A stretch of DNA of 64,000 nt from Sphingobacteriales bacterium (lineage in GTDB: Bacteria; Bacteroidota; Bacteroidia; Sphingobacteriales; Sphingobacteriaceae), in NCBI GenBank assembly GCA_015655115.1, contig JAATFQ010000290.1, positions 1-64,000 on the forward strand, given 5' to 3'. The notes under the pieces were generated by a model, which had not been told where the DNA came from, made no database searches, and saw only the letters and a list, made by a program, of their open reading frames with translations. Position 1 is the first letter of the stretch. Each line of letters begins with the position of its first letter. Position numbers and translations under genes: made by a program. Positions 1-64,000 of this stretch are shown in pieces.

Positions 1-627
1 GTTGATTCCTTTATCAAAATACTGTCAAACATCTACCGCTGCTTTATCCAAAGCATTTAAGGCTTTTAATAAAGGTGCTTTGTAATCCAGTGCTTCACCT
101 GTATAGGCAACAAAAACTGTAGGGATACAAAGTGTTTTACCAGCTTTGCTTTCCATGATAAATGCTGGAGATGAAGGATCCCATGCAGTATATCCACGGG
201 CTTCAAATGTATTTCTGATACCACCATTAGGGAAACTTGAAGCATCTGGTTCTTGTTGAACTAATGCACTACCTGCGAATTTCTCAATAGCACCGTCACT
301 GCTTGGTTCAAAAAATGAATCATGTTTTTCTGCTGTTGAACCTGTTAAAGGCTGGAACCAATGCGTATAATGCGTAGCACCTTTCGACATAGCCCAGTGT
401 TTCATGGCTGTAGCGATTTGATTTGCATCATCCTGGTTGATTAATTCACCCTGGTCAATAGCGGAGATTAATTTTTCATACACTTCCTTTGATAGGAAGT
501 CTTTCATTTTCTTCTTATCAAATACGTTCGAACCAAAAAACTCAGAAATTTTTGCCGCGGGTGCCTTAACTTCTGGTGAAACTCTGGTTTGTGCTTCGTT
601 TAATGCGATTGTTCTTAAGCTTTTCAT
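1..627 (-). CDS. glnN: Glutamine synthetase type III, N-terminal part; continues beyond window start; interrupted by in-frame TGA at 25-27
   Basis: Protein [36 protein letters not shown]...[20 protein letters not shown] is typical of GSIII; the frame continues after the TGA as QYFDKGIN. Confidence 0.8.
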
Positions 628-908
628 TCGTTTCTTTAAATTTTATCAAAAATAGAATATTTATCAATAAGTATTCAATAATGTTCGGAAAAAAATTCGT
701 TAGTCGGCAAAATTATTTGCATGATTTAGATCATATTTCAATTGTTTGGCCTGTTAGCCCTTTGTGAGCCCTGTTGTGCCAATAATAATATGAGCCTTAT
801 CACTATATACTAGCGGTTTAACCTTTTCCTTTCTAATTTAGCCAGCACTTTAATTATGGAATAACGGCATTTAAATCATCATTAGATTGAACCTTAATTC
901 TTACCGCT

Positions 909-1739
909 ATGTTAAATCCATCATCAAATCTATACAAGGCCGAGTGGCTTGACCTTGTTTTCAAAGACAGAAACAAAAGTTATGGCGCTTATCTGCTGCG
1001 CTCAGAATCGTCTGTTATTACTGTAAAAGCTTTTTTTATGGTTGTTCCTGTTTTTATTCTGCTTTTCGCCGGACCGATGATCTACAGCCGCCTGCATCCG
1101 GTAATGGTACAAACGGATGTAGAAATGAAGCCCGTCGATTTGCTGCCCCCGGTGGTAGACCTTCCAATTCCTGATAAAAAAATGGAATTGCCTAAAGCAG
1201 CACCTGAGTCGGAAAAGGTGAAAACAGTAAAAATGGTAGCGAATATCAGCGTAGTGGAACGTCCTAAAATTGAAGAAAGTATGCCTACGGTGGATGAGTT
1301 AAAGGATGCTTTAGTAGGTCAGGCTACGCAGGATGGTAAAGCTGCTGATGCTTCTGCTGTTTCTGTTGCGGGCAAAGGAACTGAAAATGGTACCGGGGCA
1401 GTTGCGGCCGACAACACTGTTTATGATGGGCCAACGGTAGAGCGTTATCCGGAGTTTGAAGGCGGAATGGAGGCATGGGCCAAATTTATACAGCGGAACC
1501 TAAGATACCCTGCAATGGCACAGGAAAAAGAAACACAGGGGAAAGTGTTTGTCAGCTTTATTGTTGAAAAGGATGGCACAATTTCTAATGTTACCTTAAT
1601 AAGAGGAATAGGCGACGGATGCGATGAAGAAGCTTTAAGGGTAATCAGGAAATCACCACGCTGGAAACCTGGGCAGCAAAATAGTCAAAGTGTAAGGGTA
1701 CGCTATACCATGCCACTTTCGTTTCAGTTGAGTTTGTAA
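909..1739 (+). CDS. Energy transducer TonB family protein
   Basis: Single N-terminal TM, Pro-rich segment, C-terminal TonB domain (YPAMAQEKETQGKVFVSFIVEKDGTISNVTLIRGIGDGCDEEALRVI). Confidence 0.85.
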   Translation: MLNPSSNLYKAEWLDLVFKDRNKSYGAYLLRSESSVITVKAFFMVVPVFILLFAGPMIYSRLHPVMVQTDVEMKPVDLLPPVVDLPIPDKKMELPKAAPESEKVKTVKMVANISVVERPKIEESMPTVDELKDALVGQATQDGKAADASAVSVAGKGTENGTGAVAADNTVYDGPTVERYPEFEGGMEAWAKFIQRNLRYPAMAQEKETQGKVFVSFIVEKDGTISNVTLIRGIGDGCDEEALRVIRKSPRWKPGQQNSQSVRVRYTMPLSFQLSL

Positions 1740-1804
1740 CAGGAGCTGTTCCGCTTTTAATTTTTTATAATAAAACGTTCATATGGGTGTGTGATTTGTT
1801 TTAG

Positions 1805-1834
1805 AGCCGGCAGCTATCTGCCGGCTATTTTTTT
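1805..1834 (+). terminator. Intrinsic terminator
   Basis: AGCCGGCAG-CTAT-CTGCCGGCT followed by ATTTTTTT. Confidence 0.75.
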
Positions 1835-1867
1835 ACCTTTGTGTTATTTCACCATTAAAATTTATAC

Positions 1868-2251
1868 ATGTTCAACAGGATTCATCATGTGGCAATTATC
1901 TGCTCTGATTATGCAGTAAGTAAGAATTTCTATGTAAACTTATTGGGACTTCAGGTGCTGCAGGAAGTATACAGGGAAGCGCGTAAATCATATAAATTAG
2001 ACCTGTCGGTAAACGGGCTGTACCAGATTGAGCTGTTCTCGTTTGAAAATCCGGCTCCCCGTCCGTCAAGGCCCGAAGCCATGGGACTGCGTCACCTCGC
2101 TTTTGAAGTGGATGATGTGGCTGAGGCTGCTGCTCTGCTTAATGCTAAGGGTATCGTAACAGAGGCAATCAGGACTGATGAGTATACCGGTAAGCTATTT
2201 ACTTTTTTTACCGATCCGGATGGCTTGCCACTGGAAATCTATGAAAGCTGA
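1868..2251 (+). CDS. VOC family protein (glyoxalase I-like)
   Basis: MFNRIHHVAIICSDYAVSKNFYVNLLGL...FFTDPDGLPLEIYE. Confidence 0.85.
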   Translation: MFNRIHHVAIICSDYAVSKNFYVNLLGLQVLQEVYREARKSYKLDLSVNGLYQIELFSFENPAPRPSRPEAMGLRHLAFEVDDVAEAAALLNAKGIVTEAIRTDEYTGKLFTFFTDPDGLPLEIYES

Positions 2252-2256
2252 TTGCC

Positions 2257-2961
2257 ATGGGCAGTGTATTCAGATTTAAAAGGTTTGAAGTAGATCAGTC
2301 AGGCTGTGCAATGAGAATAAATACAGATGGTGTACTTCTGGCAGCCATTGCTGCACATTCGGGGCCTTTTCATATTTTAGACGTCGGTACTGGTACCGGT
2401 GTGATTGCTCTGATGCTTGCGCAACGTTTTACTGATGCCAGCATCGATGCAGTAGAAATTGATGAATCTGCCGCCACTGCAGCTCACAGAAATAGTATGG
2501 GTTCTCCTTTTGCTTCCCGGGTTAGGGTACATCATAGTCCGATTGAAAAATATAAAACAGAAGTGCTGTATGATTTAATCGTATCTAATCCACCTTATTT
2601 TATTAATGATTTGAAAAGTAAGGAGAAGAGAAAAGAAATTGCCAGGCACGCTGATGAAGATTTTTTTAATGTACTCTTACTAAAAGCTGCGGCTATGCTG
2701 CATGCAAATGGTTCGATATGGTTGATCCTGCCCGTAAAGCAAGCTGAAACAGTGCTTATCAATGCTGTTTTGCAAAAGCTTTATCCTCTAAAGGTGATCC
2801 ATATTTATTCAGACAAGAGTAAAGCCGAATTCAGGCAAATCATCTGTCTGAGTTTTACCGATACCCCTGCCGAACATGAACATTTTTATATTTATGAAGC
2901 TGAAGGGATTTATACCTCAGCTTACAGACACTTGCTGAAAGATTTTTTCCTTGCATTTTAA
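2257..2961 (+). CDS. tRNA1(Val) (adenine(37)-N6)-methyltransferase-like protein
   Basis: FRFKRFEVDQSGCAMRINTDGVLLA, SAM motif ILDVGTGTGVIALMLAQR, NPPY motif. Confidence 0.85.
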   Translation: MGSVFRFKRFEVDQSGCAMRINTDGVLLAAIAAHSGPFHILDVGTGTGVIALMLAQRFTDASIDAVEIDESAATAAHRNSMGSPFASRVRVHHSPIEKYKTEVLYDLIVSNPPYFINDLKSKEKRKEIARHADEDFFNVLLLKAAAMLHANGSIWLILPVKQAETVLINAVLQKLYPLKVIHIYSDKSKAEFRQIICLSFTDTPAEHEHFYIYEAEGIYTSAYRHLLKDFFLAF

Positions 2962-3045
2962 CAGGTCAGATTGATAATTATGAACCGGACAGGATTAAAA
3001 TTAATATCAGGCATGGAGCGCAATACTAAAACAATAAAATAAAAG

Positions 3046-3537
3046 ATGAAACAAATAGGACTGATTTCTGATACCCATGGTTACTTAGATGACGCTGTTT
3101 TCAAGCATTTTGATGCCTGTGATGAGATCTGGCATGCCGGTGATTTCGGACCAGATGTTGCTGCGAAGCTTGCTGCTTTTAAGCCCCTGAGGGGCGTTTA
3201 CGGTAATATTGACGATGCAGCTATACGCGCTGAATTTCCGGAGCATTTACGGTTTAACTGTGAGCAGGTAGATGTCTGGATGACGCATATTGGTGGTTAT
3301 CCCGGCAGGTATGCACCTAATATCAAGACTGAAATATACACTAAGCCTCCAATGCTTTTTATTACAGGGCATTCTCATATTTTGAAGGTAATATTTGATC
3401 CGAAAATTCGTTGCCTGCACATAAATCCCGGCGCAGCGGGCAAGTCTGGCTGGCATAAAGTGAAAACTTTGATTCGTTTCTGTATTTCGGAAGAAAAAAT
3501 TCATACCTTAGAGGTGATAGAGTTAGGTAACAGATAA
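3046..3537 (+). CDS. YfcE/MJ0936 family metallophosphoesterase
   Basis: GLISDTHGYLDD, HAGDFG, GNIDD, GHSH motifs. Confidence 0.9.
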   Translation: MKQIGLISDTHGYLDDAVFKHFDACDEIWHAGDFGPDVAAKLAAFKPLRGVYGNIDDAAIRAEFPEHLRFNCEQVDVWMTHIGGYPGRYAPNIKTEIYTKPPMLFITGHSHILKVIFDPKIRCLHINPGAAGKSGWHKVKTLIRFCISEEKIHTLEVIELGNR

Positions 3538-3561
3538 TGTAATTAATACACTAAGGTATAT

Positions 3562-4629
3562 ATGTCGGGAATAACAACATTAGGTCAGTTCATAATTGAG
3601 AAACAAGCAGATTTCTCTTATGCTAAAGGAGAACTCTCCAGATTATTAAGAGATATTGGTATCGCTGCAAAAATTGTAAACCGGGAGGTCAATAAGGCCG
3701 GACTGGTTGATATTCTGGGAGATGCAGGTACCGTTAATATTCAGGGGGAGGGACAGAAGAAGCTGGATATTTTTGCGAATACGCAATTTATTTCGGCACT
3801 GACCAGTGGGGGCGAATGTTGTATCGTGGCTACCGAGGAAGAAGATAACTTTGTACCTATAGATTCACCGGTATCAAAAAACGCCAAATATATTGTTTGT
3901 ATCGATCCGCTGGACGGTTCATCTAATATTGATGTGAATGTTGGTGTGGGAACAATATTTTCTATTTTGCGCAGGAAATCAACAGACGGAATAGCCACGA
4001 TAGCTGATGTTTTGCAGAAAGGTACAGAGCAGGTTGCTGCCGGATATATCATTTATGGTTCTTCAACCATGCTGGTTTATACTACTGGTAAAGGCGTAAA
4101 CGGATTTACATTAGACCCTTCAATTGGCGAGTTCTGCCTGTCGCACCCAAATATGAAGGTTCCGGTAGATGGTAGTATCTATTCTATTAATGAAGGTAAT
4201 TACGTTCATTTCCCGGAGGGCGTGAAAAAGTATATTAAATATTGCCAGATTCATGATGCGGAAACCAACAGGCCTTATACTTCAAGATATATTGGTTCTA
4301 TGGTGGGCGATATTCACCGTAACTTAATTAAAGGAGGGATTTATATTTATCCTACTACAGCAAGCTCCCCAAATGGAAAACTGCGGTTGATGTATGAATG
4401 TAACCCTATGGCATTTATCCTGGAACAGGCTGGAGGAGTTGCTTCTGATGGTTTTCAAAGGATATTAGATATTGAGCCTACCGAACTTCACCAAAGATCG
4501 TCGATTTTTATCGGATCCGAAAAAATGGTAAGAATGGCCGAACAACTGATGGCACAGTATGCCTCAGACGAAAAAGAAATTCAGGAAGGAAAAGATATAG
4601 TTAATAGCGGATCGGAGATCAATAGCTAA
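3562..4629 (+). CDS. fbp: Class 1 fructose-bisphosphatase
   Basis: [23 protein letters not shown] and [26 protein letters not shown]. Confidence 0.95.
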
Positions 4630-4637
4630 TCCCGGCT

Positions 4638-5111
4638 TTATAACAGCAGATTGCGGGCCTTTTCGGCTTCAAACTCTACATCAATTGCCAGACTGCTTTT
4701 TTGTTTTCCGGCAGCTACGGCCAGCACGTCACAACGCTCATTCTCAGGATGGGCGTTGTGTCCTTTTATCCAGATGAACTTTACATCGTGCAGTTTATAA
4801 ACGGCAAGGAACCTTATCCAGAGGTCTTTGTTCTTTTTGTCTTTAAATTGTTTTTTTACCCATCCGAATACCCACTTTTTTTCTACCGAATCTACCACAT
4901 ATTTGGAATCTGAGTAGATGGTTACCTGTGCACCTGGTTTTTTGATAGATTCGAGTCCGACGATAACGGCGAGTAATTCCATCCTGTTGTTGGTAGTAAG
5001 GCGAAAGCCACCACTGAGCTCTTTATAATGACTACCAGAGCGTAAGATTACACCATAACCTCCAGGACCTGGGTTACCACTTGCTGCACCATCGGTATAA
5101 ATCTCAATCAT
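4638..5111 (-). CDS. rnhA: Ribonuclease HI
   Basis: MIEIYTDGAASGNPGPGGYGVIL, TTNNRMELLAVI, IYSDSKYVVD, WIKGHNAHPENERCD. Confidence 0.93.
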   Translation of the reverse strand: MIEIYTDGAASGNPGPGGYGVILRSGSHYKELSGGFRLTTNNRMELLAVIVGLESIKKPGAQVTIYSDSKYVVDSVEKKWVFGWVKKQFKDKKNKDLWIRFLAVYKLHDVKFIWIKGHNAHPENERCDVLAVAAGKQKSSLAIDVEFEAEKARNLLL

Positions 5112-5170
5112 AAAATTCTTTATTTGTGTCCCTCTTGTGTCTCTGGTCTGTTATTTTCGTCTTTAAACAA

Positions 5171-5198
5171 AAAAAGCAGCCATTGCTGGCTGCTTTTT
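5171..5198 (-). terminator. Intrinsic terminator downstream of tRNA-His
   Basis: AAAAAGCAGCCA-TTGC-TGGCTGCTTTTT. Confidence 0.7.
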
Positions 5199-5205
5199 AC
5201 TGATT

Positions 5206-5281
5206 GGGTGGAATATGGGGCTCGAACCCACGACCCTCGGTACCACAAACCGATGCTCTAACCAACTGAGCTAAAACCACC
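5206..5281 (-). tRNA. tRNA-His (anticodon GTG)
   Basis: Minus-strand cloverleaf GGTGGTTT-TA-GCTC..GAGC-A-TCGGT-TTGTGGT-ACCGA-GGGTC-GTGGG-TTCGAGC-CCCAT-ATTCCACC; extra 5' G (G-1) opposite C73. Confidence 0.9.
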
Positions 5282-5580
5282 ATGTTTTTCAGTTTGACAA
5301 AAGTACACTTTTTACTAGTTAATCAAAATGTTTTTGTCGAATATTTTGAAATTAGATATTAAATTCTTCATAAACAGGATATTGTGTTTTGATCTTTTTT
5401 TATTGCTAAGCCCATATTTGAAGGTAAAGTATAAACCCTGTGCAAATCTTGCCGCAATCAGGATGGAAATGTAACTGGTAATGCTTGTTAATTGGCCTGA
5501 TGGTATGTGAGCAGAAGATAAAACTGTAAACTAATACTAGTATGGGACAGTCCGGCAACGATCCTATAACTCGTTAATAT

Positions 5581-5767
5581 GTTGCCCGGTTGTCGCCTGA
5601 CAGTTGCCCGGTTGCCGCCTGGCCAACTGTACTCTAACTGTACCCCATCCGTACCCCAACTATACCTAAGGGTACGGATGGGGTACAGTTAGAGTACAGT
5701 TGGGGTACGGATGGGGTACGGATGCCCGGGCAACAGTCAGGTCACAACTGGGCGACAGTCAGGCAAC
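5581..5767. repeat. 11-bp-periodic block-palindromic repeat element (17 consecutive 11-mers)
   Basis: Manual partition into 11-mers; perfect 34-bp inverted repeat 5623-5656 / 5670-5703 with a 13-nt spacer. Confidence 0.85.
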
Positions 5768-6035
5768 ATCTGCACGCGTTATCGAACACTGGTGCCAGTG
5801 ATTACCTGTTAAATATAGCGCATAAACTTGCTTATATTTAATTAGAAGGATTGTCAAAAGGATTTAAAGACACGGATAATTCCGGTTATTGAAGGTGCTG
5901 CTGTTTTTTTTGCAGCGCATGATTTATATCCAATACTTAAACAAAAAGTGTATTTTATATGAAATTGTTTAAAACTTCTTGATATTTAACATAAAAAATG
6001 AGTTTAAACGTTTTTTATATTCAAAAAGATAATTA

Positions 6036-6114
6036 CATTTGGGCTTACCCTTTCGGGGGTATGTTTTTCATAGGTAGATGTAGGGCCGAAAATTTATTTT
6101 CGGCCCTTTTTTGT
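6036..6114 (+). ncRNA. Candidate small RNA or short leader with its own promoter-like box and terminator
   Basis: TACATTTG (TAnnTTTG-type -7 box) followed by an ACCC-TTTCG-GGGT hairpin and GGGCCGAAAA-TTTA-TTTTCGGCCC-TTTTTT. No ORF. Confidence 0.4.
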
Positions 6115-6190
6115 ACAGGCAGTTAATGTACCTTTATCTGATGACAGGTTCTCGTCATCGACCATAAATCCGGATTAATAATAAAGATTC

Positions 6191-6763
6191 ATGAAGAAGA
6201 AAAAAATCATTGTTGCAATTACAGGAGCCAGCGGTTCTATATATGCGAAACTCTTATTAGATAACCTGCAGAACCTGGCATCACAGATTGAAAAAGTCGG
6301 TGTAGTCATGTCTGATAATGCCAAAGAAGTCTGGCGCTTTGAGCTTGGTAATAGTGATTATGACAATTATCCTTTCGATTTTTACCATAAGATGGATTTT
6401 AATGCTCCTTTTGCTTCTGGGTCGGCCAAATTCGATACTATGATTATTGTGCCCTGTTCAATGGGGACGCTGGGAAGGATTGCTCATGGCATATCAAATG
6501 ATTTAATCTCAAGAGCAGCAGATGTTATTCTCAAAGAACGCCGGAAGCTGATTGCAGTGGCGAGGGATACTCCCTTTAGCCTGATCCATATCAATAACAT
6601 GAAGATAGTAACCGAAGCAGGTGGGATCATTTGTCCCGCCAGTCCCTCGTTCTACAGTCTCCCGAAAAGCATTGAAGAAGTGGCGCAGACTGTGGTGAGC
6701 CGTGTAATTGATCTTGCCGGCCTGGAGCAGGACAGCTACCGATGGAACGATGATAATTTATAG
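6191..6763 (+). CDS. ubiX: UbiX family flavin prenyltransferase
   Basis: IIVAITGASGSIYAKLLLDNL; PCSMGTLGRIAHGISNDLISRAADVILKERRKL. Confidence 0.9.
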   Translation: MKKKKIIVAITGASGSIYAKLLLDNLQNLASQIEKVGVVMSDNAKEVWRFELGNSDYDNYPFDFYHKMDFNAPFASGSAKFDTMIIVPCSMGTLGRIAHGISNDLISRAADVILKERRKLIAVARDTPFSLIHINNMKIVTEAGGIICPASPSFYSLPKSIEEVAQTVVSRVIDLAGLEQDSYRWNDDNL

Positions 6764-6998
6764 AATTTGACAATGTGCCTATGTTTGTGCCCTGCAAACT
6801 AAATCTAAAAACTTATCTTTGCGTTTGTCTTGAAAACGGATGATTTCAGAGGGTAATATGGGTAGCTTTAAGAGTTGTTATGCCTTGATAATCAGCTGTC
6901 CGTGATTTCAAACATTGAATTTAAACTGTTTGTACGCTCAGAATTAAAATGCTGACGGATGCGGATAACAGTTTCAAACCAATAGAATTAATAATATA

Positions 6999-8321
6999 GT
7001 GATGAAGAAAGTAGCATTTTATACATTAGGTTGCAAGTTGAATTTTTCGGAGTCATCAACCATAGGCCGCCTTTTTACCGATGCGGGTTATGCTGTCGTT
7101 GAATTTACAGATGCAGCAGATGTATATGTGATCAATACCTGTTCCGTTACCGAGCATGCTGACAAGAAATGCCGCAAGGTGGTAAAGGAAGCATTGAAAT
7201 ATTCACCAAATGCTTACATCACAATTGTAGGCTGCTATGCACAGCTTAAACCTGTAGAGATTGCTGAGATCGAAGGTGTGGATATGGTATTGGGTGCAGC
7301 AGAGAAGTTCAGGATTGTAGAATATATATCCGGACTGACCAAGGAGCCTAAGACGATTATTCATCAGCAAAATATAGAAAAGGTAAACCATAATTTTATT
7401 GCTGCCTATTCTATTGGCGACAGGACACGTACCTTCCTCAAGGTTCAGGATGGTTGTGACTATCCTTGCACCTACTGTACTATACCTTTGGCGAGAGGGG
7501 GCAGCAGGAGCGATACCATTGAGAATGTAGTGAACCGTACCAGGCAGATTGCAGAAAGTGGTGTTAAGGAAATTGTGCTTACAGGAGTTAACCTGGGTGA
7601 TTTTGGTATCCGCAATGGCAACAGGGAGGATAAGTTTTTTGACCTGGTGAAAGCTTTGGATGAAGTAGAAGGAATTGAAAGATTCCGTATCTCTTCTATT
7701 GAGCCGAACCTGCTGAGCAATGAAATTATATCTTTTGTAGCCTCTTCAAAAAGATTTGTTCCCCATTTCCATATCCCATTGCAGTCGGGCTCCAATAAGA
7801 TCCTCGGCCTGATGAAAAGGCGTTACCAGCGTGAGTTGTATATAGAGCGTGTAGCTGCAATCAAAGCATTATTACCAGATTGCTGTATTGGCGTTGATGT
7901 GATTGTCGGTTTTCCCGGTGAAACACATGAAGACTTTTTAGATACTTATCAGTTTTTAAATGAGCTGGACATCTCCTATCTGCATGTTTTTACATATTCT
8001 GAACGTGAGCAGACTGCTGCTACGGAGATGAATGGAGTAGTTGCAGGTAGTGTAAGGGCAGAACGGAGTAAAATGCTCCATATCTTATCCGACAAGAAAA
8101 GAAGAGCCTTTTACCAGTCGCAGATAGGCTCAGTAGGCCAGGTATTATTTGAAGATGACCAGAAAAATGGTTTCATGCATGGCTTCACTAAAAATTATGT
8201 GAAGGTAAAGGCAAAGTATGATCCTGTAATGGTCAATGAGCTAAAAACTGTAAAGCTGATTAATCTTGATGCAGATGGTGAAGTGGAAGTTATAGAATCA
8301 GAGGAAGTATTAGTACATTAA
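6999..8321 (+). CDS. mtaB: tRNA t6A37 methylthiotransferase (MiaB-like radical SAM)
   Basis: FYTLGCKLNFSESSTIGRLF; VQDGCDYPCTYCTIPLARG; C-terminal TRAM-like region. Confidence 0.93.
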   Translation: MMKKVAFYTLGCKLNFSESSTIGRLFTDAGYAVVEFTDAADVYVINTCSVTEHADKKCRKVVKEALKYSPNAYITIVGCYAQLKPVEIAEIEGVDMVLGAAEKFRIVEYISGLTKEPKTIIHQQNIEKVNHNFIAAYSIGDRTRTFLKVQDGCDYPCTYCTIPLARGGSRSDTIENVVNRTRQIAESGVKEIVLTGVNLGDFGIRNGNREDKFFDLVKALDEVEGIERFRISSIEPNLLSNEIISFVASSKRFVPHFHIPLQSGSNKILGLMKRRYQRELYIERVAAIKALLPDCCIGVDVIVGFPGETHEDFLDTYQFLNELDISYLHVFTYSEREQTAATEMNGVVAGSVRAERSKMLHILSDKKRRAFYQSQIGSVGQVLFEDDQKNGFMHGFTKNYVKVKAKYDPVMVNELKTVKLINLDADGEVEVIESEEVLVH

Positions 8322-8348
8322 TCCTATATTCGCCTTAAAATTCTTTGT

Positions 8349-9503
8349 ATGTTTCCTACTGTTTCTCATTTTATAGAATACCTTTTTGGCGTGCAGGTGC
8401 CGATGCCATTTAATACTTTCGGCGTATTTGTCGCCCTGGCTTTTATGGCCGGTTACTGGGCTTTTACGAAAGAATTAAAGCGTAAAGAGGCGTTAGGCAT
8501 ATTACATCCTGTTCAAAAAACAGTTACAGTTGGTTTACCGCCACAGCCAATGGAGCTGTTTTATAATGGCCTTTTCGGTTTCCTGATTGGGTATAAATTG
8601 GTTTATGCGCTGTTAAATTACCAGCTTTTTGTCAGCGATGCACAGACGGTACTTTTATCCACCCGTGGGAATATCTTAGGCGGTGTGATTCTGGCTGCCC
8701 TGTTTGCCTATTGGGATTATAATGAAAAGAACAAGTCGAAGCTGCCAAAACCTAAGCAGGTAGCAGTTATAGAACATCCCCATGATCTGATGGGGAATAT
8801 GATTGTATGGGCAGCAGTATGGGGTTTTTTAGGCGCTAAAATATTTGATAACCTGGAGCACTGGGAAAGTTTTGTGAAAGATCCTATTGGTGGATTGCTA
8901 TCCTTCAGTGGACTTACTTTTTACGGAGGATTGATTTGCGGAGGTGCGGCAGTATTGTATATCGCAAAGAATAATGGTATTAAGCCTTTACATATGCTGG
9001 ATGTTGGCGGGCCGGGCATGATGCTCGCTTATAGTGTAGGGCGTATAGGCTGTCATTTGTCAGGGGATGGCGACTGGGGAATTGTGAACATGAATCCTAA
9101 GCCTTTCAGCTGGCTGCCGGATTGGTTATGGGCATATACTTATCCAAATAATGTAGCCATGGAGGGCGTACAAATCCCCGGCTGCACCGGTAAGTTCTGC
9201 GCTGTATTGCCTTTGCCGGTTTATCCTACACCCATTTATGAAGTAATTGTCTGCTTTCTTTTGTTTCTAGTGCTGTGGCGTATCCGTCATATGATTAAGC
9301 TGCCAGGAATGATGTTCGGTATTTATTTAATGATGAATGGGCTTGAAAGATTTTTCATAGAGCTGATTCGCGTTAACTCCAGATATCATGTAGCTGGGAT
9401 TTCTTTTACCCAGGCAGAACTGATATCATCCTTATTATTTATTTGTGGCCTGCTACTTGTGGTGTTTTCTATTAAAAATAAGGAAAAACACGCGAGTTAC
9501 TAA
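8349..9503 (+). CDS. lgt: Prolipoprotein diacylglyceryl transferase
   Basis: Multi-TM; SVGRIGCHLSGDGDWG; YPTPIYEVIVCF. Confidence 0.9.
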   Translation: MFPTVSHFIEYLFGVQVPMPFNTFGVFVALAFMAGYWAFTKELKRKEALGILHPVQKTVTVGLPPQPMELFYNGLFGFLIGYKLVYALLNYQLFVSDAQTVLLSTRGNILGGVILAALFAYWDYNEKNKSKLPKPKQVAVIEHPHDLMGNMIVWAAVWGFLGAKIFDNLEHWESFVKDPIGGLLSFSGLTFYGGLICGGAAVLYIAKNNGIKPLHMLDVGGPGMMLAYSVGRIGCHLSGDGDWGIVNMNPKPFSWLPDWLWAYTYPNNVAMEGVQIPGCTGKFCAVLPLPVYPTPIYEVIVCFLLFLVLWRIRHMIKLPGMMFGIYLMMNGLERFFIELIRVNSRYHVAGISFTQAELISSLLFICGLLLVVFSIKNKEKHASY

Positions 9504-9514
9504 AAAAATAAGAT

Positions 9515-10309
9515 TTGAATTACGAACTTTTATGTACCCAGGTCATCGCGATTTCACGCATGACCGGCAATTTTATAAGAAAAGAATCTATGAATTTCAA
9601 TGCGAATGCAATTGAATTCAAAGGTTTAAATGATCTGGTATCCTATGTAGACAAAACTGCAGAACATCAGCTGGTAGATAATTTATCCCATTTAATTCCA
9701 GGTGCAGGCTTTACCACTGAAGAGGACACGCCTGACAGTATTGGTAAAACCTATAACTGGATTATTGATCCTCTGGATGGTACTACAAACTTTATTCATG
9801 GCGTGCCTACTTATTCTATTAGCATTGCATTGTATGAGGAAGATAAGCCTGTTTTAGGAGTGGTATATGAGATTAACAGGGCTGAAATGTTTTACAGTTA
9901 CAAAGATGCTCCTGCATATCTGAATAATGTAGAAATAAGGGTGTCGCAGCGAAATACGCTTGCAGACTCATTGCTGGCTACAGGATTTCCTTATTATCAG
10001 TTTGAAAAGCAAGCCCAGTATATGCATTTATTGTCGGAATTGATGCAGAAAACGCATGGATTACGCAGGATAGGTTCTGCGGCTGTAGACCTTGCTTATG
10101 TTGCCTGTGGCCGTTTTGATGGGTTTTTTGAATACAATTTAAATTCATACGATGTTGCCGGAGGCGCTTACCTGGTACAACAGGCAGGGGGAAACATAAT
10201 GAACTTTAGTGGCGGTGATGAATTCATCAATCAGCGGGAAATACTCGCTACCAACGGACTGGTCGATGGCGAGCTGCTGGAAGCTATTGGGCGACATTTC
10301 AATGCTTAA
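9515..10309 (+). CDS. Inositol monophosphatase family protein (TTG start)
   Basis: WIIDPLDGTTNFIHGVPTYSISIAL; SYDVAGGAYLVQQAGG. Confidence 0.92.
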   Translation: MNYELLCTQVIAISRMTGNFIRKESMNFNANAIEFKGLNDLVSYVDKTAEHQLVDNLSHLIPGAGFTTEEDTPDSIGKTYNWIIDPLDGTTNFIHGVPTYSISIALYEEDKPVLGVVYEINRAEMFYSYKDAPAYLNNVEIRVSQRNTLADSLLATGFPYYQFEKQAQYMHLLSELMQKTHGLRRIGSAAVDLAYVACGRFDGFFEYNLNSYDVAGGAYLVQQAGGNIMNFSGGDEFINQREILATNGLVDGELLEAIGRHFNA

Positions 10310-10328
10310 CAGGCATATATCTTGATTT

Positions 10329-10370
10329 ACAAAAAACGGGGTCCATTACTAAATAGACCCCGTTTTTTGT
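10329..10370. terminator. Bidirectional intrinsic terminator between convergent genes
   Basis: ACAAAAAACGGGGTC ... GACCCCGTTTTTTGT, perfect 15-bp stem. Confidence 0.8.
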
Positions 10371-10405
10371 AAATGCTTTATTTCAGCTTCAGTTAGATGC
10401 TCTGG

Positions 10406-10957
10406 TTAGAGCGCATTAGAAACTACTTCCTTTACTTCAGGCACCATACGCTGCAACAGGTTTTGGATACCTGACTTCAGCGTGATGGTAGAAGAAGGAC
10501 AGCCACTGCACGATCCGCGGAGCTCCACAGTTACTACACCTTCCTCAAAAGATTTATAACTGATGGCACCACCATCCTGCTCTACTGCAGGGCGGATATA
10601 ATCATGGAGGATTTGCTGGATTTTTATTTCCAGGTCAGATCCTTCAAATGCAGGAGCCTCTTCAGCATGAGCTTCTTTTATTTTATATTCTGATTCAACA
10701 GCACCTTTTACAAATTCCTTAAGGATAGGTTCAACATCTGCCCATTCTGCATCTTCAGTTTTGGTGATGGTCACGAAATTACTTGCAAAAAATACGCCGC
10801 TGACAAAGTTAAACTTGAACAATTCTTTTGCAAAAGGAGAGTGCTCAGCACTTTCTTTTGTTGCGAAATCTTCACTGCCGTTAATCAACAATTTGTTGAC
10901 CATAAACTTCATCGTAGCAGGATTCGGGGTTTGTTCTGTATATACATTAATAGTCAT
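10406..10957 (-). CDS. NifU family Fe-S scaffold protein
   Basis: N-terminal Nfu domain (YTEQTPNPATMKFMVNK) and C-terminal GSCSGCPSSTITLKSGIQNLL. Confidence 0.9.
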   Translation of the reverse strand: MTINVYTEQTPNPATMKFMVNKLLINGSEDFATKESAEHSPFAKELFKFNFVSGVFFASNFVTITKTEDAEWADVEPILKEFVKGAVESEYKIKEAHAEEAPAFEGSDLEIKIQQILHDYIRPAVEQDGGAISYKSFEEGVVTVELRGSCSGCPSSTITLKSGIQNLLQRMVPEVKEVVSNAL

Positions 10958-11034
10958 GGTCTCTTTTTTCTTACAAAAATAAATAATTCGGGATTCAAAT
11001 TCAGATATCGGTGTCTGTTTAAGGTCATTAAATG

Positions 11035-12381
11035 TTAAAACACACCTGTGTAGTTGAAAGGCGTAATTTGTTTCAGCTCCTGTTTAATCACTTCATCAAT
11101 TTGTAAACTATCAATAAACGCCGCCATTGTCTGTGCTGTAATCTTCGTATTGGTGCGTGTAAGATCTTTTAAGGCTTCATATGGATTAGGATAGGCTTCA
11201 CGTCTAAGGATAGTCTGTATGGCTTCTGCCACTACCGCCCAATTGTTTTCGAGGTCGGCAGCAATAACTTCATTATTTAGTAATAGCTTGTTCAGCCCTT
11301 TCAATGTTGAGGAAATAGCAATCAGTGTGTGTGCCATGGGTACGCCTACATTTCTCAATACCGTTGAGTCTGTAAGGTCTCTTTGCAGGCGTGAAATAGG
11401 GAGTTTGGCAGCAAAGAATTCAAACAGGGCATTTGCCAATCCTGCATTACCTTCCGCATTTTCAAAATCAATAGGATTAACCTTATGAGGCATGGCAGAT
11501 GAACCAACTTCACCTTCCTTTATTTTTTGCTTGAAATAGTTTTTAGCAATATAAGCCCAGATGTCCCTGTCGAGATCTATAATGATAGTATTAATTCTTT
11601 TCAAAGCATCACATTGTGCTGCAAACTGATCATAGTGTTCAATTTGTGTGGTGTGTTGTGCACGGTTCAGTTCCAGTGTACTGTTGACAAACTTATTTGA
11701 AAAATCTACCCAGTTGATAGCCGGATAAGCAATATGGTGTGCATTGAAGTTTCCTGTTGCTCCGCCAAATTTGGCACTATGGGGGATATTTTTAAGGTTA
11801 TTCAGTTGTATTTCCAGTCGCTCGGCGAAAACTAAAAACTCTTTGCCCAGTTTAGTGGGTGAGGCAGGCTGTCCATGAGTATGGGCCAGCAAGGGAATAT
11901 CTTTCCATTCTGTAGCCAGTTCTTTTAGTTTATCAATTAACAGGCTGATGTTAGGATAATAAACTTCGTTCAACGCCAGTTTAAAAGTATAAGGGATGGC
12001 TGTATTATTTATATCCTGAGAGGTAAGTCCGAAATGTATAAATTCTTTAAACTCCTGCAGGCCCAGATCGTCGAACTTTTTCTTGATAAAATATTCAACA
12101 GCTTTGACATCATGATTGGTGATTTTCTCCGTGTCTTTTATTTCCTGTGCATCTTCATCATTAAAAAGATCAGATATAGCACGCAGTTTACTATAATTCT
12201 CTTTATCAAACTGGTTTAATCCTGTTAGTCCGGTTTCACATAAAGCGATAAAATATTCGATTTCAACGTACACTCTGTATTTGATTAAGGCAGATTCCGA
12301 GAAATATTTTGAAAGCTCTTTCGTAGTGTTCCTGTAACGGCCGTCAACAGGTGATATAGCTTGTAATGGTGATAAATTAAT
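11035..12381 (-). CDS. purB: Adenylosuccinate lyase; proposed start at ATT (12379-12381), upstream of the ORF-track GTG at 12273
   Basis: GSSAMPHKVNPIDFENAEGN signature; reading upstream in frame gives (I)NLSPLQAISPVDGRYRNTTKELSKYFSESALIKYRVYVEIEY, a purB-type N-terminus. Confidence 0.9.
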   Translation of the reverse strand: MNLSPLQAISPVDGRYRNTTKELSKYFSESALIKYRVYVEIEYFIALCETGLTGLNQFDKENYSKLRAISDLFNDEDAQEIKDTEKITNHDVKAVEYFIKKKFDDLGLQEFKEFIHFGLTSQDINNTAIPYTFKLALNEVYYPNISLLIDKLKELATEWKDIPLLAHTHGQPASPTKLGKEFLVFAERLEIQLNNLKNIPHSAKFGGATGNFNAHHIAYPAINWVDFSNKFVNSTLELNRAQHTTQIEHYDQFAAQCDALKRINTIIIDLDRDIWAYIAKNYFKQKIKEGEVGSSAMPHKVNPIDFENAEGNAGLANALFEFFAAKLPISRLQRDLTDSTVLRNVGVPMAHTLIAISSTLKGLNKLLLNNEVIAADLENNWAVVAEAIQTILRREAYPNPYEALKDLTRTNTKITAQTMAAFIDSLQIDEVIKQELKQITPFNYTGVF

Positions 12382-12438
12382 GTATAAGAAATTTTTACAG
12401 CTGCAAAGGTAGCAATTTACACAAATCTATGGCACAAA

Positions 12439-12470
12439 AAAAAGGCTTTGGATAATTCCAAAGCCTTTTT
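12439..12470. terminator. Intrinsic terminator hairpin
   Basis: AAAAAGGCTTTGG-ATAATT-CCAAAGCCTTTTT. Confidence 0.75.
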
Positions 12471-12486
12471 CTAAAGCTTAGTTAGC

Positions 12487-12699
12487 TTATTTTTTTACTG
12501 AATCAACAGTAGTAGTAGTAGCAGTAACAGTTGTATCTTTCACAGTTGAATCTTTAACTGTAGTATCAACATCAGTAACAACAGTAGAAGAATCAGTTAC
12601 AGTTGTATCTGAAGCACCACCTTTTTTTTCTGAGTTACATGCAGCTACTGATAAAGAGATTGCTAAAGCTAAAAAGCCAAATTTGAATAAGTTTTTCAT
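12487..12699 (-). CDS. Small Thr/Val/Asp-rich lipoprotein
   Basis: Signal peptide with LSVAAC lipobox; low-complexity TVTDSSTVVTDVDTTVKDSTVKD tail. Confidence 0.7.
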   Translation of the reverse strand: MKNLFKFGFLALAISLSVAACNSEKKGGASDTTVTDSSTVVTDVDTTVKDSTVKDTTVTATTTTVDSVKK

Positions 12700-12735
12700 T
12701 TGAATTCTGTTTAAAATAATTAATTAATTTTACAG

Positions 12736-12766
12736 ATTAATACCAGAAAGATTAAAAGGTAACCCA
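12736..12766 (-). promoter_or_regulatory. Candidate ECF-type promoter TGGGTTACC-N14-GTATTAAT, toward lipoprotein gene
   Basis: Minus strand TGGGTTACC TTTTAATCTTTCTG GTATTAAT, identical in boxes and spacing to the divergent copy. Confidence 0.6.
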
Positions 12767-12808
12767 CCTATTTAAAAAAAAAATGAATAAAATTTTTTTA
12801 CCTAATAT

Positions 12809-12839
12809 TGGGTTACCATTCACGCATAAATGTATTAAT
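12809..12839 (+). promoter_or_regulatory. Candidate ECF-type promoter TGGGTTACC-N14-GTATTAAT, toward sigma factor gene
   Basis: TGGGTTACC ATTCACGCATAAAT GTATTAAT, immediately before the GTG at 12842. Confidence 0.6.
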
Positions 12840-12841
12840 TA

Positions 12842-13408
12842 GTGAGTAAGAAGTTAAGCAATTCAGTTCCAACAGATAGAGAGGTAGTTTTAGGGATACT
12901 AAATGACTCGGAAGACGCATTAAACAGGTTGTACATAGGTCACTTTCCGATGGTTTTACAACTTGTTTTGAATAATAATGGTGATGAGGACGACGCTAAA
13001 GACGTATATCAGGAAGCTATTATTATACTTTATAATAAAATTAAAGGTGGTGATTTCGAGTTAAGCAGTAAATTGAAAACGTACATATATTCAGTTTGCA
13101 GACGTATCTGGTTAAAGAAGCTTTCGCAGCAAAGCAAGAAGACCAACAATATATCTGATTTTGAAGATGTGGTTGCCGTTGAAGTTGATGTTGAGCAGCA
13201 TGAAGAGAAGGAACTGCAGTTTGAGAAGATGGGAGCAGCACTATTGAACCTGGGGGAACCTTGCAAAACTATTATTCAGGATTTTTATATTAATAATCTG
13301 TCTATGCAGGATATTTGTGAGAAGTTTGGTTATACGAATACCGATAACGTAAAAACTCAGAAGTATAAATGCCTGCAGAGATTAAAGAAATTATTTTTTC
13401 AGTTATAA
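12842..13408 (+). CDS. RNA polymerase sigma factor, sigma-70/ECF family
   Basis: Region 2 DEDDAKDVYQEAIIILYNKI; region 4-like LGEPCKTIIQDFYINNLSMQDICEKFGYTNTDNVKTQKYKCLQRLKKLF. Confidence 0.85.
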   Translation: MSKKLSNSVPTDREVVLGILNDSEDALNRLYIGHFPMVLQLVLNNNGDEDDAKDVYQEAIIILYNKIKGGDFELSSKLKTYIYSVCRRIWLKKLSQQSKKTNNISDFEDVVAVEVDVEQHEEKELQFEKMGAALLNLGEPCKTIIQDFYINNLSMQDICEKFGYTNTDNVKTQKYKCLQRLKKLFFQL

Positions 13409-13411
13409 TAC

Positions 13412-14512
13412 GTGATGAGAAAAGACATAGAGTTAGAAGGCATAATTGAAGATTACCTGCAGGGCAGGCTCGGGGCAGCAGAAGCGGAAGCTTTTGAAAA
13501 ATTGCGCACTCAGGACCCGGCTGTTGACCACAAGGTTGTAGCACACCAGTTTTTTCTGGATTCATTGACTCAGTATGGTGCCAATGCTTCTTTAAAGCAT
13601 ATGATGGATCATGCTCATGAGCAAATTGATGTGGATACACTGGTTGATGAGCTGAAACCTCACCCTTCGTATATTGTTAATCTATGGCGCAATAATAAGT
13701 CGGCCGTTGCGGTTGCAGCATCTTTCATCTTATTAACGATGTTCGTAGTGTATTCTCATTTCGGAAAAACACAGGATGGAATAAACGACCTGATGCTGAT
13801 GCGCAGGGAAGTAGCAATCATTAAAAATAGCCAGAATAAACTGGTAAGGAAGTTTAATTCTACTTCTACTCTTCCAAGAGGACCTGTTATTGCCGCTAAA
13901 TTTGGCGGAACAGGTTTCGCTCTTACTTCTAATGGGTACTTGTGTACCAGTTACCATGTGGTGAAGGATGCAGATTCTATATATGTTCAGAACACAAAGG
14001 GAGAAGCTTTTAAAGTTAAGGTTGCATTTAGTGACCCACAGTATGATATTGCTATTCTGAAAATCATCGATAATAATTTCAGTTCGCTTTCTAATATACA
14101 ATATACACTTAAAAAATATGATACTGGCATGGGAGAGGATGTATTTACTATTGGCTTCCCTAAAGATGATCCTGTTTTTGGCGAAGGGTATGTAAGCTCT
14201 AAGAGTGGTCATGATGGTGATACAACCCAATATCAGGTATCTATACCTATTAATCCCGGAAACAGTGGCGGCCCGGTATTGGATACGCATGGAAACCTTA
14301 TCGGTGTGATTACCGGTAAAGAACACCAGTCTGACGGGGCTACATTTGCAGTGAAAGCAAAATATATCCGTGAGGCGCTGAATTCAATTCCTCAGGATTC
14401 ATTGGGTAAAAAGGTAGTTGTAGCTAAAAAGAATATTCTTCAGGGATTGAAAAGAACTAAACAGATCAATAAGATCCAGGATTATGTTTACATGATCAAA
14501 GTGTATAACTAA
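13412..14512 (+). CDS. Membrane-anchored trypsin-like serine protease with N-terminal anti-sigma-like cytoplasmic segment
   Basis: About 95-aa N-terminal part, one TM (AVAVAASFILLTMFVVYSHFG), then HtrA-like triad: TSYHVV, YDIAILKI, NPGNSGGPVLD. Confidence 0.8.
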   Translation: MMRKDIELEGIIEDYLQGRLGAAEAEAFEKLRTQDPAVDHKVVAHQFFLDSLTQYGANASLKHMMDHAHEQIDVDTLVDELKPHPSYIVNLWRNNKSAVAVAASFILLTMFVVYSHFGKTQDGINDLMLMRREVAIIKNSQNKLVRKFNSTSTLPRGPVIAAKFGGTGFALTSNGYLCTSYHVVKDADSIYVQNTKGEAFKVKVAFSDPQYDIAILKIIDNNFSSLSNIQYTLKKYDTGMGEDVFTIGFPKDDPVFGEGYVSSKSGHDGDTTQYQVSIPINPGNSGGPVLDTHGNLIGVITGKEHQSDGATFAVKAKYIREALNSIPQDSLGKKVVVAKKNILQGLKRTKQINKIQDYVYMIKVYN

Positions 14513-14560
14513 AATATATACAACCAGGTTCTGCCTGGGATATAATTATATCATATTTAA

Positions 14561-14597
14561 AAGAACCCCGGAATATTTATATATTTCGGGGTTCTTT
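14561..14597 (+). terminator. Intrinsic terminator
   Basis: AAGAACCCCG ... CGGGGTTCTT followed by a T-rich tract. Confidence 0.75.
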
Positions 14598-14657
14598 GTT
14601 TTTAAACCTATAAGCATGAGCTGTATTGTCACAGAGAATCTCAATGATATTTTTTAA

Positions 14658-14714
14658 GTTGTTCGTTATATTTGCTTGTTTGCGTTACGCAAATAAGCAA
14701 ATATAACGAACAAC
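14658..14714. repeat. 57-bp near-perfect palindrome
   Basis: GTTGTTCGTTATATTTGCTTGTTTGCG-TTA-CGCAAATAAGCAAATATAACGAACAAC; 26 of 27 positions pair. Confidence 0.9.
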
Positions 14715-14725
14715 AAATATTAAGA

Positions 14726-15265
14726 ATGATAGAAACAGACAGATTATTGATCAGACCCTATGAGATTCAGGACGCCGGAGATTTATTTTTGGAAATCCAG
14801 CGTAACAAAGACCATTTAGCGGACTTCTTTTTCAATATGTTGAAAGCTACTGAAAATATTCAGGGCTTAAATCAATATTTGAATCGAAAACAAGAGGACT
14901 GGGAGTCCAAAAAAGGATATGCCTGCGGCATCTTTTTAAAGGATTCACAGAAACTTATCGGTCATATTTCAATCAGGGAAATTGATTGGCGTGTTCCTAA
15001 AGGTGAATTAGGGTACTTCATCTACAAATCCTATACAGGACAAAAGTTTTCGCAGGAAGCCTTAAAGGCATTTAGGGACTGGTGTATAACTCAACAAGCG
15101 TTCAACCGTGTTTTTATGAAAATTGCTCCTGATAACATTCCAAGTATAAAAACTGCAGCAGGTTGTAGTTTTAAATTTGAAGGACTATTAAGAAAAGATT
15201 ACAGAAGAAGAGAGGAAAATCTGATAGATATGAATATTTATAGTTTCATATCTGCCGATAAGTAA
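14726..15265 (+). CDS. GNAT family N-acetyltransferase (RimJ/RimL-like)
   Basis: MIETDRLLIRPYEIQDAGDLFLEIQRN...GELGYFIYKSYTGQKFSQEALKAF; start preferred at 14726 over 14672. Confidence 0.85.
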   Translation: MIETDRLLIRPYEIQDAGDLFLEIQRNKDHLADFFFNMLKATENIQGLNQYLNRKQEDWESKKGYACGIFLKDSQKLIGHISIREIDWRVPKGELGYFIYKSYTGQKFSQEALKAFRDWCITQQAFNRVFMKIAPDNIPSIKTAAGCSFKFEGLLRKDYRRREENLIDMNIYSFISADK

Positions 15266-15394
15266 TAGCAATGATAATTGATCCAAAACTGTTGATGTAA
15301 GGTCACAATCCATCCAATGTTGCAGATAATTAAAATATCTACTATATTAGTAGTAGTTTAACGTTTTTAATTTTCACAAATAAAATATACAATT

Positions 15395-16030
15395 ATGAGT
15401 ATCAGAATAGGAGATATTGCCCCTAATTTCAAAGCTAAAACTTCAATTGGAGATATTGATTTCTATGAATTTCTTGGTGATAGCTGGGGTGTTATTTTTT
15501 CGCATCCGGCAGATTATACACCGGTTTGTACTACAGAACTTGGGCGTACTGCATCGCTCAAAGCAGAATTTGATAAACGAGATGTGAAAGTGATAGCCTT
15601 AAGTGTGGATTCTGTAGAATCGCATAAAAGCTGGATCAATGACATTAATGAAACTCAAAATACCAGTGTGGAATTTCCTATCATAGCTGATGAAGATAAG
15701 AAGGTTGCTGATCTTTATGATATGATACATCCTAACGCTTCAGAGACACTTACCGTACGTTCTTTGTTTATCATATCACCTGATAAAAAGATAAAGCTCA
15801 TGCTTACTTATCCGGCATCTACAGGAAGGAATTTCACTGAAGTACTGAGGGTGATAGATTCATTACAGTTAACAGCGAAATATAGTGTTGCTACGCCGGC
15901 CGACTGGAAAGATGGAGAGGATGTAGTAGTAATGAATAGCATCAAAACTGAAGATATTCCGGCCAAATTCCCCAAAGGCCATAAAGTTATTAAACCTTAC
16001 CTAAGAACTACCCCACAACCTAATAAATAA
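15395..16030 (+). CDS. Peroxiredoxin, 1-Cys/Prx6-like
   Basis: GVIFSHPADYTPVCTTELGR; long C-terminal domain as in Prx6. Confidence 0.9.
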   Translation: MSIRIGDIAPNFKAKTSIGDIDFYEFLGDSWGVIFSHPADYTPVCTTELGRTASLKAEFDKRDVKVIALSVDSVESHKSWINDINETQNTSVEFPIIADEDKKVADLYDMIHPNASETLTVRSLFIISPDKKIKLMLTYPASTGRNFTEVLRVIDSLQLTAKYSVATPADWKDGEDVVVMNSIKTEDIPAKFPKGHKVIKPYLRTTPQPNK

Positions 16031-16110
16031 TTTTTAAAACTTATTGTTTTTATTTAAGTTTGATATAGTTGAAAACTGAAGGGAAACATTAATTTATACA
16101 TTAAAATTTT

Positions 16111-16308
16111 ATGAATAAGGGGAAAGTAAAGTGGTTTAATACACAAAAAGGTTACGGCTTTATTGTTTATGAAGGCAATAAAGATATTTTTGTTCATTTC
16201 AAAGATGTTCTTGGCGGTATAGATAGTATCCAGGAAAATGATGAGGTTGAATTTGAGATTGCAGAAGGAAAAAAAGGTTTGCAGGCTGTAAAAGTCAGGA
16301 AATCTTAA
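16111..16308 (+). CDS. Cold-shock domain protein
   Basis: MNKGKVKWFNTQKGYGFIVYEGNKDIFVHFKDV. Confidence 0.95.
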   Translation: MNKGKVKWFNTQKGYGFIVYEGNKDIFVHFKDVLGGIDSIQENDEVEFEIAEGKKGLQAVKVRKS

Positions 16309-16317
16309 ACTAATTCT

Positions 16318-16368
16318 TCATTAATTGATAAAGCCTTACTGCGAACAGAAGGCTTTATCAATTAATGA
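16318..16368. terminator. Strong hairpin (20-bp stem) between convergent genes, probable bidirectional terminator
   Basis: TCATTAATTGATAAAGCCTT ... AAGGCTTTATCAATTAATGA. Confidence 0.6.
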
Positions 16369-16427
16369 TACTGTATAAATTAGCAATACTGTATCATTAT
16401 ACAGCATTATTAATTGATAACACTGAA

Positions 16428-17621
16428 TTAATAATGTTGTATTATAGTTGCTTTCAGCACTATTTTACCAAGCATTTGGCTTTGTGTGAAAATCATAAAA
16501 AACATATCGTGCGGCGTGATCTGGAATTTTTTAACTAGTAATGCGGCCTGTGCAGGATAATTACGGACGATAACACTCGAAATCAAATTCTTTTCTTTCT
16601 TTAGGTCCCCGGCAGATAATACCTGATCTATTTTGAATATCCTTCCGGGAAAGGAGTTGTTGATCGCATCAGATACATAGAGTTGTGTCTGATAGTCGAG
16701 TTTTTGTAGCTGGTATCGCTCTGCAATAAGGTTAAATGCCCCACTTTTCAATAATGCTGCATCGGGCTCATATAGATATTGTCCGGGTTTTGGATCAGCG
16801 AGGCTTACCCGTTCCGCTGCTACCAGCTCTTCTTCATCTTTTGTCAGAGAGAATTGTTTCTCTTGTGCATTCAGTGTGGTACTGATGATTTTCGGTTTAC
16901 CGGCATAGGCTTTTTCGACTACCCAGATTAACTCTTTACATTCATTCCTGACACTTACAATGTGTATCTCTGCAACATGGCTCAACTCTTTTAACCCGGC
17001 GCTGAGATCAAGTAAAGGAGCAGTTTTGATAAGTATACGTTTTGATTTGGAGAGCAGCAGGTCCAGGTTCTCTACTACATTGGGCGTACAGTCTTTAAGC
17101 ATAAAAACTTTGCCGCTGCTGCTTCTTCTGGCAGGGTCAACAAAGATGGTATCGTAGGTTTCGGGTGATTCGCTCAGTATTTTTATACCGTCACCTGCAA
17201 TAAACCGGGTATTTTTCTGTCCGAGTAGCGGTGCATTGTGACAGGCGATAGCAGATAACTCATCATTGATCTCACAATGGATTACAGAGTTGTTTGTTTT
17301 GGAGAAATAATAGCTGTCTACACCATATCCACCTGTAATATCAATTAATGTATTTCCGCTGGCTAGTTTAGCCTTATATGCCGCTGTTATTTCTGATGAG
17401 CATTGTTCTACAGAAAGCAGGGGAGGGTAATAGATGCCAGCTGTATGGTACCAGGAAGGCAATTTTTTAATACACTTTTTTTTGGCGGCAATCTGGTTAG
17501 CTAATTCAGCACCTGTAATGCCTATAAAAGGGCTTTTTGCCATAGCAATCTGGTGTACATCAGCATGTTGATTATCGCTGATGTACGCCTGAACGGCATT
17601 ATCTAAAATACTACTATTCAC
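16428..17621 (-). CDS. Class I SAM-dependent methyltransferase with THUMP-like domain
   Basis: NTLIDITGGYGVDSYYFSKTNN; TIFVDPARRSSSGKVFMLKDCTPNV. Confidence 0.8.
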   Translation of the reverse strand: MNSSILDNAVQAYISDNQHADVHQIAMAKSPFIGITGAELANQIAAKKKCIKKLPSWYHTAGIYYPPLLSVEQCSSEITAAYKAKLASGNTLIDITGGYGVDSYYFSKTNNSVIHCEINDELSAIACHNAPLLGQKNTRFIAGDGIKILSESPETYDTIFVDPARRSSSGKVFMLKDCTPNVVENLDLLLSKSKRILIKTAPLLDLSAGLKELSHVAEIHIVSVRNECKELIWVVEKAYAGKPKIISTTLNAQEKQFSLTKDEEELVAAERVSLADPKPGQYLYEPDAALLKSGAFNLIAERYQLQKLDYQTQLYVSDAINNSFPGRIFKIDQVLSAGDLKKEKNLISSVIVRNYPAQAALLVKKFQITPHDMFFMIFTQSQMLGKIVLKATIIQHY

Positions 17622-18888
17622 CTGCCGGTTTATCTTTCATCACAATCTGGCAGGTATTGCGGCTTTTTACTTCCAGCAAAATGCTTTTATTTACCGTTAC
17701 CCTATCAATGGTTTCCTGGTTATAATAACGTATCGTTACCAGTTCAAGGCCATTGTTATATTTTACTTTGTACATCGAAGATAAATCTTCAATTAAGTGC
17801 TGCACTTTTGCAATATCATTATCTACACTCACAGAAAAACTGATTGCCGAATTGAGCATCGTATTTACCTTCACCTTATGCTTATGAAATAAACTGAAGA
17901 TATCACTCAGGTTTTCTTCAATAATGAACGAGAAGTCTTTTGGGAAGATAGAGATCAGTACCTGGTTGACTTTGAAAATGAATGAAGGAACCGGCAGGGG
18001 GCTATTTTTATTGTTGATTATTGTGCCTTCTCCTTCGGGGTTAATGAATGAGCGTACATACAAGGGGATATTCTTGTTCTGTAATGGTTTTATCGTTTTC
18101 GGATGGATAACGGTAGCACCATAATAGGTAAGCTCTATGGCATCATGGTAAGAAAGCTGTGGGATACGTTCAGTTTCTGCAAACCATTTTGGATCAGCAT
18201 TCAGTACTCCCGGTACGTCTTTCCAGATGGTGAGCGAATCTGCATCCATGCAGGCACAAAAAATGGCTGCGGAGTAATCGGATCCTTCTCTTCCTAGTGT
18301 AGTGGTAAAGTTTTCACTGGTGCTGCCAATAAATCCCTGCGTAATGGCAATCGATTTATCCAGTATGGGAACCAGGTGTTTTTGAATCTCCAGTGTTGTT
18401 TTATTCCAGTCAACCTTACCTTCTTTATAAGAGTTGTCTGTTTTTATAAAGTTTCTGGCATCAACCCAGGTAGTTGCTATACCCTGTTCATTCAGAAAGG
18501 CCGCTACTATTTTTGTGGATACTATTTCACCGATGGATACAATCTGGTCATAGATATAATCCGGGGCATCATTGGCCTCCTCGTCGAGCAGCCATTCTAT
18601 TTCTACAAATGTATTGGCGATGTCATTAAAAACGGGGTGATTATGGTCCTGAAACAGCTCATTTAAAATGATAAAATGATAAGCTTTAATTTCTTCAAGC
18701 AGTTCGTAAGTGTTCTCCTGGCCGAAAATATAGGCAGCAGAGAGTTCTTCCAGCTTGTTTGTAATTTTGCCCATTGCAGAAATAACAATGAGGAGATGCT
18801 CTTTTTTCTCTTTTTGGATGATGCTTACTAAATTTTTTACTGCATTGGCATTGCTTACAGAAGCACCTCCAAATTTATATACTTCCAT
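17614..18888 (-). CDS. Aspartate kinase
   Basis: MEVYKFGGASVSNANAVKNLV; TTLGREGSDYSAAIFCACMDADSLTIWKDVPGVLNADP. Confidence 0.92.
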   Translation of the reverse strand: MEVYKFGGASVSNANAVKNLVSIIQKEKKEHLLIVISAMGKITNKLEELSAAYIFGQENTYELLEEIKAYHFIILNELFQDHNHPVFNDIANTFVEIEWLLDEEANDAPDYIYDQIVSIGEIVSTKIVAAFLNEQGIATTWVDARNFIKTDNSYKEGKVDWNKTTLEIQKHLVPILDKSIAITQGFIGSTSENFTTTLGREGSDYSAAIFCACMDADSLTIWKDVPGVLNADPKWFAETERIPQLSYHDAIELTYYGATVIHPKTIKPLQNKNIPLYVRSFINPEGEGTIINNKNSPLPVPSFIFKVNQVLISIFPKDFSFIIEENLSDIFSLFHKHKVKVNTMLNSAISFSVSVDNDIAKVQHLIEDLSSMYKVKYNNGLELVTIRYYNQETIDRVTVNKSILLEVKSRNTCQIVMKDKPAGE

Positions 18889-18891
18889 GAT

Positions 18892-19095
18892 TTATTTAAA
18901 ATTAACTAAGATAGAACTAGGCTTCAGAATGTCTTTAATTGTTGAAAAAGGAACGATGAGCGCTGTATTACCTGCGGCGTAGGGCTTTATTTCATAAGGA
19001 TTGTAAAGGAATTTCAGTCCTTCCTTGGTTACAGTGACGGTTTTTTTACACCCGTAAATACTGGTAAGGAATGCTAAGGCGATTATTCTTCTCAT
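18892..19095 (-). CDS. Small hypothetical protein
   Basis: Compact ORF overlapping the upstream GNAT stop/start region; N-terminal hydrophobic segment with possible lipobox (LTSIYGC). Confidence 0.5.
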   Translation of the reverse strand: MRRIIALAFLTSIYGCKKTVTVTKEGLKFLYNPYEIKPYAAGNTALIVPFSTIKDILKPSSILVNFK

Positions 19096-19559
19096 AATAA
19101 CTGTATTTTTTCTTTACTTAAGGAAGCGTTTAACCAGCCAGATTCAATATCCGAAGTATATTTACGGTAGAAATTGATTGCTGGGGTATTCCAGTCCAGT
19201 ACCTGCCAGCTCATTCCATTGTAGTTTTTATCTTTCGCTTCTTTCATTACTCTTTCAAATAGAAGTGTTCCGATTCCTTTTCCTCTTCCACTTTCAGTAA
19301 CAAGAAAATCCTCAAGATATAAACGGCAGCCTTTCCATGTAGAGTACCTGATATAGTAAAGGGCAAAGCCCATGATGCCATCTTCATTTTCTGCAACAAA
19401 GGCTTTCCATACCGGTGTTTCCCCAAAACCTGCATCCTCAAATTCTGCCAAAGTAACCGTAACTTCATCGGGCAGGTTTTCAAAAACAGCCAGTTCGTTA
19501 ACCAATTCCAGTAATCTCGGACAGTCTTCTTTTACAGCAAATCTCAATTGTATATCCAT
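19092..19559 (-). CDS. GNAT family N-acetyltransferase (diamine acetyltransferase-like)
   Basis: FAVKEDCPRLLELVNELAVFENLPDEV; YLEDFLVTESGRGKGIGTLLFERV. Confidence 0.88.
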   Translation of the reverse strand: MDIQLRFAVKEDCPRLLELVNELAVFENLPDEVTVTLAEFEDAGFGETPVWKAFVAENEDGIMGFALYYIRYSTWKGCRLYLEDFLVTESGRGKGIGTLLFERVMKEAKDKNYNGMSWQVLDWNTPAINFYRKYTSDIESGWLNASLSKEKIQLL

Positions 19560-19772
19560 GTAGCCTTTTTTTGATGATTATTTTGTGATAAAGCTTTTTT
19601 AGTAACACTGTTTTGATGATAAAGTATCTTTATGAACACGCTTTTTTTATACCGGTATTTTTTGATAATTAAATTTCTTTATGATCAGGCTTTTTTTTGC
19701 GACGAAGCTTTAATGATAAAATTATTTTGATACCTCTGTTTTATATGATAAAGCTTTTGTTACTATCTTAAA

Positions 19773-20459
19773 TTAAGCCTTGAAGTGCTTTATTTTTCTG
19801 GCTCCAAAAATATTACTCCCGATCCTCACCATAGTACTTCCTTCTTCAATGGCGATTTTATAGTCGCCCGACATACCCATAGATACTTCTTTAAAAGAAT
19901 CTTCTTTTCTGAAGAAGCTCATCTTTATCCCGTCAAAAAGTACCTTCAGTTCCTGGAATTCATCTTTTGTTTGTTTCTCCAATGCATTGTTGCTCGCTAT
20001 ACCCATCAGGCCTGTAATGCGTATATTTTTCATCGCCGCATATTCCTCAGATCTCAGCAGCTCAATAGCTTCGGCATGGTCAAGTCCAAACTTTGTTTCC
20101 TCATCCGCTATATAGATCTGAAGCAGGCAGTCAATTACTCTTTTGTGCTTTGCAGCTTGTTTATTTATTTCCGCAAGTAATTTCAGGCTGTCTACAGACT
20201 CAATCATCGAAATGAAAGGTGCAATATATTTTACCTTGTTAGTTTGCAGGTGGCCAATCAGGTGCCATTCTATATCCTGTGGTAATACAGCCTGTTTTTC
20301 CACTAATTCCTGAACGATATTTTCTCCAAAAATGCGTTGTCCGGCGTTGTAGGCTTCTAATACGGCATCGGCCTCATTGTTTTTAGATACTGCAATCAGT
20401 TCTACTTGCTCACCCTCTAATTCCTTTTTATATTTTAATAAGTTGTCCGCTATGCTCAT
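19773..20459 (-). CDS. YggS/PROSC family PLP-dependent protein
   Basis: ELIAVSKNNEADAVLEAYNAGQRIFGENIVQELVEKQ; WHLIGHLQTNKVKYI; GMSGDYKIAIEEGSTMVRIGSNIFG. Confidence 0.92.
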   Translation of the reverse strand: MSIADNLLKYKKELEGEQVELIAVSKNNEADAVLEAYNAGQRIFGENIVQELVEKQAVLPQDIEWHLIGHLQTNKVKYIAPFISMIESVDSLKLLAEINKQAAKHKRVIDCLLQIYIADEETKFGLDHAEAIELLRSEEYAAMKNIRITGLMGIASNNALEKQTKDEFQELKVLFDGIKMSFFRKEDSFKEVSMGMSGDYKIAIEEGSTMVRIGSNIFGARKIKHFKA

Positions 20460-20529
20460 TTATCAGTATTTTTGGTAAAATTAACAACCTTAGGCCAATT
20501 TGCTAAGAAAAAATAATGTTTTACACAGA

Positions 20530-21213
20530 ATGAGAAAAATATGTTGCGTTGCATTCCTGTTATTAGTGCTTGCGGGATGTAGATCCAAAACTCCCGGGGA
20601 TATTATCCAGCCGGAAAAAATGGCAGCAATATTGTACGATATCCATGTCACAGATGGTTATATAGGAACTATCCCTAAACAGGATTCTGCAAAAAAAGTC
20701 AGTGCAGCATATTACAAAGGTATTTACGCCAAATTTGGCATAGATTCTGTAAAATACACAAAGAGCATGAGCTATTACTTTGCTAATCCGGATGTGTTGA
20801 GTGGAATTTATGTAAAAGTAACAGATGCTTTAAAAAAATCTAAAGACAGCCTTGAGAAAATAAATGAGAAAGTTGTAAAGCTTGAAGCTGCAAAAAGGGC
20901 TAAAGCCGTGAAGAAGACCAAAGACAGTCTGGATAAGATCAGAGCGAAACTCTCGCCCCTGGAAATTAAAAAGCTGAAAGCAGACAGCTTAAGGAAGGTT
21001 AAAACAGATAGCCTGAAAGTGGTTAAAGCTGTACAAAAAACAAAAGACAGTTTGGCAAAGGTTTCTATTAAAGCAGGTAATCTGTTAAATAATAAGCCAT
21101 CGCAGACAAACAGCTCAGCAAGAGCACGCAAGTCGAAGCAGCTGATTGATGCTAAAAAATCAATCGCTGATCAAAAGTTAAAAAGCGGTAAAACCGCTGT
21201 AGAGGTGAATTAA
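20530..21213 (+). CDS. DUF4296-type lipoprotein with Lys-rich KTKDSL repeats
   Basis: LVLAGCRSKTPGDIIQPEKMAAILYDIHVTDGYI; repeated K(T)KDSL(D/E)KI/AK segments. Confidence 0.75.
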   Translation: MRKICCVAFLLLVLAGCRSKTPGDIIQPEKMAAILYDIHVTDGYIGTIPKQDSAKKVSAAYYKGIYAKFGIDSVKYTKSMSYYFANPDVLSGIYVKVTDALKKSKDSLEKINEKVVKLEAAKRAKAVKKTKDSLDKIRAKLSPLEIKKLKADSLRKVKTDSLKVVKAVQKTKDSLAKVSIKAGNLLNNKPSQTNSSARARKSKQLIDAKKSIADQKLKSGKTAVEVN

Positions 21214-21215
21214 AA

Positions 21216-23588
21216 ATGATATATCCCGATAATTGTTTAGATAGACTTGGCTTTAATGAAGTCAGGCAGTTGATACATAAGCATTGCCTGAGCCCGATGG
21301 GGCAGCAAATGGTTGCCAAAATGCAGGTAATGAATAAGTTTGATCAGATAAATAAGTTTTTACTACAAACTAAAGAATTTAAAAGTATCCTGGAAAACCA
21401 GGAACCTTTGCAGATCAGCATCTTCTTCGATATGAAGACACTTGCTGAGAAAATAAGAGTAGAAGGCACTTACCTGATGGAGGAAGAGGTTTTTCAGATT
21501 TATCTGTCACTACAGACCGTATTCTCGGTGCTTCGTTTTTTTGACGAGCGAAAAGAGGTGTATCCAAACCTGGAAGCGCTGTTTGAACATCTTCCTGTAG
21601 AAAAGAATATCATCCGAAAGATAGAAACAGTGCTGGATGCTAAAGGTAAGATTAAGCCCAATGCATCAGCAAAGCTGCAGGAAATCATTGGTGATATCTC
21701 CAGAGCAGAGCAGGATGTGCGTAAGCGTATGGATTCTATCTATAAGCAGGCCGTAGCCAGTAACTGGGTGGCGGATGGAAGCCTGACTATCAGGGATGGC
21801 AGAATGTGTATCCCTATCCTGGCGGAAAATAAACGTAAGCTGAAAGGTTTTATCCATGATGAGTCTGCCAGTGGGCAGACCGTTTATATGGAGCCTGAAG
21901 TGGTGTTTACGCTGAATAACAAGATCCGTGACCTGGAGTTCGACAAACGGCGCGAGATCATCAGGATCCTGATTGCGCTGACGGACGATCTGCGGCCTTT
22001 TGGTCCATTATTACTTTCCTACCATGGATTTCTGACCAAGCTGGATTTTGTAAGGGCTAAGGCCTTGTTTGCTATTGACGTAGAGGCTGATATGCCGGTA
22101 CTGGTTGCAGAGCCAAAGATCAAACTGGTGAATGCGCAGCACCCTTTGTTGTACTTATCATTTAAAGAAGATAAGAAGACAGTGGTGCCCCTTAATATTC
22201 ATATGAATGAGAATTTAAGGGTGGTATTGGTTTCTGGCCCCAATGCAGGCGGCAAGTCGGTCTGCATGAAAACTGTGGGATTGCTGCAGCTGATGCTGCA
22301 GTCTGGTTTGTTAATTCCGGTTCATGAATCGAGTGAGGTAGGGATATTTGATAATATCTTTGCTGATATTGGCGACGATCAGTCTATTGAAAGCGACTTA
22401 AGTACATATAGTGCCCATTTGAAAAAGATGCGTCATTTTGTTGCCCATGCTACGCCAAAAACACTGGTGATGATAGATGAGTTTGGTACAGGTACTGATC
22501 CGCAGTTTGGAGGGCCTATGGCCGAGGCGGTGCTTGAAGTATTAAATAATAAAAAGATAAGAGGGGTGATCACCACTCACTATTCCAACCTCAAGCTGTT
22601 TGCAGGCAATACCCCCGGATTGGAAAATGCTTCTATGTTATTTGATAACGACCAGATGAAGCCTTTATATGTACTGGAAATGGGCAAGCCAGGAAGTTCT
22701 TATGCTTTTGAAATTGCACAGAACATCGGCTTGCAAAAGGAGGTACTGATTCTTGCAAGGGAAAAAACAGGTACTAATCAGAACAGGATCGATAGTTTAC
22801 TGGTGGACCTGGAAAGGGAGAAAAAGCAGATCTACGACACGAAAATTCATTTGGCCAACCAGCAGAACAAAGTGAAAAACCTGGTTGCCGAAAATGAGAA
22901 ATTGCAGGTGTTTTTAGATGAGAACAGGAAAACACTGATCAAAGAGGCTAAGCTTGAAGCGCAGGCGATCATTAAAAATGCCAATAAGCTGGTGGAGAAT
23001 ACGATTGCGGGAATTATTGAAAACCAGGCCGATAAGGTGGCTACCAAACAGCTCAGACAAAATCTGCAGCAGGAACTGGTGCAGCATCAGGTTAAGGAAG
23101 AGAAAAAACCGGAGAAAGCAGTTCCTTTAACTTCTGCAATAGAAGTGGGCGACTGGGTGCAGTTATTGAACAGTGAGACTACAGGTGTGGTACTGGAAAT
23201 TAACAGGGACAATCTCGTGCTTGCGCTGGGCGATTTAAGATCGGTTGTCAAGAAAAACCGTGTGCAAAAGATCAGCAATAAGCAGGCAAAGAAAGTGGTG
23301 CAGAGCAACTCTTTTTCCGGAAGGATCTCAGATGCTATAGGTAGTTTTACTGCAGAACTAGACCTGCGCGGGATGCGTGGTGAAAATGCTATTCAGGAAG
23401 TAGAAAAATATATGGATAAGTCTATCATGTTAGGTTTTCCCTTTGTAAAGCTGATACATGGTAAAGGCGATGGAATACTGAGAAAGCTGATCAGGGAATA
23501 TCTTAAGAAATACCGCGAGGTAAACAGAGTTGAGGACGAGCATGCCGACAGGGGCGGAGACGGGATCACTTATGTATATTTCAATTAA
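21216..23588 (+). CDS. mutS2: MutS2 family protein (endonuclease MutS2)
   Basis: VVLVSGPNAGGKSVCMKTVGL Walker A; DEFGTGTDPQFGGPMAEAVLE; C-terminal Smr domain LDLRGMRGENAIQEVEKYMD...HGKGDGILR. Confidence 0.95.
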   Translation: MIYPDNCLDRLGFNEVRQLIHKHCLSPMGQQMVAKMQVMNKFDQINKFLLQTKEFKSILENQEPLQISIFFDMKTLAEKIRVEGTYLMEEEVFQIYLSLQTVFSVLRFFDERKEVYPNLEALFEHLPVEKNIIRKIETVLDAKGKIKPNASAKLQEIIGDISRAEQDVRKRMDSIYKQAVASNWVADGSLTIRDGRMCIPILAENKRKLKGFIHDESASGQTVYMEPEVVFTLNNKIRDLEFDKRREIIRILIALTDDLRPFGPLLLSYHGFLTKLDFVRAKALFAIDVEADMPVLVAEPKIKLVNAQHPLLYLSFKEDKKTVVPLNIHMNENLRVVLVSGPNAGGKSVCMKTVGLLQLMLQSGLLIPVHESSEVGIFDNIFADIGDDQSIESDLSTYSAHLKKMRHFVAHATPKTLVMIDEFGTGTDPQFGGPMAEAVLEVLNNKKIRGVITTHYSNLKLFAGNTPGLENASMLFDNDQMKPLYVLEMGKPGSSYAFEIAQNIGLQKEVLILAREKTGTNQNRIDSLLVDLEREKKQIYDTKIHLANQQNKVKNLVAENEKLQVFLDENRKTLIKEAKLEAQAIIKNANKLVENTIAGIIENQADKVATKQLRQNLQQELVQHQVKEEKKPEKAVPLTSAIEVGDWVQLLNSETTGVVLEINRDNLVLALGDLRSVVKKNRVQKISNKQAKKVVQSNSFSGRISDAIGSFTAELDLRGMRGENAIQEVEKYMDKSIMLGFPFVKLIHGKGDGILRKLIREYLKKYREVNRVEDEHADRGGDGITYVYFN

Positions 23589-23770
23589 TCTTTATCCATT
23601 TTTTCAATTCATCAGAAACTATATCAATTTACTGTCAACCCTGTTGTTTATTCATTTTTAATCCTGTTAATTGTTCATCGATAGTCTTATTGCTTGCTCA
23701 TTTCAATAAATCATGAATCGATTTGCGCGAAGCTATTATTATCTATAATTTAGCGTCCAAACCAAATATA

Positions 23771-24478
23771 ATGATCAATAAACAAGTATCGGATGCAGAC
23801 GAAGCCATCCGTGACATCGAAGATGGCAAAACAATTATGCTCGGCGGGTTTGGCCTTTGTGGTATTCCCGAGAATTGCATCAGCGCATTAGTCAGGAAAG
23901 GTGTCAGAGAGCTCACCTGCATTTCCAATAATGCAGGAGTGGATGATTTCGGCATAGGTTTAATGCTGAAGACCCGTCAGGTAAAAAAAATGATTTCCTC
24001 TTATGTGGGGGAAAATGCAGAATTTGAGCGTCAGCTGCTCAGCGGCGAGCTGGAAGTAGAGCTTATCCCTCAGGGAACACTCGCTACCCGCTGTATGGCT
24101 GCGGGATATGGCATGCCGGCAATATTTACACCTGCAGGCGTAGGTACAGAAGTGGCGGAAGGCAAAGAAATCAGGAACTTTAATGGTAAAGATTATTTAA
24201 TGGAATATGCGTTTGATGCAGATTTTGCATTGGTAAAAGCATGGAAAGGCGATACTGCGGGCAATCTCATCTTCCGCTCCACCAGTCGTAATTTTAACCC
24301 TGTGATGGCTATGGCCGGAAAAATCACTATTGCTGAAGTTGAGGAGCTGGTACAACCCGGAGAGCTTGATCCTGACCAGATCCACACACCAGGTGTATAT
24401 GTACACAGGATTTTTCAGGGCAAAGATTATGAAAAGAGAATAGAACAGTGTACCGTCAGAACACGTATTAATCCATAA
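23771..24478 (+). CDS. scoA: 3-oxoacid CoA-transferase subunit A
   Basis: GKTIMLGGFGLCGIPENCISALV; LTCISNNAGVDDFGIGLML. Confidence 0.92.
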   Translation: MINKQVSDADEAIRDIEDGKTIMLGGFGLCGIPENCISALVRKGVRELTCISNNAGVDDFGIGLMLKTRQVKKMISSYVGENAEFERQLLSGELEVELIPQGTLATRCMAAGYGMPAIFTPAGVGTEVAEGKEIRNFNGKDYLMEYAFDADFALVKAWKGDTAGNLIFRSTSRNFNPVMAMAGKITIAEVEELVQPGELDPDQIHTPGVYVHRIFQGKDYEKRIEQCTVRTRINP

Positions 24479-24485
24479 AATATTT

Positions 24486-25145
24486 ATGTTAGATAAGAAC
24501 GGAATAGCGAGAAGAATCGCTAAAGAAATAAAAGACGGCTACTATGTGAACCTGGGAATAGGCATACCTACATTGGTCGCCAACTATATTCCTGCAGGCA
24601 TCAACGTAGTGCTGCAGTCGGAAAATGGATTACTGGGGATGGGGCCTTTCCCTTTTGAAGGGGAAGAAGATGCCGACCTCATTAATGCGGGTAAGCAGAC
24701 TATAACTACACTTCCAGGATCATCAACATTCGACTCGGCAATGAGCTTCGGCATGATCAGGAGCCAGAAAATAGACCTCACTATCTTGGGAGCTATGGAA
24801 GTGTCTGAGCGCGGAGATATTGCAAACTGGAAAATACCAGGCAAAATGGTGAAAGGGATGGGCGGGGCAATGGACCTTGTAGCCTCAGCAAAGAATATCA
24901 TTGTTGCTATGCAGCATATGAATAAAGCGGGAGAGAGCAAGCTGCTGACCGACTGTACCTTGCCTTTAACAGGAGTAAGGTGTATTAAAAAGATAGTCAC
25001 AGAGCTGGCTGTATTAGATGTACTTCCTGAGGGGGGATTCAGGTTAATAGAACGTGCACCAGGAGTAAGTGTGGATTTTATTCAGCAATCGACCTCAGGA
25101 AAGCTATTCGCTGAGGTCGATGTGATGGAAATGGACCTGAACTAG
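24486..25145 (+). CDS. scoB: 3-oxoacid CoA-transferase subunit B
   Basis: GYYVNLGIGIPTLVANYIP; LQSENGLLGMGPFP. Confidence 0.93.
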   Translation: MLDKNGIARRIAKEIKDGYYVNLGIGIPTLVANYIPAGINVVLQSENGLLGMGPFPFEGEEDADLINAGKQTITTLPGSSTFDSAMSFGMIRSQKIDLTILGAMEVSERGDIANWKIPGKMVKGMGGAMDLVASAKNIIVAMQHMNKAGESKLLTDCTLPLTGVRCIKKIVTELAVLDVLPEGGFRLIERAPGVSVDFIQQSTSGKLFAEVDVMEMDLN

Positions 25146-25147
25146 GC

Positions 25148-25789
25148 TTACTTAAGCAGGGCCATTTCTTTGAGTTCTTCTGAAATCTCTTTAGAGATCT
25201 CGATAATATCATCAGCAACATGTTTGTTGTTCAGGATTACTTTCTGACATGAATCTTTATAAGGAAGAAGGAATTGCTTATATGCAGGCATAACGTGGTT
25301 TACCCATTGATACATTACCATATCACGGGTATAACCACGTTCTATTTCATCTCTGGAAATCCTTCTGTTCAGCGTGATCTCTTCATCGGCATCCATAAAA
25401 ATCTTAAGGTCAAATAACGCTGCAATTTTAGGATAGTGGAAAACAAAGAGGCCCTCTACAATAATGATAGGAGCTGTAGAGATGTTCAGCAAGCGGGCAT
25501 TTTCCTCGTCGGTATTAAAAGTATATTCTTTTTTCCGGATCGAGCCACCATTGAGGAGCAACTGGATGTCATGTAATAGCCTCTCGTCGTCTATGCCTTC
25601 CGGCAGGTCAAAGTTAATCCAGCCGTTCTCGTCTATCTTTTGAGTGCTCTTAGGCCGATAGTAATCATCCTGTGAAATTAAGCATACTTCATTTGCATTG
25701 AAATGATGGAGAAAACACTTCAGGAAGAAGGTTTTTCCTGAGCCACTGCCACCTGCAACCCCAATTATGTATGGCTTATTATTGTTCAT
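25148..25789 (-). CDS. udk: Uridine kinase
   Basis: YIIGVAGGSGSGKTFFLKCFL; ISQDDYYRP; DADEEITLNRRISRDEIERG. Confidence 0.85.
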   Translation of the reverse strand: MNNNKPYIIGVAGGSGSGKTFFLKCFLHHFNANEVCLISQDDYYRPKSTQKIDENGWINFDLPEGIDDERLLHDIQLLLNGGSIRKKEYTFNTDEENARLLNISTAPIIIVEGLFVFHYPKIAALFDLKIFMDADEEITLNRRISRDEIERGYTRDMVMYQWVNHVMPAYKQFLLPYKDSCQKVILNNKHVADDIIEISKEISEELKEMALLK

Positions 25790-27008
25790 TTGCTTGTCCG
25801 CTGTATGTTATATTACAAAAAAATCTTTTGTCCAATGCTCCTAACGCATCTGCTACCGCTTTTGTCATCACTATGATCACATCTTTGGTGGACTCATTTT
25901 CGGTAAATTTACCAATAACTTTTGCAAAGGTAGATCTATTTGTCATTGGATTAGTAATTTTCATGATTGTACCTACCGGTGCGGTGCGGTGTAGTACCAG
26001 CATTTTTGAAGAATCAAGGTCGGGATCTGTGATCCATGTTGCTGTACCTTTTTCGTCCAGCTGACTTAAGCCGTAGCGGCTTGGCGGTAATCTTAAAGAA
26101 GGGTTTTTAACTGAGCCCAGAGAATCTGCTTCGGCATCATCTGTTTCGCCATGCAGGTCCATTACCGGATACTGGCCCTTAATCAGCAATTTCTGACCTA
26201 CATACAATGAATTGCTGGTCAGGTTATTTTTAGCTTTGAGCTGGTCCATTGTCAGGTCGTATTTTGTAGCAATGGAGTACATGGTTTCATTTGAAGCTAC
26301 AATATGTGCAATAAATTCTTCCTGTTTCTCTGCTTTCTCTGCGGGTACTTCCTGCTTTTTAGGACCTGGATGTTTTTTATACTGGTTTTGTGCCTGAACA
26401 GGCGCTGGTGTCTGTACTGTAGGCTGCGTTTGTACCTGCTGCTGGTTAACCGGTGCTTCGGCTACTACAGGAGAGGTTGTCACTGTGCCGTCTTCAGCGA
26501 TACCATTCTTGTTATAGATTTTCAGCACTTGGCCAATGCGTAGATTAATTGTCCGCAGGCTATTTAGCTGTTTAATATCTGCAACAGTGGTGCCATATTT
26601 TTCTGCCAGCATATTCAGGTTCTCCTTGCGTTGTACAGCATGCTCAATAATTGCTGCATTTTCACTACCAGCATTACTATTGTCAGTATTACTATTATTT
26701 GGAACCGTAGCGGTCACTTCTTTCTTAGGATTAGACCGCCTGCTTTCATTAAAAGGGATTTCTGTGGGCACTTTGATCAATACACCAATTTGAAGGTATT
26801 TATTATCGTTGTAAGCCATGATCGCTTTGGGACTAATGCCATATCGCCTGCCAACAGAGTAGTAAGTATCTTTTGGTTCAATTTTATGAAGGATCAACTT
26901 TTTGCCATTCAGATTTTCAACGCCAATTGAATCTCTCCGATCACCTGCTTTCGCGGTAGATAGGTTTAGGGAAATGGCAAATATTACCAGGATATAATAT
27001 TTTTGCAT
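25779..27008 (-). CDS. LysM peptidoglycan-binding domain protein
   Basis: Three LysM-like repeats, including HIVASNETMYSIATKYDLTMDQLKAKNNLTSNSLYVGQKLLI. Confidence 0.88.
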   Translation of the reverse strand: MQKYYILVIFAISLNLSTAKAGDRRDSIGVENLNGKKLILHKIEPKDTYYSVGRRYGISPKAIMAYNDNKYLQIGVLIKVPTEIPFNESRRSNPKKEVTATVPNNSNTDNSNAGSENAAIIEHAVQRKENLNMLAEKYGTTVADIKQLNSLRTINLRIGQVLKIYNKNGIAEDGTVTTSPVVAEAPVNQQQVQTQPTVQTPAPVQAQNQYKKHPGPKKQEVPAEKAEKQEEFIAHIVASNETMYSIATKYDLTMDQLKAKNNLTSNSLYVGQKLLIKGQYPVMDLHGETDDAEADSLGSVKNPSLRLPPSRYGLSQLDEKGTATWITDPDLDSSKMLVLHRTAPVGTIMKITNPMTNRSTFAKVIGKFTENESTKDVIIVMTKAVADALGALDKRFFCNITYSGQANEQ

Positions 27009-27187
27009 TAATGGGATTGGTTTATAATGGGGCAATAATACGAATAAAATACGGGAGCCTCAATTTTCAGTTATAAACGACAAATATGCTGCTCTATTAT
27101 CCTTTTCAGCTTTTTTAAAAACCATTCATTAGTTATCTTTGTTATCTTAATAAGATTTAAACAATAAAATTAAAAATACGACATATA

Positions 27188-27667
27188 ATGGATGCAAAAG
27201 AAATTAGTTTGAATGAAAAAGAAGTAAAACCAGTTGTTGATTTGCTGAACGACTACCTTGCAAATTACCATGTTCATTACCAAAAATTACGAGGATGCCA
27301 CTGGAATATTAAGGGGCAGAACTTTTTTACGCTACATGTTAAATTCGAAGAATTATATACCAATGCACAATTAACGATTGATGAAATTGCTGAACGTGTA
27401 CTCACATTAGGAAAACCACCACATAGCCGTTTCTCTGATTATATCAGTGAATCTGGTATCAAAGAAATCAATACTATAGGTTTACAGGATTTGGCGATGG
27501 TAGATGCTGTTCTTGAAGATATGGCACACCTTATCCAATTAGAACGCGATCTGCTTGAAGCTTCAGACGCTGCGGGAGACGATGGTACCAATGACATGGT
27601 GAACCGCTTTATGCAGTACAAAGAAAAAAATACCTGGATGTTACGTTCATTTGCAGGCAAGAAATAA
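27188..27667 (+). CDS. dps: Dps/ferritin-like DNA-binding protein
   Basis: YLANYHVHYQKLRGCHWNIKGQNFFTLHVKFEELYTNAQLTIDEIAERVLTLG. Confidence 0.92.
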   Translation: MDAKEISLNEKEVKPVVDLLNDYLANYHVHYQKLRGCHWNIKGQNFFTLHVKFEELYTNAQLTIDEIAERVLTLGKPPHSRFSDYISESGIKEINTIGLQDLAMVDAVLEDMAHLIQLERDLLEASDAAGDDGTNDMVNRFMQYKEKNTWMLRSFAGKK

Positions 27668-27767
27668 CTGGCAATCTAATTTTAATGCAGGAAACCATGT
27701 TGAGAAGCATGGTTTTTTGTGTTTACATACAGTGTAGAAATAAGAATTCTGCCTACCTTTGGTCACA

Positions 27768-29579
27768 ATGGGATATAAAAGCTTAACCGAATGTGTTGCC
27801 GATTTAGAGGCACACGGTCATTTATTGCGCATTAAAGAAGAGGTAGATCCTTATCTGGAGATGGCTGCCATACACCTGCAGGTGTATGCACAGCAAGGAC
27901 CTGCCTTGTTTTTCGAGAAAGTAAAAGGCAGCCCTTTTCCGGCGGTGTCAAACCTGTTTGGAACATTGGAGAGATCTAAATTTATGTTCCGCGACAGTCT
28001 GCCGAATGTGGAAAAGCTGGTGTCCTTACGTTCGGACCCTATAAAAGCATTGAAGAATCCTTTGAAATATGCCGGGGCAGCACTTACTGCATTATCAGCA
28101 CTGCCGATGAAACAGAGCCTGTTTAAGTCGGCCTTTAAAAAAACAACCATCAGTGAGCTTCCCCAAATCGTGAACTGGCCAATGGATGGTGGCCCCTTTG
28201 TTACCATGCCTCAGGTATATACTGAAGATCCGGACAAACCGGGAATTATGAACGCCAATCTGGGCATGTACAGGATCCAGCTGGCGGGCAATGAATATAT
28301 AAAAGATGCAGAAATAGGGTTGCATTACCAGATTCATCGCGGCATAGGTATTCATCAGGCTAAAGCAAATGCAAAAGGGCAGCCTTTAAAAGTAAGTGTA
28401 TTTATCGGGGGACCGCCTTCGCATCCGCTCGCGGCAGTAATGCCTTTACCAGAAGGGCTGTCGGAAATGACCTTCGCAGGAGCATTAGGCAACCGCCGTT
28501 TCAGGTATTTTTATGATGATGAAGGTTTCTGCCTGTCTGCCGATGCAGATTTTGTGATCACCGGTACGGTATATCCTCATGAAACAAAACCGGAAGGCCC
28601 TTTTGGGGATCATTTGGGTTATTACAGTCTGACACACCCTTTCCCATTAATGAAAGTGCATAATGTGTACCATCGTGAAGATGCTATCTGGTCGTTTACC
28701 GTTGTAGGCCGTCCGCCGCAGGAGGATACGAGTTTTGGCGCATTGATACATGAAATTACCGGATCGGCCTTGCCGCAGGAAATACATGGTTTAAAAGAAG
28801 TAAATGCTGTAGATGCAGCAGGGGTACACCCTTTATTATTTGCTATTGGCAGCGAAAGATATACTCCTTACTTAAAAGGGCGCAGGCCACAGGAAATCCT
28901 GACTATAGCGAATCACATCCTGGGGAAAAACCAGCTCAGCCTGGCAAAGTACTTATTCATCGCTGCGCGTGAAGATGACGAAAGCCTGGATACACATGAT
29001 ATTGAAAAGTTTTTACACCATATTCTGTCGCGCATAGATTTAAAAAGGGACCTCCATTTTTATACACAGACCACAATAGATACATTAGACTATAGTGGGC
29101 AGGGACTGAACAGTGGCTCTAAGGTTGTTATTGCTGCAGCCGGGGAGGTGCTAAGGGTACTAACGGCAGAGCTGCCCGCAGGAGTTACTATTCCTGAACC
29201 ATTTGTTGAACATGCAATGGTAATGCCGGGTGTTCTTGCCATTACTGCCCCTGAATATGTTGATGCCAGGGTCGCCGGATTTGAAATTTACGGTTTGGCA
29301 GAGCATTTAGAAAATCAGGAGCTGAGTGGGCTTGCCCTGATAGTCCTTTGCGACGATGCAGCGTTTACTGCTGCGAATATCAATAATTTTGTGTGGGTAA
29401 CTTTTACAAGGAGCAATCCCGCTGTTGATATCAACGGTGTAGGAGGGGCCTTTTTATCGCCGAAGCATTGGGGTTGTACAGGCCCTTTGATTATAGATGC
29501 AAGGAAAAAACCGCACCATGCTCCGGAATTGATTATGGATAAAGAAGTGGAACTGAATTTGAAAAGGTTCAATCTTTAA
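27768..29579 (+). CDS. ubiD: UbiD family decarboxylase
   Basis: FGDHLGYYSLTHPFPLMKVHNVYHREDAIWSFTVVGRPPQED; partner UbiX at 6191. Confidence 0.9.
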   Translation: MGYKSLTECVADLEAHGHLLRIKEEVDPYLEMAAIHLQVYAQQGPALFFEKVKGSPFPAVSNLFGTLERSKFMFRDSLPNVEKLVSLRSDPIKALKNPLKYAGAALTALSALPMKQSLFKSAFKKTTISELPQIVNWPMDGGPFVTMPQVYTEDPDKPGIMNANLGMYRIQLAGNEYIKDAEIGLHYQIHRGIGIHQAKANAKGQPLKVSVFIGGPPSHPLAAVMPLPEGLSEMTFAGALGNRRFRYFYDDEGFCLSADADFVITGTVYPHETKPEGPFGDHLGYYSLTHPFPLMKVHNVYHREDAIWSFTVVGRPPQEDTSFGALIHEITGSALPQEIHGLKEVNAVDAAGVHPLLFAIGSERYTPYLKGRRPQEILTIANHILGKNQLSLAKYLFIAAREDDESLDTHDIEKFLHHILSRIDLKRDLHFYTQTTIDTLDYSGQGLNSGSKVVIAAAGEVLRVLTAELPAGVTIPEPFVEHAMVMPGVLAITAPEYVDARVAGFEIYGLAEHLENQELSGLALIVLCDDAAFTAANINNFVWVTFTRSNPAVDINGVGGAFLSPKHWGCTGPLIIDARKKPHHAPELIMDKEVELNLKRFNL

Positions 29580-29659
29580 GATGTGGGAGATTGAGAAATA
29601 ATTAAACTGATTTATATAATTATCCCGACGCAAACAATACCAGTGAATAGATTAGAAAC

Positions 29660-29693
29660 AAAAATCCCCTGCTATGATTAGCAAGGGATTTTT
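29660..29693. terminator. Bidirectional terminator between convergent genes
   Basis: AAAAATCCC-C-TGCTA-TGAT-TAGCA-A-GGGATTTTT. Confidence 0.75.
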
Positions 29694-29724
29694 TGTTTTT
29701 GACTGTGTGAATGACAGACTGATC

Positions 29725-31272
29725 CTAGAATCTGACGCCAACTGTTAAGAATACATTATTTCTTGCAATCTTAGCATCTGCCACAGGGACATCACTTGCA
29801 ACATCAAGGTCATATGGGTTGAATGTATTATGTGTTTCCTGACGCTGATAAGCCAGATCCACGTAATATTGGCTCACCCTGTATCCGATACCACCCGAAT
29901 AAGATTTAATTTCAGAAAGATTGCTGTCGTCAAATTTGTAAGGTGTACCATTCACGCCATAACCAGCCCTTAAGCTAAATTTGTCGATTTTGTATTCTGC
30001 CCCAACTCTGTAATTAATAGCATCAGTATAGTTCTGTTTAATATAGACATTGTTCTCATCTATAATATCTCTATATCCATCACTTACAGAAAGTTTAGTC
30101 GAGCCGTAATCTACATAGTCAACATCGGCAGACAATAATAAGCTTTGGCCTAAAATAACGCTTGCACCAACTGAACCTTTATAAGGGGTACGCAGATTAT
30201 AATTGAAGTCAGAATAATATACATTATTATTTGAAGAACTAATCAGGCTACCACCAGACGAGAAACCCACATCCAATACATCATCGAATGTTTCTTCGAT
30301 ATGCATCCATGTTGGAGATTGGAAAGTAGCACCTATTCTCACTGCATTTACAGGTTTGTAAATTAATCCTACTCTTGCATTAAAGCCAGCACCATCAGTG
30401 TTTTGATTAGATCTGTAAATCAGGTTATAATCATTGCCTAACTGGTCATTATTTTCCGTAGGATTTGCAGTTGTTCCCGGATCAATGATCGTTCCTGATT
30501 CTCTGTACAGTCGATCATTGTTATAATTTACGTTTACAAAGCCTAAACTTCCTCCCAGGTACAATTTGTTCGAGATATTAATAGCACCGGAGAAGTTAAG
30601 TTCTGAAGTAGATCCCGATCTTAGTTCGCTGTTACTTTGAGTATTAGGCAGGCTGGTTGCCGGCGCATAAGCAATCTCATTATTGATTAATCCGTCAAAC
30701 AGGTTGTTTCTGTAACCTACCGCAGGCAAGCTTTGATTATTGCCATCAAGAAGGTCGTCTGAAGTAGAGCCATAAGCGCGTTGTGCAAGGTCATCTGCAA
30801 AAGATGAATTTGGATTTTTGCCACTGTAGTTAAAATCGCCTCCAAAATCATTGTTTCTGTTATAGCCGATTCCCCAAACTACACTAACCACACCTTTATT
30901 CAAGTCAGCCCCTTTTGGTCTCACAACAGGATTATACCAGACTGCTGCTGCCTGATTCAGATTTAATCGGTTCTTAGTACTTTTTGTATCCTGACCAAAA
31001 TAAGTCGCATCAGATTTCACATTATTGAACTCTGGTGTGATACTGAATTCTGAGCGGGTGAACATACCCAGACCTGCAGGGTTACCACCAATAGAGCTGA
31101 TATCACCACCAAGACTGATCTGCGCATTTCCCAAACCTTTAAAGCGGGCAGTACTTCCGTAATCTGTGCGCGAAAATCTTAGAGCATCGCCGGCATATAC
31201 ACCACTTTGAGCATAAATATTACCTGTAGTAGCTACTGTAGCTACTACCAGGAGTTGTATGAATTTTTTCAT
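29725..31272 (-). CDS. Outer membrane protein (OmpP1/FadL-like beta-barrel)
   Basis: Signal peptide; GGDISSIGGNPAGLGMFTRSEFSITPEF; terminal aromatic residue ...NVFLTVGVRF. Confidence 0.8.
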   Translation of the reverse strand: MKKFIQLLVVATVATTGNIYAQSGVYAGDALRFSRTDYGSTARFKGLGNAQISLGGDISSIGGNPAGLGMFTRSEFSITPEFNNVKSDATYFGQDTKSTKNRLNLNQAAAVWYNPVVRPKGADLNKGVVSVVWGIGYNRNNDFGGDFNYSGKNPNSSFADDLAQRAYGSTSDDLLDGNNQSLPAVGYRNNLFDGLINNEIAYAPATSLPNTQSNSELRSGSTSELNFSGAINISNKLYLGGSLGFVNVNYNNDRLYRESGTIIDPGTTANPTENNDQLGNDYNLIYRSNQNTDGAGFNARVGLIYKPVNAVRIGATFQSPTWMHIEETFDDVLDVGFSSGGSLISSSNNNVYYSDFNYNLRTPYKGSVGASVILGQSLLLSADVDYVDYGSTKLSVSDGYRDIIDENNVYIKQNYTDAINYRVGAEYKIDKFSLRAGYGVNGTPYKFDDSNLSEIKSYSGGIGYRVSQYYVDLAYQRQETHNTFNPYDLDVASDVPVADAKIARNNVFLTVGVRF

Positions 31273-31292
31273 TTAGTATTTTAGATACATTA

Positions 31293-32189
31293 TTAATTTC
31301 TTCCACCACGGCCGCCACCTGATCTGCCGCCACCGCCATAGCTTCCTGACGATCTGCTGCTACCCATACCAGAGCTGCTTTGAGAACTTCTTTGCGGGGT
31401 ATAGCTTTCAGTTCTTTGAGGTCTTGTAGATGACCTGTCAACCGATCTTGAAGAAGTATTACCCTGTTGATATGTCCTGCCCGATGCTGTTACACCGCGT
31501 GTGTTTCTTCCAGACACAACGTTTCCATTGGCATCATATCTTCTTGAGCCTGTACCATTATAAGATCCACGTCCGTAACTGCTGTTTTCTAAACCTCTGC
31601 CCGTCCTTGGACTGTAGTTGCTGATTCTGCCACGTCCCCAGCCGCCGCCATAATAGCCGCCACCGTAGTAACCACCGCCCCAGAGTCCGCCATAATAACC
31701 ACCGCCCCATCCCCATGGAGAATAGAAAGGATCATATAAGCCTCCCCAGCCGTAACCTCCCCAGCCATAACCGCCATAAAGGCCTCCCCAGCCATAGCCA
31801 GATCCCCAGCCACCATAGAAACCGTTACCGAATCCGAATCCCATGCCTAAGGTTATGCCAGGGTAATATCCTCCATAAAAAGAGTCATAATAAAAGGGAT
31901 CATAATAATTTCTGTATGGGCTTCCATAATAGAATCTGTTGATCCTGGAAGAGTAGCTCATATCCGTGTATAGATCATCGCTACCATAGTAGTCGTCGTT
32001 ATCCTGATTATCATCGTAGACCTGTGTAGATTGTACAGGCACGGGACGTGTATATTCAACAGCTTGGGCTGTTGTTCCATAAACGTCATCATCATTGCGC
32101 GTTTGCTGGGCCATCTGTGGCACAGAACAGGAGGAAACGGCGAGTGCCGTAACCACCAGCATGCTGGTAAATAAATGGTTAGGTTTCAT
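31293..32189 (-). CDS. Gly/Tyr/Trp-rich lipoprotein
   Basis: Start MKPNHLFTSMLVVTALAVSSC (lipobox); long GGYGWGGLYGGYGWGG / GGYYGGG region. Confidence 0.7.
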   Translation of the reverse strand: MKPNHLFTSMLVVTALAVSSCSVPQMAQQTRNDDDVYGTTAQAVEYTRPVPVQSTQVYDDNQDNDDYYGSDDLYTDMSYSSRINRFYYGSPYRNYYDPFYYDSFYGGYYPGITLGMGFGFGNGFYGGWGSGYGWGGLYGGYGWGGYGWGGLYDPFYSPWGWGGGYYGGLWGGGYYGGGYYGGGWGRGRISNYSPRTGRGLENSSYGRGSYNGTGSRRYDANGNVVSGRNTRGVTASGRTYQQGNTSSRSVDRSSTRPQRTESYTPQRSSQSSSGMGSSRSSGSYGGGGRSGGGRGGRN

Positions 32190-32293
32190 AATATGTGAGT
32201 TCTTTGTGTGTTTAACAAATATTGTAGCGATAAATTTATAAATTTGCTCCCTACCATACAAGTTATTTAACACAAAAAACGTTCCAATCAGTT

Positions 32294-33766
32294 ATGAGCA
32301 AAGGTATTACAAGTAAAAACGAGGATTATTCCCAATGGTATAACGACATTGTTATAAAGGCCGACCTTGCTGAACACTCAGCAGTGCGCGGCTGCATGGT
32401 GATAAAGCCCTATGGATATTCGATTTGGGAAAAAATGCAGGCAGTTTTAGATCAGAAATTCAAAGATACAGGGCACAGTAATGCCTATTTTCCCTTATTC
32501 ATTCCAAAGTCATTTTTCTCTAAGGAGGCGGCGCATGTTGAGGGATTCGCGACAGAATGTGCTGTAGTGACACATTATCGGCTGAAAAATGACGGAGAAG
32601 GAAATATTATAGTTGACCCTGATGCTAAACTTGAAGAGGAACTAATTGTAAGGCCAACTTCAGAAACGATCATATGGAACACCTATAGAGGCTGGGTTCA
32701 GTCTTATCGCGACTTGCCAATATTAGTCAATCAATGGGCTAACGTTGTGCGTTGGGAAATGCGCACACGCTTATTTCTCCGCACGGCAGAATTTTTATGG
32801 CAAGAGGGACATACTGCTCATGCTACGCAGCAGGAAGCTATTGAAGAGACAGAGAGAATGCTCGATGTATATTCAGACTTTGCTGAAAACTGGATGGCAT
32901 TGCCGGTAATCAGAGGAAGGAAAACTGCCAATGAGCGTTTTGCAGGGGCTTTGGATACCTATTGTATTGAAGCATTGATGCAGGATGGCAAAGCATTGCA
33001 GGCAGGTACATCACACTTTTTGGGGCAGAACTTTGCAAAGGCATTCGATGTTAAGTTTACCAATAAAGAAGGTAAGATTGAACATGTCTGGGCTACCTCA
33101 TGGGGAGTGTCTACACGTTTGATCGGAGCCTTGATTATGGCCCATAGTGATGATGCTGGCTTAGTGCTGCCGCCAAAATTAGCACCTATCCAGGTGGTTA
33201 TTGTGCCTATCTATAAAGGAGAGGACGACCTTAAAAATATCACCAGGTTTGTTGATGAACTGGTGATGAAACTAAAACGTTTAGGTATTTCAGTAAAATA
33301 TGATGACCGTGATACCCAGCGTCCAGGGTTTAAATTTGCAGAGTACGAATTAAAGGGTGTTCCGGTGCGTATTGCTATCGGCGGACGTGATATGGAGAAT
33401 GGCACCGTAGAAATCGCAAGGAGAGATACCAGGGAAAAAAGTACAGTAGCTCAGGAAGGGCTTGAAATTTACATTTCCAACTTATTGGAAGATATCCAGA
33501 CCAATATATATAAAAAGGCGTCAGATTACCGTTCTGAACATATTACTGAAGCCAATTCTTATGATGAGCTGAAAGACCTGCTGGATAATAAGGGTGGATT
33601 TATCTCAGCACACTGGGATGGTACTCCGGAAACAGAGCAGAAGATAAAAGATGATATTAAGGCTACCATCAGGTGTATTCCTTTAAATAATCCATTGGAA
33701 GACGGTGTTTGTGTTTATTCTGGTAAGCCATCTATTCAGCGTGTTTTATTTGCACGCGCTTATTAA
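32294..33766 (+). CDS. proS: Prolyl-tRNA synthetase
   Basis: [57 protein letters not shown]. Confidence 0.95.
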
Positions 33767-33800
33767 GCAGGGTAAATTGCCGACATAACAAATTATTCTT

Positions 33801-33838
33801 CAGCTGACCTATAAACGTATAGGTCGGCTGATTTTTTT
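33801..33838 (+). terminator. Intrinsic terminator after proS
   Basis: CAGCTGACCTATA-AACG-TATAGGTCGGCTG-ATTTTTTT. Confidence 0.75.
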
Positions 33839-33864
33839 AATAATACTGCTAAAAACATATTTAT

Positions 33865-35013
33865 ATGCTGAAGATGAAATTTGCAACCAAAGCTATACAC
33901 GCAGGGCAAGAGCCAGACCCAACAACAGGGGCGGTGATGACCCCTATTTATCAAACTTCTACTTATGCCCAGGCTTCGCCGGGCGACAATAAAGGCTTTG
34001 AATATTCAAGAGGAACCAACCCCACGCGTCAGGCCTTAGAGCATTGTCTTGCTGCATTGGAAAATGCAAAATACGGGCTTGCTTTTTCTTCGGGTATGGG
34101 TGCAACAGATACGGTAATGCGTCTGCTGGTACCTGGCGATGAGGTGATTACAGGGAATGATCTATACGGAGGCTCTTATAGGATTTTCACTAAGATCTAT
34201 GCTAAATACGGTATCAAATTCCATTTCCTTGACCTGTCGAAACCGGAAAATATACTGCCTTATATCAATGAAAAAACGAAACTAGTCTGGATAGAAACGC
34301 CTACTAATCCGACTATGCAGATTGTCGACATTGAAGGTATAGCTAAAATCACTAAAGAAAAGGGGCTGATTTTAACGGTGGATAACACTTTTGCCTCACC
34401 TTACCTGCAAAATCCTATAGACTTAGGTGCTGATATTGTGATGCATTCGGTAACCAAATACATTGGCGGACACTCTGATGTGGTAATGGGAGCGTTGTTG
34501 CTAAATGACGATGAACTCTATAAAAGTCTCTGGTTTATATACAATGCCTGCGGCGCCACACCGGGGCCTCAGGATGCCTTCTTGGTGCTGAGGGGAATTA
34601 AAACCCTGCATCTGCGCATGAAAGCACATTGTGAAAATGGAGAAAAAGTGGCTCATTATTTAAAGAACCATCCGAAGATCGATAAAATCTACTGGCCGGG
34701 GTTTGAAGATCATCCAAACCATGATATCGCTAAAAAACAAATGCGCGGTTTTGGCGGTATGGTTTCTATCACGCTCAAAGGAGCAGATCTGGCGGAAACA
34801 TTCCGTGTAGCCTCATCTTTTAAAGTGTTTACCCTTGCCGAATCGCTTGGTGGTGTAGAATCATTAATCAATCACCCGACTACGATGACCCATGGTTCTA
34901 TCCCAAAAGAAGAACGCGAAAAAGTAGGGGTGACGGACAATTTATTACGCTTGAGTGTAGGTGTTGAAGATATTGAAGATCTTTTGGCAGACCTGGAGCA
35001 GGCTCTTCGTTAG
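33865..35013 (+). CDS. metB: Cystathionine gamma-synthase / PLP-dependent Cys-Met metabolism enzyme
   Basis: KFATKAIHAGQEPDPTTGAVMTPIYQTSTYAQ; HSVTKYIGGHSDVVMGA. Confidence 0.9.
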   Translation: MLKMKFATKAIHAGQEPDPTTGAVMTPIYQTSTYAQASPGDNKGFEYSRGTNPTRQALEHCLAALENAKYGLAFSSGMGATDTVMRLLVPGDEVITGNDLYGGSYRIFTKIYAKYGIKFHFLDLSKPENILPYINEKTKLVWIETPTNPTMQIVDIEGIAKITKEKGLILTVDNTFASPYLQNPIDLGADIVMHSVTKYIGGHSDVVMGALLLNDDELYKSLWFIYNACGATPGPQDAFLVLRGIKTLHLRMKAHCENGEKVAHYLKNHPKIDKIYWPGFEDHPNHDIAKKQMRGFGGMVSITLKGADLAETFRVASSFKVFTLAESLGGVESLINHPTTMTHGSIPKEEREKVGVTDNLLRLSVGVEDIEDLLADLEQALR

Positions 35014-35086
35014 TGTTTACCTTCAAGCTACCTTCGGCGGTTTAATTGTCTTTTAGCTGCCTTCGGCAGTTTTAATTATCATGTAG

Positions 35087-35133
35087 CCTGCATAAGATTT
35101 TCAGTAATTTTGTAATGCCTAATCTTATGCAGG
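35087..35133 (+). promoter_or_regulatory. Promoter-like element bracketed by a 13-bp inverted repeat
   Basis: CCTGCATAAGATT-N5-TAATTTTG-N8-AATCTTATGCAGG; TAATTTTG fits TAnnTTTG. Confidence 0.5.
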
Positions 35134-35160
35134 TTTCATGACTACTAATATATAAGCGGA

Positions 35161-35940
35161 TTGGAATTTTTAGAACTACAGGATTTTCTGGACAGCAAAG
35201 TTGAGCAATACAACAGGCCAAACTTTATTACCAATGATCCGATATGCATACCACATCGTTTTTCGAAAAAACAGGATGTAGAGATTGCCGCTTTTTTTGC
35301 GGCAATTTTAGCTTGGGGGCAGCGGAAAACAATAATTAATAAATGCACCGACCTGTTCAGCAGGATGGACAACGATCCTTACAACTTTATGCTTCAGCAT
35401 ACAGATAATGATTTGAAAGGACTGCTGAATTTTAAGCACCGTACTTTCAACGACACAGACCTGTTGTACTTTGTCTCATTCTTTCAGCAGCATTATGCAG
35501 AAAATCAGAGCCTGGAAACAGCTTTCCTTCCTGCATATTTCAGCAATGAGATTAACTTTACTGCAGAAAATGCGCTGAACCATTTCCGTTCGTACTTCTT
35601 CAGTCTCCCGGATTCACCACGGAGGACAGTCAAACACATCTCTTCGCCACTTCAAAAATCTACTTGTAAGCGCCTGAACATGTTTTTGCGCTGGATGGTA
35701 CGGAAAGATAATAAGGGTGTAGATTTTGGTATTTGGGAATCTATCACCCCAGCTAATCTGGTTTGTCCCTGTGATGTGCATGTGGACAGGGTGGCACGCC
35801 GTCTAGGGCTCATTACGCGAAAGCAAACTGACTGGCGCACTGCTGTTGAACTTACCAGTGAGCTGCTCAAATTTGATCCACAAGACCCTGTGAAGTATGA
35901 TTTCGCTTTGTTTGGGCTGGGGGTAGAAGAAAAATTTTAA
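35161..35940 (+). CDS. TIGR02757 family protein
   Basis: DPICIPHRFSKKQDVEIAAFFAAILAWGQRKTIINKC; TPANLVCPCDVHVDRVARRLGLITRKQTDWRTAVELT. Confidence 0.85.
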   Translation: MEFLELQDFLDSKVEQYNRPNFITNDPICIPHRFSKKQDVEIAAFFAAILAWGQRKTIINKCTDLFSRMDNDPYNFMLQHTDNDLKGLLNFKHRTFNDTDLLYFVSFFQQHYAENQSLETAFLPAYFSNEINFTAENALNHFRSYFFSLPDSPRRTVKHISSPLQKSTCKRLNMFLRWMVRKDNKGVDFGIWESITPANLVCPCDVHVDRVARRLGLITRKQTDWRTAVELTSELLKFDPQDPVKYDFALFGLGVEEKF

Positions 35941-35947
35941 TATCTTT

Positions 35948-36001
35948 AGGAGCATATAACAGGAACACATAAAAAGGAACTTATAATAGGAACACATAAA
36001 A
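35948..36001 (+). repeat. Four imperfect 13-14 bp tandem units in intergenic region
   Basis: AGGAGCATATAAC / AGGAACACATAAAA / AGGAACTTATAAT / AGGAACACATAAAA. Confidence 0.75.
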
Positions 36002-36009
36002 TACATCCA

Positions 36010-36525
36010 TTGGTTATATTTAAAGCTGAGATAGAGCGCTTCGAAAAGAAAGGTGAAAAGACAGGGTGGACCTATGTTGCCATTCCCAGTGCTACTGCGA
36101 CTTTAATTAAGCCGGATTGCAGAAAAAGCTACCGGGTAAAAGGAAAGCTCGACAATGTGGCGATTGCAGGAGTAAGTATGGTGCCAATGGGAGAGGGTAA
36201 TTTTATCATTGCCCTGAAAGGCAGCCTTCGTAAGCAGCTAAAAAAAGAAGAGGGTGGTATCATTCAGTTAGAACTGGAAGAAGATAAAGATTTCCAGATT
36301 GAGATGCCTGATGATCTGGCGATTTGTCTTTCAGAAGAAGCTTACCTGATGGAAAATTTCCTCAAAATGCCCAAATCACATCAAAACTATTATATTAACT
36401 GGCTAAATACAGCTAAAACAGAGAAGACGCGTATCAAGCGGATAACGGAGATCATCATTGCCATGGATAGAAAAATGGACTTTGGGGAAATGATGAGGGC
36501 AAATAAAAATGATGGCGGCAAATAA
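36010..36525 (+). CDS. YdeI/OmpD-associated family protein (DUF1905-containing), TTG start
   Basis: IERFEKKGEKTGWTYVAIP; AYLMENFLKMPKSHQNYYINWLNTAKTEKTRIKRITEII. Confidence 0.8.
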   Translation: MVIFKAEIERFEKKGEKTGWTYVAIPSATATLIKPDCRKSYRVKGKLDNVAIAGVSMVPMGEGNFIIALKGSLRKQLKKEEGGIIQLELEEDKDFQIEMPDDLAICLSEEAYLMENFLKMPKSHQNYYINWLNTAKTEKTRIKRITEIIIAMDRKMDFGEMMRANKNDGGK

Positions 36526-36542
36526 AACGATTTGACGTGTAG

Positions 36543-37322
36543 TTAATTTCTCTTGTAATTTCTAAACCAGCTGGCTACTTTCATTTCAATAACACCAACA
36601 AATGCTTCTCTAAAAATTCGTGTACTCATTTTTGAAGTTCCCTCTGTACGGTCGGTAAAAATAATAGGTACCTCAACCACATTAAAGCCATACTTTATTG
36701 CTGTAAATTTCATTTCAATCTGGAATGCATAACCCACAAACCTGATTTTGTCCATCGGAATAGTTTCGAGTACCTTTCTGCGGTAGCATTTGAAGCCTGC
36801 AGTAGCATCCTGGATGTTTATCCGCGTGATCAGGCGGACATACATCGAAGCAAAATAAGACATGAGCACCCTACCCATAGGCCAGTTAACTACATTTACA
36901 CCTTTCACATAACGGGACCCTATAGCTACGTCTGCCCCATTCAGGCAGGCCTCACGCAAAGCCAGTAAATCGTTAGGGTTATGAGAAAAATCGGCATCCA
37001 TTTCAAAAATATATTCGTACTGGCGCTCCAATGCCCATTTAAACCCATGGATATAGGCTGTGCCCAAACCTAATTTTCCAGTTCGCTGCTCTATATGCAG
37101 CCCTGCATATTCCTGCTGTAAAGATTTTACAATTTCTGCTGTGCCATCAGGGGATCCATCGTCTATAACGAGTACTTCGAAAGAGAAATCAAGGCTAAAT
37201 ACCTTGCGGATAATCCGCTCTATATTTTCTTTCTCATTGTAGGTGGGGATAATGACTAGGCTGTCTGACACGTAGATAGTATTGATTAAAAACTTGGCGA
37301 AAGTATTGATTAAAAATGACAT
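36543..37322 (-). CDS. Polyprenol-phosphate-mannose-synthase-like glycosyltransferase family 2
   Basis: VIIPTYNEKENIERIIRKV; VLVIDDGSPDGTAEIV; EMDADFSHNPNDL; GSRYVKGVNVVNWP. Confidence 0.9.
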   Translation of the reverse strand: MSFLINTFAKFLINTIYVSDSLVIIPTYNEKENIERIIRKVFSLDFSFEVLVIDDGSPDGTAEIVKSLQQEYAGLHIEQRTGKLGLGTAYIHGFKWALERQYEYIFEMDADFSHNPNDLLALREACLNGADVAIGSRYVKGVNVVNWPMGRVLMSYFASMYVRLITRINIQDATAGFKCYRRKVLETIPMDKIRFVGYAFQIEMKFTAIKYGFNVVEVPIIFTDRTEGTSKMSTRIFREAFVGVIEMKVASWFRNYKRN

Positions 37323-37429
37323 GCCATAAGCAAATAGGCAATTAATAAAAAAATGACACGATAATCAAGATACAGAAGAAGAGCAGGGCTGAATTTCTAT
37401 TATCAGCACAAAATGCAGATGCCAGCAAC

Positions 37430-37457
37430 AAAAAAGCCGCAGGTTCATCCTGCGGCT
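37430..37457 (-). terminator. Intrinsic terminator
   Basis: AAAGCCGCAGG-TTCAT-CCTGCGGCTTT. Confidence 0.7.
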
Positions 37458-37479
37458 TTATCAAGATGTAAGTATAAAC

Positions 37480-39381
37480 TTATGTAGTAGCGTTCATGGT
37501 TTTTTGTAACCATTTGGTCAACATGAATAATATGGCTGAAGCAATACCGGCCATTACCACAAAGAGCATGAAGAAGTCATACAGATTTTTTATTTCATAA
37601 CCTACAAACGTAGGCTTTTTAGGATTGAGGTTATAAACTTCCATTGCGGCAGTTTTACTGTCGCCTTTAAGGATATACATCTCAGTTTGTTCAGCATTTG
37701 TGCCCAGTAGGAATTTACCTTCTTTTTCACCGGTAACACTTAATTTCTGTACCTCTTCGGCACTTAATTTTTTAGGTGAGATCCTGTTTATCTTATTGGT
37801 ATCTATTTTTATTTCCTGCGGAGCAGCGACTGTAGAAATTGAAACTAATGAATCTACGCCTTTATCAATTTTCACTGTATTCAGGCTCCACTGGCGGATA
37901 TCTTTTTTATCGTTATTTACTTCTTCCCAGTTCAGGGCTGTATTATTCACCAATATACCTGCAACTTTATAGTCAGCAATTTTGGATTCTTCTTCAGGAT
38001 ATTTAGAGCTCAGCTTACCGGCAAGGACATTTGCACCTGCATTAGCGAGGAACCACACAGCCATCAACAGCGATGAAAGTTTTAGTGGAGAAAGCTTATT
38101 TACAAGAGAAAGACCAATTGGTGAAAGGCAAAGCTCACCCCAGGTATGGAAAGCATACATCCCGATCAGGAAGATCATGCTTACTTTTATGCCGGCACCA
38201 ACATCCTTAACACCTGTAGCAATAACGAGGTAACCCACTGCCAGCAAGAACAGCCCCAAAGCCATTTTTGTTGGTGCTGATGGTTCTCTTTTGCCAAGCT
38301 TAAGCCATAGCCAGGCGATAATTGGTGCAAAAACGACAACGAATATGGAGTTCAGTGACTGGAAATAGCTTGCAGGAACAGTCCAGAAACCTAAATTCCG
38401 CTGTGTCTGCTCTTCCGCGAAGAAAGTTAATGAGGCACCAGCCTGTTCAAAAGCACTCCAGAAAAACATTACAAAAAATGCAAGAATGAAAATTACCAAT
38501 ATCTTCTTTTTCTCTACAGCAGATAAGGTTTTATCCGTAAAGATCATCACGGTGATACCAATTACTGCAATTAGTAGCAGATAACTCAGATAGCTGACCA
38601 TGGTAGCATCTACATATAACATGCCTACACATAGTGCTGAAAAGGCAAATAGACCGAGGTATACAAAAACAGGGGAGATATCAGCTTTCAGGCTCTCAGG
38701 TTTTAGCCCCAAAAGGTGACCGTCAGGATCGCGCACATATTTGTCTCTTAATTTTACGAACACCAAAACACCTAATAACATTGCTATCGATGCAGCAAGG
38801 AATCCCCACTTAAAATCTGCAGGATTACCCGTATCGCCGAAGCCGCCGCAAATCAGTGGTCCCAGTGCACCGCCAACATTTATACCCATGTAAAAAATGG
38901 TGTAAGCAGCATCTTTCCGCCGGTCGTTGGCCGGATAAAGCTGTCCTACCATTGATGAGATGTTCGGTTTAAAGAAACCATTACCGGAAATCATGAACCC
39001 CAGTCCTGTAAAAAACAGGAATGTAGACAATCCGGGAGCTGTTTGGTATAGTGAGGCACAGCCAAACAAAATTAACTCGCCGAGTGCCATCAGGATTCCT
39101 CCTGTAACTATCGATCTTCTGTTTCCCCAGTACCTGTCAGCGATAAAGCCTCCGATAAGTGGCGTCAGGTATACCAATCCGGTATAACTTCCATATAAAT
39201 TTGACGCAAAAGCTTTGTCAAACAATAAGGCCTTGGTCATAAAAAGTACCAAGATTGCGCGCATACCATAATAGTTGAAACGTTCCCACATTTCGGTAGC
39301 GAATAACACATATAATCCCTTTGGATGGCCCTTATCAGCAAAGTCTATTTGCTCAGGCTTAAGGATTTCAGATTGATCCAT
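37480..39381 (-). CDS. POT (proton-dependent oligopeptide) family MFS transporter
   Basis: GLYVLFATEMWERFNYYGMRAILVLFM; GGFIADRYWGNRRSIVTGG; YTIFYMGINVGGALGPLICG. Confidence 0.92.
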   Translation of the reverse strand: MDQSEILKPEQIDFADKGHPKGLYVLFATEMWERFNYYGMRAILVLFMTKALLFDKAFASNLYGSYTGLVYLTPLIGGFIADRYWGNRRSIVTGGILMALGELILFGCASLYQTAPGLSTFLFFTGLGFMISGNGFFKPNISSMVGQLYPANDRRKDAAYTIFYMGINVGGALGPLICGGFGDTGNPADFKWGFLAASIAMLLGVLVFVKLRDKYVRDPDGHLLGLKPESLKADISPVFVYLGLFAFSALCVGMLYVDATMVSYLSYLLLIAVIGITVMIFTDKTLSAVEKKKILVIFILAFFVMFFWSAFEQAGASLTFFAEEQTQRNLGFWTVPASYFQSLNSIFVVVFAPIIAWLWLKLGKREPSAPTKMALGLFLLAVGYLVIATGVKDVGAGIKVSMIFLIGMYAFHTWGELCLSPIGLSLVNKLSPLKLSSLLMAVWFLANAGANVLAGKLSSKYPEEESKIADYKVAGILVNNTALNWEEVNNDKKDIRQWSLNTVKIDKGVDSLVSISTVAAPQEIKIDTNKINRISPKKLSAEEVQKLSVTGEKEGKFLLGTNAEQTEMYILKGDSKTAAMEVYNLNPKKPTFVGYEIKNLYDFFMLFVVMAGIASAILFMLTKWLQKTMNATT

Positions 39382-39501
39382 AGTTTTTTATAATTTTATT
39401 GTTAGCTAATTTTATAAGTTTTGTTGTTTAATTAAAAGGTTGCAAATTAATTGTATTTTTTAGTATAAAATACAATATTGATCATATTGTTATTCGTTTT
39501 A

Positions 39502-41163
39502 TCACTTTATTCCTTTCTCTTTCATAATTCCATTCAACCATCTTAGCAGAAGAAACGCAATAATGGCCGAAAATAGCAAAAGACAGAAGTTTACCCAGAA
39601 GAAATTAGCTTTATTTTCATATGTATCCCATAATGTCGCTAATACCCCTGAAAGTTTATTCCCAATGGACGTTGCTAAAAACCAGCCGCCCATCATTAGT
39701 GAAGTGATGCGTGTGGGACTTAATTTAGATACGAGAGAAAGCCCCATCGGGCTTAAAAATAGTTCACCGATGGTGATGATGCCATAACTGGCCGCCAGCC
39801 ATAAGACGGATACTTTTTCTGTGCCATTGCCACCAGAATATACTGCACCAATCATTACCAGTACCGACAGTGCCGAAATCAGCAGGCCGAAGGCAATTTT
39901 TGTAGCTGTAGAGGGCTCCCGGTTTCGTTTGCGCAGCCAGGTGAAAAAGACGACAACCAATGGTGTAAGGAGAATAACCCATGCCGGATTAATAGACTGG
40001 CTCAGGTTTGTGGCCCATACTTCTATATTTGTCCCTTCTGCAGGCATTTGTCTGGCGGGTATATTTCTGAAATAAACAGGATAGTTATATTCTTTAACAA
40101 CAACACCATCTTTTTTTTGCAGGCGGAAGGCTTGATCATAGAGCGCCACAGAATCCTTCTCCACCTTAAGGTTCTGCGATAAGCTTAATTTTGCAAAAGT
40201 CTTCTCCGCAATAGGATTCTGCAAATGCCTGTCCGTATAGCGGTCAGCCCAGGTAGTTAAAGCAGTACCATTTTGTTTAAAAACAGCCCAGAATAAGATG
40301 ACTACGGCAAAAATGGTGAGCAGCGCAGCAATAGGTCTTTTATCCTCTTTATCTGCCTTTGCCAATAATGAGCCATAGAAATAGATCACTGGCAGGCATG
40401 CAAAAATAAAAGCATCAGTAGAAGGAGAGCCCACAAGCGGGTGGCCGAGCAGCCTGGCGGGCAATACCCATCCAATTACGCCTGCAATAACAGAAGGAAC
40501 CAGAATAACCAATACAATTTTAAGAAAGGACATATCCCCGTCTTTAATTCCCTTTTTTACATCAAACGCCCGGTAATGCTTCATGCCGCTGATAAAAATA
40601 GCCACACCAATAAACATGCCTATACCAGCAGCTAAAAAAGCATATCCCCAGCCGAGTAATATATACAGAATAGCCCCGAAAAAGTTACAGATAAAAGCAC
40701 CCACATTGATGCCCATATAGAATATATTATACCCTTCGTCTTTTTGATCCAGGTATTCGGGAGTTGAATAAATATTGCCGAGGAGCGTAGAAATATTGGG
40801 TTTAAAAAAGCCATTGCCTAAAATCACAAGCGTCATGGAAAGGTAGAGCACAGGAAGACTATGGATAGCCATCATACAGTAACCTACGCCCATCATCAGT
40901 CCGCCGATAATAATCGATCTCGCATAGCCGAAGTATCTGTCGGCGATCAGGCCGCCTAAAAAAGGAGTAAGGAACACAAGAGCAATGAAAGTACCATATA
41001 GGTCGGCCGATTCAGCCTCAGTCATAGAGAACCCTGCTTTTACATCTTTTAAATAGAGCGTAAAAATCCCTATCATTAAATAGTATCCGAAACGCTCCCA
41101 CATTTCAGATAGAAAAAGAAAAGTTAATCCTTTTGGATGCTTAACCCTGGCGGTTCCTGTCAT
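39502..41163 (-). CDS. POT family MFS transporter, second copy
   Basis: GLTFLFLSEMWERFGYYLMIGIFTLYL; GGLIADRYFGYARSIIIGG; YNIFYMGINVGAFICNFFG. Confidence 0.92.
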   Translation of the reverse strand: MTGTARVKHPKGLTFLFLSEMWERFGYYLMIGIFTLYLKDVKAGFSMTEAESADLYGTFIALVFLTPFLGGLIADRYFGYARSIIIGGLMMGVGYCMMAIHSLPVLYLSMTLVILGNGFFKPNISTLLGNIYSTPEYLDQKDEGYNIFYMGINVGAFICNFFGAILYILLGWGYAFLAAGIGMFIGVAIFISGMKHYRAFDVKKGIKDGDMSFLKIVLVILVPSVIAGVIGWVLPARLLGHPLVGSPSTDAFIFACLPVIYFYGSLLAKADKEDKRPIAALLTIFAVVILFWAVFKQNGTALTTWADRYTDRHLQNPIAEKTFAKLSLSQNLKVEKDSVALYDQAFRLQKKDGVVVKEYNYPVYFRNIPARQMPAEGTNIEVWATNLSQSINPAWVILLTPLVVVFFTWLRKRNREPSTATKIAFGLLISALSVLVMIGAVYSGGNGTEKVSVLWLAASYGIITIGELFLSPMGLSLVSKLSPTRITSLMMGGWFLATSIGNKLSGVLATLWDTYENKANFFWVNFCLLLFSAIIAFLLLRWLNGIMKEKGIK

Positions 41164-41266
41164 TAATTATATATCAGTTGTGTGTTTACAAGATAATGCA
41201 GGTCGCAATATAGGCACATACGCGCATACTAACAAATTATAAAGGCAGAACAAAGGCTAATGTACA

Positions 41267-42190
41267 TTAGAATTTCCTGACAACCGGAGGGTTTTTCATC
41301 TTTGGGTCTACATAAAAATCGTCAAGATCTGTAGGATCGTTTTTTACTTCTATATTTTCCATCAATTTAAGCTTACCACTCACTAAACGGTACCCGTCGA
41401 AGCTGGAATCCGATGCATAATACTCGAAGTTCCCTTCCATATTAGGGTCAAAAGGGGCAAGGTGGTCAAAAACGATCATGTTTTCGTTCTTATCCATGCG
41501 TAGCGTCATAGAATTGAGCTTATTATATTCAAATACGATTCTGTTTTTTGTTGAAACACCGGCGGCTGTGAGAAACACCGGCTTCCCGAATTGTGCCACT
41601 TCATTATCAAAAGATAAAATCTCGATTACTTTTTTGGAAGTTTTAATTGTATTGCCTTTCCAGCCTAACAGAGCATAACATGTTTTACTACCAGGAGATA
41701 TAATGGGCACAATCTCATAATAGCGGGCGCCATACCATTTTTTATTAGTCGTAATCTCATTATCGTCAGTTATTGCTGCCGTACCGTCAATCAGAGGGAG
41801 CAGCTTTAACTGCCCATCCTGCGTTGCCATTTGTATCGTTCCAAAAAAGCGGTAAGTACCTTCATCAGTGGGTACATACCAGGAGAAAATGCGGAATGTA
41901 TTATCCGGTGATTTTACAATAGAAATAGTCCTGAGCGAGTCGAACCCATAATTAAAAGAACCTTTAGTTTTTAAAGCGCCGACCAGCGTCTTAATGAACT
42001 TTGCATTTTCGTTAAAGCGTTGCAGGTTATTGGCAGAGCCAAACAATTTTGTTGCAGTCGAAATCAGAGAATCCTGATCTTTTGCTAAAATAGCAGCAGT
42101 AGCTGAACGGACATGCTGCTGTGCACTTGCACGGGCAAGCACACAGCAGAGTATTAAAGAAATCATAAAGCAGCCAAAAGCTTTCTTCAT
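41267..42190 (-). CDS. Secreted protein of unknown function
   Basis: N-terminal signal peptide (SLILCCVLARASAQQ), 307 aa, intact frame. Confidence 0.7.
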   Translation of the reverse strand: MKKAFGCFMISLILCCVLARASAQQHVRSATAAILAKDQDSLISTATKLFGSANNLQRFNENAKFIKTLVGALKTKGSFNYGFDSLRTISIVKSPDNTFRIFSWYVPTDEGTYRFFGTIQMATQDGQLKLLPLIDGTAAITDDNEITTNKKWYGARYYEIVPIISPGSKTCYALLGWKGNTIKTSKKVIEILSFDNEVAQFGKPVFLTAAGVSTKNRIVFEYNKLNSMTLRMDKNENMIVFDHLAPFDPNMEGNFEYYASDSSFDGYRLVSGKLKLMENIEVKNDPTDLDDFYVDPKMKNPPVVRKF

Positions 42191-43369
42191 TTAATTAAGT
42201 TTTTCTATCACCAGCGCACTTGCGCCCCCTCCGCCATTGCAGATACCTGCAACACCAATTTTGCCGTCATTCTGTTGCAGTACAGACAACAGGGTGACAA
42301 CAATTCTTGCTCCTGAAGAGCCAAGAGCATGCCCTAATGCCACGGCACCACCATTAACATTCACTGTATCTTCAGAAAGGCCTAATTTCCGATTATTTGC
42401 AATAGAAACAACAGCAAAAGCTTCATTAATTTCAAAAAAGTCTACCTCCTCAACCGTTTTACCGGCTCTTTTCAATGCAAGAGGAATAGCCTTCGCAGGA
42501 GCAGTAGTAAACCATTCAGGTGCCTGCTGTGCGTCCGCATACCCGGTAATCCTTGCCAATGCTGTCAATCCCAGTTCTTTGGCTTTATCTGCGCTCATCA
42601 GTACCAGGGCTGCTGCGCCGTCATTCAGCGTAGATGCATTTGCGGCAGTTACCGTTCCATCTTTTGCAAAAACAGGCTTCAGTGCGGGTATTTTATCGAA
42701 ATTAACGGAAAAAGGTTCATCATCCTGTGTAACCAGGGTTGTGCCCCCTTTACGGTCTTTGATCTCTACAGCAACGATCTCCTTGTTGAATTTTCCCGTT
42801 TCCTGAGCCGATTGTGCCCGTTTATAAGAGCTGATGGTGTAGGCGTCCTGGTCAGCGCGACTGATTTCGCAGGTGCTGGCACATAATTCTGCTGCCGAGC
42901 CCATGTGGTAATCGTTGTAGACATCCCAAAGTCCGTCCTTCAAAATACCGTCAGTCAGCTGTCCGTGGCCCAGTCTGTATCCCGTTCTGGCTTTATCCAG
43001 GTAAAAAGGAACATTGCTCATACTTTCCATGCCACCCGCAACAACGATATCATTTTCGCCGAGTGCTATACTTTGGGCGGCGATCATAATTGCTTTCATG
43101 CCCGAGGCACATACTTTATTGATGGTTGTACCCGGTATATCCGGCAAGCCGGCAAATTTTGCGGCTTGCGTAGCTGGAGCCTGGCCGAGGCCGGCAGACA
43201 GCACATTGCCCATAAATACTTCCTGAATATCAGCAGGCTGAATACCTGCTTTTTCTATAGCTCCTTTAATTGCGGCGCCACCCAGCTGTGTTGCTGATAA
43301 ACCTGATAGCGATCCGCCGAAACTTCCTATAGGCGTTCGTACAGCAGATACAATAACTACTTCTCTCAT
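42191..43369 (-). CDS. Acetyl-CoA C-acyltransferase (thiolase)
   Basis: VCASGMKAIMIAAQSIALGENDIVVAGGMESMSNVPF; NVNGGAVALGHALGSSGARIVVTLL. Confidence 0.95.
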   Translation of the reverse strand: MREVVIVSAVRTPIGSFGGSLSGLSATQLGGAAIKGAIEKAGIQPADIQEVFMGNVLSAGLGQAPATQAAKFAGLPDIPGTTINKVCASGMKAIMIAAQSIALGENDIVVAGGMESMSNVPFYLDKARTGYRLGHGQLTDGILKDGLWDVYNDYHMGSAAELCASTCEISRADQDAYTISSYKRAQSAQETGKFNKEIVAVEIKDRKGGTTLVTQDDEPFSVNFDKIPALKPVFAKDGTVTAANASTLNDGAAALVLMSADKAKELGLTALARITGYADAQQAPEWFTTAPAKAIPLALKRAGKTVEEVDFFEINEAFAVVSIANNRKLGLSEDTVNVNGGAVALGHALGSSGARIVVTLLSVLQQNDGKIGVAGICNGGGGASALVIEKLN

Positions 43370-43409
43370 TTGTTTCTATAATATTTGGTTAATGGCAAAG
43401 CTAGTAATT

Positions 43410-43604
43410 TTAAATTTGCTCATCATCATCTTTTTTAAGAGACCTGGCAGAAGAAGCCCTTTTCCGGGCTTTCATAGCAGTATGTAAAATAAACTCTATC
43501 TGCCCATTAGTGCTGCGGAATTCATCCGCGGCCCAGTGTTCCAGTTCTTTCAGGAGCTGAGGGTTAATTCTCAGGGCAAATGGTTTTTTCTCGTTATCAG
43601 ACAT
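43410..43604 (-). CDS. Arc-like ribbon-helix-helix protein
   Basis: KPFALRINPQLLKELEHWAADEFRSTNGQIEFILHTAMK. Confidence 0.8.
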   Translation of the reverse strand: MSDNEKKPFALRINPQLLKELEHWAADEFRSTNGQIEFILHTAMKARKRASSARSLKKDDDEQI

Positions 43605-43620
43605 CGCTGTTCTTAAATTT

Positions 43621-44478
43621 TTAGCTATATATAGTTCCTGTATTTACCACAGGCTGTACATTACGGTCGCCACATAGCACAACCAATAAATTGCTGACCA
43701 TTGCCGCTTTCCGTTCTTCGTCCAGTTCCACGATGTTTTTCGCCGACAGCCTTTCCAGTGCCATCTCTACCATGCCCACGGCACCTTCAACAATCAGTTT
43801 ACGTGCAGCGATCACCGCTGTAGCCTGCTGGCGCTGCAGCATGGCACTGGCAATTTCCTGCGCATAGGCGAGGTGTGAGATCCTGGCTTCAAGAACCTCT
43901 ATACCCGCTCTGGAAAGGCGCTCGCGCAATTCAGTTTCCAGCAGAGAGCTTACCTTCTCAGCTCCATCTTTTAAGGTGATAGTAGCCTCCTCATCCTCAA
44001 AATTGTCATATGGAAATATATTGGCCAGGTGGCGCACTGCGGCTTCGCTCTGGATAGTTACATATTGAAGATAATCTTCTACGGCAAACATAGCCTTGGC
44101 AGTTTCCTCAATCTGCCATACTACCACAGCGGCGATCTCTATCGGATTTCCCAGCTTATCATTGACCTTAATCTGGTGCCCGTTAAGGTTACGTGCTTTA
44201 AGTGAAACCTTTTTCTTGGTGGTGAGCGGGTTCACCCAGAAAAACCCGTCTGTTTTTACGGTACCTACATATTTACCGAAAAGCGTCAGCACTTTAGCCT
44301 CGTTGGGATTATTGATAATCAGCCCTGGAGCAAGTAAGACCAAATTCAGTACAAGCACAGGAGCTCCGACAGAAGGATAACCCATAGCAAAGCATAAAGC
44401 GCTGGCCCCAAGCAGCAAAAGAAACAGTACAAAGGCTAAATAACCAGATGGTGGAGTAATGATTTTTTCCTGATACAT
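43621..44478 (-). CDS. SPFH (prohibitin/stomatin) domain protein
   Basis: [90 protein letters not shown]. Confidence 0.88.
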
Positions 44479-44604
44479 AATGATATTGTTTTGATATCAT
44501 AAAGTAAAGGATAATTATCTAATAATCAAAGCAAAAATATAAATTCAGAATGCGGGTTATGCATTAATCTCCCAAAAGATATATCAGGCTTTTTCATGCA
44601 TTTT

Positions 44605-45378
44605 TTACAAAAGGTAAACCTTCAATATCTCATTTATCTGTGTTCCCCAGCCTTTGAAAACGGAAGTAAGTGTATCAATTAATCCTTTTCTATCTACCGT
44701 TTTTCCTTTAACAGGCGGTACAATCAGGGTACTGGCAACAGGCTTATCGGTTACCGTTTTCGCAAACCAGGTAACGTTTTCATGAGGTAAAGCCACACCA
44801 AGGATCATTCCTGGCAAGCCGCTGAACGACTCCGGGCCACCGCTGACAGGGATTTCATCTGCATAAAATGCAACTACATAAATAGAGTCCAGCACTAATG
44901 CATTGGCCCTGCGGCAGGAGTAACCTGCTATCTCCCGCGTTTCATCTGTAATTTTCCAGTTGATTGTCCTGGTACTATCCCTAACAAGGAACTGTTCATC
45001 ATATACTTTCTTTTGTGAGACCTGTACATGATTCGCTAAATCCATGTAAACCGTATTGATCTGGCTTACCGAGGGTTCATCTCCGATGAATTGAATAGGA
45101 GGAGTAGTGTCCTCACCAGGCTTAAATAAAGTCTTTGATTTCGAGAAATAAAGTTCGCTTTTAGACTTTTTAAACTGAACGCCTGTTTTTTTGATTTCAT
45201 CGAAGATCTTAGTCATCCAGACGTTTTGAGATTTAGCTGCCCTTTTGCCAAAAATTGCATAGATATTGGTGCTCCTTTCAAATTCAATCACCCCTTCGGT
45301 GATAAACCTTTTGTTTTGTGCCAGTACATTTATACTGCAGAGCAGCAGGCAGATGAATATTTTAAATGATCTGTTCAT
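44605..45378 (-). CDS. GLPGLI family protein
   Basis: GPESFSGLPGMILGVALPHENVTWFAKTV. Confidence 0.9.
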   Translation of the reverse strand: MNRSFKIFICLLLCSINVLAQNKRFITEGVIEFERSTNIYAIFGKRAAKSQNVWMTKIFDEIKKTGVQFKKSKSELYFSKSKTLFKPGEDTTPPIQFIGDEPSVSQINTVYMDLANHVQVSQKKVYDEQFLVRDSTRTINWKITDETREIAGYSCRRANALVLDSIYVVAFYADEIPVSGGPESFSGLPGMILGVALPHENVTWFAKTVTDKPVASTLIVPPVKGKTVDRKGLIDTLTSVFKGWGTQINEILKVYLL

Positions 45379-45383
45379 AGTCT

Positions 45384-48170
45384 TTATTTTTTTGCAGTAT
45401 CGCCGCCCATTTTATTGAAATCCCAGATGATAGAAGCCATAAAATATCTTTTGATAGTTGTATAGCTGTTTTGAATGATCATATTGTTATAAGCATTGCG
45501 CTCGAAACCTTTGTTCTGATTCAGCAGGTCATTTACAGAAAGCGATAATTTCAGTCCTTCCGATTTGAGGAACTTCTTGTTAACCCTTGCATTCCAGAGC
45601 AGGCGTTTGAAGTCTGAATTAAAGGATTGTGTTTTTGCCCTGTATTCGTAATTTGCATCTGTGGCTATTTCTATTTTGAAAGGCAGATACAGTCCGACAG
45701 AAGCATTACTGTTCAGTCCCCAGCCATTATCATTGATGTCTTTTTGCAAGGATGTCTCATTAGTTTTATAAGTGGGGCCGAAACTAATCCTGCCTTCATA
45801 TTTTTTCTCTTTATATTTTAAAAAATAGATGTTTCCAATATAGCTGCTGGAGGTTGATTTGTTCAGGCTGCCGTTAATATAACTGTAAGAGGTATTTCCA
45901 TTTGAATTTACACTCAGCCCTGTACTCATATCCAGCGACTTGATCTTCCAGTTTAAGTCTACATAGAAATAATAATTAGTTGGTTTTTTACCGTTAAGAT
46001 TGATAGACTGATAAATGCTTTTTCCGGCAGTATCAGTCATAGTATTACTTACTATTGCTTGTCCGGTAAAACCGTACGACCCACCGATCCACATGCTGTG
46101 GCCGCTGATCACCTTATATGAATTATAATTTAATGAAATGCGGTTATCAAAAGAAGGTTTTAAGTTCGGGTTGCCGAGAGAGATATTCAGCGGATCAGTA
46201 TTGATCCTGACCGGGTTAATCTGATCTATAGAAGGCTGAGAGGTATTCCCATTGTAATCAATCCTGACCCACTTATATTGTGAAAACTTGTAATTGAAAC
46301 TCGCCTGCGGGTTCCAGTTGGTAAAGTTTCTTTTGAAACCTGTATTTCTATAGCTATTCAATTGTTCAAAGCGGACCGTCGAGATTTTGGTGCCGAATCT
46401 CACAGTGGATTTGTTTTTGATAAAGTTCAGTATTGCTCCGCCCTGATTAGCCAGTTGATCAAGCTTATAGTTATTGCTGTACAGGGTATCCAGTAGCGTA
46501 TAACCGCCGGCATCAGATTGATTGAAGGATTTCCTGTCGGCCTTGTTGCTGCTGGTCATTATCCCATAGTTCAGGATAAGCGATAACGATTTTGAAAGCG
46601 GTTCCGTATAAGCCAGGTTGGCATTGAATGAAGCGCTTCTGATCTCGCTGGTTTTGTATTGGTTAATCAGGCTGTCTCTTGTGTTGCCGTCATCATAATA
46701 TGTGGTTGTTGATTTCAGAAAGCCATCACTACTGCTTCTGTTATTAGATCCATTGGCGCTCACAGATAATGTCCGTCCCTTCTTTTTTAATTTCTTTGAA
46801 CAGAACAGCTTAACATTGAATTGTTTATCATGACTGTCATTTGATAGCTCTCTTGTGTTTTCATTCAGGAGCACAGAATTGTCTCTTAAAGTCCTGCTGC
46901 GGTAGTTGCTGTTTGTTTCACTGTTTTTAATTGTGCCGTCTGCGGAGATCTTAAGGTTGGCAGTAGAATCCAGCTTAATCTGGTAAACGGCATCCAGTTT
47001 TTGCCTGAACATATAATTGTCGAAATCTTCATCCGAAGAACTATTGATAATTCCCGAAGGCAGATTATTCTGGCTCAGATTGTTTCTTGTACCCTCTACG
47101 TTAATGGAGCCAATTTTATAATTGGCATTGACAGATTCCTTATCGCTATTCCATTTTGCGTCATAATGCAGCGCTCCGTTTCTGGTAACTGGTAATCCTG
47201 CGCCATCATAATTCCCATTATAGGAATCAAGTCCATCGTTATCATTTGTATTTACAATAAAGGCCACACCATCACTAAACTCTATGTCACCTGCAGAGCC
47301 ATACTTGCTATTATCCTCCCATCCCAGTCCCACTTTTCCTGTATTAGCGAGAGTGCCATAGGCAGAAAATTTCTTTTTGCCTTTAAAGGCATTGAACATT
47401 GCCTGTCCCTGGTAATAACCGTCAGTAGCTTTACCGCCGTCAATTTTACCGAAATAGCCATTCTTTTTATCTTCTTTAAGCGTTATATTAATGGTTTTTT
47501 CCTTTTTTCCATCATCGATACCCGTAAATGCAGCCTGATCGCTTTTTTTGTCAAACAGCTGTACTTTATCAACCATGTCTCCTCTGATATTTTTTGTGAC
47601 CAGGGTAGGGTCGTCTCCAAAGAACTCTTCACCGTCAACCAAAACCTTGCTGACAGTTTTTCCCTGGGCTGTAATCTTTCCATCTTTGTCTACCTGTATT
47701 CCCGGCAGCTGTTTCAGCAGGTCTTCTACTTTAGAATTCGGCTCTATATGGTAAGCGCTGGCATTGTACTCTGTGGTATCCCCTTTGATTTTTATTGCCA
47801 CTGCTGTACCTTTTATAATCACATTGGCGAGCAGCGTAGCCTTAAGCATTAATTTGATATGACCAAAATCTTTGCTTTTTTGACTGCTATCCAATTTAAA
47901 AGGCTCTACATAGTCCGCATAACCAGGGTAGGTTACAAGCAGTATAAAATTTCCAGGCTTAAGCCCGGTTAAGCTGAAGGCTCCGTTTTCATTAACACGG
48001 GTAAATTTAACCAGGGTGGAATCTTTGGCATGAAGCACGGTGATGGTCGTATTTACCAAATGCCGGTTTGTGGTAGTGTCGCTGACTACACCTTTAACAG
48101 CGGGTATCTGTGCGTGCAGACTGACAGGAAGGAGGTATAAAAACAATGCGGTTAGGAGGAATGCTTTCAT
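45384..48170 (-). CDS. Outer membrane beta-barrel protein with carboxypeptidase-like regulatory domain (TonB-dependent-receptor-like)
   Basis: N-terminal VKGVVSDTTTNRHLVNTTITVLHAKDSTLVKFTRVNENGAFSLTGLKPGNF; plug-like VEDLLKQLPGIQVDKDGKITAQGKTVSKVLVDGEEFFGDDP. Confidence 0.88.
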   Translation of the reverse strand: MKAFLLTALFLYLLPVSLHAQIPAVKGVVSDTTTNRHLVNTTITVLHAKDSTLVKFTRVNENGAFSLTGLKPGNFILLVTYPGYADYVEPFKLDSSQKSKDFGHIKLMLKATLLANVIIKGTAVAIKIKGDTTEYNASAYHIEPNSKVEDLLKQLPGIQVDKDGKITAQGKTVSKVLVDGEEFFGDDPTLVTKNIRGDMVDKVQLFDKKSDQAAFTGIDDGKKEKTINITLKEDKKNGYFGKIDGGKATDGYYQGQAMFNAFKGKKKFSAYGTLANTGKVGLGWEDNSKYGSAGDIEFSDGVAFIVNTNDNDGLDSYNGNYDGAGLPVTRNGALHYDAKWNSDKESVNANYKIGSINVEGTRNNLSQNNLPSGIINSSSDEDFDNYMFRQKLDAVYQIKLDSTANLKISADGTIKNSETNSNYRSRTLRDNSVLLNENTRELSNDSHDKQFNVKLFCSKKLKKKGRTLSVSANGSNNRSSSDGFLKSTTTYYDDGNTRDSLINQYKTSEIRSASFNANLAYTEPLSKSLSLILNYGIMTSSNKADRKSFNQSDAGGYTLLDTLYSNNYKLDQLANQGGAILNFIKNKSTVRFGTKISTVRFEQLNSYRNTGFKRNFTNWNPQASFNYKFSQYKWVRIDYNGNTSQPSIDQINPVRINTDPLNISLGNPNLKPSFDNRISLNYNSYKVISGHSMWIGGSYGFTGQAIVSNTMTDTAGKSIYQSINLNGKKPTNYYFYVDLNWKIKSLDMSTGLSVNSNGNTSYSYINGSLNKSTSSSYIGNIYFLKYKEKKYEGRISFGPTYKTNETSLQKDINDNGWGLNSNASVGLYLPFKIEIATDANYEYRAKTQSFNSDFKRLLWNARVNKKFLKSEGLKLSLSVNDLLNQNKGFERNAYNNMIIQNSYTTIKRYFMASIIWDFNKMGGDTAKK

Positions 48171-48900
48171 AAATAGTTATTACAAGACTAATGTATAACT
48201 AAAATTCTAGTAATAAAAAATATTTATCCTTAATTAATGTTAAATGTTTTTTTTGTTGTTTTTGTATTGCTGATCTGCTTTATAAATCTTCTTTTGTAAT
48301 ATAACTTTTTCAAAATATTTCTTATTTAAATATAATGTTGGGTACTCATAAATCTGTTTCATGCGTTTTATTTGGTTTTTTGCCGTCAGAAAGTTTTACT
48401 ATTCGTCTTTACTTTATACTGTTGCAGTCTGTATCCGGGTAATTTTATCCGGTCCCTGGCGCTATTAATCCTGTGCTGGTTACGGGATATAGCGTTTTTT
48501 TATTATTAAACACTGAATTTATAAATGCAGGAATGAGAAATAGCTGAATATGGTTTTATCTTTTATTCAAATTATCATGCTGCAAGCTTGTTTTTCTATT
48601 CCCATTTTTGTGCTGATAAAATTCCTGCAAAAGCGATAATAAATAATATATCCGGTCATATATATGGATTACCAATTTATCTATCCGGCGGCTGGCAGAA
48701 TTCAGTATCATTTCAATTAAAAAAAGTCATTAAACAGGAATGAACAGGCTATCTGGCTAGTTTATATTGTACTTATAAACTATGATTTGAAATATATTCC
48801 TTTTTTTTAGATCCTATCAATACTTAATTACGTTTATAGTGATTAATAATTAGCATGAATTCATTTTTTTGTTGATTTAATCTAACCATTTTATTCTTAT

Positions 48901-49695
48901 ATGAACATAATATCCCTCTATAGAAATGCTATAGTTTTGTGCTTTCTATTGTCACTTTCATCGTGTATAACTAATAAAAATACTACATATTTTCAGGATA
49001 TCAGTCAATCCCAAAAAACGGTACTTCAGCAATCTGCAAAATATACTGAGCTCATTATACAAATTGACGATATTCTTTCCGTATCTATCTCTACCATAGA
49101 TCCGCAAAGTGTTGCGGCTGTAAATCAGGGTGTAAGTACAGCTATACTTGGTGCTGCAAATTCTACCGGTGCTGCCCAGCAGGTCAATGGGTTTTTAGTA
49201 GATAAAAACGGGGAGATCCAGCTTTCCATGATAGGAACAGTAAAAGTTGCCGGGCTCAGCACATTCGAGGCCAGGGAACTCATTTTAAAAAAGGCATTAT
49301 CCTATTACAAAGATCCGAATGTGCAGGTCCGTTTTGCCAATTTCCGGGTTACTGTATTGGGTGAAGTAAACCGGCCCGCAACCTATACCATTCCAAACGA
49401 ACAAGTTTCGGTTTTAGACGTCCTGGGCCTGGCGGGAGATCTGACTATCTATGGTATGCGTGAAAACGTAATGGTGATCAGGAACAATAACGGGACGAAG
49501 GAATTCGGGCGCCTGAATTTAAATTCCTCCGAGATCTTTAATAATCCATATTTCTATCTGAAGCAAAATGATTTGGTGTATATAGAGCCAAACAGGTCCA
49601 AAATTGCAGCGACGGATGCAAGCAGAACCCGCCTGATCACCATTGGGACATCAATGCTGTCGGCTATAATAGTGCTCTTAATCAGAGTGCTTTAA
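48901..49695 (+). CDS. Polysaccharide biosynthesis/export lipoprotein (Wza-like)
   Basis: Lipobox LSSC; IQIDDILSVSISTIDPQSVAAVNQ; VTVLGEVNRPATYTIPNEQVSVLDVLGLAGDLTIYG. Confidence 0.9.
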   Translation: MNIISLYRNAIVLCFLLSLSSCITNKNTTYFQDISQSQKTVLQQSAKYTELIIQIDDILSVSISTIDPQSVAAVNQGVSTAILGAANSTGAAQQVNGFLVDKNGEIQLSMIGTVKVAGLSTFEARELILKKALSYYKDPNVQVRFANFRVTVLGEVNRPATYTIPNEQVSVLDVLGLAGDLTIYGMRENVMVIRNNNGTKEFGRLNLNSSEIFNNPYFYLKQNDLVYIEPNRSKIAATDASRTRLITIGTSMLSAIIVLLIRVL

Positions 49696-49739
49696 ATAAT
49701 GTTCATCCTAATTTAATTATATAATAATAAGCCTGTTTA

Positions 49740-52121
49740 ATGAATAATATACCGGAGCCAATTGTTCCTCAGACCGATGAAAGAGAGAATAAGATCAATC
49801 TAAAAAAAGTAGTATTTAAATTTTTACGTATATGGCCATGGTTTGTCATCAGTATGATCGTGTGTACAGCCCTTGCCTATATTTATGTTAAATTACAGAC
49901 CCCAATTTATAAGATATCGGCAAAAGTCCTTGTTAATGACGAGAAAAAAGGGGGGATGGTTGGCCAGGGAGAGCTGCTGGGTGATCTGGGCGGATTGCTG
50001 AATCCGAAAAGTACAGTTGATAACGAGGTCGAGGTGTTGAAAACGCGCGACCTGTTAAAGAAAGTAGTAAATGACATGAACCTGAACATTACTTATTACA
50101 GTAGTGGAAAATTCAGGGATGTTGAGCTTTATGAAAGCCCTCTAAACGTAAAAATGGTGGAGCCGGATGATACCATCCGGACCACGCTGCTGACGGTGAT
50201 CCCTCTGGAAAAGGGGCGTATTCACCTGATCAATGAAGAAATAGATACTATAACCCTTATTAATCAAACATTCAGATTACCGGGAGTGGGTTACGTACAG
50301 TTCACAAGGAACCTGAAAGCGCCAATTACTTTTAAGGAATATGAGGTGAAAATCACTTCTGTCAATTCTAAGGTATCAGCATTGCTGCAACAGCTTTCCG
50401 TAGATATCTCCAATAAACAGGTAACGATCATAGAGTTGAGTTTAAACCATCCTATACCTAAAAAAGGAGAAGATATATTAAATAAGCTGATTGAAAAGTA
50501 TGTGCAGGGAAACATAGAGGATAAAAATATGGTAGCCGACAGCACGATTAAATTTATCCAAAACAGGCTAATTTATATCGGTCGTGAGCTGGGAGATCTG
50601 GAAGGGCATATACAGGGCTTTAAGGAGAAAAATAAGCTGACTGATATGTCAGAGCAGAGCAGGCTGCTGGTACAGAGCACCAGCACTTACGTCAATGACC
50701 TGGCTAAAGTAGAAACACAACTCAATATCTTAGGCAGTCTTCAGGATTACTTAAAAGACAGTTCCAAGAATAAAAGAGTGCTGCCAAGTGCCCTGGTGCC
50801 TGGAGATGTGGTGTTCAACGGGTTAATTGAAAGATATAATGCCTTATTGCTGGAGAGAGACCGGCGCCTGCTCAGCGTGACGGATACCAATCCGTATGTA
50901 TCTAACTTGGATGAGCAGATTGTCAATCTCAGAGCGGATATGCTTTCGAATATAGATAATTCTAAAAGAGGCCTGGAAATCACTAGGGCCGGATTAAAAG
51001 GGCAGGTTCAGGGTGCCGAAAACAGGATGCAGCGGATACCTGAAGCCGAAAGAAATTACCTTGACCTGGCACGTCAGCAGCAGATCAAGCAGGAGCTGTA
51101 TATCTTTCTGATGCAGAAAACAGAAGAAACGGCAATTTCTAAAACTTCAAATATTGCCAACTCCAAAATTATCGATTCCCCACAATCTGCAAACGTTCCT
51201 TTAAGCCCGCAGAAAAGCCTTATTTACCTGGTGGGACTGATTGCTGGTGTCTTAATTCCTGTTTCTACGGTATTGCTTTACGATTTATTCAATAATAAAG
51301 TCGTTAATAAGGAAGATATTGTGCGTATTACGGACGTACCTATTGTAGGTGAAATAAGCCACAATGATGGTCTTGGCAACCTGGTTGTGGCTGATAGCTC
51401 GAGATCCGCTATTTCAGAACAATTCAGGGCATTGCGTACTAATCTTTCTTTTTTCATGAAAGAAGAGGAAGATAAAGTGATTATGATTACTTCCAGCATG
51501 TCCGGAGAGGGGAAATCTTTTGCAGCCATTAATCTGGGCCATATCATTGCCTTGTCCGGAAAAAAGGTTTTGCTGATGGAGCTGGACCTGAGAAAACCGG
51601 GGTTATCCAGTAAGTTGGGCCACAATAAAAAAGACGGATATACTAACTATATCATTAACAGCCGTTCAGAAATAGACAATCTTGTAATACCGCTCGATAT
51701 TCATCATGATTTATTTTTGATGAGTTCAGGACCGTTACCTCCCAACCCTGCAGAGACCTTAATGAGTGCAGCAACAACCACATTGATGACGGAACTGAAG
51801 AAAAAATTCGACTATATTATCATTGATGCCCCACCTATCGGAGTGGTAACAGATGCCCAGCTATTATCAAAACACATTGATATCTGCCTGTATATTGTCA
51901 GACAAAAGTATACCGCTAAAGAGCAGCTAAATATTATACAGGACTTATACCAGGCAAAGAAAATGCGGAGAATGGGGATTGTCGTCAATGATATTCAGCA
52001 AACTGATGGTTATGGCTACGGCTACGGCTACGGTTACGGATATGGTTACGGTGCTTATGGGAACGAAAAAACAAAAGACACCATATTTCAGCAAATCAAA
52101 AAGAAATTTTTAAAGTCCTGA
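49740..52121 (+). CDS. Polysaccharide copolymerase/tyrosine autokinase (Wzc-like)
   Basis: Wzz domain; SSMSGEGKSFAAINLGHIIALSGKKVLLMELDLRKPGLS; YGYGYGYGYGYGYG tail. Confidence 0.92.
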   Translation: MNNIPEPIVPQTDERENKINLKKVVFKFLRIWPWFVISMIVCTALAYIYVKLQTPIYKISAKVLVNDEKKGGMVGQGELLGDLGGLLNPKSTVDNEVEVLKTRDLLKKVVNDMNLNITYYSSGKFRDVELYESPLNVKMVEPDDTIRTTLLTVIPLEKGRIHLINEEIDTITLINQTFRLPGVGYVQFTRNLKAPITFKEYEVKITSVNSKVSALLQQLSVDISNKQVTIIELSLNHPIPKKGEDILNKLIEKYVQGNIEDKNMVADSTIKFIQNRLIYIGRELGDLEGHIQGFKEKNKLTDMSEQSRLLVQSTSTYVNDLAKVETQLNILGSLQDYLKDSSKNKRVLPSALVPGDVVFNGLIERYNALLLERDRRLLSVTDTNPYVSNLDEQIVNLRADMLSNIDNSKRGLEITRAGLKGQVQGAENRMQRIPEAERNYLDLARQQQIKQELYIFLMQKTEETAISKTSNIANSKIIDSPQSANVPLSPQKSLIYLVGLIAGVLIPVSTVLLYDLFNNKVVNKEDIVRITDVPIVGEISHNDGLGNLVVADSSRSAISEQFRALRTNLSFFMKEEEDKVIMITSSMSGEGKSFAAINLGHIIALSGKKVLLMELDLRKPGLSSKLGHNKKDGYTNYIINSRSEIDNLVIPLDIHHDLFLMSSGPLPPNPAETLMSAATTTLMTELKKKFDYIIIDAPPIGVVTDAQLLSKHIDICLYIVRQKYTAKEQLNIIQDLYQAKKMRRMGIVVNDIQQTDGYGYGYGYGYGYGYGAYGNEKTKDTIFQQIKKKFLKS

Positions 52122-52171
52122 TTTATGTTAACAGAAAATAAAATAACTCATCTATCACAATTCTAACAGGA

Positions 52172-53467
52172 ATGATTACAATAAAAAATGCAAGGATTGC
52201 TATTATTGGGCTTGGCTATGTAGGCTTACCCTTAGCAATAGAATTTGGGAAAAAGTACCGCGTTTTGGGTTTTGACATTAATCTCGAACGTATCGGTGAG
52301 CTCAAGCTCGGCAAAGACAGGACCCGTGAGGCGAGTTTAGAAGATCTGCAGCAGGTAATCGTGGCTGAGCCAACAGACAATATCGGACTTAGTTTTTCTT
52401 CCGAAAGGGCAGATTTAATAGATTATAATATTTTTATTGTAACGGTGCCCACGCCAATAGATAAGTTTAAGGCACCAGACCTTATTCCTCTGATAAAGGC
52501 TTCTGAGATGTTAGGGAATATCCTTAAATCAGGAGATATTGTAATTTATGAATCCACTGTTTATCCCGGTTGTACGGAAGAAGATTGTGTACCTATACTC
52601 GAAAAGTTTTCCGGCTTAAAGTTTAATGCTGACTTTTTTGTAGGCTATTCTCCTGAAAGAATAAATCCGGGAGACAAGATCAATACCCTCACCAAAATTA
52701 AAAAGGTAACCAGCGGCTCTACCCCCGAGATCGCCAACCGTGTGAACAGCTTATATTCATCTATCATAGAGGCTGGTACCCATAAAGCACCCAGTATTAA
52801 AGTTGCTGAAGCTTCCAAAGCGATTGAGAATGCACAGCGTGATATCAACATTTCATTTGTCAATGAGCTCGCACTTATTTTCGACAGAATGGGGATCGAT
52901 ACTCAGGATGTAATTGATGCAGCGTCAACGAAATGGAACTTTCTGAACTACAGGCCAGGTTTGGTTGGCGGGCATTGCATTGGCGTAGATCCTTATTACC
53001 TGGTACATAAGGCACAATCCTTAGGTTATCATCCGATGGTGATACTTTCCGGAAGAAGAATCAACGATTGTATGGGGTCTTTTGTAGCCAATAAGGTAAT
53101 CAAATTAATGATTCAAAAGGACCATAAGATACAGGGGGCAAAAGCGCTGATCATGGGCATGACCTTTAAGGAGAATTGCCCCGACATCAGAAATACCAGG
53201 GTAGTTGATATCTACCGTGAGCTTACCCAGTTCGGTCTAAGCGTCGATATTTATGATCCCTGTGCAGACGGCCTGGAAGTAAAACAGGAGTATGGATTAG
53301 ACATTTTAAATGAGGTAAATGAGACGGCTCTCTACGATGCTATCATCGTTGCGGTAAGTCATAATGAATTTTTAGAATTTGATTTCCAAAAGTATAATTC
53401 CGTTAACGGAGTGGTTTTCGATACCAAAGCATTCCTGGATAGAAATCTTGTCAATGGAAGGTTGTAG
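52172..53467 (+). CDS. tviB: Nucleotide-sugar 6-dehydrogenase, TviB-like (UDP-GlcNAc to UDP-GlcNAcA)
   Basis: IAIIGLGYVGLPLAIEFGKKYRVLGFDIN; YESTVYPGCTEEDCVPILEK; RPGLVGGHCIGVDPYYL. Confidence 0.85.
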   Translation: MITIKNARIAIIGLGYVGLPLAIEFGKKYRVLGFDINLERIGELKLGKDRTREASLEDLQQVIVAEPTDNIGLSFSSERADLIDYNIFIVTVPTPIDKFKAPDLIPLIKASEMLGNILKSGDIVIYESTVYPGCTEEDCVPILEKFSGLKFNADFFVGYSPERINPGDKINTLTKIKKVTSGSTPEIANRVNSLYSSIIEAGTHKAPSIKVAEASKAIENAQRDINISFVNELALIFDRMGIDTQDVIDAASTKWNFLNYRPGLVGGHCIGVDPYYLVHKAQSLGYHPMVILSGRRINDCMGSFVANKVIKLMIQKDHKIQGAKALIMGMTFKENCPDIRNTRVVDIYRELTQFGLSVDIYDPCADGLEVKQEYGLDILNEVNETALYDAIIVAVSHNEFLEFDFQKYNSVNGVVFDTKAFLDRNLVNGRL

Positions 53468-53470
53468 ATC

Positions 53471-54469
53471 ATGGAATTAAGGAACAAAAGAGTTTTAATC
53501 ACGGGAGCAGACGGTTTCATCGGGAGCCATCTCACTGAAAGACTATTAAAAGAGCAATGCCATGTTAGGGCATTTGTTTATTATAATTCTTTTAACTCCT
53601 GGGGGTGGCTGGATACGCTTCCGAAGGAGATAAAAGATCAAATTGAGATCTTTACCGGCGATATCCGGGATCCTAATGGGGTACGCACCGCAATGAACGG
53701 GATTGATATTGTCTTTCACCTCGCTTCCCTGATTGCTATCCCTTTCAGCTATCATTCTCCCGATTCTTATATAGATACCAATGTAAAGGGCACCCTGAAT
53801 ATTATCCAGGCCGCCAGGGATTCTGCAGTGGAAAGGATTTTAGTGACTTCAACGTCGGAGGTATACGGTACTGCACAGTTTGTGCCGATCACAGAGCAAC
53901 ACCCCAAACAGCCTCAGTCGCCTTATGCAGCTTCAAAGATCGGAGCAGATTGTATTGCTGATTCTTTTTACAGAAGCTTTAATCTTCCCCTCACCATCGT
54001 CAGACCCTTTAATACTTATGGACCCAGGCAATCTGCCCGCGCGGTTATCCCCACCATTATTACGCAATTGCTGATGGGCTTGGTGGAGATCAAACTGGGT
54101 GATATTACACCAACACGCGATTTGCTCTATGTCAACGATACGGTGAGCGGTTTTATAGCTATAGCGAAATGTGATGAACTGATAGGCCATGAGGTAAATA
54201 TTGCAACACAATCTGAGATAACCATAGGAAACCTTGCCCGGGAGATTATAGCACAGATCAATCCTGCAGCCAGGATTGTTACTGACGATCAGCGGATGAG
54301 GCCTTCAAAGAGCGAGGTTTTCAGGCTCTTCGGTTCAAAGGAAAAGCTAACCAGCCATACGAGCTGGAAACCGGCATATTCATTTAATCAGGGCATGGCC
54401 GAAACTATTGACTGGTTCAGGAAAGAGGAGAATCTTGGAAAGTACAAAGCGGATATTTATAATATTTAA
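53471..54469 (+). CDS. legB: NAD-dependent 4,6-dehydratase, LegB-like
   Basis: VLITGADGFIGSHLTERLL; LIAIPFSYHSPDSYIDTNVKGTLNI; TSEVYGTAQFVPITEQHPKQPQSPYAASKIGAD. Confidence 0.88.
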   Translation: MELRNKRVLITGADGFIGSHLTERLLKEQCHVRAFVYYNSFNSWGWLDTLPKEIKDQIEIFTGDIRDPNGVRTAMNGIDIVFHLASLIAIPFSYHSPDSYIDTNVKGTLNIIQAARDSAVERILVTSTSEVYGTAQFVPITEQHPKQPQSPYAASKIGADCIADSFYRSFNLPLTIVRPFNTYGPRQSARAVIPTIITQLLMGLVEIKLGDITPTRDLLYVNDTVSGFIAIAKCDELIGHEVNIATQSEITIGNLAREIIAQINPAARIVTDDQRMRPSKSEVFRLFGSKEKLTSHTSWKPAYSFNQGMAETIDWFRKEENLGKYKADIYNI

Positions 54470-55615
54470 ATGATGATGAAGTATCAGGGGACAATAGATT
54501 TAATCAGGACATTTTATCCGGGGCAGGATTTTATTCCTTTGCATGAACCCCGGTTTAGAGGTAATGAAAAGAAATATCTGGCGGATACGATCGACTCCAC
54601 TTACGTATCGTCAGTTGGCGCTTATGTGGGACAGTTTGAGCGGATGATGTCTGACTTGTCCGAAACATCGGCGGCCGTTGCTACGGTAAACGGAACCTCA
54701 GCACTGCAGGTAGGTTTAAGGCTTTTAGGTGTAGGTGCCGGTGATGAGGTGATTACGCAGGCTCTTACTTTTGTGGCTACAGCTAATGCCATTGTTTATA
54801 ATGGCGCTGCCCCGGTATTTATTGATGTCGATCTGGATACCATGGGCCTGTCGCCTGTTGCCGTTTCGGAATTTTTAGAAGAGTTCGGCGAATTAAGGGC
54901 TGAGGGATGTTACAATAAAAAAACAGGTAAAAGGATTGCTGCGTGTATGCCGATGCACACTTTTGGTTTTCCTGTTCATTTAGACGAGTTGCTGCGGGTA
55001 TGTGAGACCTGGGCTATCCCTGTAATTGAGGATGCTGCCGAGGCTTTGGGAAGCAAATACAAGGGGAAGCCTGCAGGCAGTTTCGGTAAATTAGGGGCTT
55101 TTTCTTTCAATGGCAATAAGATCGTCACCTGCGGCGGCGGCGGGGCACTGGTGACAAATGAGCCGCAACTGGCAGAGCGGGGCAGATATCTGACTACCAC
55201 AGCAAAAAGACAGCACCCCTATGAGTTTTACCATGATGAACTGGGGTATAATTTCAGAATGCCCAATTTAAACGCGGCCCTGGCCTGCGCACAGTTAGAA
55301 CAGCTGCAATCATTTGTGGCGGAGAAGCGGTTACTCGCCGAAGCCTATCAGGCGCATTTCAAATCGACAGGCATAAATTTCAGGACCGAGCCGGAAGGTA
55401 CCCGGGCCAATTATTGGTTAATGACCGTCGAACTGGACAACCGGCAGGATAGAGATTTGTTCCTGCATTATTTTAATGCACATCAGGTGATGGTTAGACC
55501 CATATGGGCTTTGATGTTCAGGCTGCCCATGTTCGCAAAATGCTACGCCGATTCACAAAAGAATGCCAGATATCTGGAAGACAGAATAGTTAATATACCA
55601 AGCAGTGTCAGATAA
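54470..55615 (+). CDS. legC: DegT/DnrJ-type aminotransferase, LegC-like
   Basis: PLHEPRFRGNEKKYLADTIDSTYVSSVGAYVGQFE; VIEDAAEALGSKYKGKPAGSFGKLGAFSFNGNKIVTCGGGG. Confidence 0.88.
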   Translation: MMMKYQGTIDLIRTFYPGQDFIPLHEPRFRGNEKKYLADTIDSTYVSSVGAYVGQFERMMSDLSETSAAVATVNGTSALQVGLRLLGVGAGDEVITQALTFVATANAIVYNGAAPVFIDVDLDTMGLSPVAVSEFLEEFGELRAEGCYNKKTGKRIAACMPMHTFGFPVHLDELLRVCETWAIPVIEDAAEALGSKYKGKPAGSFGKLGAFSFNGNKIVTCGGGGALVTNEPQLAERGRYLTTTAKRQHPYEFYHDELGYNFRMPNLNAALACAQLEQLQSFVAEKRLLAEAYQAHFKSTGINFRTEPEGTRANYWLMTVELDNRQDRDLFLHYFNAHQVMVRPIWALMFRLPMFAKCYADSQKNARYLEDRIVNIPSSVR

Positions 55616-56240
55616 AATTGCAATCATAGGTTACTCAGGGCATGCATTTGTAGTTTCAGATGCAGCAATACTTTGTGGTATGCCCTTAAAATATTATTGC
55701 GAGCAATCGCCTTTACCTAAAAATCCGTTTGGCTTCACTTATCTGGGTAACGAATGGGCCGAAGATTTTAAAGGCTGGGAAGAAAAAGTCGGATTTATTT
55801 TGGGGATTGGCGACAATCTGCGGCGGGTAAAAACCGGCGGATGGATACTGAATAAGGGAGGGCTGATTCACAATGTGATACATCCGCATTCCTCTGTATC
55901 TACTTATTTCCAGTTGGGGACAGGTAATTTCATTTCCAGGAATGTCTCCGTCAACGCCTTTAGTAAAGTAGGAGATTTTTGTATCCTCAATACGGGCTGT
56001 ATCCTGGAACACGAATGTGAAATCGGCAACGGTGTTCATCTGGCTCCGGGTGCAGTTTTAGCAGGAAACGTGAAAGTTGGTGATTTAAGTTTTATCGGAG
56101 CCGGCTCCGTGCTGAAGCAGGGTATCTGCATTGGCAGCAACGTCATTATCGGGGCTGGTGCTGTAGTCATTAATGATGTTCCCGATAATACAATTATTGC
56201 AGGAAATCCTGGTAAATCTTTAGATAAATATAAGAACTAA
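55605..56240 (+). CDS. NeuD/PglD-family sugar acyltransferase, candidate LegH
   Basis: IAIIGYSGHAFVVSDAAILCG; left-handed beta-helix hexapeptides; GTG start overlapping the legC end. Confidence 0.8.
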   Translation: MSDKIAIIGYSGHAFVVSDAAILCGMPLKYYCEQSPLPKNPFGFTYLGNEWAEDFKGWEEKVGFILGIGDNLRRVKTGGWILNKGGLIHNVIHPHSSVSTYFQLGTGNFISRNVSVNAFSKVGDFCILNTGCILEHECEIGNGVHLAPGAVLAGNVKVGDLSFIGAGSVLKQGICIGSNVIIGAGAVVINDVPDNTIIAGNPGKSLDKYKN

Positions 56241-56273
56241 TCCTACTCCTGACCATTAAATAAATATACACCG

Positions 56274-57443
56274 ATGAAACCTACAAGGAAAATTATAGCT
56301 GTGTCTGGAGCCAGGTCTGATTACGATCTGCTGTTTAGTGTTTATGTGCAATTAAACAGGGATGAACGTTTTGATTTCAGTATGCTAATTACAGGCCCGA
56401 ACCTTTCAGATAATTACGGTTATACGGCTCAGTTTATAGAAAATGATGGATTTAAGATTGCGGGAAGGGTGTTTAATCTTATAGATTCCAATAAAAAGAT
56501 TGGCAGGATAATTTCCATCGGACTGCAGATACCTTCACTGGCTAATATCCTGTTGCAGGAAAAGCCGGATCTTGTATTGGTAGCGGGAGACCGGGAAGAG
56601 GCCATCAGTGTGACGATGACCTGTGCCTACATGGATATTGCAGTAGCACATTTTTTTGGCGGCGATATTGCAAAAGACGGAAATATTGATAATTCCGTCA
56701 GGTATGCAGCCAGCAAATTTGCCCATCTTCATTTCCCTTCATTGCCGCAGCACAGGGATACTTTGTTGAAACTGGGCGAAGACGACTGGCGTATTTTTGT
56801 GGTGGGAAATCCTGCTTTGGACCGTCTGCTTTCTGTAAAAAAGATCCCGAAAAATGAATTGCTCCGGCGTGTAGGTGCCAGGGCAGATATTGATGCTTTT
56901 TGTGTCCTGATACAACATCCCATTATTACCCAGGTGGATGCACAGTTCCACCACATCAGGCTGACATTAGATGCCCTTCTTGAATCGGGCTTACACTGTC
57001 TGATTAACTACCCTAATTCTGATGCGGGAAGTCTGCAGATTATAGAAGCTTATCAGGAATATGTACAGCGATATCCTGCACAATTCACCCTGTTCCAAAA
57101 TCTGGACCGGGAGACTTATGTCAATTTATTAAGGCAGGCTAAGTTCCTTCTTGGCAATTCCAGTTCCGGAATTGTTGAAGTTGGCAGTTTAGGTCTGCCT
57201 GCTATCAATATAGGTGAAAGGCAACGCGGCAGGCTCCATGGCGATAATGTTGTGTTTGTGGATAACGATAAAGAGCAGATTCTTGATGCAATAGCCTTTG
57301 TACAAACTGACGGGGCGTTTCTGGAACGGGTCAGGAAAAAAGAAAATCCATATGGTAAAGGTAGATCTGCAGAACTGGTGCTGGAGGTTTTAGCGAACAT
57401 TGCTATAGACGAGATATTAATTCATAAAAATATAAGCTATTAA
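56274..57443 (+). CDS. Hydrolysing UDP-sugar 2-epimerase, NeuC/LegG-like
   Basis: IIAVSGARSDYDLLFSVYVQL; LVAGDREEAISVTMTCAYMDIAVAHFFGGDIAKDGNIDNSVRYAASKFAHLHF; LLGNSSSGIVEVGSLGLPAINIGERQRGR. Confidence 0.88.
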   Translation: MKPTRKIIAVSGARSDYDLLFSVYVQLNRDERFDFSMLITGPNLSDNYGYTAQFIENDGFKIAGRVFNLIDSNKKIGRIISIGLQIPSLANILLQEKPDLVLVAGDREEAISVTMTCAYMDIAVAHFFGGDIAKDGNIDNSVRYAASKFAHLHFPSLPQHRDTLLKLGEDDWRIFVVGNPALDRLLSVKKIPKNELLRRVGARADIDAFCVLIQHPIITQVDAQFHHIRLTLDALLESGLHCLINYPNSDAGSLQIIEAYQEYVQRYPAQFTLFQNLDRETYVNLLRQAKFLLGNSSSGIVEVGSLGLPAINIGERQRGRLHGDNVVFVDNDKEQILDAIAFVQTDGAFLERVRKKENPYGKGRSAELVLEVLANIAIDEILIHKNISY

Positions 57444-57449
57444 GTACAC

Positions 57450-58121
57450 ATGAAAAACATTATTGTAATATCTGCACATCCAGATGATGAGATTATTGGT
57501 GCCGGAGGGACGTTATTAAAACATGTGACAAATGGCGATTCGGTTTATTGGTTAATTGTGACCAATATTTTTGAAAGTCATGGTTTTACCGGTGATAAGG
57601 TGGAAAGCAGGCAACAGGAGATTGCGACCGTTGCTAAAATGGCAGGGTTTAAGAAGGTATACCATTTGAATTATCCTACGATGTCTCTTTCGGAGAGTTC
57701 GCTGGTGAAAATGATTCCTGAGATCTCTTCAATCTTTTTGGAGGTGCGTCCGGAGATCATTTATTGTTTAAACCGCTCAGATGCACATTCTGATCACCGC
57801 GTTACGTTTGAAGCCGTCATAGCCTGTACGAAGTCTTTCAGATATCCATTTGTTAAGCAGGTGTTAATGTATGAATGTATTTCCGAAACAGAGTTTGCAC
57901 CAGCCCTGGCAGAGCGTGCTTTTTTGCCTAATTATTTCGTAGATATCTCCTCTTATTTAGAGGAGAAACTGAAGGTCCTGTCAGTTTATACATCCGAAAT
58001 AGGTGTGCATCCGTTTCCACGGAGTTTGAGAAATGTCGAAGCTCTTGCCACTTTCAGAGGAGCAATGGCCGGAGTTAACTATGCTGAAGCTTTCCAGCTG
58101 ATAAAATATATAGATAAATAA
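57450..58121 (+). CDS. PIG-L/LmbE family deacetylase
   Basis: VISAHPDDEIIGAGGTLLKHV; NRSDAHSDHRVTFEAVI. Confidence 0.9.
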   Translation: MKNIIVISAHPDDEIIGAGGTLLKHVTNGDSVYWLIVTNIFESHGFTGDKVESRQQEIATVAKMAGFKKVYHLNYPTMSLSESSLVKMIPEISSIFLEVRPEIIYCLNRSDAHSDHRVTFEAVIACTKSFRYPFVKQVLMYECISETEFAPALAERAFLPNYFVDISSYLEEKLKVLSVYTSEIGVHPFPRSLRNVEALATFRGAMAGVNYAEAFQLIKYIDK

Positions 58122-59176
58122 TGGATACTTTCAATAAGCATATTATTTTTCAGGATGAGCCTGTGAAAGAAGCGCTAAAAAAGCTGAATGACCTTGCTGC
58201 AGATGCCATACTTTTTGTTGTAGATCATCAAAGGCGTCTGATTGGATCTTTAACGGACGGAGACCTGCGCAGAGGTTTTATCGGCGGGCTGGACTTAAGC
58301 AGTTTATTACTGGAATTTATTCAGCAAAGTCCGGTGTTTATTTTACGGACTCAATATACGCTGGAGGAACTTGAGCAGTATAAAAAAAAGAACTTTAAAA
58401 TCATTCCTATTTTGAATGAGCAGCATGTGGTTATAGATATTCTCAACTTCAGAATTCAAAAGACCATTATCCCTGCAGATGCTGTAATTATGGCAGGAGG
58501 GATTGGCAAAAGACTGATGCCATTAACGGCAGATACGCCCAAGCCTTTACTGAAAGTTGGCGGAAAGCCTATTGTGGAATACAGTATCGACCAGCTGCTC
58601 AAAGTAGGTATAAAGAATATCTATCTCAGCGTGAATTATCTTGGCGAACAGCTTATATCCTACTTTGGCGACGGAAAGAGCAGAAATGCAACCTTACGGT
58701 ATATCAGGGAAAACCAGCCTATGGGTACTATCGGATCTATATTGCTGGCAGATCATTTCGAACATGACGATGTATTGGTAATGAACAGCGATTTATTGAC
58801 AAATATAGACTTCGCTGATTTCTATGCGTCATTCAAAAAATCGGATGCAGATATGGCCGTGGCCACCACATCTTATGATGTGCATGTTCCTTATGCTGTA
58901 TTGGAAGTGGATCCCGGAAATATGGCGACTTCCTTAAAGGAAAAGCCCAGTTATACTTATTACTCCAATGCCGGAATCTATTTTCTGAAGAGGTCGGTAC
59001 TTAAAATGATACCTGAAGGTAAATTTTATGATATCACAGACCTTATTGAAGATCTCCTGCTTAAAAAGGGTAAAATATTTACGTATCAAATTACCGGGTA
59101 TTGGCTGGATATAGGGAAACCTGAAGATTTCAGCAAGGCTCAGGAAGATGTAAAGCACATCAACTTTAACCCATGA
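58121..59176 (+). CDS. CBS-domain nucleotidyltransferase, PtmE-like
   Basis: CBS-type RRLIGSLTDGDLRRGFIGG; AVIMAGGIGKRLMPLTADTPKPLLKVGGKPIVEYSIDQLLKVG. Confidence 0.85.
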   Translation: MDTFNKHIIFQDEPVKEALKKLNDLAADAILFVVDHQRRLIGSLTDGDLRRGFIGGLDLSSLLLEFIQQSPVFILRTQYTLEELEQYKKKNFKIIPILNEQHVVIDILNFRIQKTIIPADAVIMAGGIGKRLMPLTADTPKPLLKVGGKPIVEYSIDQLLKVGIKNIYLSVNYLGEQLISYFGDGKSRNATLRYIRENQPMGTIGSILLADHFEHDDVLVMNSDLLTNIDFADFYASFKKSDADMAVATTSYDVHVPYAVLEVDPGNMATSLKEKPSYTYYSNAGIYFLKRSVLKMIPEGKFYDITDLIEDLLLKKGKIFTYQITGYWLDIGKPEDFSKAQEDVKHINFNP

Positions 59177-59268
59177 ACCCGATAGAATGAATTTAGTATT
59201 GAGCACACGGTCCATACTGATAATTACCAAATGCTCTGGCTAACAATTGAAAAACAAAAAATAATTAG

Positions 59269-59955
59269 ATGAAACCATTAATCATCATCCCTGCACGCGG
59301 AAAATCTAAGGGAATCCCGGATAAGAATATCAAGTTATTAAATGGGGTTCCACTGATACATTATACCGTAAAAGCAGCGCAGGAAGTTTTTGGCAACGAA
59401 CAAATCTGCGTTTCAACAGACGACAGCAGGATAAAATGCTGTGTGGAAGAATTGGCGCTGACAGTCCCGTTTCTAAGGCCGTCCGAGCTGGCTACGGATA
59501 CTTCCGCTACTTATGACGTGCTCCTATATGTTTTAGCACAGTATGAGCATAATGGCTATAACCCCGATGTAATTATAGTGCTGCAGCCAACATCACCTTT
59601 CCGGAATGCCACACATATCCGGGAAGCGGTCAGCTTATTTAATTATGACCTGGATATGGTTGTTTCAGTTAAGGAAACCAGGTCCAATCCTTATTATGTC
59701 CTGTTTGAAGAGGATGAGGATGGATTTCTTAAAAAATCCAAGCAATCCAGTTTTACCAGAAGACAGGACTGCCCAAAAGTGTGGGAGTATAATGGGGCTA
59801 TTTATGTCATCAATGTCGCATCGCTTAACGAAAAACCAGTTGGTGCTTTTGATAAAATTATCAAGTATGAAATGGATGAGGTGTCTTCATTAGATCTGGA
59901 TACTCCTTTTGACTGGTATGTTGCAGAAACTGTCTTTAAAACTCCGTTGAAATAA
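59269..59955 (+). CDS. Acylneuraminate/legionaminate cytidylyltransferase family protein
   Basis: IIPARGKSKGIPDKNIKLLNGVPLIHYTVKAAQ; VLQPTSPFRNATHIREAV; YNGAIYVINV. Confidence 0.88.
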   Translation: MKPLIIIPARGKSKGIPDKNIKLLNGVPLIHYTVKAAQEVFGNEQICVSTDDSRIKCCVEELALTVPFLRPSELATDTSATYDVLLYVLAQYEHNGYNPDVIIVLQPTSPFRNATHIREAVSLFNYDLDMVVSVKETRSNPYYVLFEEDEDGFLKKSKQSSFTRRQDCPKVWEYNGAIYVINVASLNEKPVGAFDKIIKYEMDEVSSLDLDTPFDWYVAETVFKTPLK

Positions 59956-59973
59956 AAACCAATATAAAATTGT

Positions 59974-60981
59974 ATGAACTTTAACAGAATACATCATAAA
60001 AGAGTCCTTGTTACCGGCGGTGCTGGTTTCATAGGGTCAAATCTGTGTTATGACCTGCTGGAAAATAACAACGAGGTTATTTGCCTGGATAATTTTTCTA
60101 CAGGAAATATCAATAATATACTGCCTTTAACAGGGAATAAGAATTTTACATTGCTGGTGGGCGATATACGTAATCTGAATGACTGCCATAAAGCGATGCA
60201 GGGTATTGATATTGTACTTCATCAGGCAGCATTAGGTTCTGTGCCGCGGTCTATCAATGATCCGGTAACGACCAATGAAGTGAATATTGGTGGATTTCTC
60301 AATGTGTTAGTAGCAGCACGTGATGCCAGGGTTTCCAGAATGGTATATGCAGCAAGTTCTTCCACCTATGGTGATTCAAAGGAATTGCCGAAGGTGGAGG
60401 ATATTATTGGCAAACCACTATCGCCCTATGCGGTAACAAAGTATGTGAATGAATTATACGCACATGTGTTCCGGATTAGTTACGGAATGGATATTATAGG
60501 CCTGAGATATTTTAATGTCTATGGCCGTAAACAAAGTCCGGATGGCGCTTATGCTGCTGTAATTCCTAAGTTTATCAGGTCTTTGATGGCCTATGAGTCG
60601 CCGCTGATTAATGGCAACGGCACCAACAGCAGGGATTTTACATATATAGATAATGTTATTCAGATGAATAACCTTGCAGCTACAACCGCGAATGAGGAAG
60701 CCAAAGGACAGGTTTTTAACACTGCAGTAGGGGAGCGGACAGATCTGAATATGATGGTGGAGCTCCTTCGAAGTAATCTGAGTGTCTTTGATCCCAATAT
60801 TGCAGCTGTTGAGATCGCTTATGGGCCGGAACGGCCGGGTGATATTCCGCACTCACTTGCTTCTATAGACAAGGCCAGAAACATCCTGGGATATTGTCCT
60901 TCTCATAACCTGCAACAAGGGCTGCAGGAATCCGTGGAATGGTACTGGAAGAGCTTGAGGATTTTTAGCAATGCAAAATAA
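59974..60981 (+). CDS. tviC: UDP-GlcNAc(A) 4-epimerase, TviC/WbpP-like
   Basis: VLVTGGAGFIGSNLCYDLLENNNEVICLDNFSTG; VLHQAALGSVPRSINDPVTTNEVNIGGFLN; ASSSTYGDSKELPKVEDIIGKPLSPYAVTKYVNELYA. Confidence 0.85.
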   Translation: MNFNRIHHKRVLVTGGAGFIGSNLCYDLLENNNEVICLDNFSTGNINNILPLTGNKNFTLLVGDIRNLNDCHKAMQGIDIVLHQAALGSVPRSINDPVTTNEVNIGGFLNVLVAARDARVSRMVYAASSSTYGDSKELPKVEDIIGKPLSPYAVTKYVNELYAHVFRISYGMDIIGLRYFNVYGRKQSPDGAYAAVIPKFIRSLMAYESPLINGNGTNSRDFTYIDNVIQMNNLAATTANEEAKGQVFNTAVGERTDLNMMVELLRSNLSVFDPNIAAVEIAYGPERPGDIPHSLASIDKARNILGYCPSHNLQQGLQESVEWYWKSLRIFSNAK

Positions 60982-62269
60982 ATTGAGCGCCATGGCATCA
61001 CTTAAGCTGAAGTTTACCCAGTTCGTCAGTCCTGAGAAAATTATCTTCTTTCATTTTTCAGTGTCGACGTTTCTGCGGACTTTTGCGCTTGCTGTTTCGG
61101 GTCTGATTATCATGAGCTGGATTAAACCAGCGGAAATGGGGATTTATAATTCTTACAACATCCTCATCACGTATTCATTTTTCTTACAGCTGGGTGTTTT
61201 TAATGGTCTCAACAGGGAAATTCCTTACCTGTTAGGGCAGGGTAAGGAGGCTGAAGCTATGAAACTGGCCTCCGTTTCATTGTTTTTCGCTAAGACATTA
61301 AGTTTTTCTATCTTATTTTTAGGGGTACTGGTCTACCTTGCGCTGCTTCTTTGGGGCATTATGCCAGTACAGGAATTAAAGATGCTGGCGGCAATGATTT
61401 TATTGACGGCGATTAGTTTTTATCAGAACTATCTGAATGTTACCTACAGGACATTAAAAAACTTTAGTGTGCTCTCCAGAATTAATAATGTCAGCTCTGT
61501 GTTGATTTTCTGCAGTCTCTTAATGGTCTATTTCTTCGCTTATAATGGATTGGTTTTGTATTATCTTTTTAATGGAATAGTTCTGCTGGTACTTACGCAT
61601 CTGCACCGGCCTTTCAAGATAAAAAGCGAAAGATCTCTACCCGAACTGAAACAGCTGGTTATACTGGGGCTGCCAATTTTTATATTGGGTTACCTTCAGC
61701 AAATTACACGTACTTTCAACAGACTCATCCTGGTAATGATGGGCTCTGTTTATTTGGTTGGACTTTTTTCTCCTGCATCAGCCATATATTCAGCTGTCTT
61801 TTTTCTTCCCTCTACGCTAGCACAGTTTTTATACCCTAAGTTCTCCTTTATTTATGGAAAATATGGCGATAAAAAAATGCTGATACCTTATGTGAACAGA
61901 ATTTATCTCTTAAGTGCCATTTTGATTGTTCCCACAATTATTGTGTCATTGACAGTGCTGCCCTGGGCCTTTGAGAAGTATATTCCCCAATATACGAAAG
62001 GAATAATGGCCGCACAGGCATTTCTGGTTTGCGGCGTAATAGACATCACTACAATCTCCCTGAATGTTTTTTACAGTATAGGCAAAAAGAGGCCGGTGAT
62101 CTATTATACCGTTGTTAAAATGTTGCTGATGTTCCTGATACCACTGGCAGCGGTCCGTTTTTTTCCATTACTGACTGCTGTGACGATGGGGACGCTGATT
62201 TCCACTACTGTTTCTGCCATTTTCGGTTACCTGTTATTAATGAAAACGTTATATGCTGATCATAATTAA
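60971..62269 (+). CDS. Polysaccharide flippase (Wzx-like)
   Basis: 432 aa, multiple TMs throughout, located in polysaccharide locus. Confidence 0.8.
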   Translation: MQNKLSAMASLKLKFTQFVSPEKIIFFHFSVSTFLRTFALAVSGLIIMSWIKPAEMGIYNSYNILITYSFFLQLGVFNGLNREIPYLLGQGKEAEAMKLASVSLFFAKTLSFSILFLGVLVYLALLLWGIMPVQELKMLAAMILLTAISFYQNYLNVTYRTLKNFSVLSRINNVSSVLIFCSLLMVYFFAYNGLVLYYLFNGIVLLVLTHLHRPFKIKSERSLPELKQLVILGLPIFILGYLQQITRTFNRLILVMMGSVYLVGLFSPASAIYSAVFFLPSTLAQFLYPKFSFIYGKYGDKKMLIPYVNRIYLLSAILIVPTIIVSLTVLPWAFEKYIPQYTKGIMAAQAFLVCGVIDITTISLNVFYSIGKKRPVIYYTVVKMLLMFLIPLAAVRFFPLLTAVTMGTLISTTVSAIFGYLLLMKTLYADHN

Positions 62270-63233
62270 AAGTCCCCTCCAGATTATTTGTGCTTTTGAA
62301 TATATACATATTCAGAAGATACCTATTGCTGAGGTCCACTTTATTTATCTGCGTAAGTATAGCCTGTCAGATATTCAGGTACATCATACTTTTACGTTTT
62401 ATGGGGTGAATGACTATTCTACAATCAAATTTGGCAATTCCAATATCATCACTATTCTTGGATTTAATGTGCTTTCATCAAAATTCATTTTACTGAAGGT
62501 GGCTGCCAAACTGAGGCAGCTGATTACCGATCATTTCGCTAAGCGCTCTTTATTTCAGCTCGTCAAAAATAAAACCAGGCAAACGCTGGTATTAGGTGAT
62601 CCCAATTTTAAATTATACCAGTATCTCCCTGCATTGATACCAAACAAAAATATTGTTTTACTGGATGATGGCTTAAGCTCAATGATCATTACCCCCGATT
62701 ACAGAAAGAATAACAATAAAGTAATTTCTTTTTCTTTCTTACGGCAGGAATCTGATCATGCAGATGAGTGTATGATGCATTCTTTTCCCGCAATTAAATC
62801 GTTATCAAAATTAACTATTAGCGGTGATATGATCCTCTTTATTGGACAGCCGCTCTATGAAGCCAATCTCGTCAGTATGGAAGAAATGGAAAATCTCCTT
62901 TTGGCTATCGCCAATGTATATCCGGGCAAGCGTTTTATCTATATTGCCCACCGTTGGGAGCGCCATATTAAATCATTTAAATTTCCGTCAAATTTCGAAG
63001 TCCACACCAGGAAATATTTACCAATCGAATTATTTATCAGCCAGTTCAATCCTATTCCTCATCATGTGATGTCATTTTATTCTTCAGCATTGATCACATT
63101 AAAAAAGATCCTGCCCGAAGAGCTGATTTTTTCGGCATTTGATATTCAGGAAAGAATTAAAATGGAGAATATTCATAAGGGTTATGAAATGATAAAGTCA
63201 TTTGGTATTCCTGTAGTAAAATTTATTAAATAA
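62253..63233 (+). CDS. Putative glycosyltransferase, GT52/polysialyltransferase-like
   Basis: N-terminal MLIIIKSPLQIICAFEYI and LVLGDPNFKLYQYLP...NIVLLDDGLSSMI resemble sialyltransferase-type GT52 families; sits between flippase and NAD-sugar synthase. Confidence 0.5.
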   Translation: MLIIIKSPLQIICAFEYIHIQKIPIAEVHFIYLRKYSLSDIQVHHTFTFYGVNDYSTIKFGNSNIITILGFNVLSSKFILLKVAAKLRQLITDHFAKRSLFQLVKNKTRQTLVLGDPNFKLYQYLPALIPNKNIVLLDDGLSSMIITPDYRKNNNKVISFSFLRQESDHADECMMHSFPAIKSLSKLTISGDMILFIGQPLYEANLVSMEEMENLLLAIANVYPGKRFIYIAHRWERHIKSFKFPSNFEVHTRKYLPIELFISQFNPIPHHVMSFYSSALITLKKILPEELIFSAFDIQERIKMENIHKGYEMIKSFGIPVVKFIK

Positions 63234-63243
63234 TATTAGGAAT

Positions 63244-64000
63244 ATGTCAAGCTTAATAATGAACCGGACCGTCAATAATGTTTTAATCATAGCTGAAGCA
63301 GGAGTGAACCATAATGGAGATCTCGCGCTTGCCAGGAAGCTAATTGAGGCAGCTGCAGACGCGGGGGCTGACTTTGTAAAATTCCAAACTTTCAAGGCTG
63401 ATAAGCTGGTCAGCAAAACTGCCGGGAAAGCGGTTTATCAGATGCAGAATACCCATGATCAACTGGAGTCGCAATATGCGATGCTTAAAAAATTAGAGAT
63501 GCCCGATGAATGGCATTTTGAGCTCATTAAGTATGCAGCAGAAAAAGGAATCCGGTTTTTATCAACCGGATTTGATGAAGAAAGTATTGATTTCCTGGAT
63601 AGGCTGGGGATGCCATTTTTCAAAATCCCTTCAGGGGAGATTACCAATAAGCCCTATATCCAGCATGTTGCGCAAAAGGGTAAGCCCATTATTTTGTCGA
63701 CCGGCATGGCGGATATTACCGAAGTTCAGGAGGCCATTGCATTGATCACAGCGACAGGTTTATCTGCTGAGATGATCACCGTGCTGCATTGTAATACGGA
63801 GTATCCTACTCCCATGCATGAAGTGAACCTGTTGGCGATGAATGTTATGGCAGAATCATTAAATGTTAAAGTTGGCTATTCAGATCATACCCTGGGGATC
63901 GAGGTGCCTATAGCCGCGGTTGCTTTGGGGGCCACGGTAATAGAAAAACATTTTACGCTGGACCGCAGTTTACCGGGACCGGATCATCCTGCGTCACTTG
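63244..64000 (+). CDS. N-acetylneuraminate/legionaminate synthase (NeuB/LegI-like), truncated by window end
   Basis: VLIIAEAGVNHNGDLALARKLIEAAADAGADFVKFQTFKADKLVS; LHCNTEYPTPMHEVNLLAM; VGYSDHTLGIEVPIAAVALGATVIEKHFTLDRSLPGPDHPAS; open to window end, absent from ORF track. Confidence 0.9.
   Translation, partial: MSSLIMNRTVNNVLIIAEAGVNHNGDLALARKLIEAAADAGADFVKFQTFKADKLVSKTAGKAVYQMQNTHDQLESQYAMLKKLEMPDEWHFELIKYAAEKGIRFLSTGFDEESIDFLDRLGMPFFKIPSGEITNKPYIQHVAQKGKPIILSTGMADITEVQEAIALITATGLSAEMITVLHCNTEYPTPMHEVNLLAMNVMAESLNVKVGYSDHTLGIEVPIAAVALGATVIEKHFTLDRSLPGPDHPASL

Follow-up and report, generated by a model that had tools for sequence, protein, structure and literature searches.

A dispersed palindromic repeat of 11-bp units in a Sphingobacteriales genome, probably a gene-less mobile element

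What kind of sequence is a gap-free run of seventeen 11-mers, arranged as a palindrome at positions 5581-5767 of the 64-kb stretch of DNA analysed here (the window)? Three possibilities were put forward in the sequence-only reading: a multi-site protein array or chromosome organiser, a mobile palindromic element, and a long structured RNA. Its description of the letters was accurate. Every unit reads exactly as listed, 5623-5656 is the exact reverse complement of 5670-5703 (the perfect 34-bp inverted repeat), the unit-like upstream word AGTCCGGCAAC is present at 5549-5559, and no open reading frame of at least 60 amino acids is listed across the element in the window. The anticipated autocorrelation excess is also there: identity at lag 11 is 0.56, compared with a mean of 0.253 and a maximum of 0.364 in 2000 shuffles, while lag 22 gives 0.51 and the highest shuffled value at any lag from 2 to 44 is 0.424. 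The best 12 187-bp windows at lag 11 across the 64-kb window all overlap the element, and Tandem Repeats Finder independently called a period of 11 at 5623-5666 and 5670-5724, covering both TAC blocks.

The period-11 core thus stands as first described, but the element runs past both of its ends and is multicopy, two features that had been missed. The whole is approximately 280 bp long, from about 5523 to 5805, with 5581-5767 as its 187-bp core, and contains the following parts.

5523-5549, plus strand: left end, a conserved 27-bp terminal motif ACTGTAAACTAATACYAGTATRGGACA, which has just three exact occurrences in the genome, this one included.
5548-5569, plus strand: zone A, the outer 11-mers CAGTCCGGCAA and CGATCCTATAA; the consensus from an alignment of 17 half-elements is CGGTCCGGTAA.
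5570-5580, plus strand: left spacer unit CTCGTTAATAT between zones A and B, near CGCGTGCAGAT, the consensus of the half-element alignment.
5581-5624, plus strand: left-arm zone B, four GCC-type units; every copy with both arms complete has four B units per arm.
5625-5657, plus strand: left-arm zone C, three TAC-type units, paired with the innermost three right-arm units.
5658-5668, plus strand: loop unit AACTATACCTA; of the 9 copies whose loop is intact, 8 carry this unit with zero to two changes and C3 does not.
5669-5723, plus strand: right-arm zone C, five TAC-type units, of which the outer two (5702-5723) are predicted to form a 22-nt bulge that is mostly unpaired.
5724-5767, plus strand: right-arm four GCC-type units, the reverse complement of zone B.
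5768-5805, plus strand: right spacer, outer unit and right end (ATCTGCACGCG TTATCGAACAC TGGTGCCAGTG); the right boundary is approximate.

Because of its loop unit, the element has an orientation. When copies are oriented by the loop, the order from the outside inward is terminal motif, zone A, spacer, zone B and zone C; this order is the same across the 17 half-elements, and unit numbers are near-constant. Zone B units are of type GTTGCCCGGTT or GTTGCCTGACT. Zone C units are GTACCCC-type, ATCCGTACCCC or AACTGTACCCC, with three to the left and five to the right of the 11-nt loop unit. Among copies with both arms complete, there are two departures: C76 has one additional left unit, and C3 differs in its pairing register. 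The single arm present in C282 has seven B units. It is unusual for three different motifs to keep a constant 11-bp period.

A search of the same genome, which is 81% complete, gave strong matches on ten contigs with 77-90% identity, or about ten copies of the element. There are nine full or near-full copies, namely the window copy and eight others; C282 ends at a contig end. In addition, C40 is a shorter derivative, C44 is a more degenerate copy at a contig start, and C224 carries the terminal motif as a probable solo end or relic. Two copies lie at contig ends, as expected if copies break the assembly. All copies are intergenic, and the neighbouring genes and their orientations differ from copy to copy (among them rnhA/tRNA-His/ubiX, radC, accA, a glycosidase and a sodium:solute symporter), with no common theme. 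The GC content of the copies is 58%, compared with 41% for the window. Exact matches to ACTGTAAACTAATACYAGTATRGGACA occur in the window copy, at the end of the C148 copy and on C224; as candidate ends of an autonomous transposon, these three loci in the 81%-complete genome amount to two element ends and a probable relic. Looser, shorter versions of the motif, as judged by eye, are found at the ends of other copies. At the copy ends, which are not fixed in all copies, we saw no convincing direct repeats that would represent a target-site duplication. No transposase gene was recognised beside the copies among the neighbours examined, and no mobiliser was identified. The C254 copy is adjoined by a gene matching the Pycsar effector family PycTM (PF18967, E = 1.4e-30; L066 3227-3823).

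The window copy lies at a locus that can be followed in related genomes. In six congeners, tRNA-His, a conserved segment (window 5994-6114) and ubiX occur in the same order with no 11-mer array between them, and the interval between the conserved flanks is approximately 400-460 bp shorter. The element is therefore absent from the orthologous locus in these congeners, as known from gene order rather than from a precise empty site; the exact insertion junction is not visible because the intergenic DNA is too diverged. The surplus DNA exceeds the length of the element, so that other changes must have occurred at the locus too. Part of the interval between tRNA-His and ubiX (window 6040-6121) is strongly conserved in congeners and is a probable small RNA gene: it is preceded by a promoter sequence resembling TANNTTTG and has a terminator made of a hairpin and a T-run. 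Its similarity to Rfam suhB/mmgR is weak and sub-threshold (27.9 bits; gathering score, 41).

Beyond this genome, the family is distributed in patches. A BLASTN comparison with 59 relatives returned nothing, and pattern searches in approximately 150 congeners identified G130 as a credible carrier and, at lower stringency, G145, but no others, leaving about 147 of the 150 with no detected member. G130 has four copies (78-83% identity) with the same inner TAC units, outer units CGGAAACGATT and a different middle stem. G145 has two loci, both of which fold as hairpins and one of which matches at E = 2.8e-4. Scattered single pattern matches in other family members were at or below the frequency of the reversed-pattern control; because they were no commoner than that control, we counted only G000, G130, G145 and perhaps G200. 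Phage records gave no match, and every plasmid match listed lies within the neighbouring tRNA portion of the query.

Several more distant matches were set aside. A viral contig (L032) matching the TAC-type pattern lacks a repeat array and was attributed to chance, a gammaproteobacterial match (L031) has two units only and is probably chance as well, and a period-11 GGTA match in the phylum (L102) lies inside an apparent coding region. KatS3mg025 (L030/L065) has GGGGTACGGTT 11-mers that may reflect convergence; they form a run adjoining a tandem array (L065 1800-2800) with units of about 275 bp, each with a short GGGGCACGGCATGCCGTGCCCC palindrome. Two genera (L104 and L105; G685 and G498) share an identical stretch of 37 bp in which TGTACC recurs every 11 bp; a tRNA-Asp gene adjoins it in L104, and the stretch may belong to an integrated element. 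Elsewhere in the phylum, other 11-mers that have a GGTA core also form arrays. Those of G200 (L076, L092) are long and mostly one-directional, with approximately 14-20 GGGTATGGAAA-type 11-mers and a short opposing arm. Such arrays are perhaps related to the family described here.

The dispersal of the copies, their conserved ends and fixed zone order, the patchy distribution and the congener locus without the element lead us to conclude that the element is probably one copy of a non-autonomous, gene-less palindromic repeat family of about 280 bp, resembling miniature inverted-repeat transposable elements (MITEs) or foldback elements, with arms made of an 11-bp minisatellite; its mobility is deduced from this pattern. 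Of the three original options, the mobile palindromic element is thus the one that fits best, given the dispersed copies at unrelated intergenic sites and the congener locus. Foldback elements and classical MITEs are multicopy sequences with long terminal inverted repeats and no coding capacity. The element shares these features: it falls within 50-1000 bp, contains no transposase gene, occurs in multiple dispersed copies and has arms that are inverted over nearly their full length. Against this assignment, no target-site duplication stood out at ends that are not fixed in all copies, and the copies are GC-rich, unlike typical MITEs, which are AT-rich. The element also differs from foldback elements and classical MITEs in its 11-bp internal periodicity and in that no autonomous partner was found in the 81%-complete genome. 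Copies may have spread via a transposase or another enzyme supplied in trans, which would act on the ends or on a folded single strand, and 11-bp units could have been gained or lost by slippage or unequal pairing. The match between the apical arms within a copy (see below) may be maintained because one arm is copied from the other by way of the hairpin when the DNA is replicated, repaired or transposed.

The remark that no named family matches also holds, since Rfam contains no credible match and the closest published element found is built differently. This is the BrickBuilt MITE of Porphyromonas gingivalis, which is intergenic, has 19 copies in one strain, and carries 23-nt tandem direct repeats flanked by a leader and a tail that are themselves non-repetitive, as well as short terminal inverted repeats (PMC4596501). 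Both elements belong to Bacteroidota, are intergenic and enclose a minisatellite in a gene-less unit with inverted-repeat ends. Compared by description, however, the period here is 11, both arms are inverted 11-mer arrays and the whole element is one hairpin, so BrickBuilt is the nearest relative in kind but not in design. REP elements of the GTAG and CGTC superfamilies are likewise dispersed intergenic palindromes; they are 20-40 bp long with a terminal tetranucleotide tag (PMC3733652). In contrast, the present element is about 280 bp long and built of 11-mers, and it falls outside REP elements so defined.

Might the copies instead be genes for a structured RNA? The predicted RNA fold of the stretch is extreme (-147.8 kcal/mol, z = -11), and a long hairpin is predicted for every checked copy. 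Moreover, the inner (apical) arms of the stem match each other better within a copy than between copies (mean scores of 29.1 and 25.4); in this genome, only 22 of 40320 permutations were at least as good (p = 0.0005), and under a second scoring p was 0.0016. The corresponding test in G130, with only four copies of unnormalised orientation, was not significant. The third unit counted from the loop illustrates the matching in this genome: its ending varies among copies (TCT, TCC, TGC or CCT) but is identical in the two arms of a copy. Apical matching fits either selection for a paired apex or the copying of one arm from the other, as proposed above for the mobile element, and by itself it does not separate RNA from DNA.

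Transcribed copies of such an RNA family would fold into about ten A-form turns, which an RNase III-like or double-stranded-RNA-binding protein would process or bind while selection keeps the apical stem paired. This explanation stays alive because one turn of an A-form RNA duplex takes about 11 bp, and the two additional zone C units of the right arm, which recur in most copies despite their asymmetry, also speak for it. Yet slippage in multiples of a unit would likewise preserve length, so that an 11-bp period need not imply RNA. Folded as DNA, the stretch is just as extreme (z = -12.1), the two strands of each copy fold alike with similar energies, and copies lie in all gene orientations. 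Mismatches between the arms show no clear G-U excess on one strand (44 versus 34). Zone B of the same genome's copies matches no better within than between copies, and the outer units show no within-copy matching. An apparent tendency of zone B units to be of opposite types between arms (own-arm in-register identity below cross-arm identity, approximately 0.002 in that tail) disappeared once one-unit slips were allowed. In an Rfam 15 scan of the window, only tRNA reached the gathering score, and the sub-threshold matches of the element are generic miRNA hairpins. A long stable fold and a covarying apex are present, but no strand-specific signal was seen, and we regard a structured RNA as unlikely.

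An array of sites placed every 11 bp for a DNA-binding protein, be it a regulator, a nucleoid protein or a segregation factor, is quite unlikely. Zones A, B and C are three different motifs at the same period, so the spacing itself may matter. The suggestion that 11 bp would place all boxes on one face of the helix is weak, however, because B-DNA has about 10.5 bp per turn and strict 11-bp spacing drifts off one face over 20 units. The neighbouring genes share no theme, the family is too patchy among congeners for a core chromosome function, and neither a protein array nor a chromosome organiser has direct support. Finally, a neutral minisatellite that grew within an ordinary hairpin, and whose copies arose through chance recombination rather than a dedicated mechanism of spread, is very improbable: although other family members such as G200 have GGTA-core arrays with no matching long second arm, local slippage does not produce complete copies at many unrelated sites with conserved ends and a fixed zone order.

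As a probable mobile palindromic repeat, the element would add a family with an internal grammar, comprising three zones of 11-bp period and arms that co-evolve at the apex, which is not described in the literature found. Tentatively, it could represent a new class of hairpin elements in Bacteroidota, assembled from blocks of one duplex turn (11 bp) each and with arms that are actively kept complementary. This would point to an undescribed enzyme or RNA- or DNA-hairpin-binding protein that reads or copies the hairpin; GGTA-core 11-bp arrays such as those of G200 would then be further members. The element is also a natural case in which to study the persistence and spread of long hairpins in a bacterial chromosome, and how their two arms stay matched.
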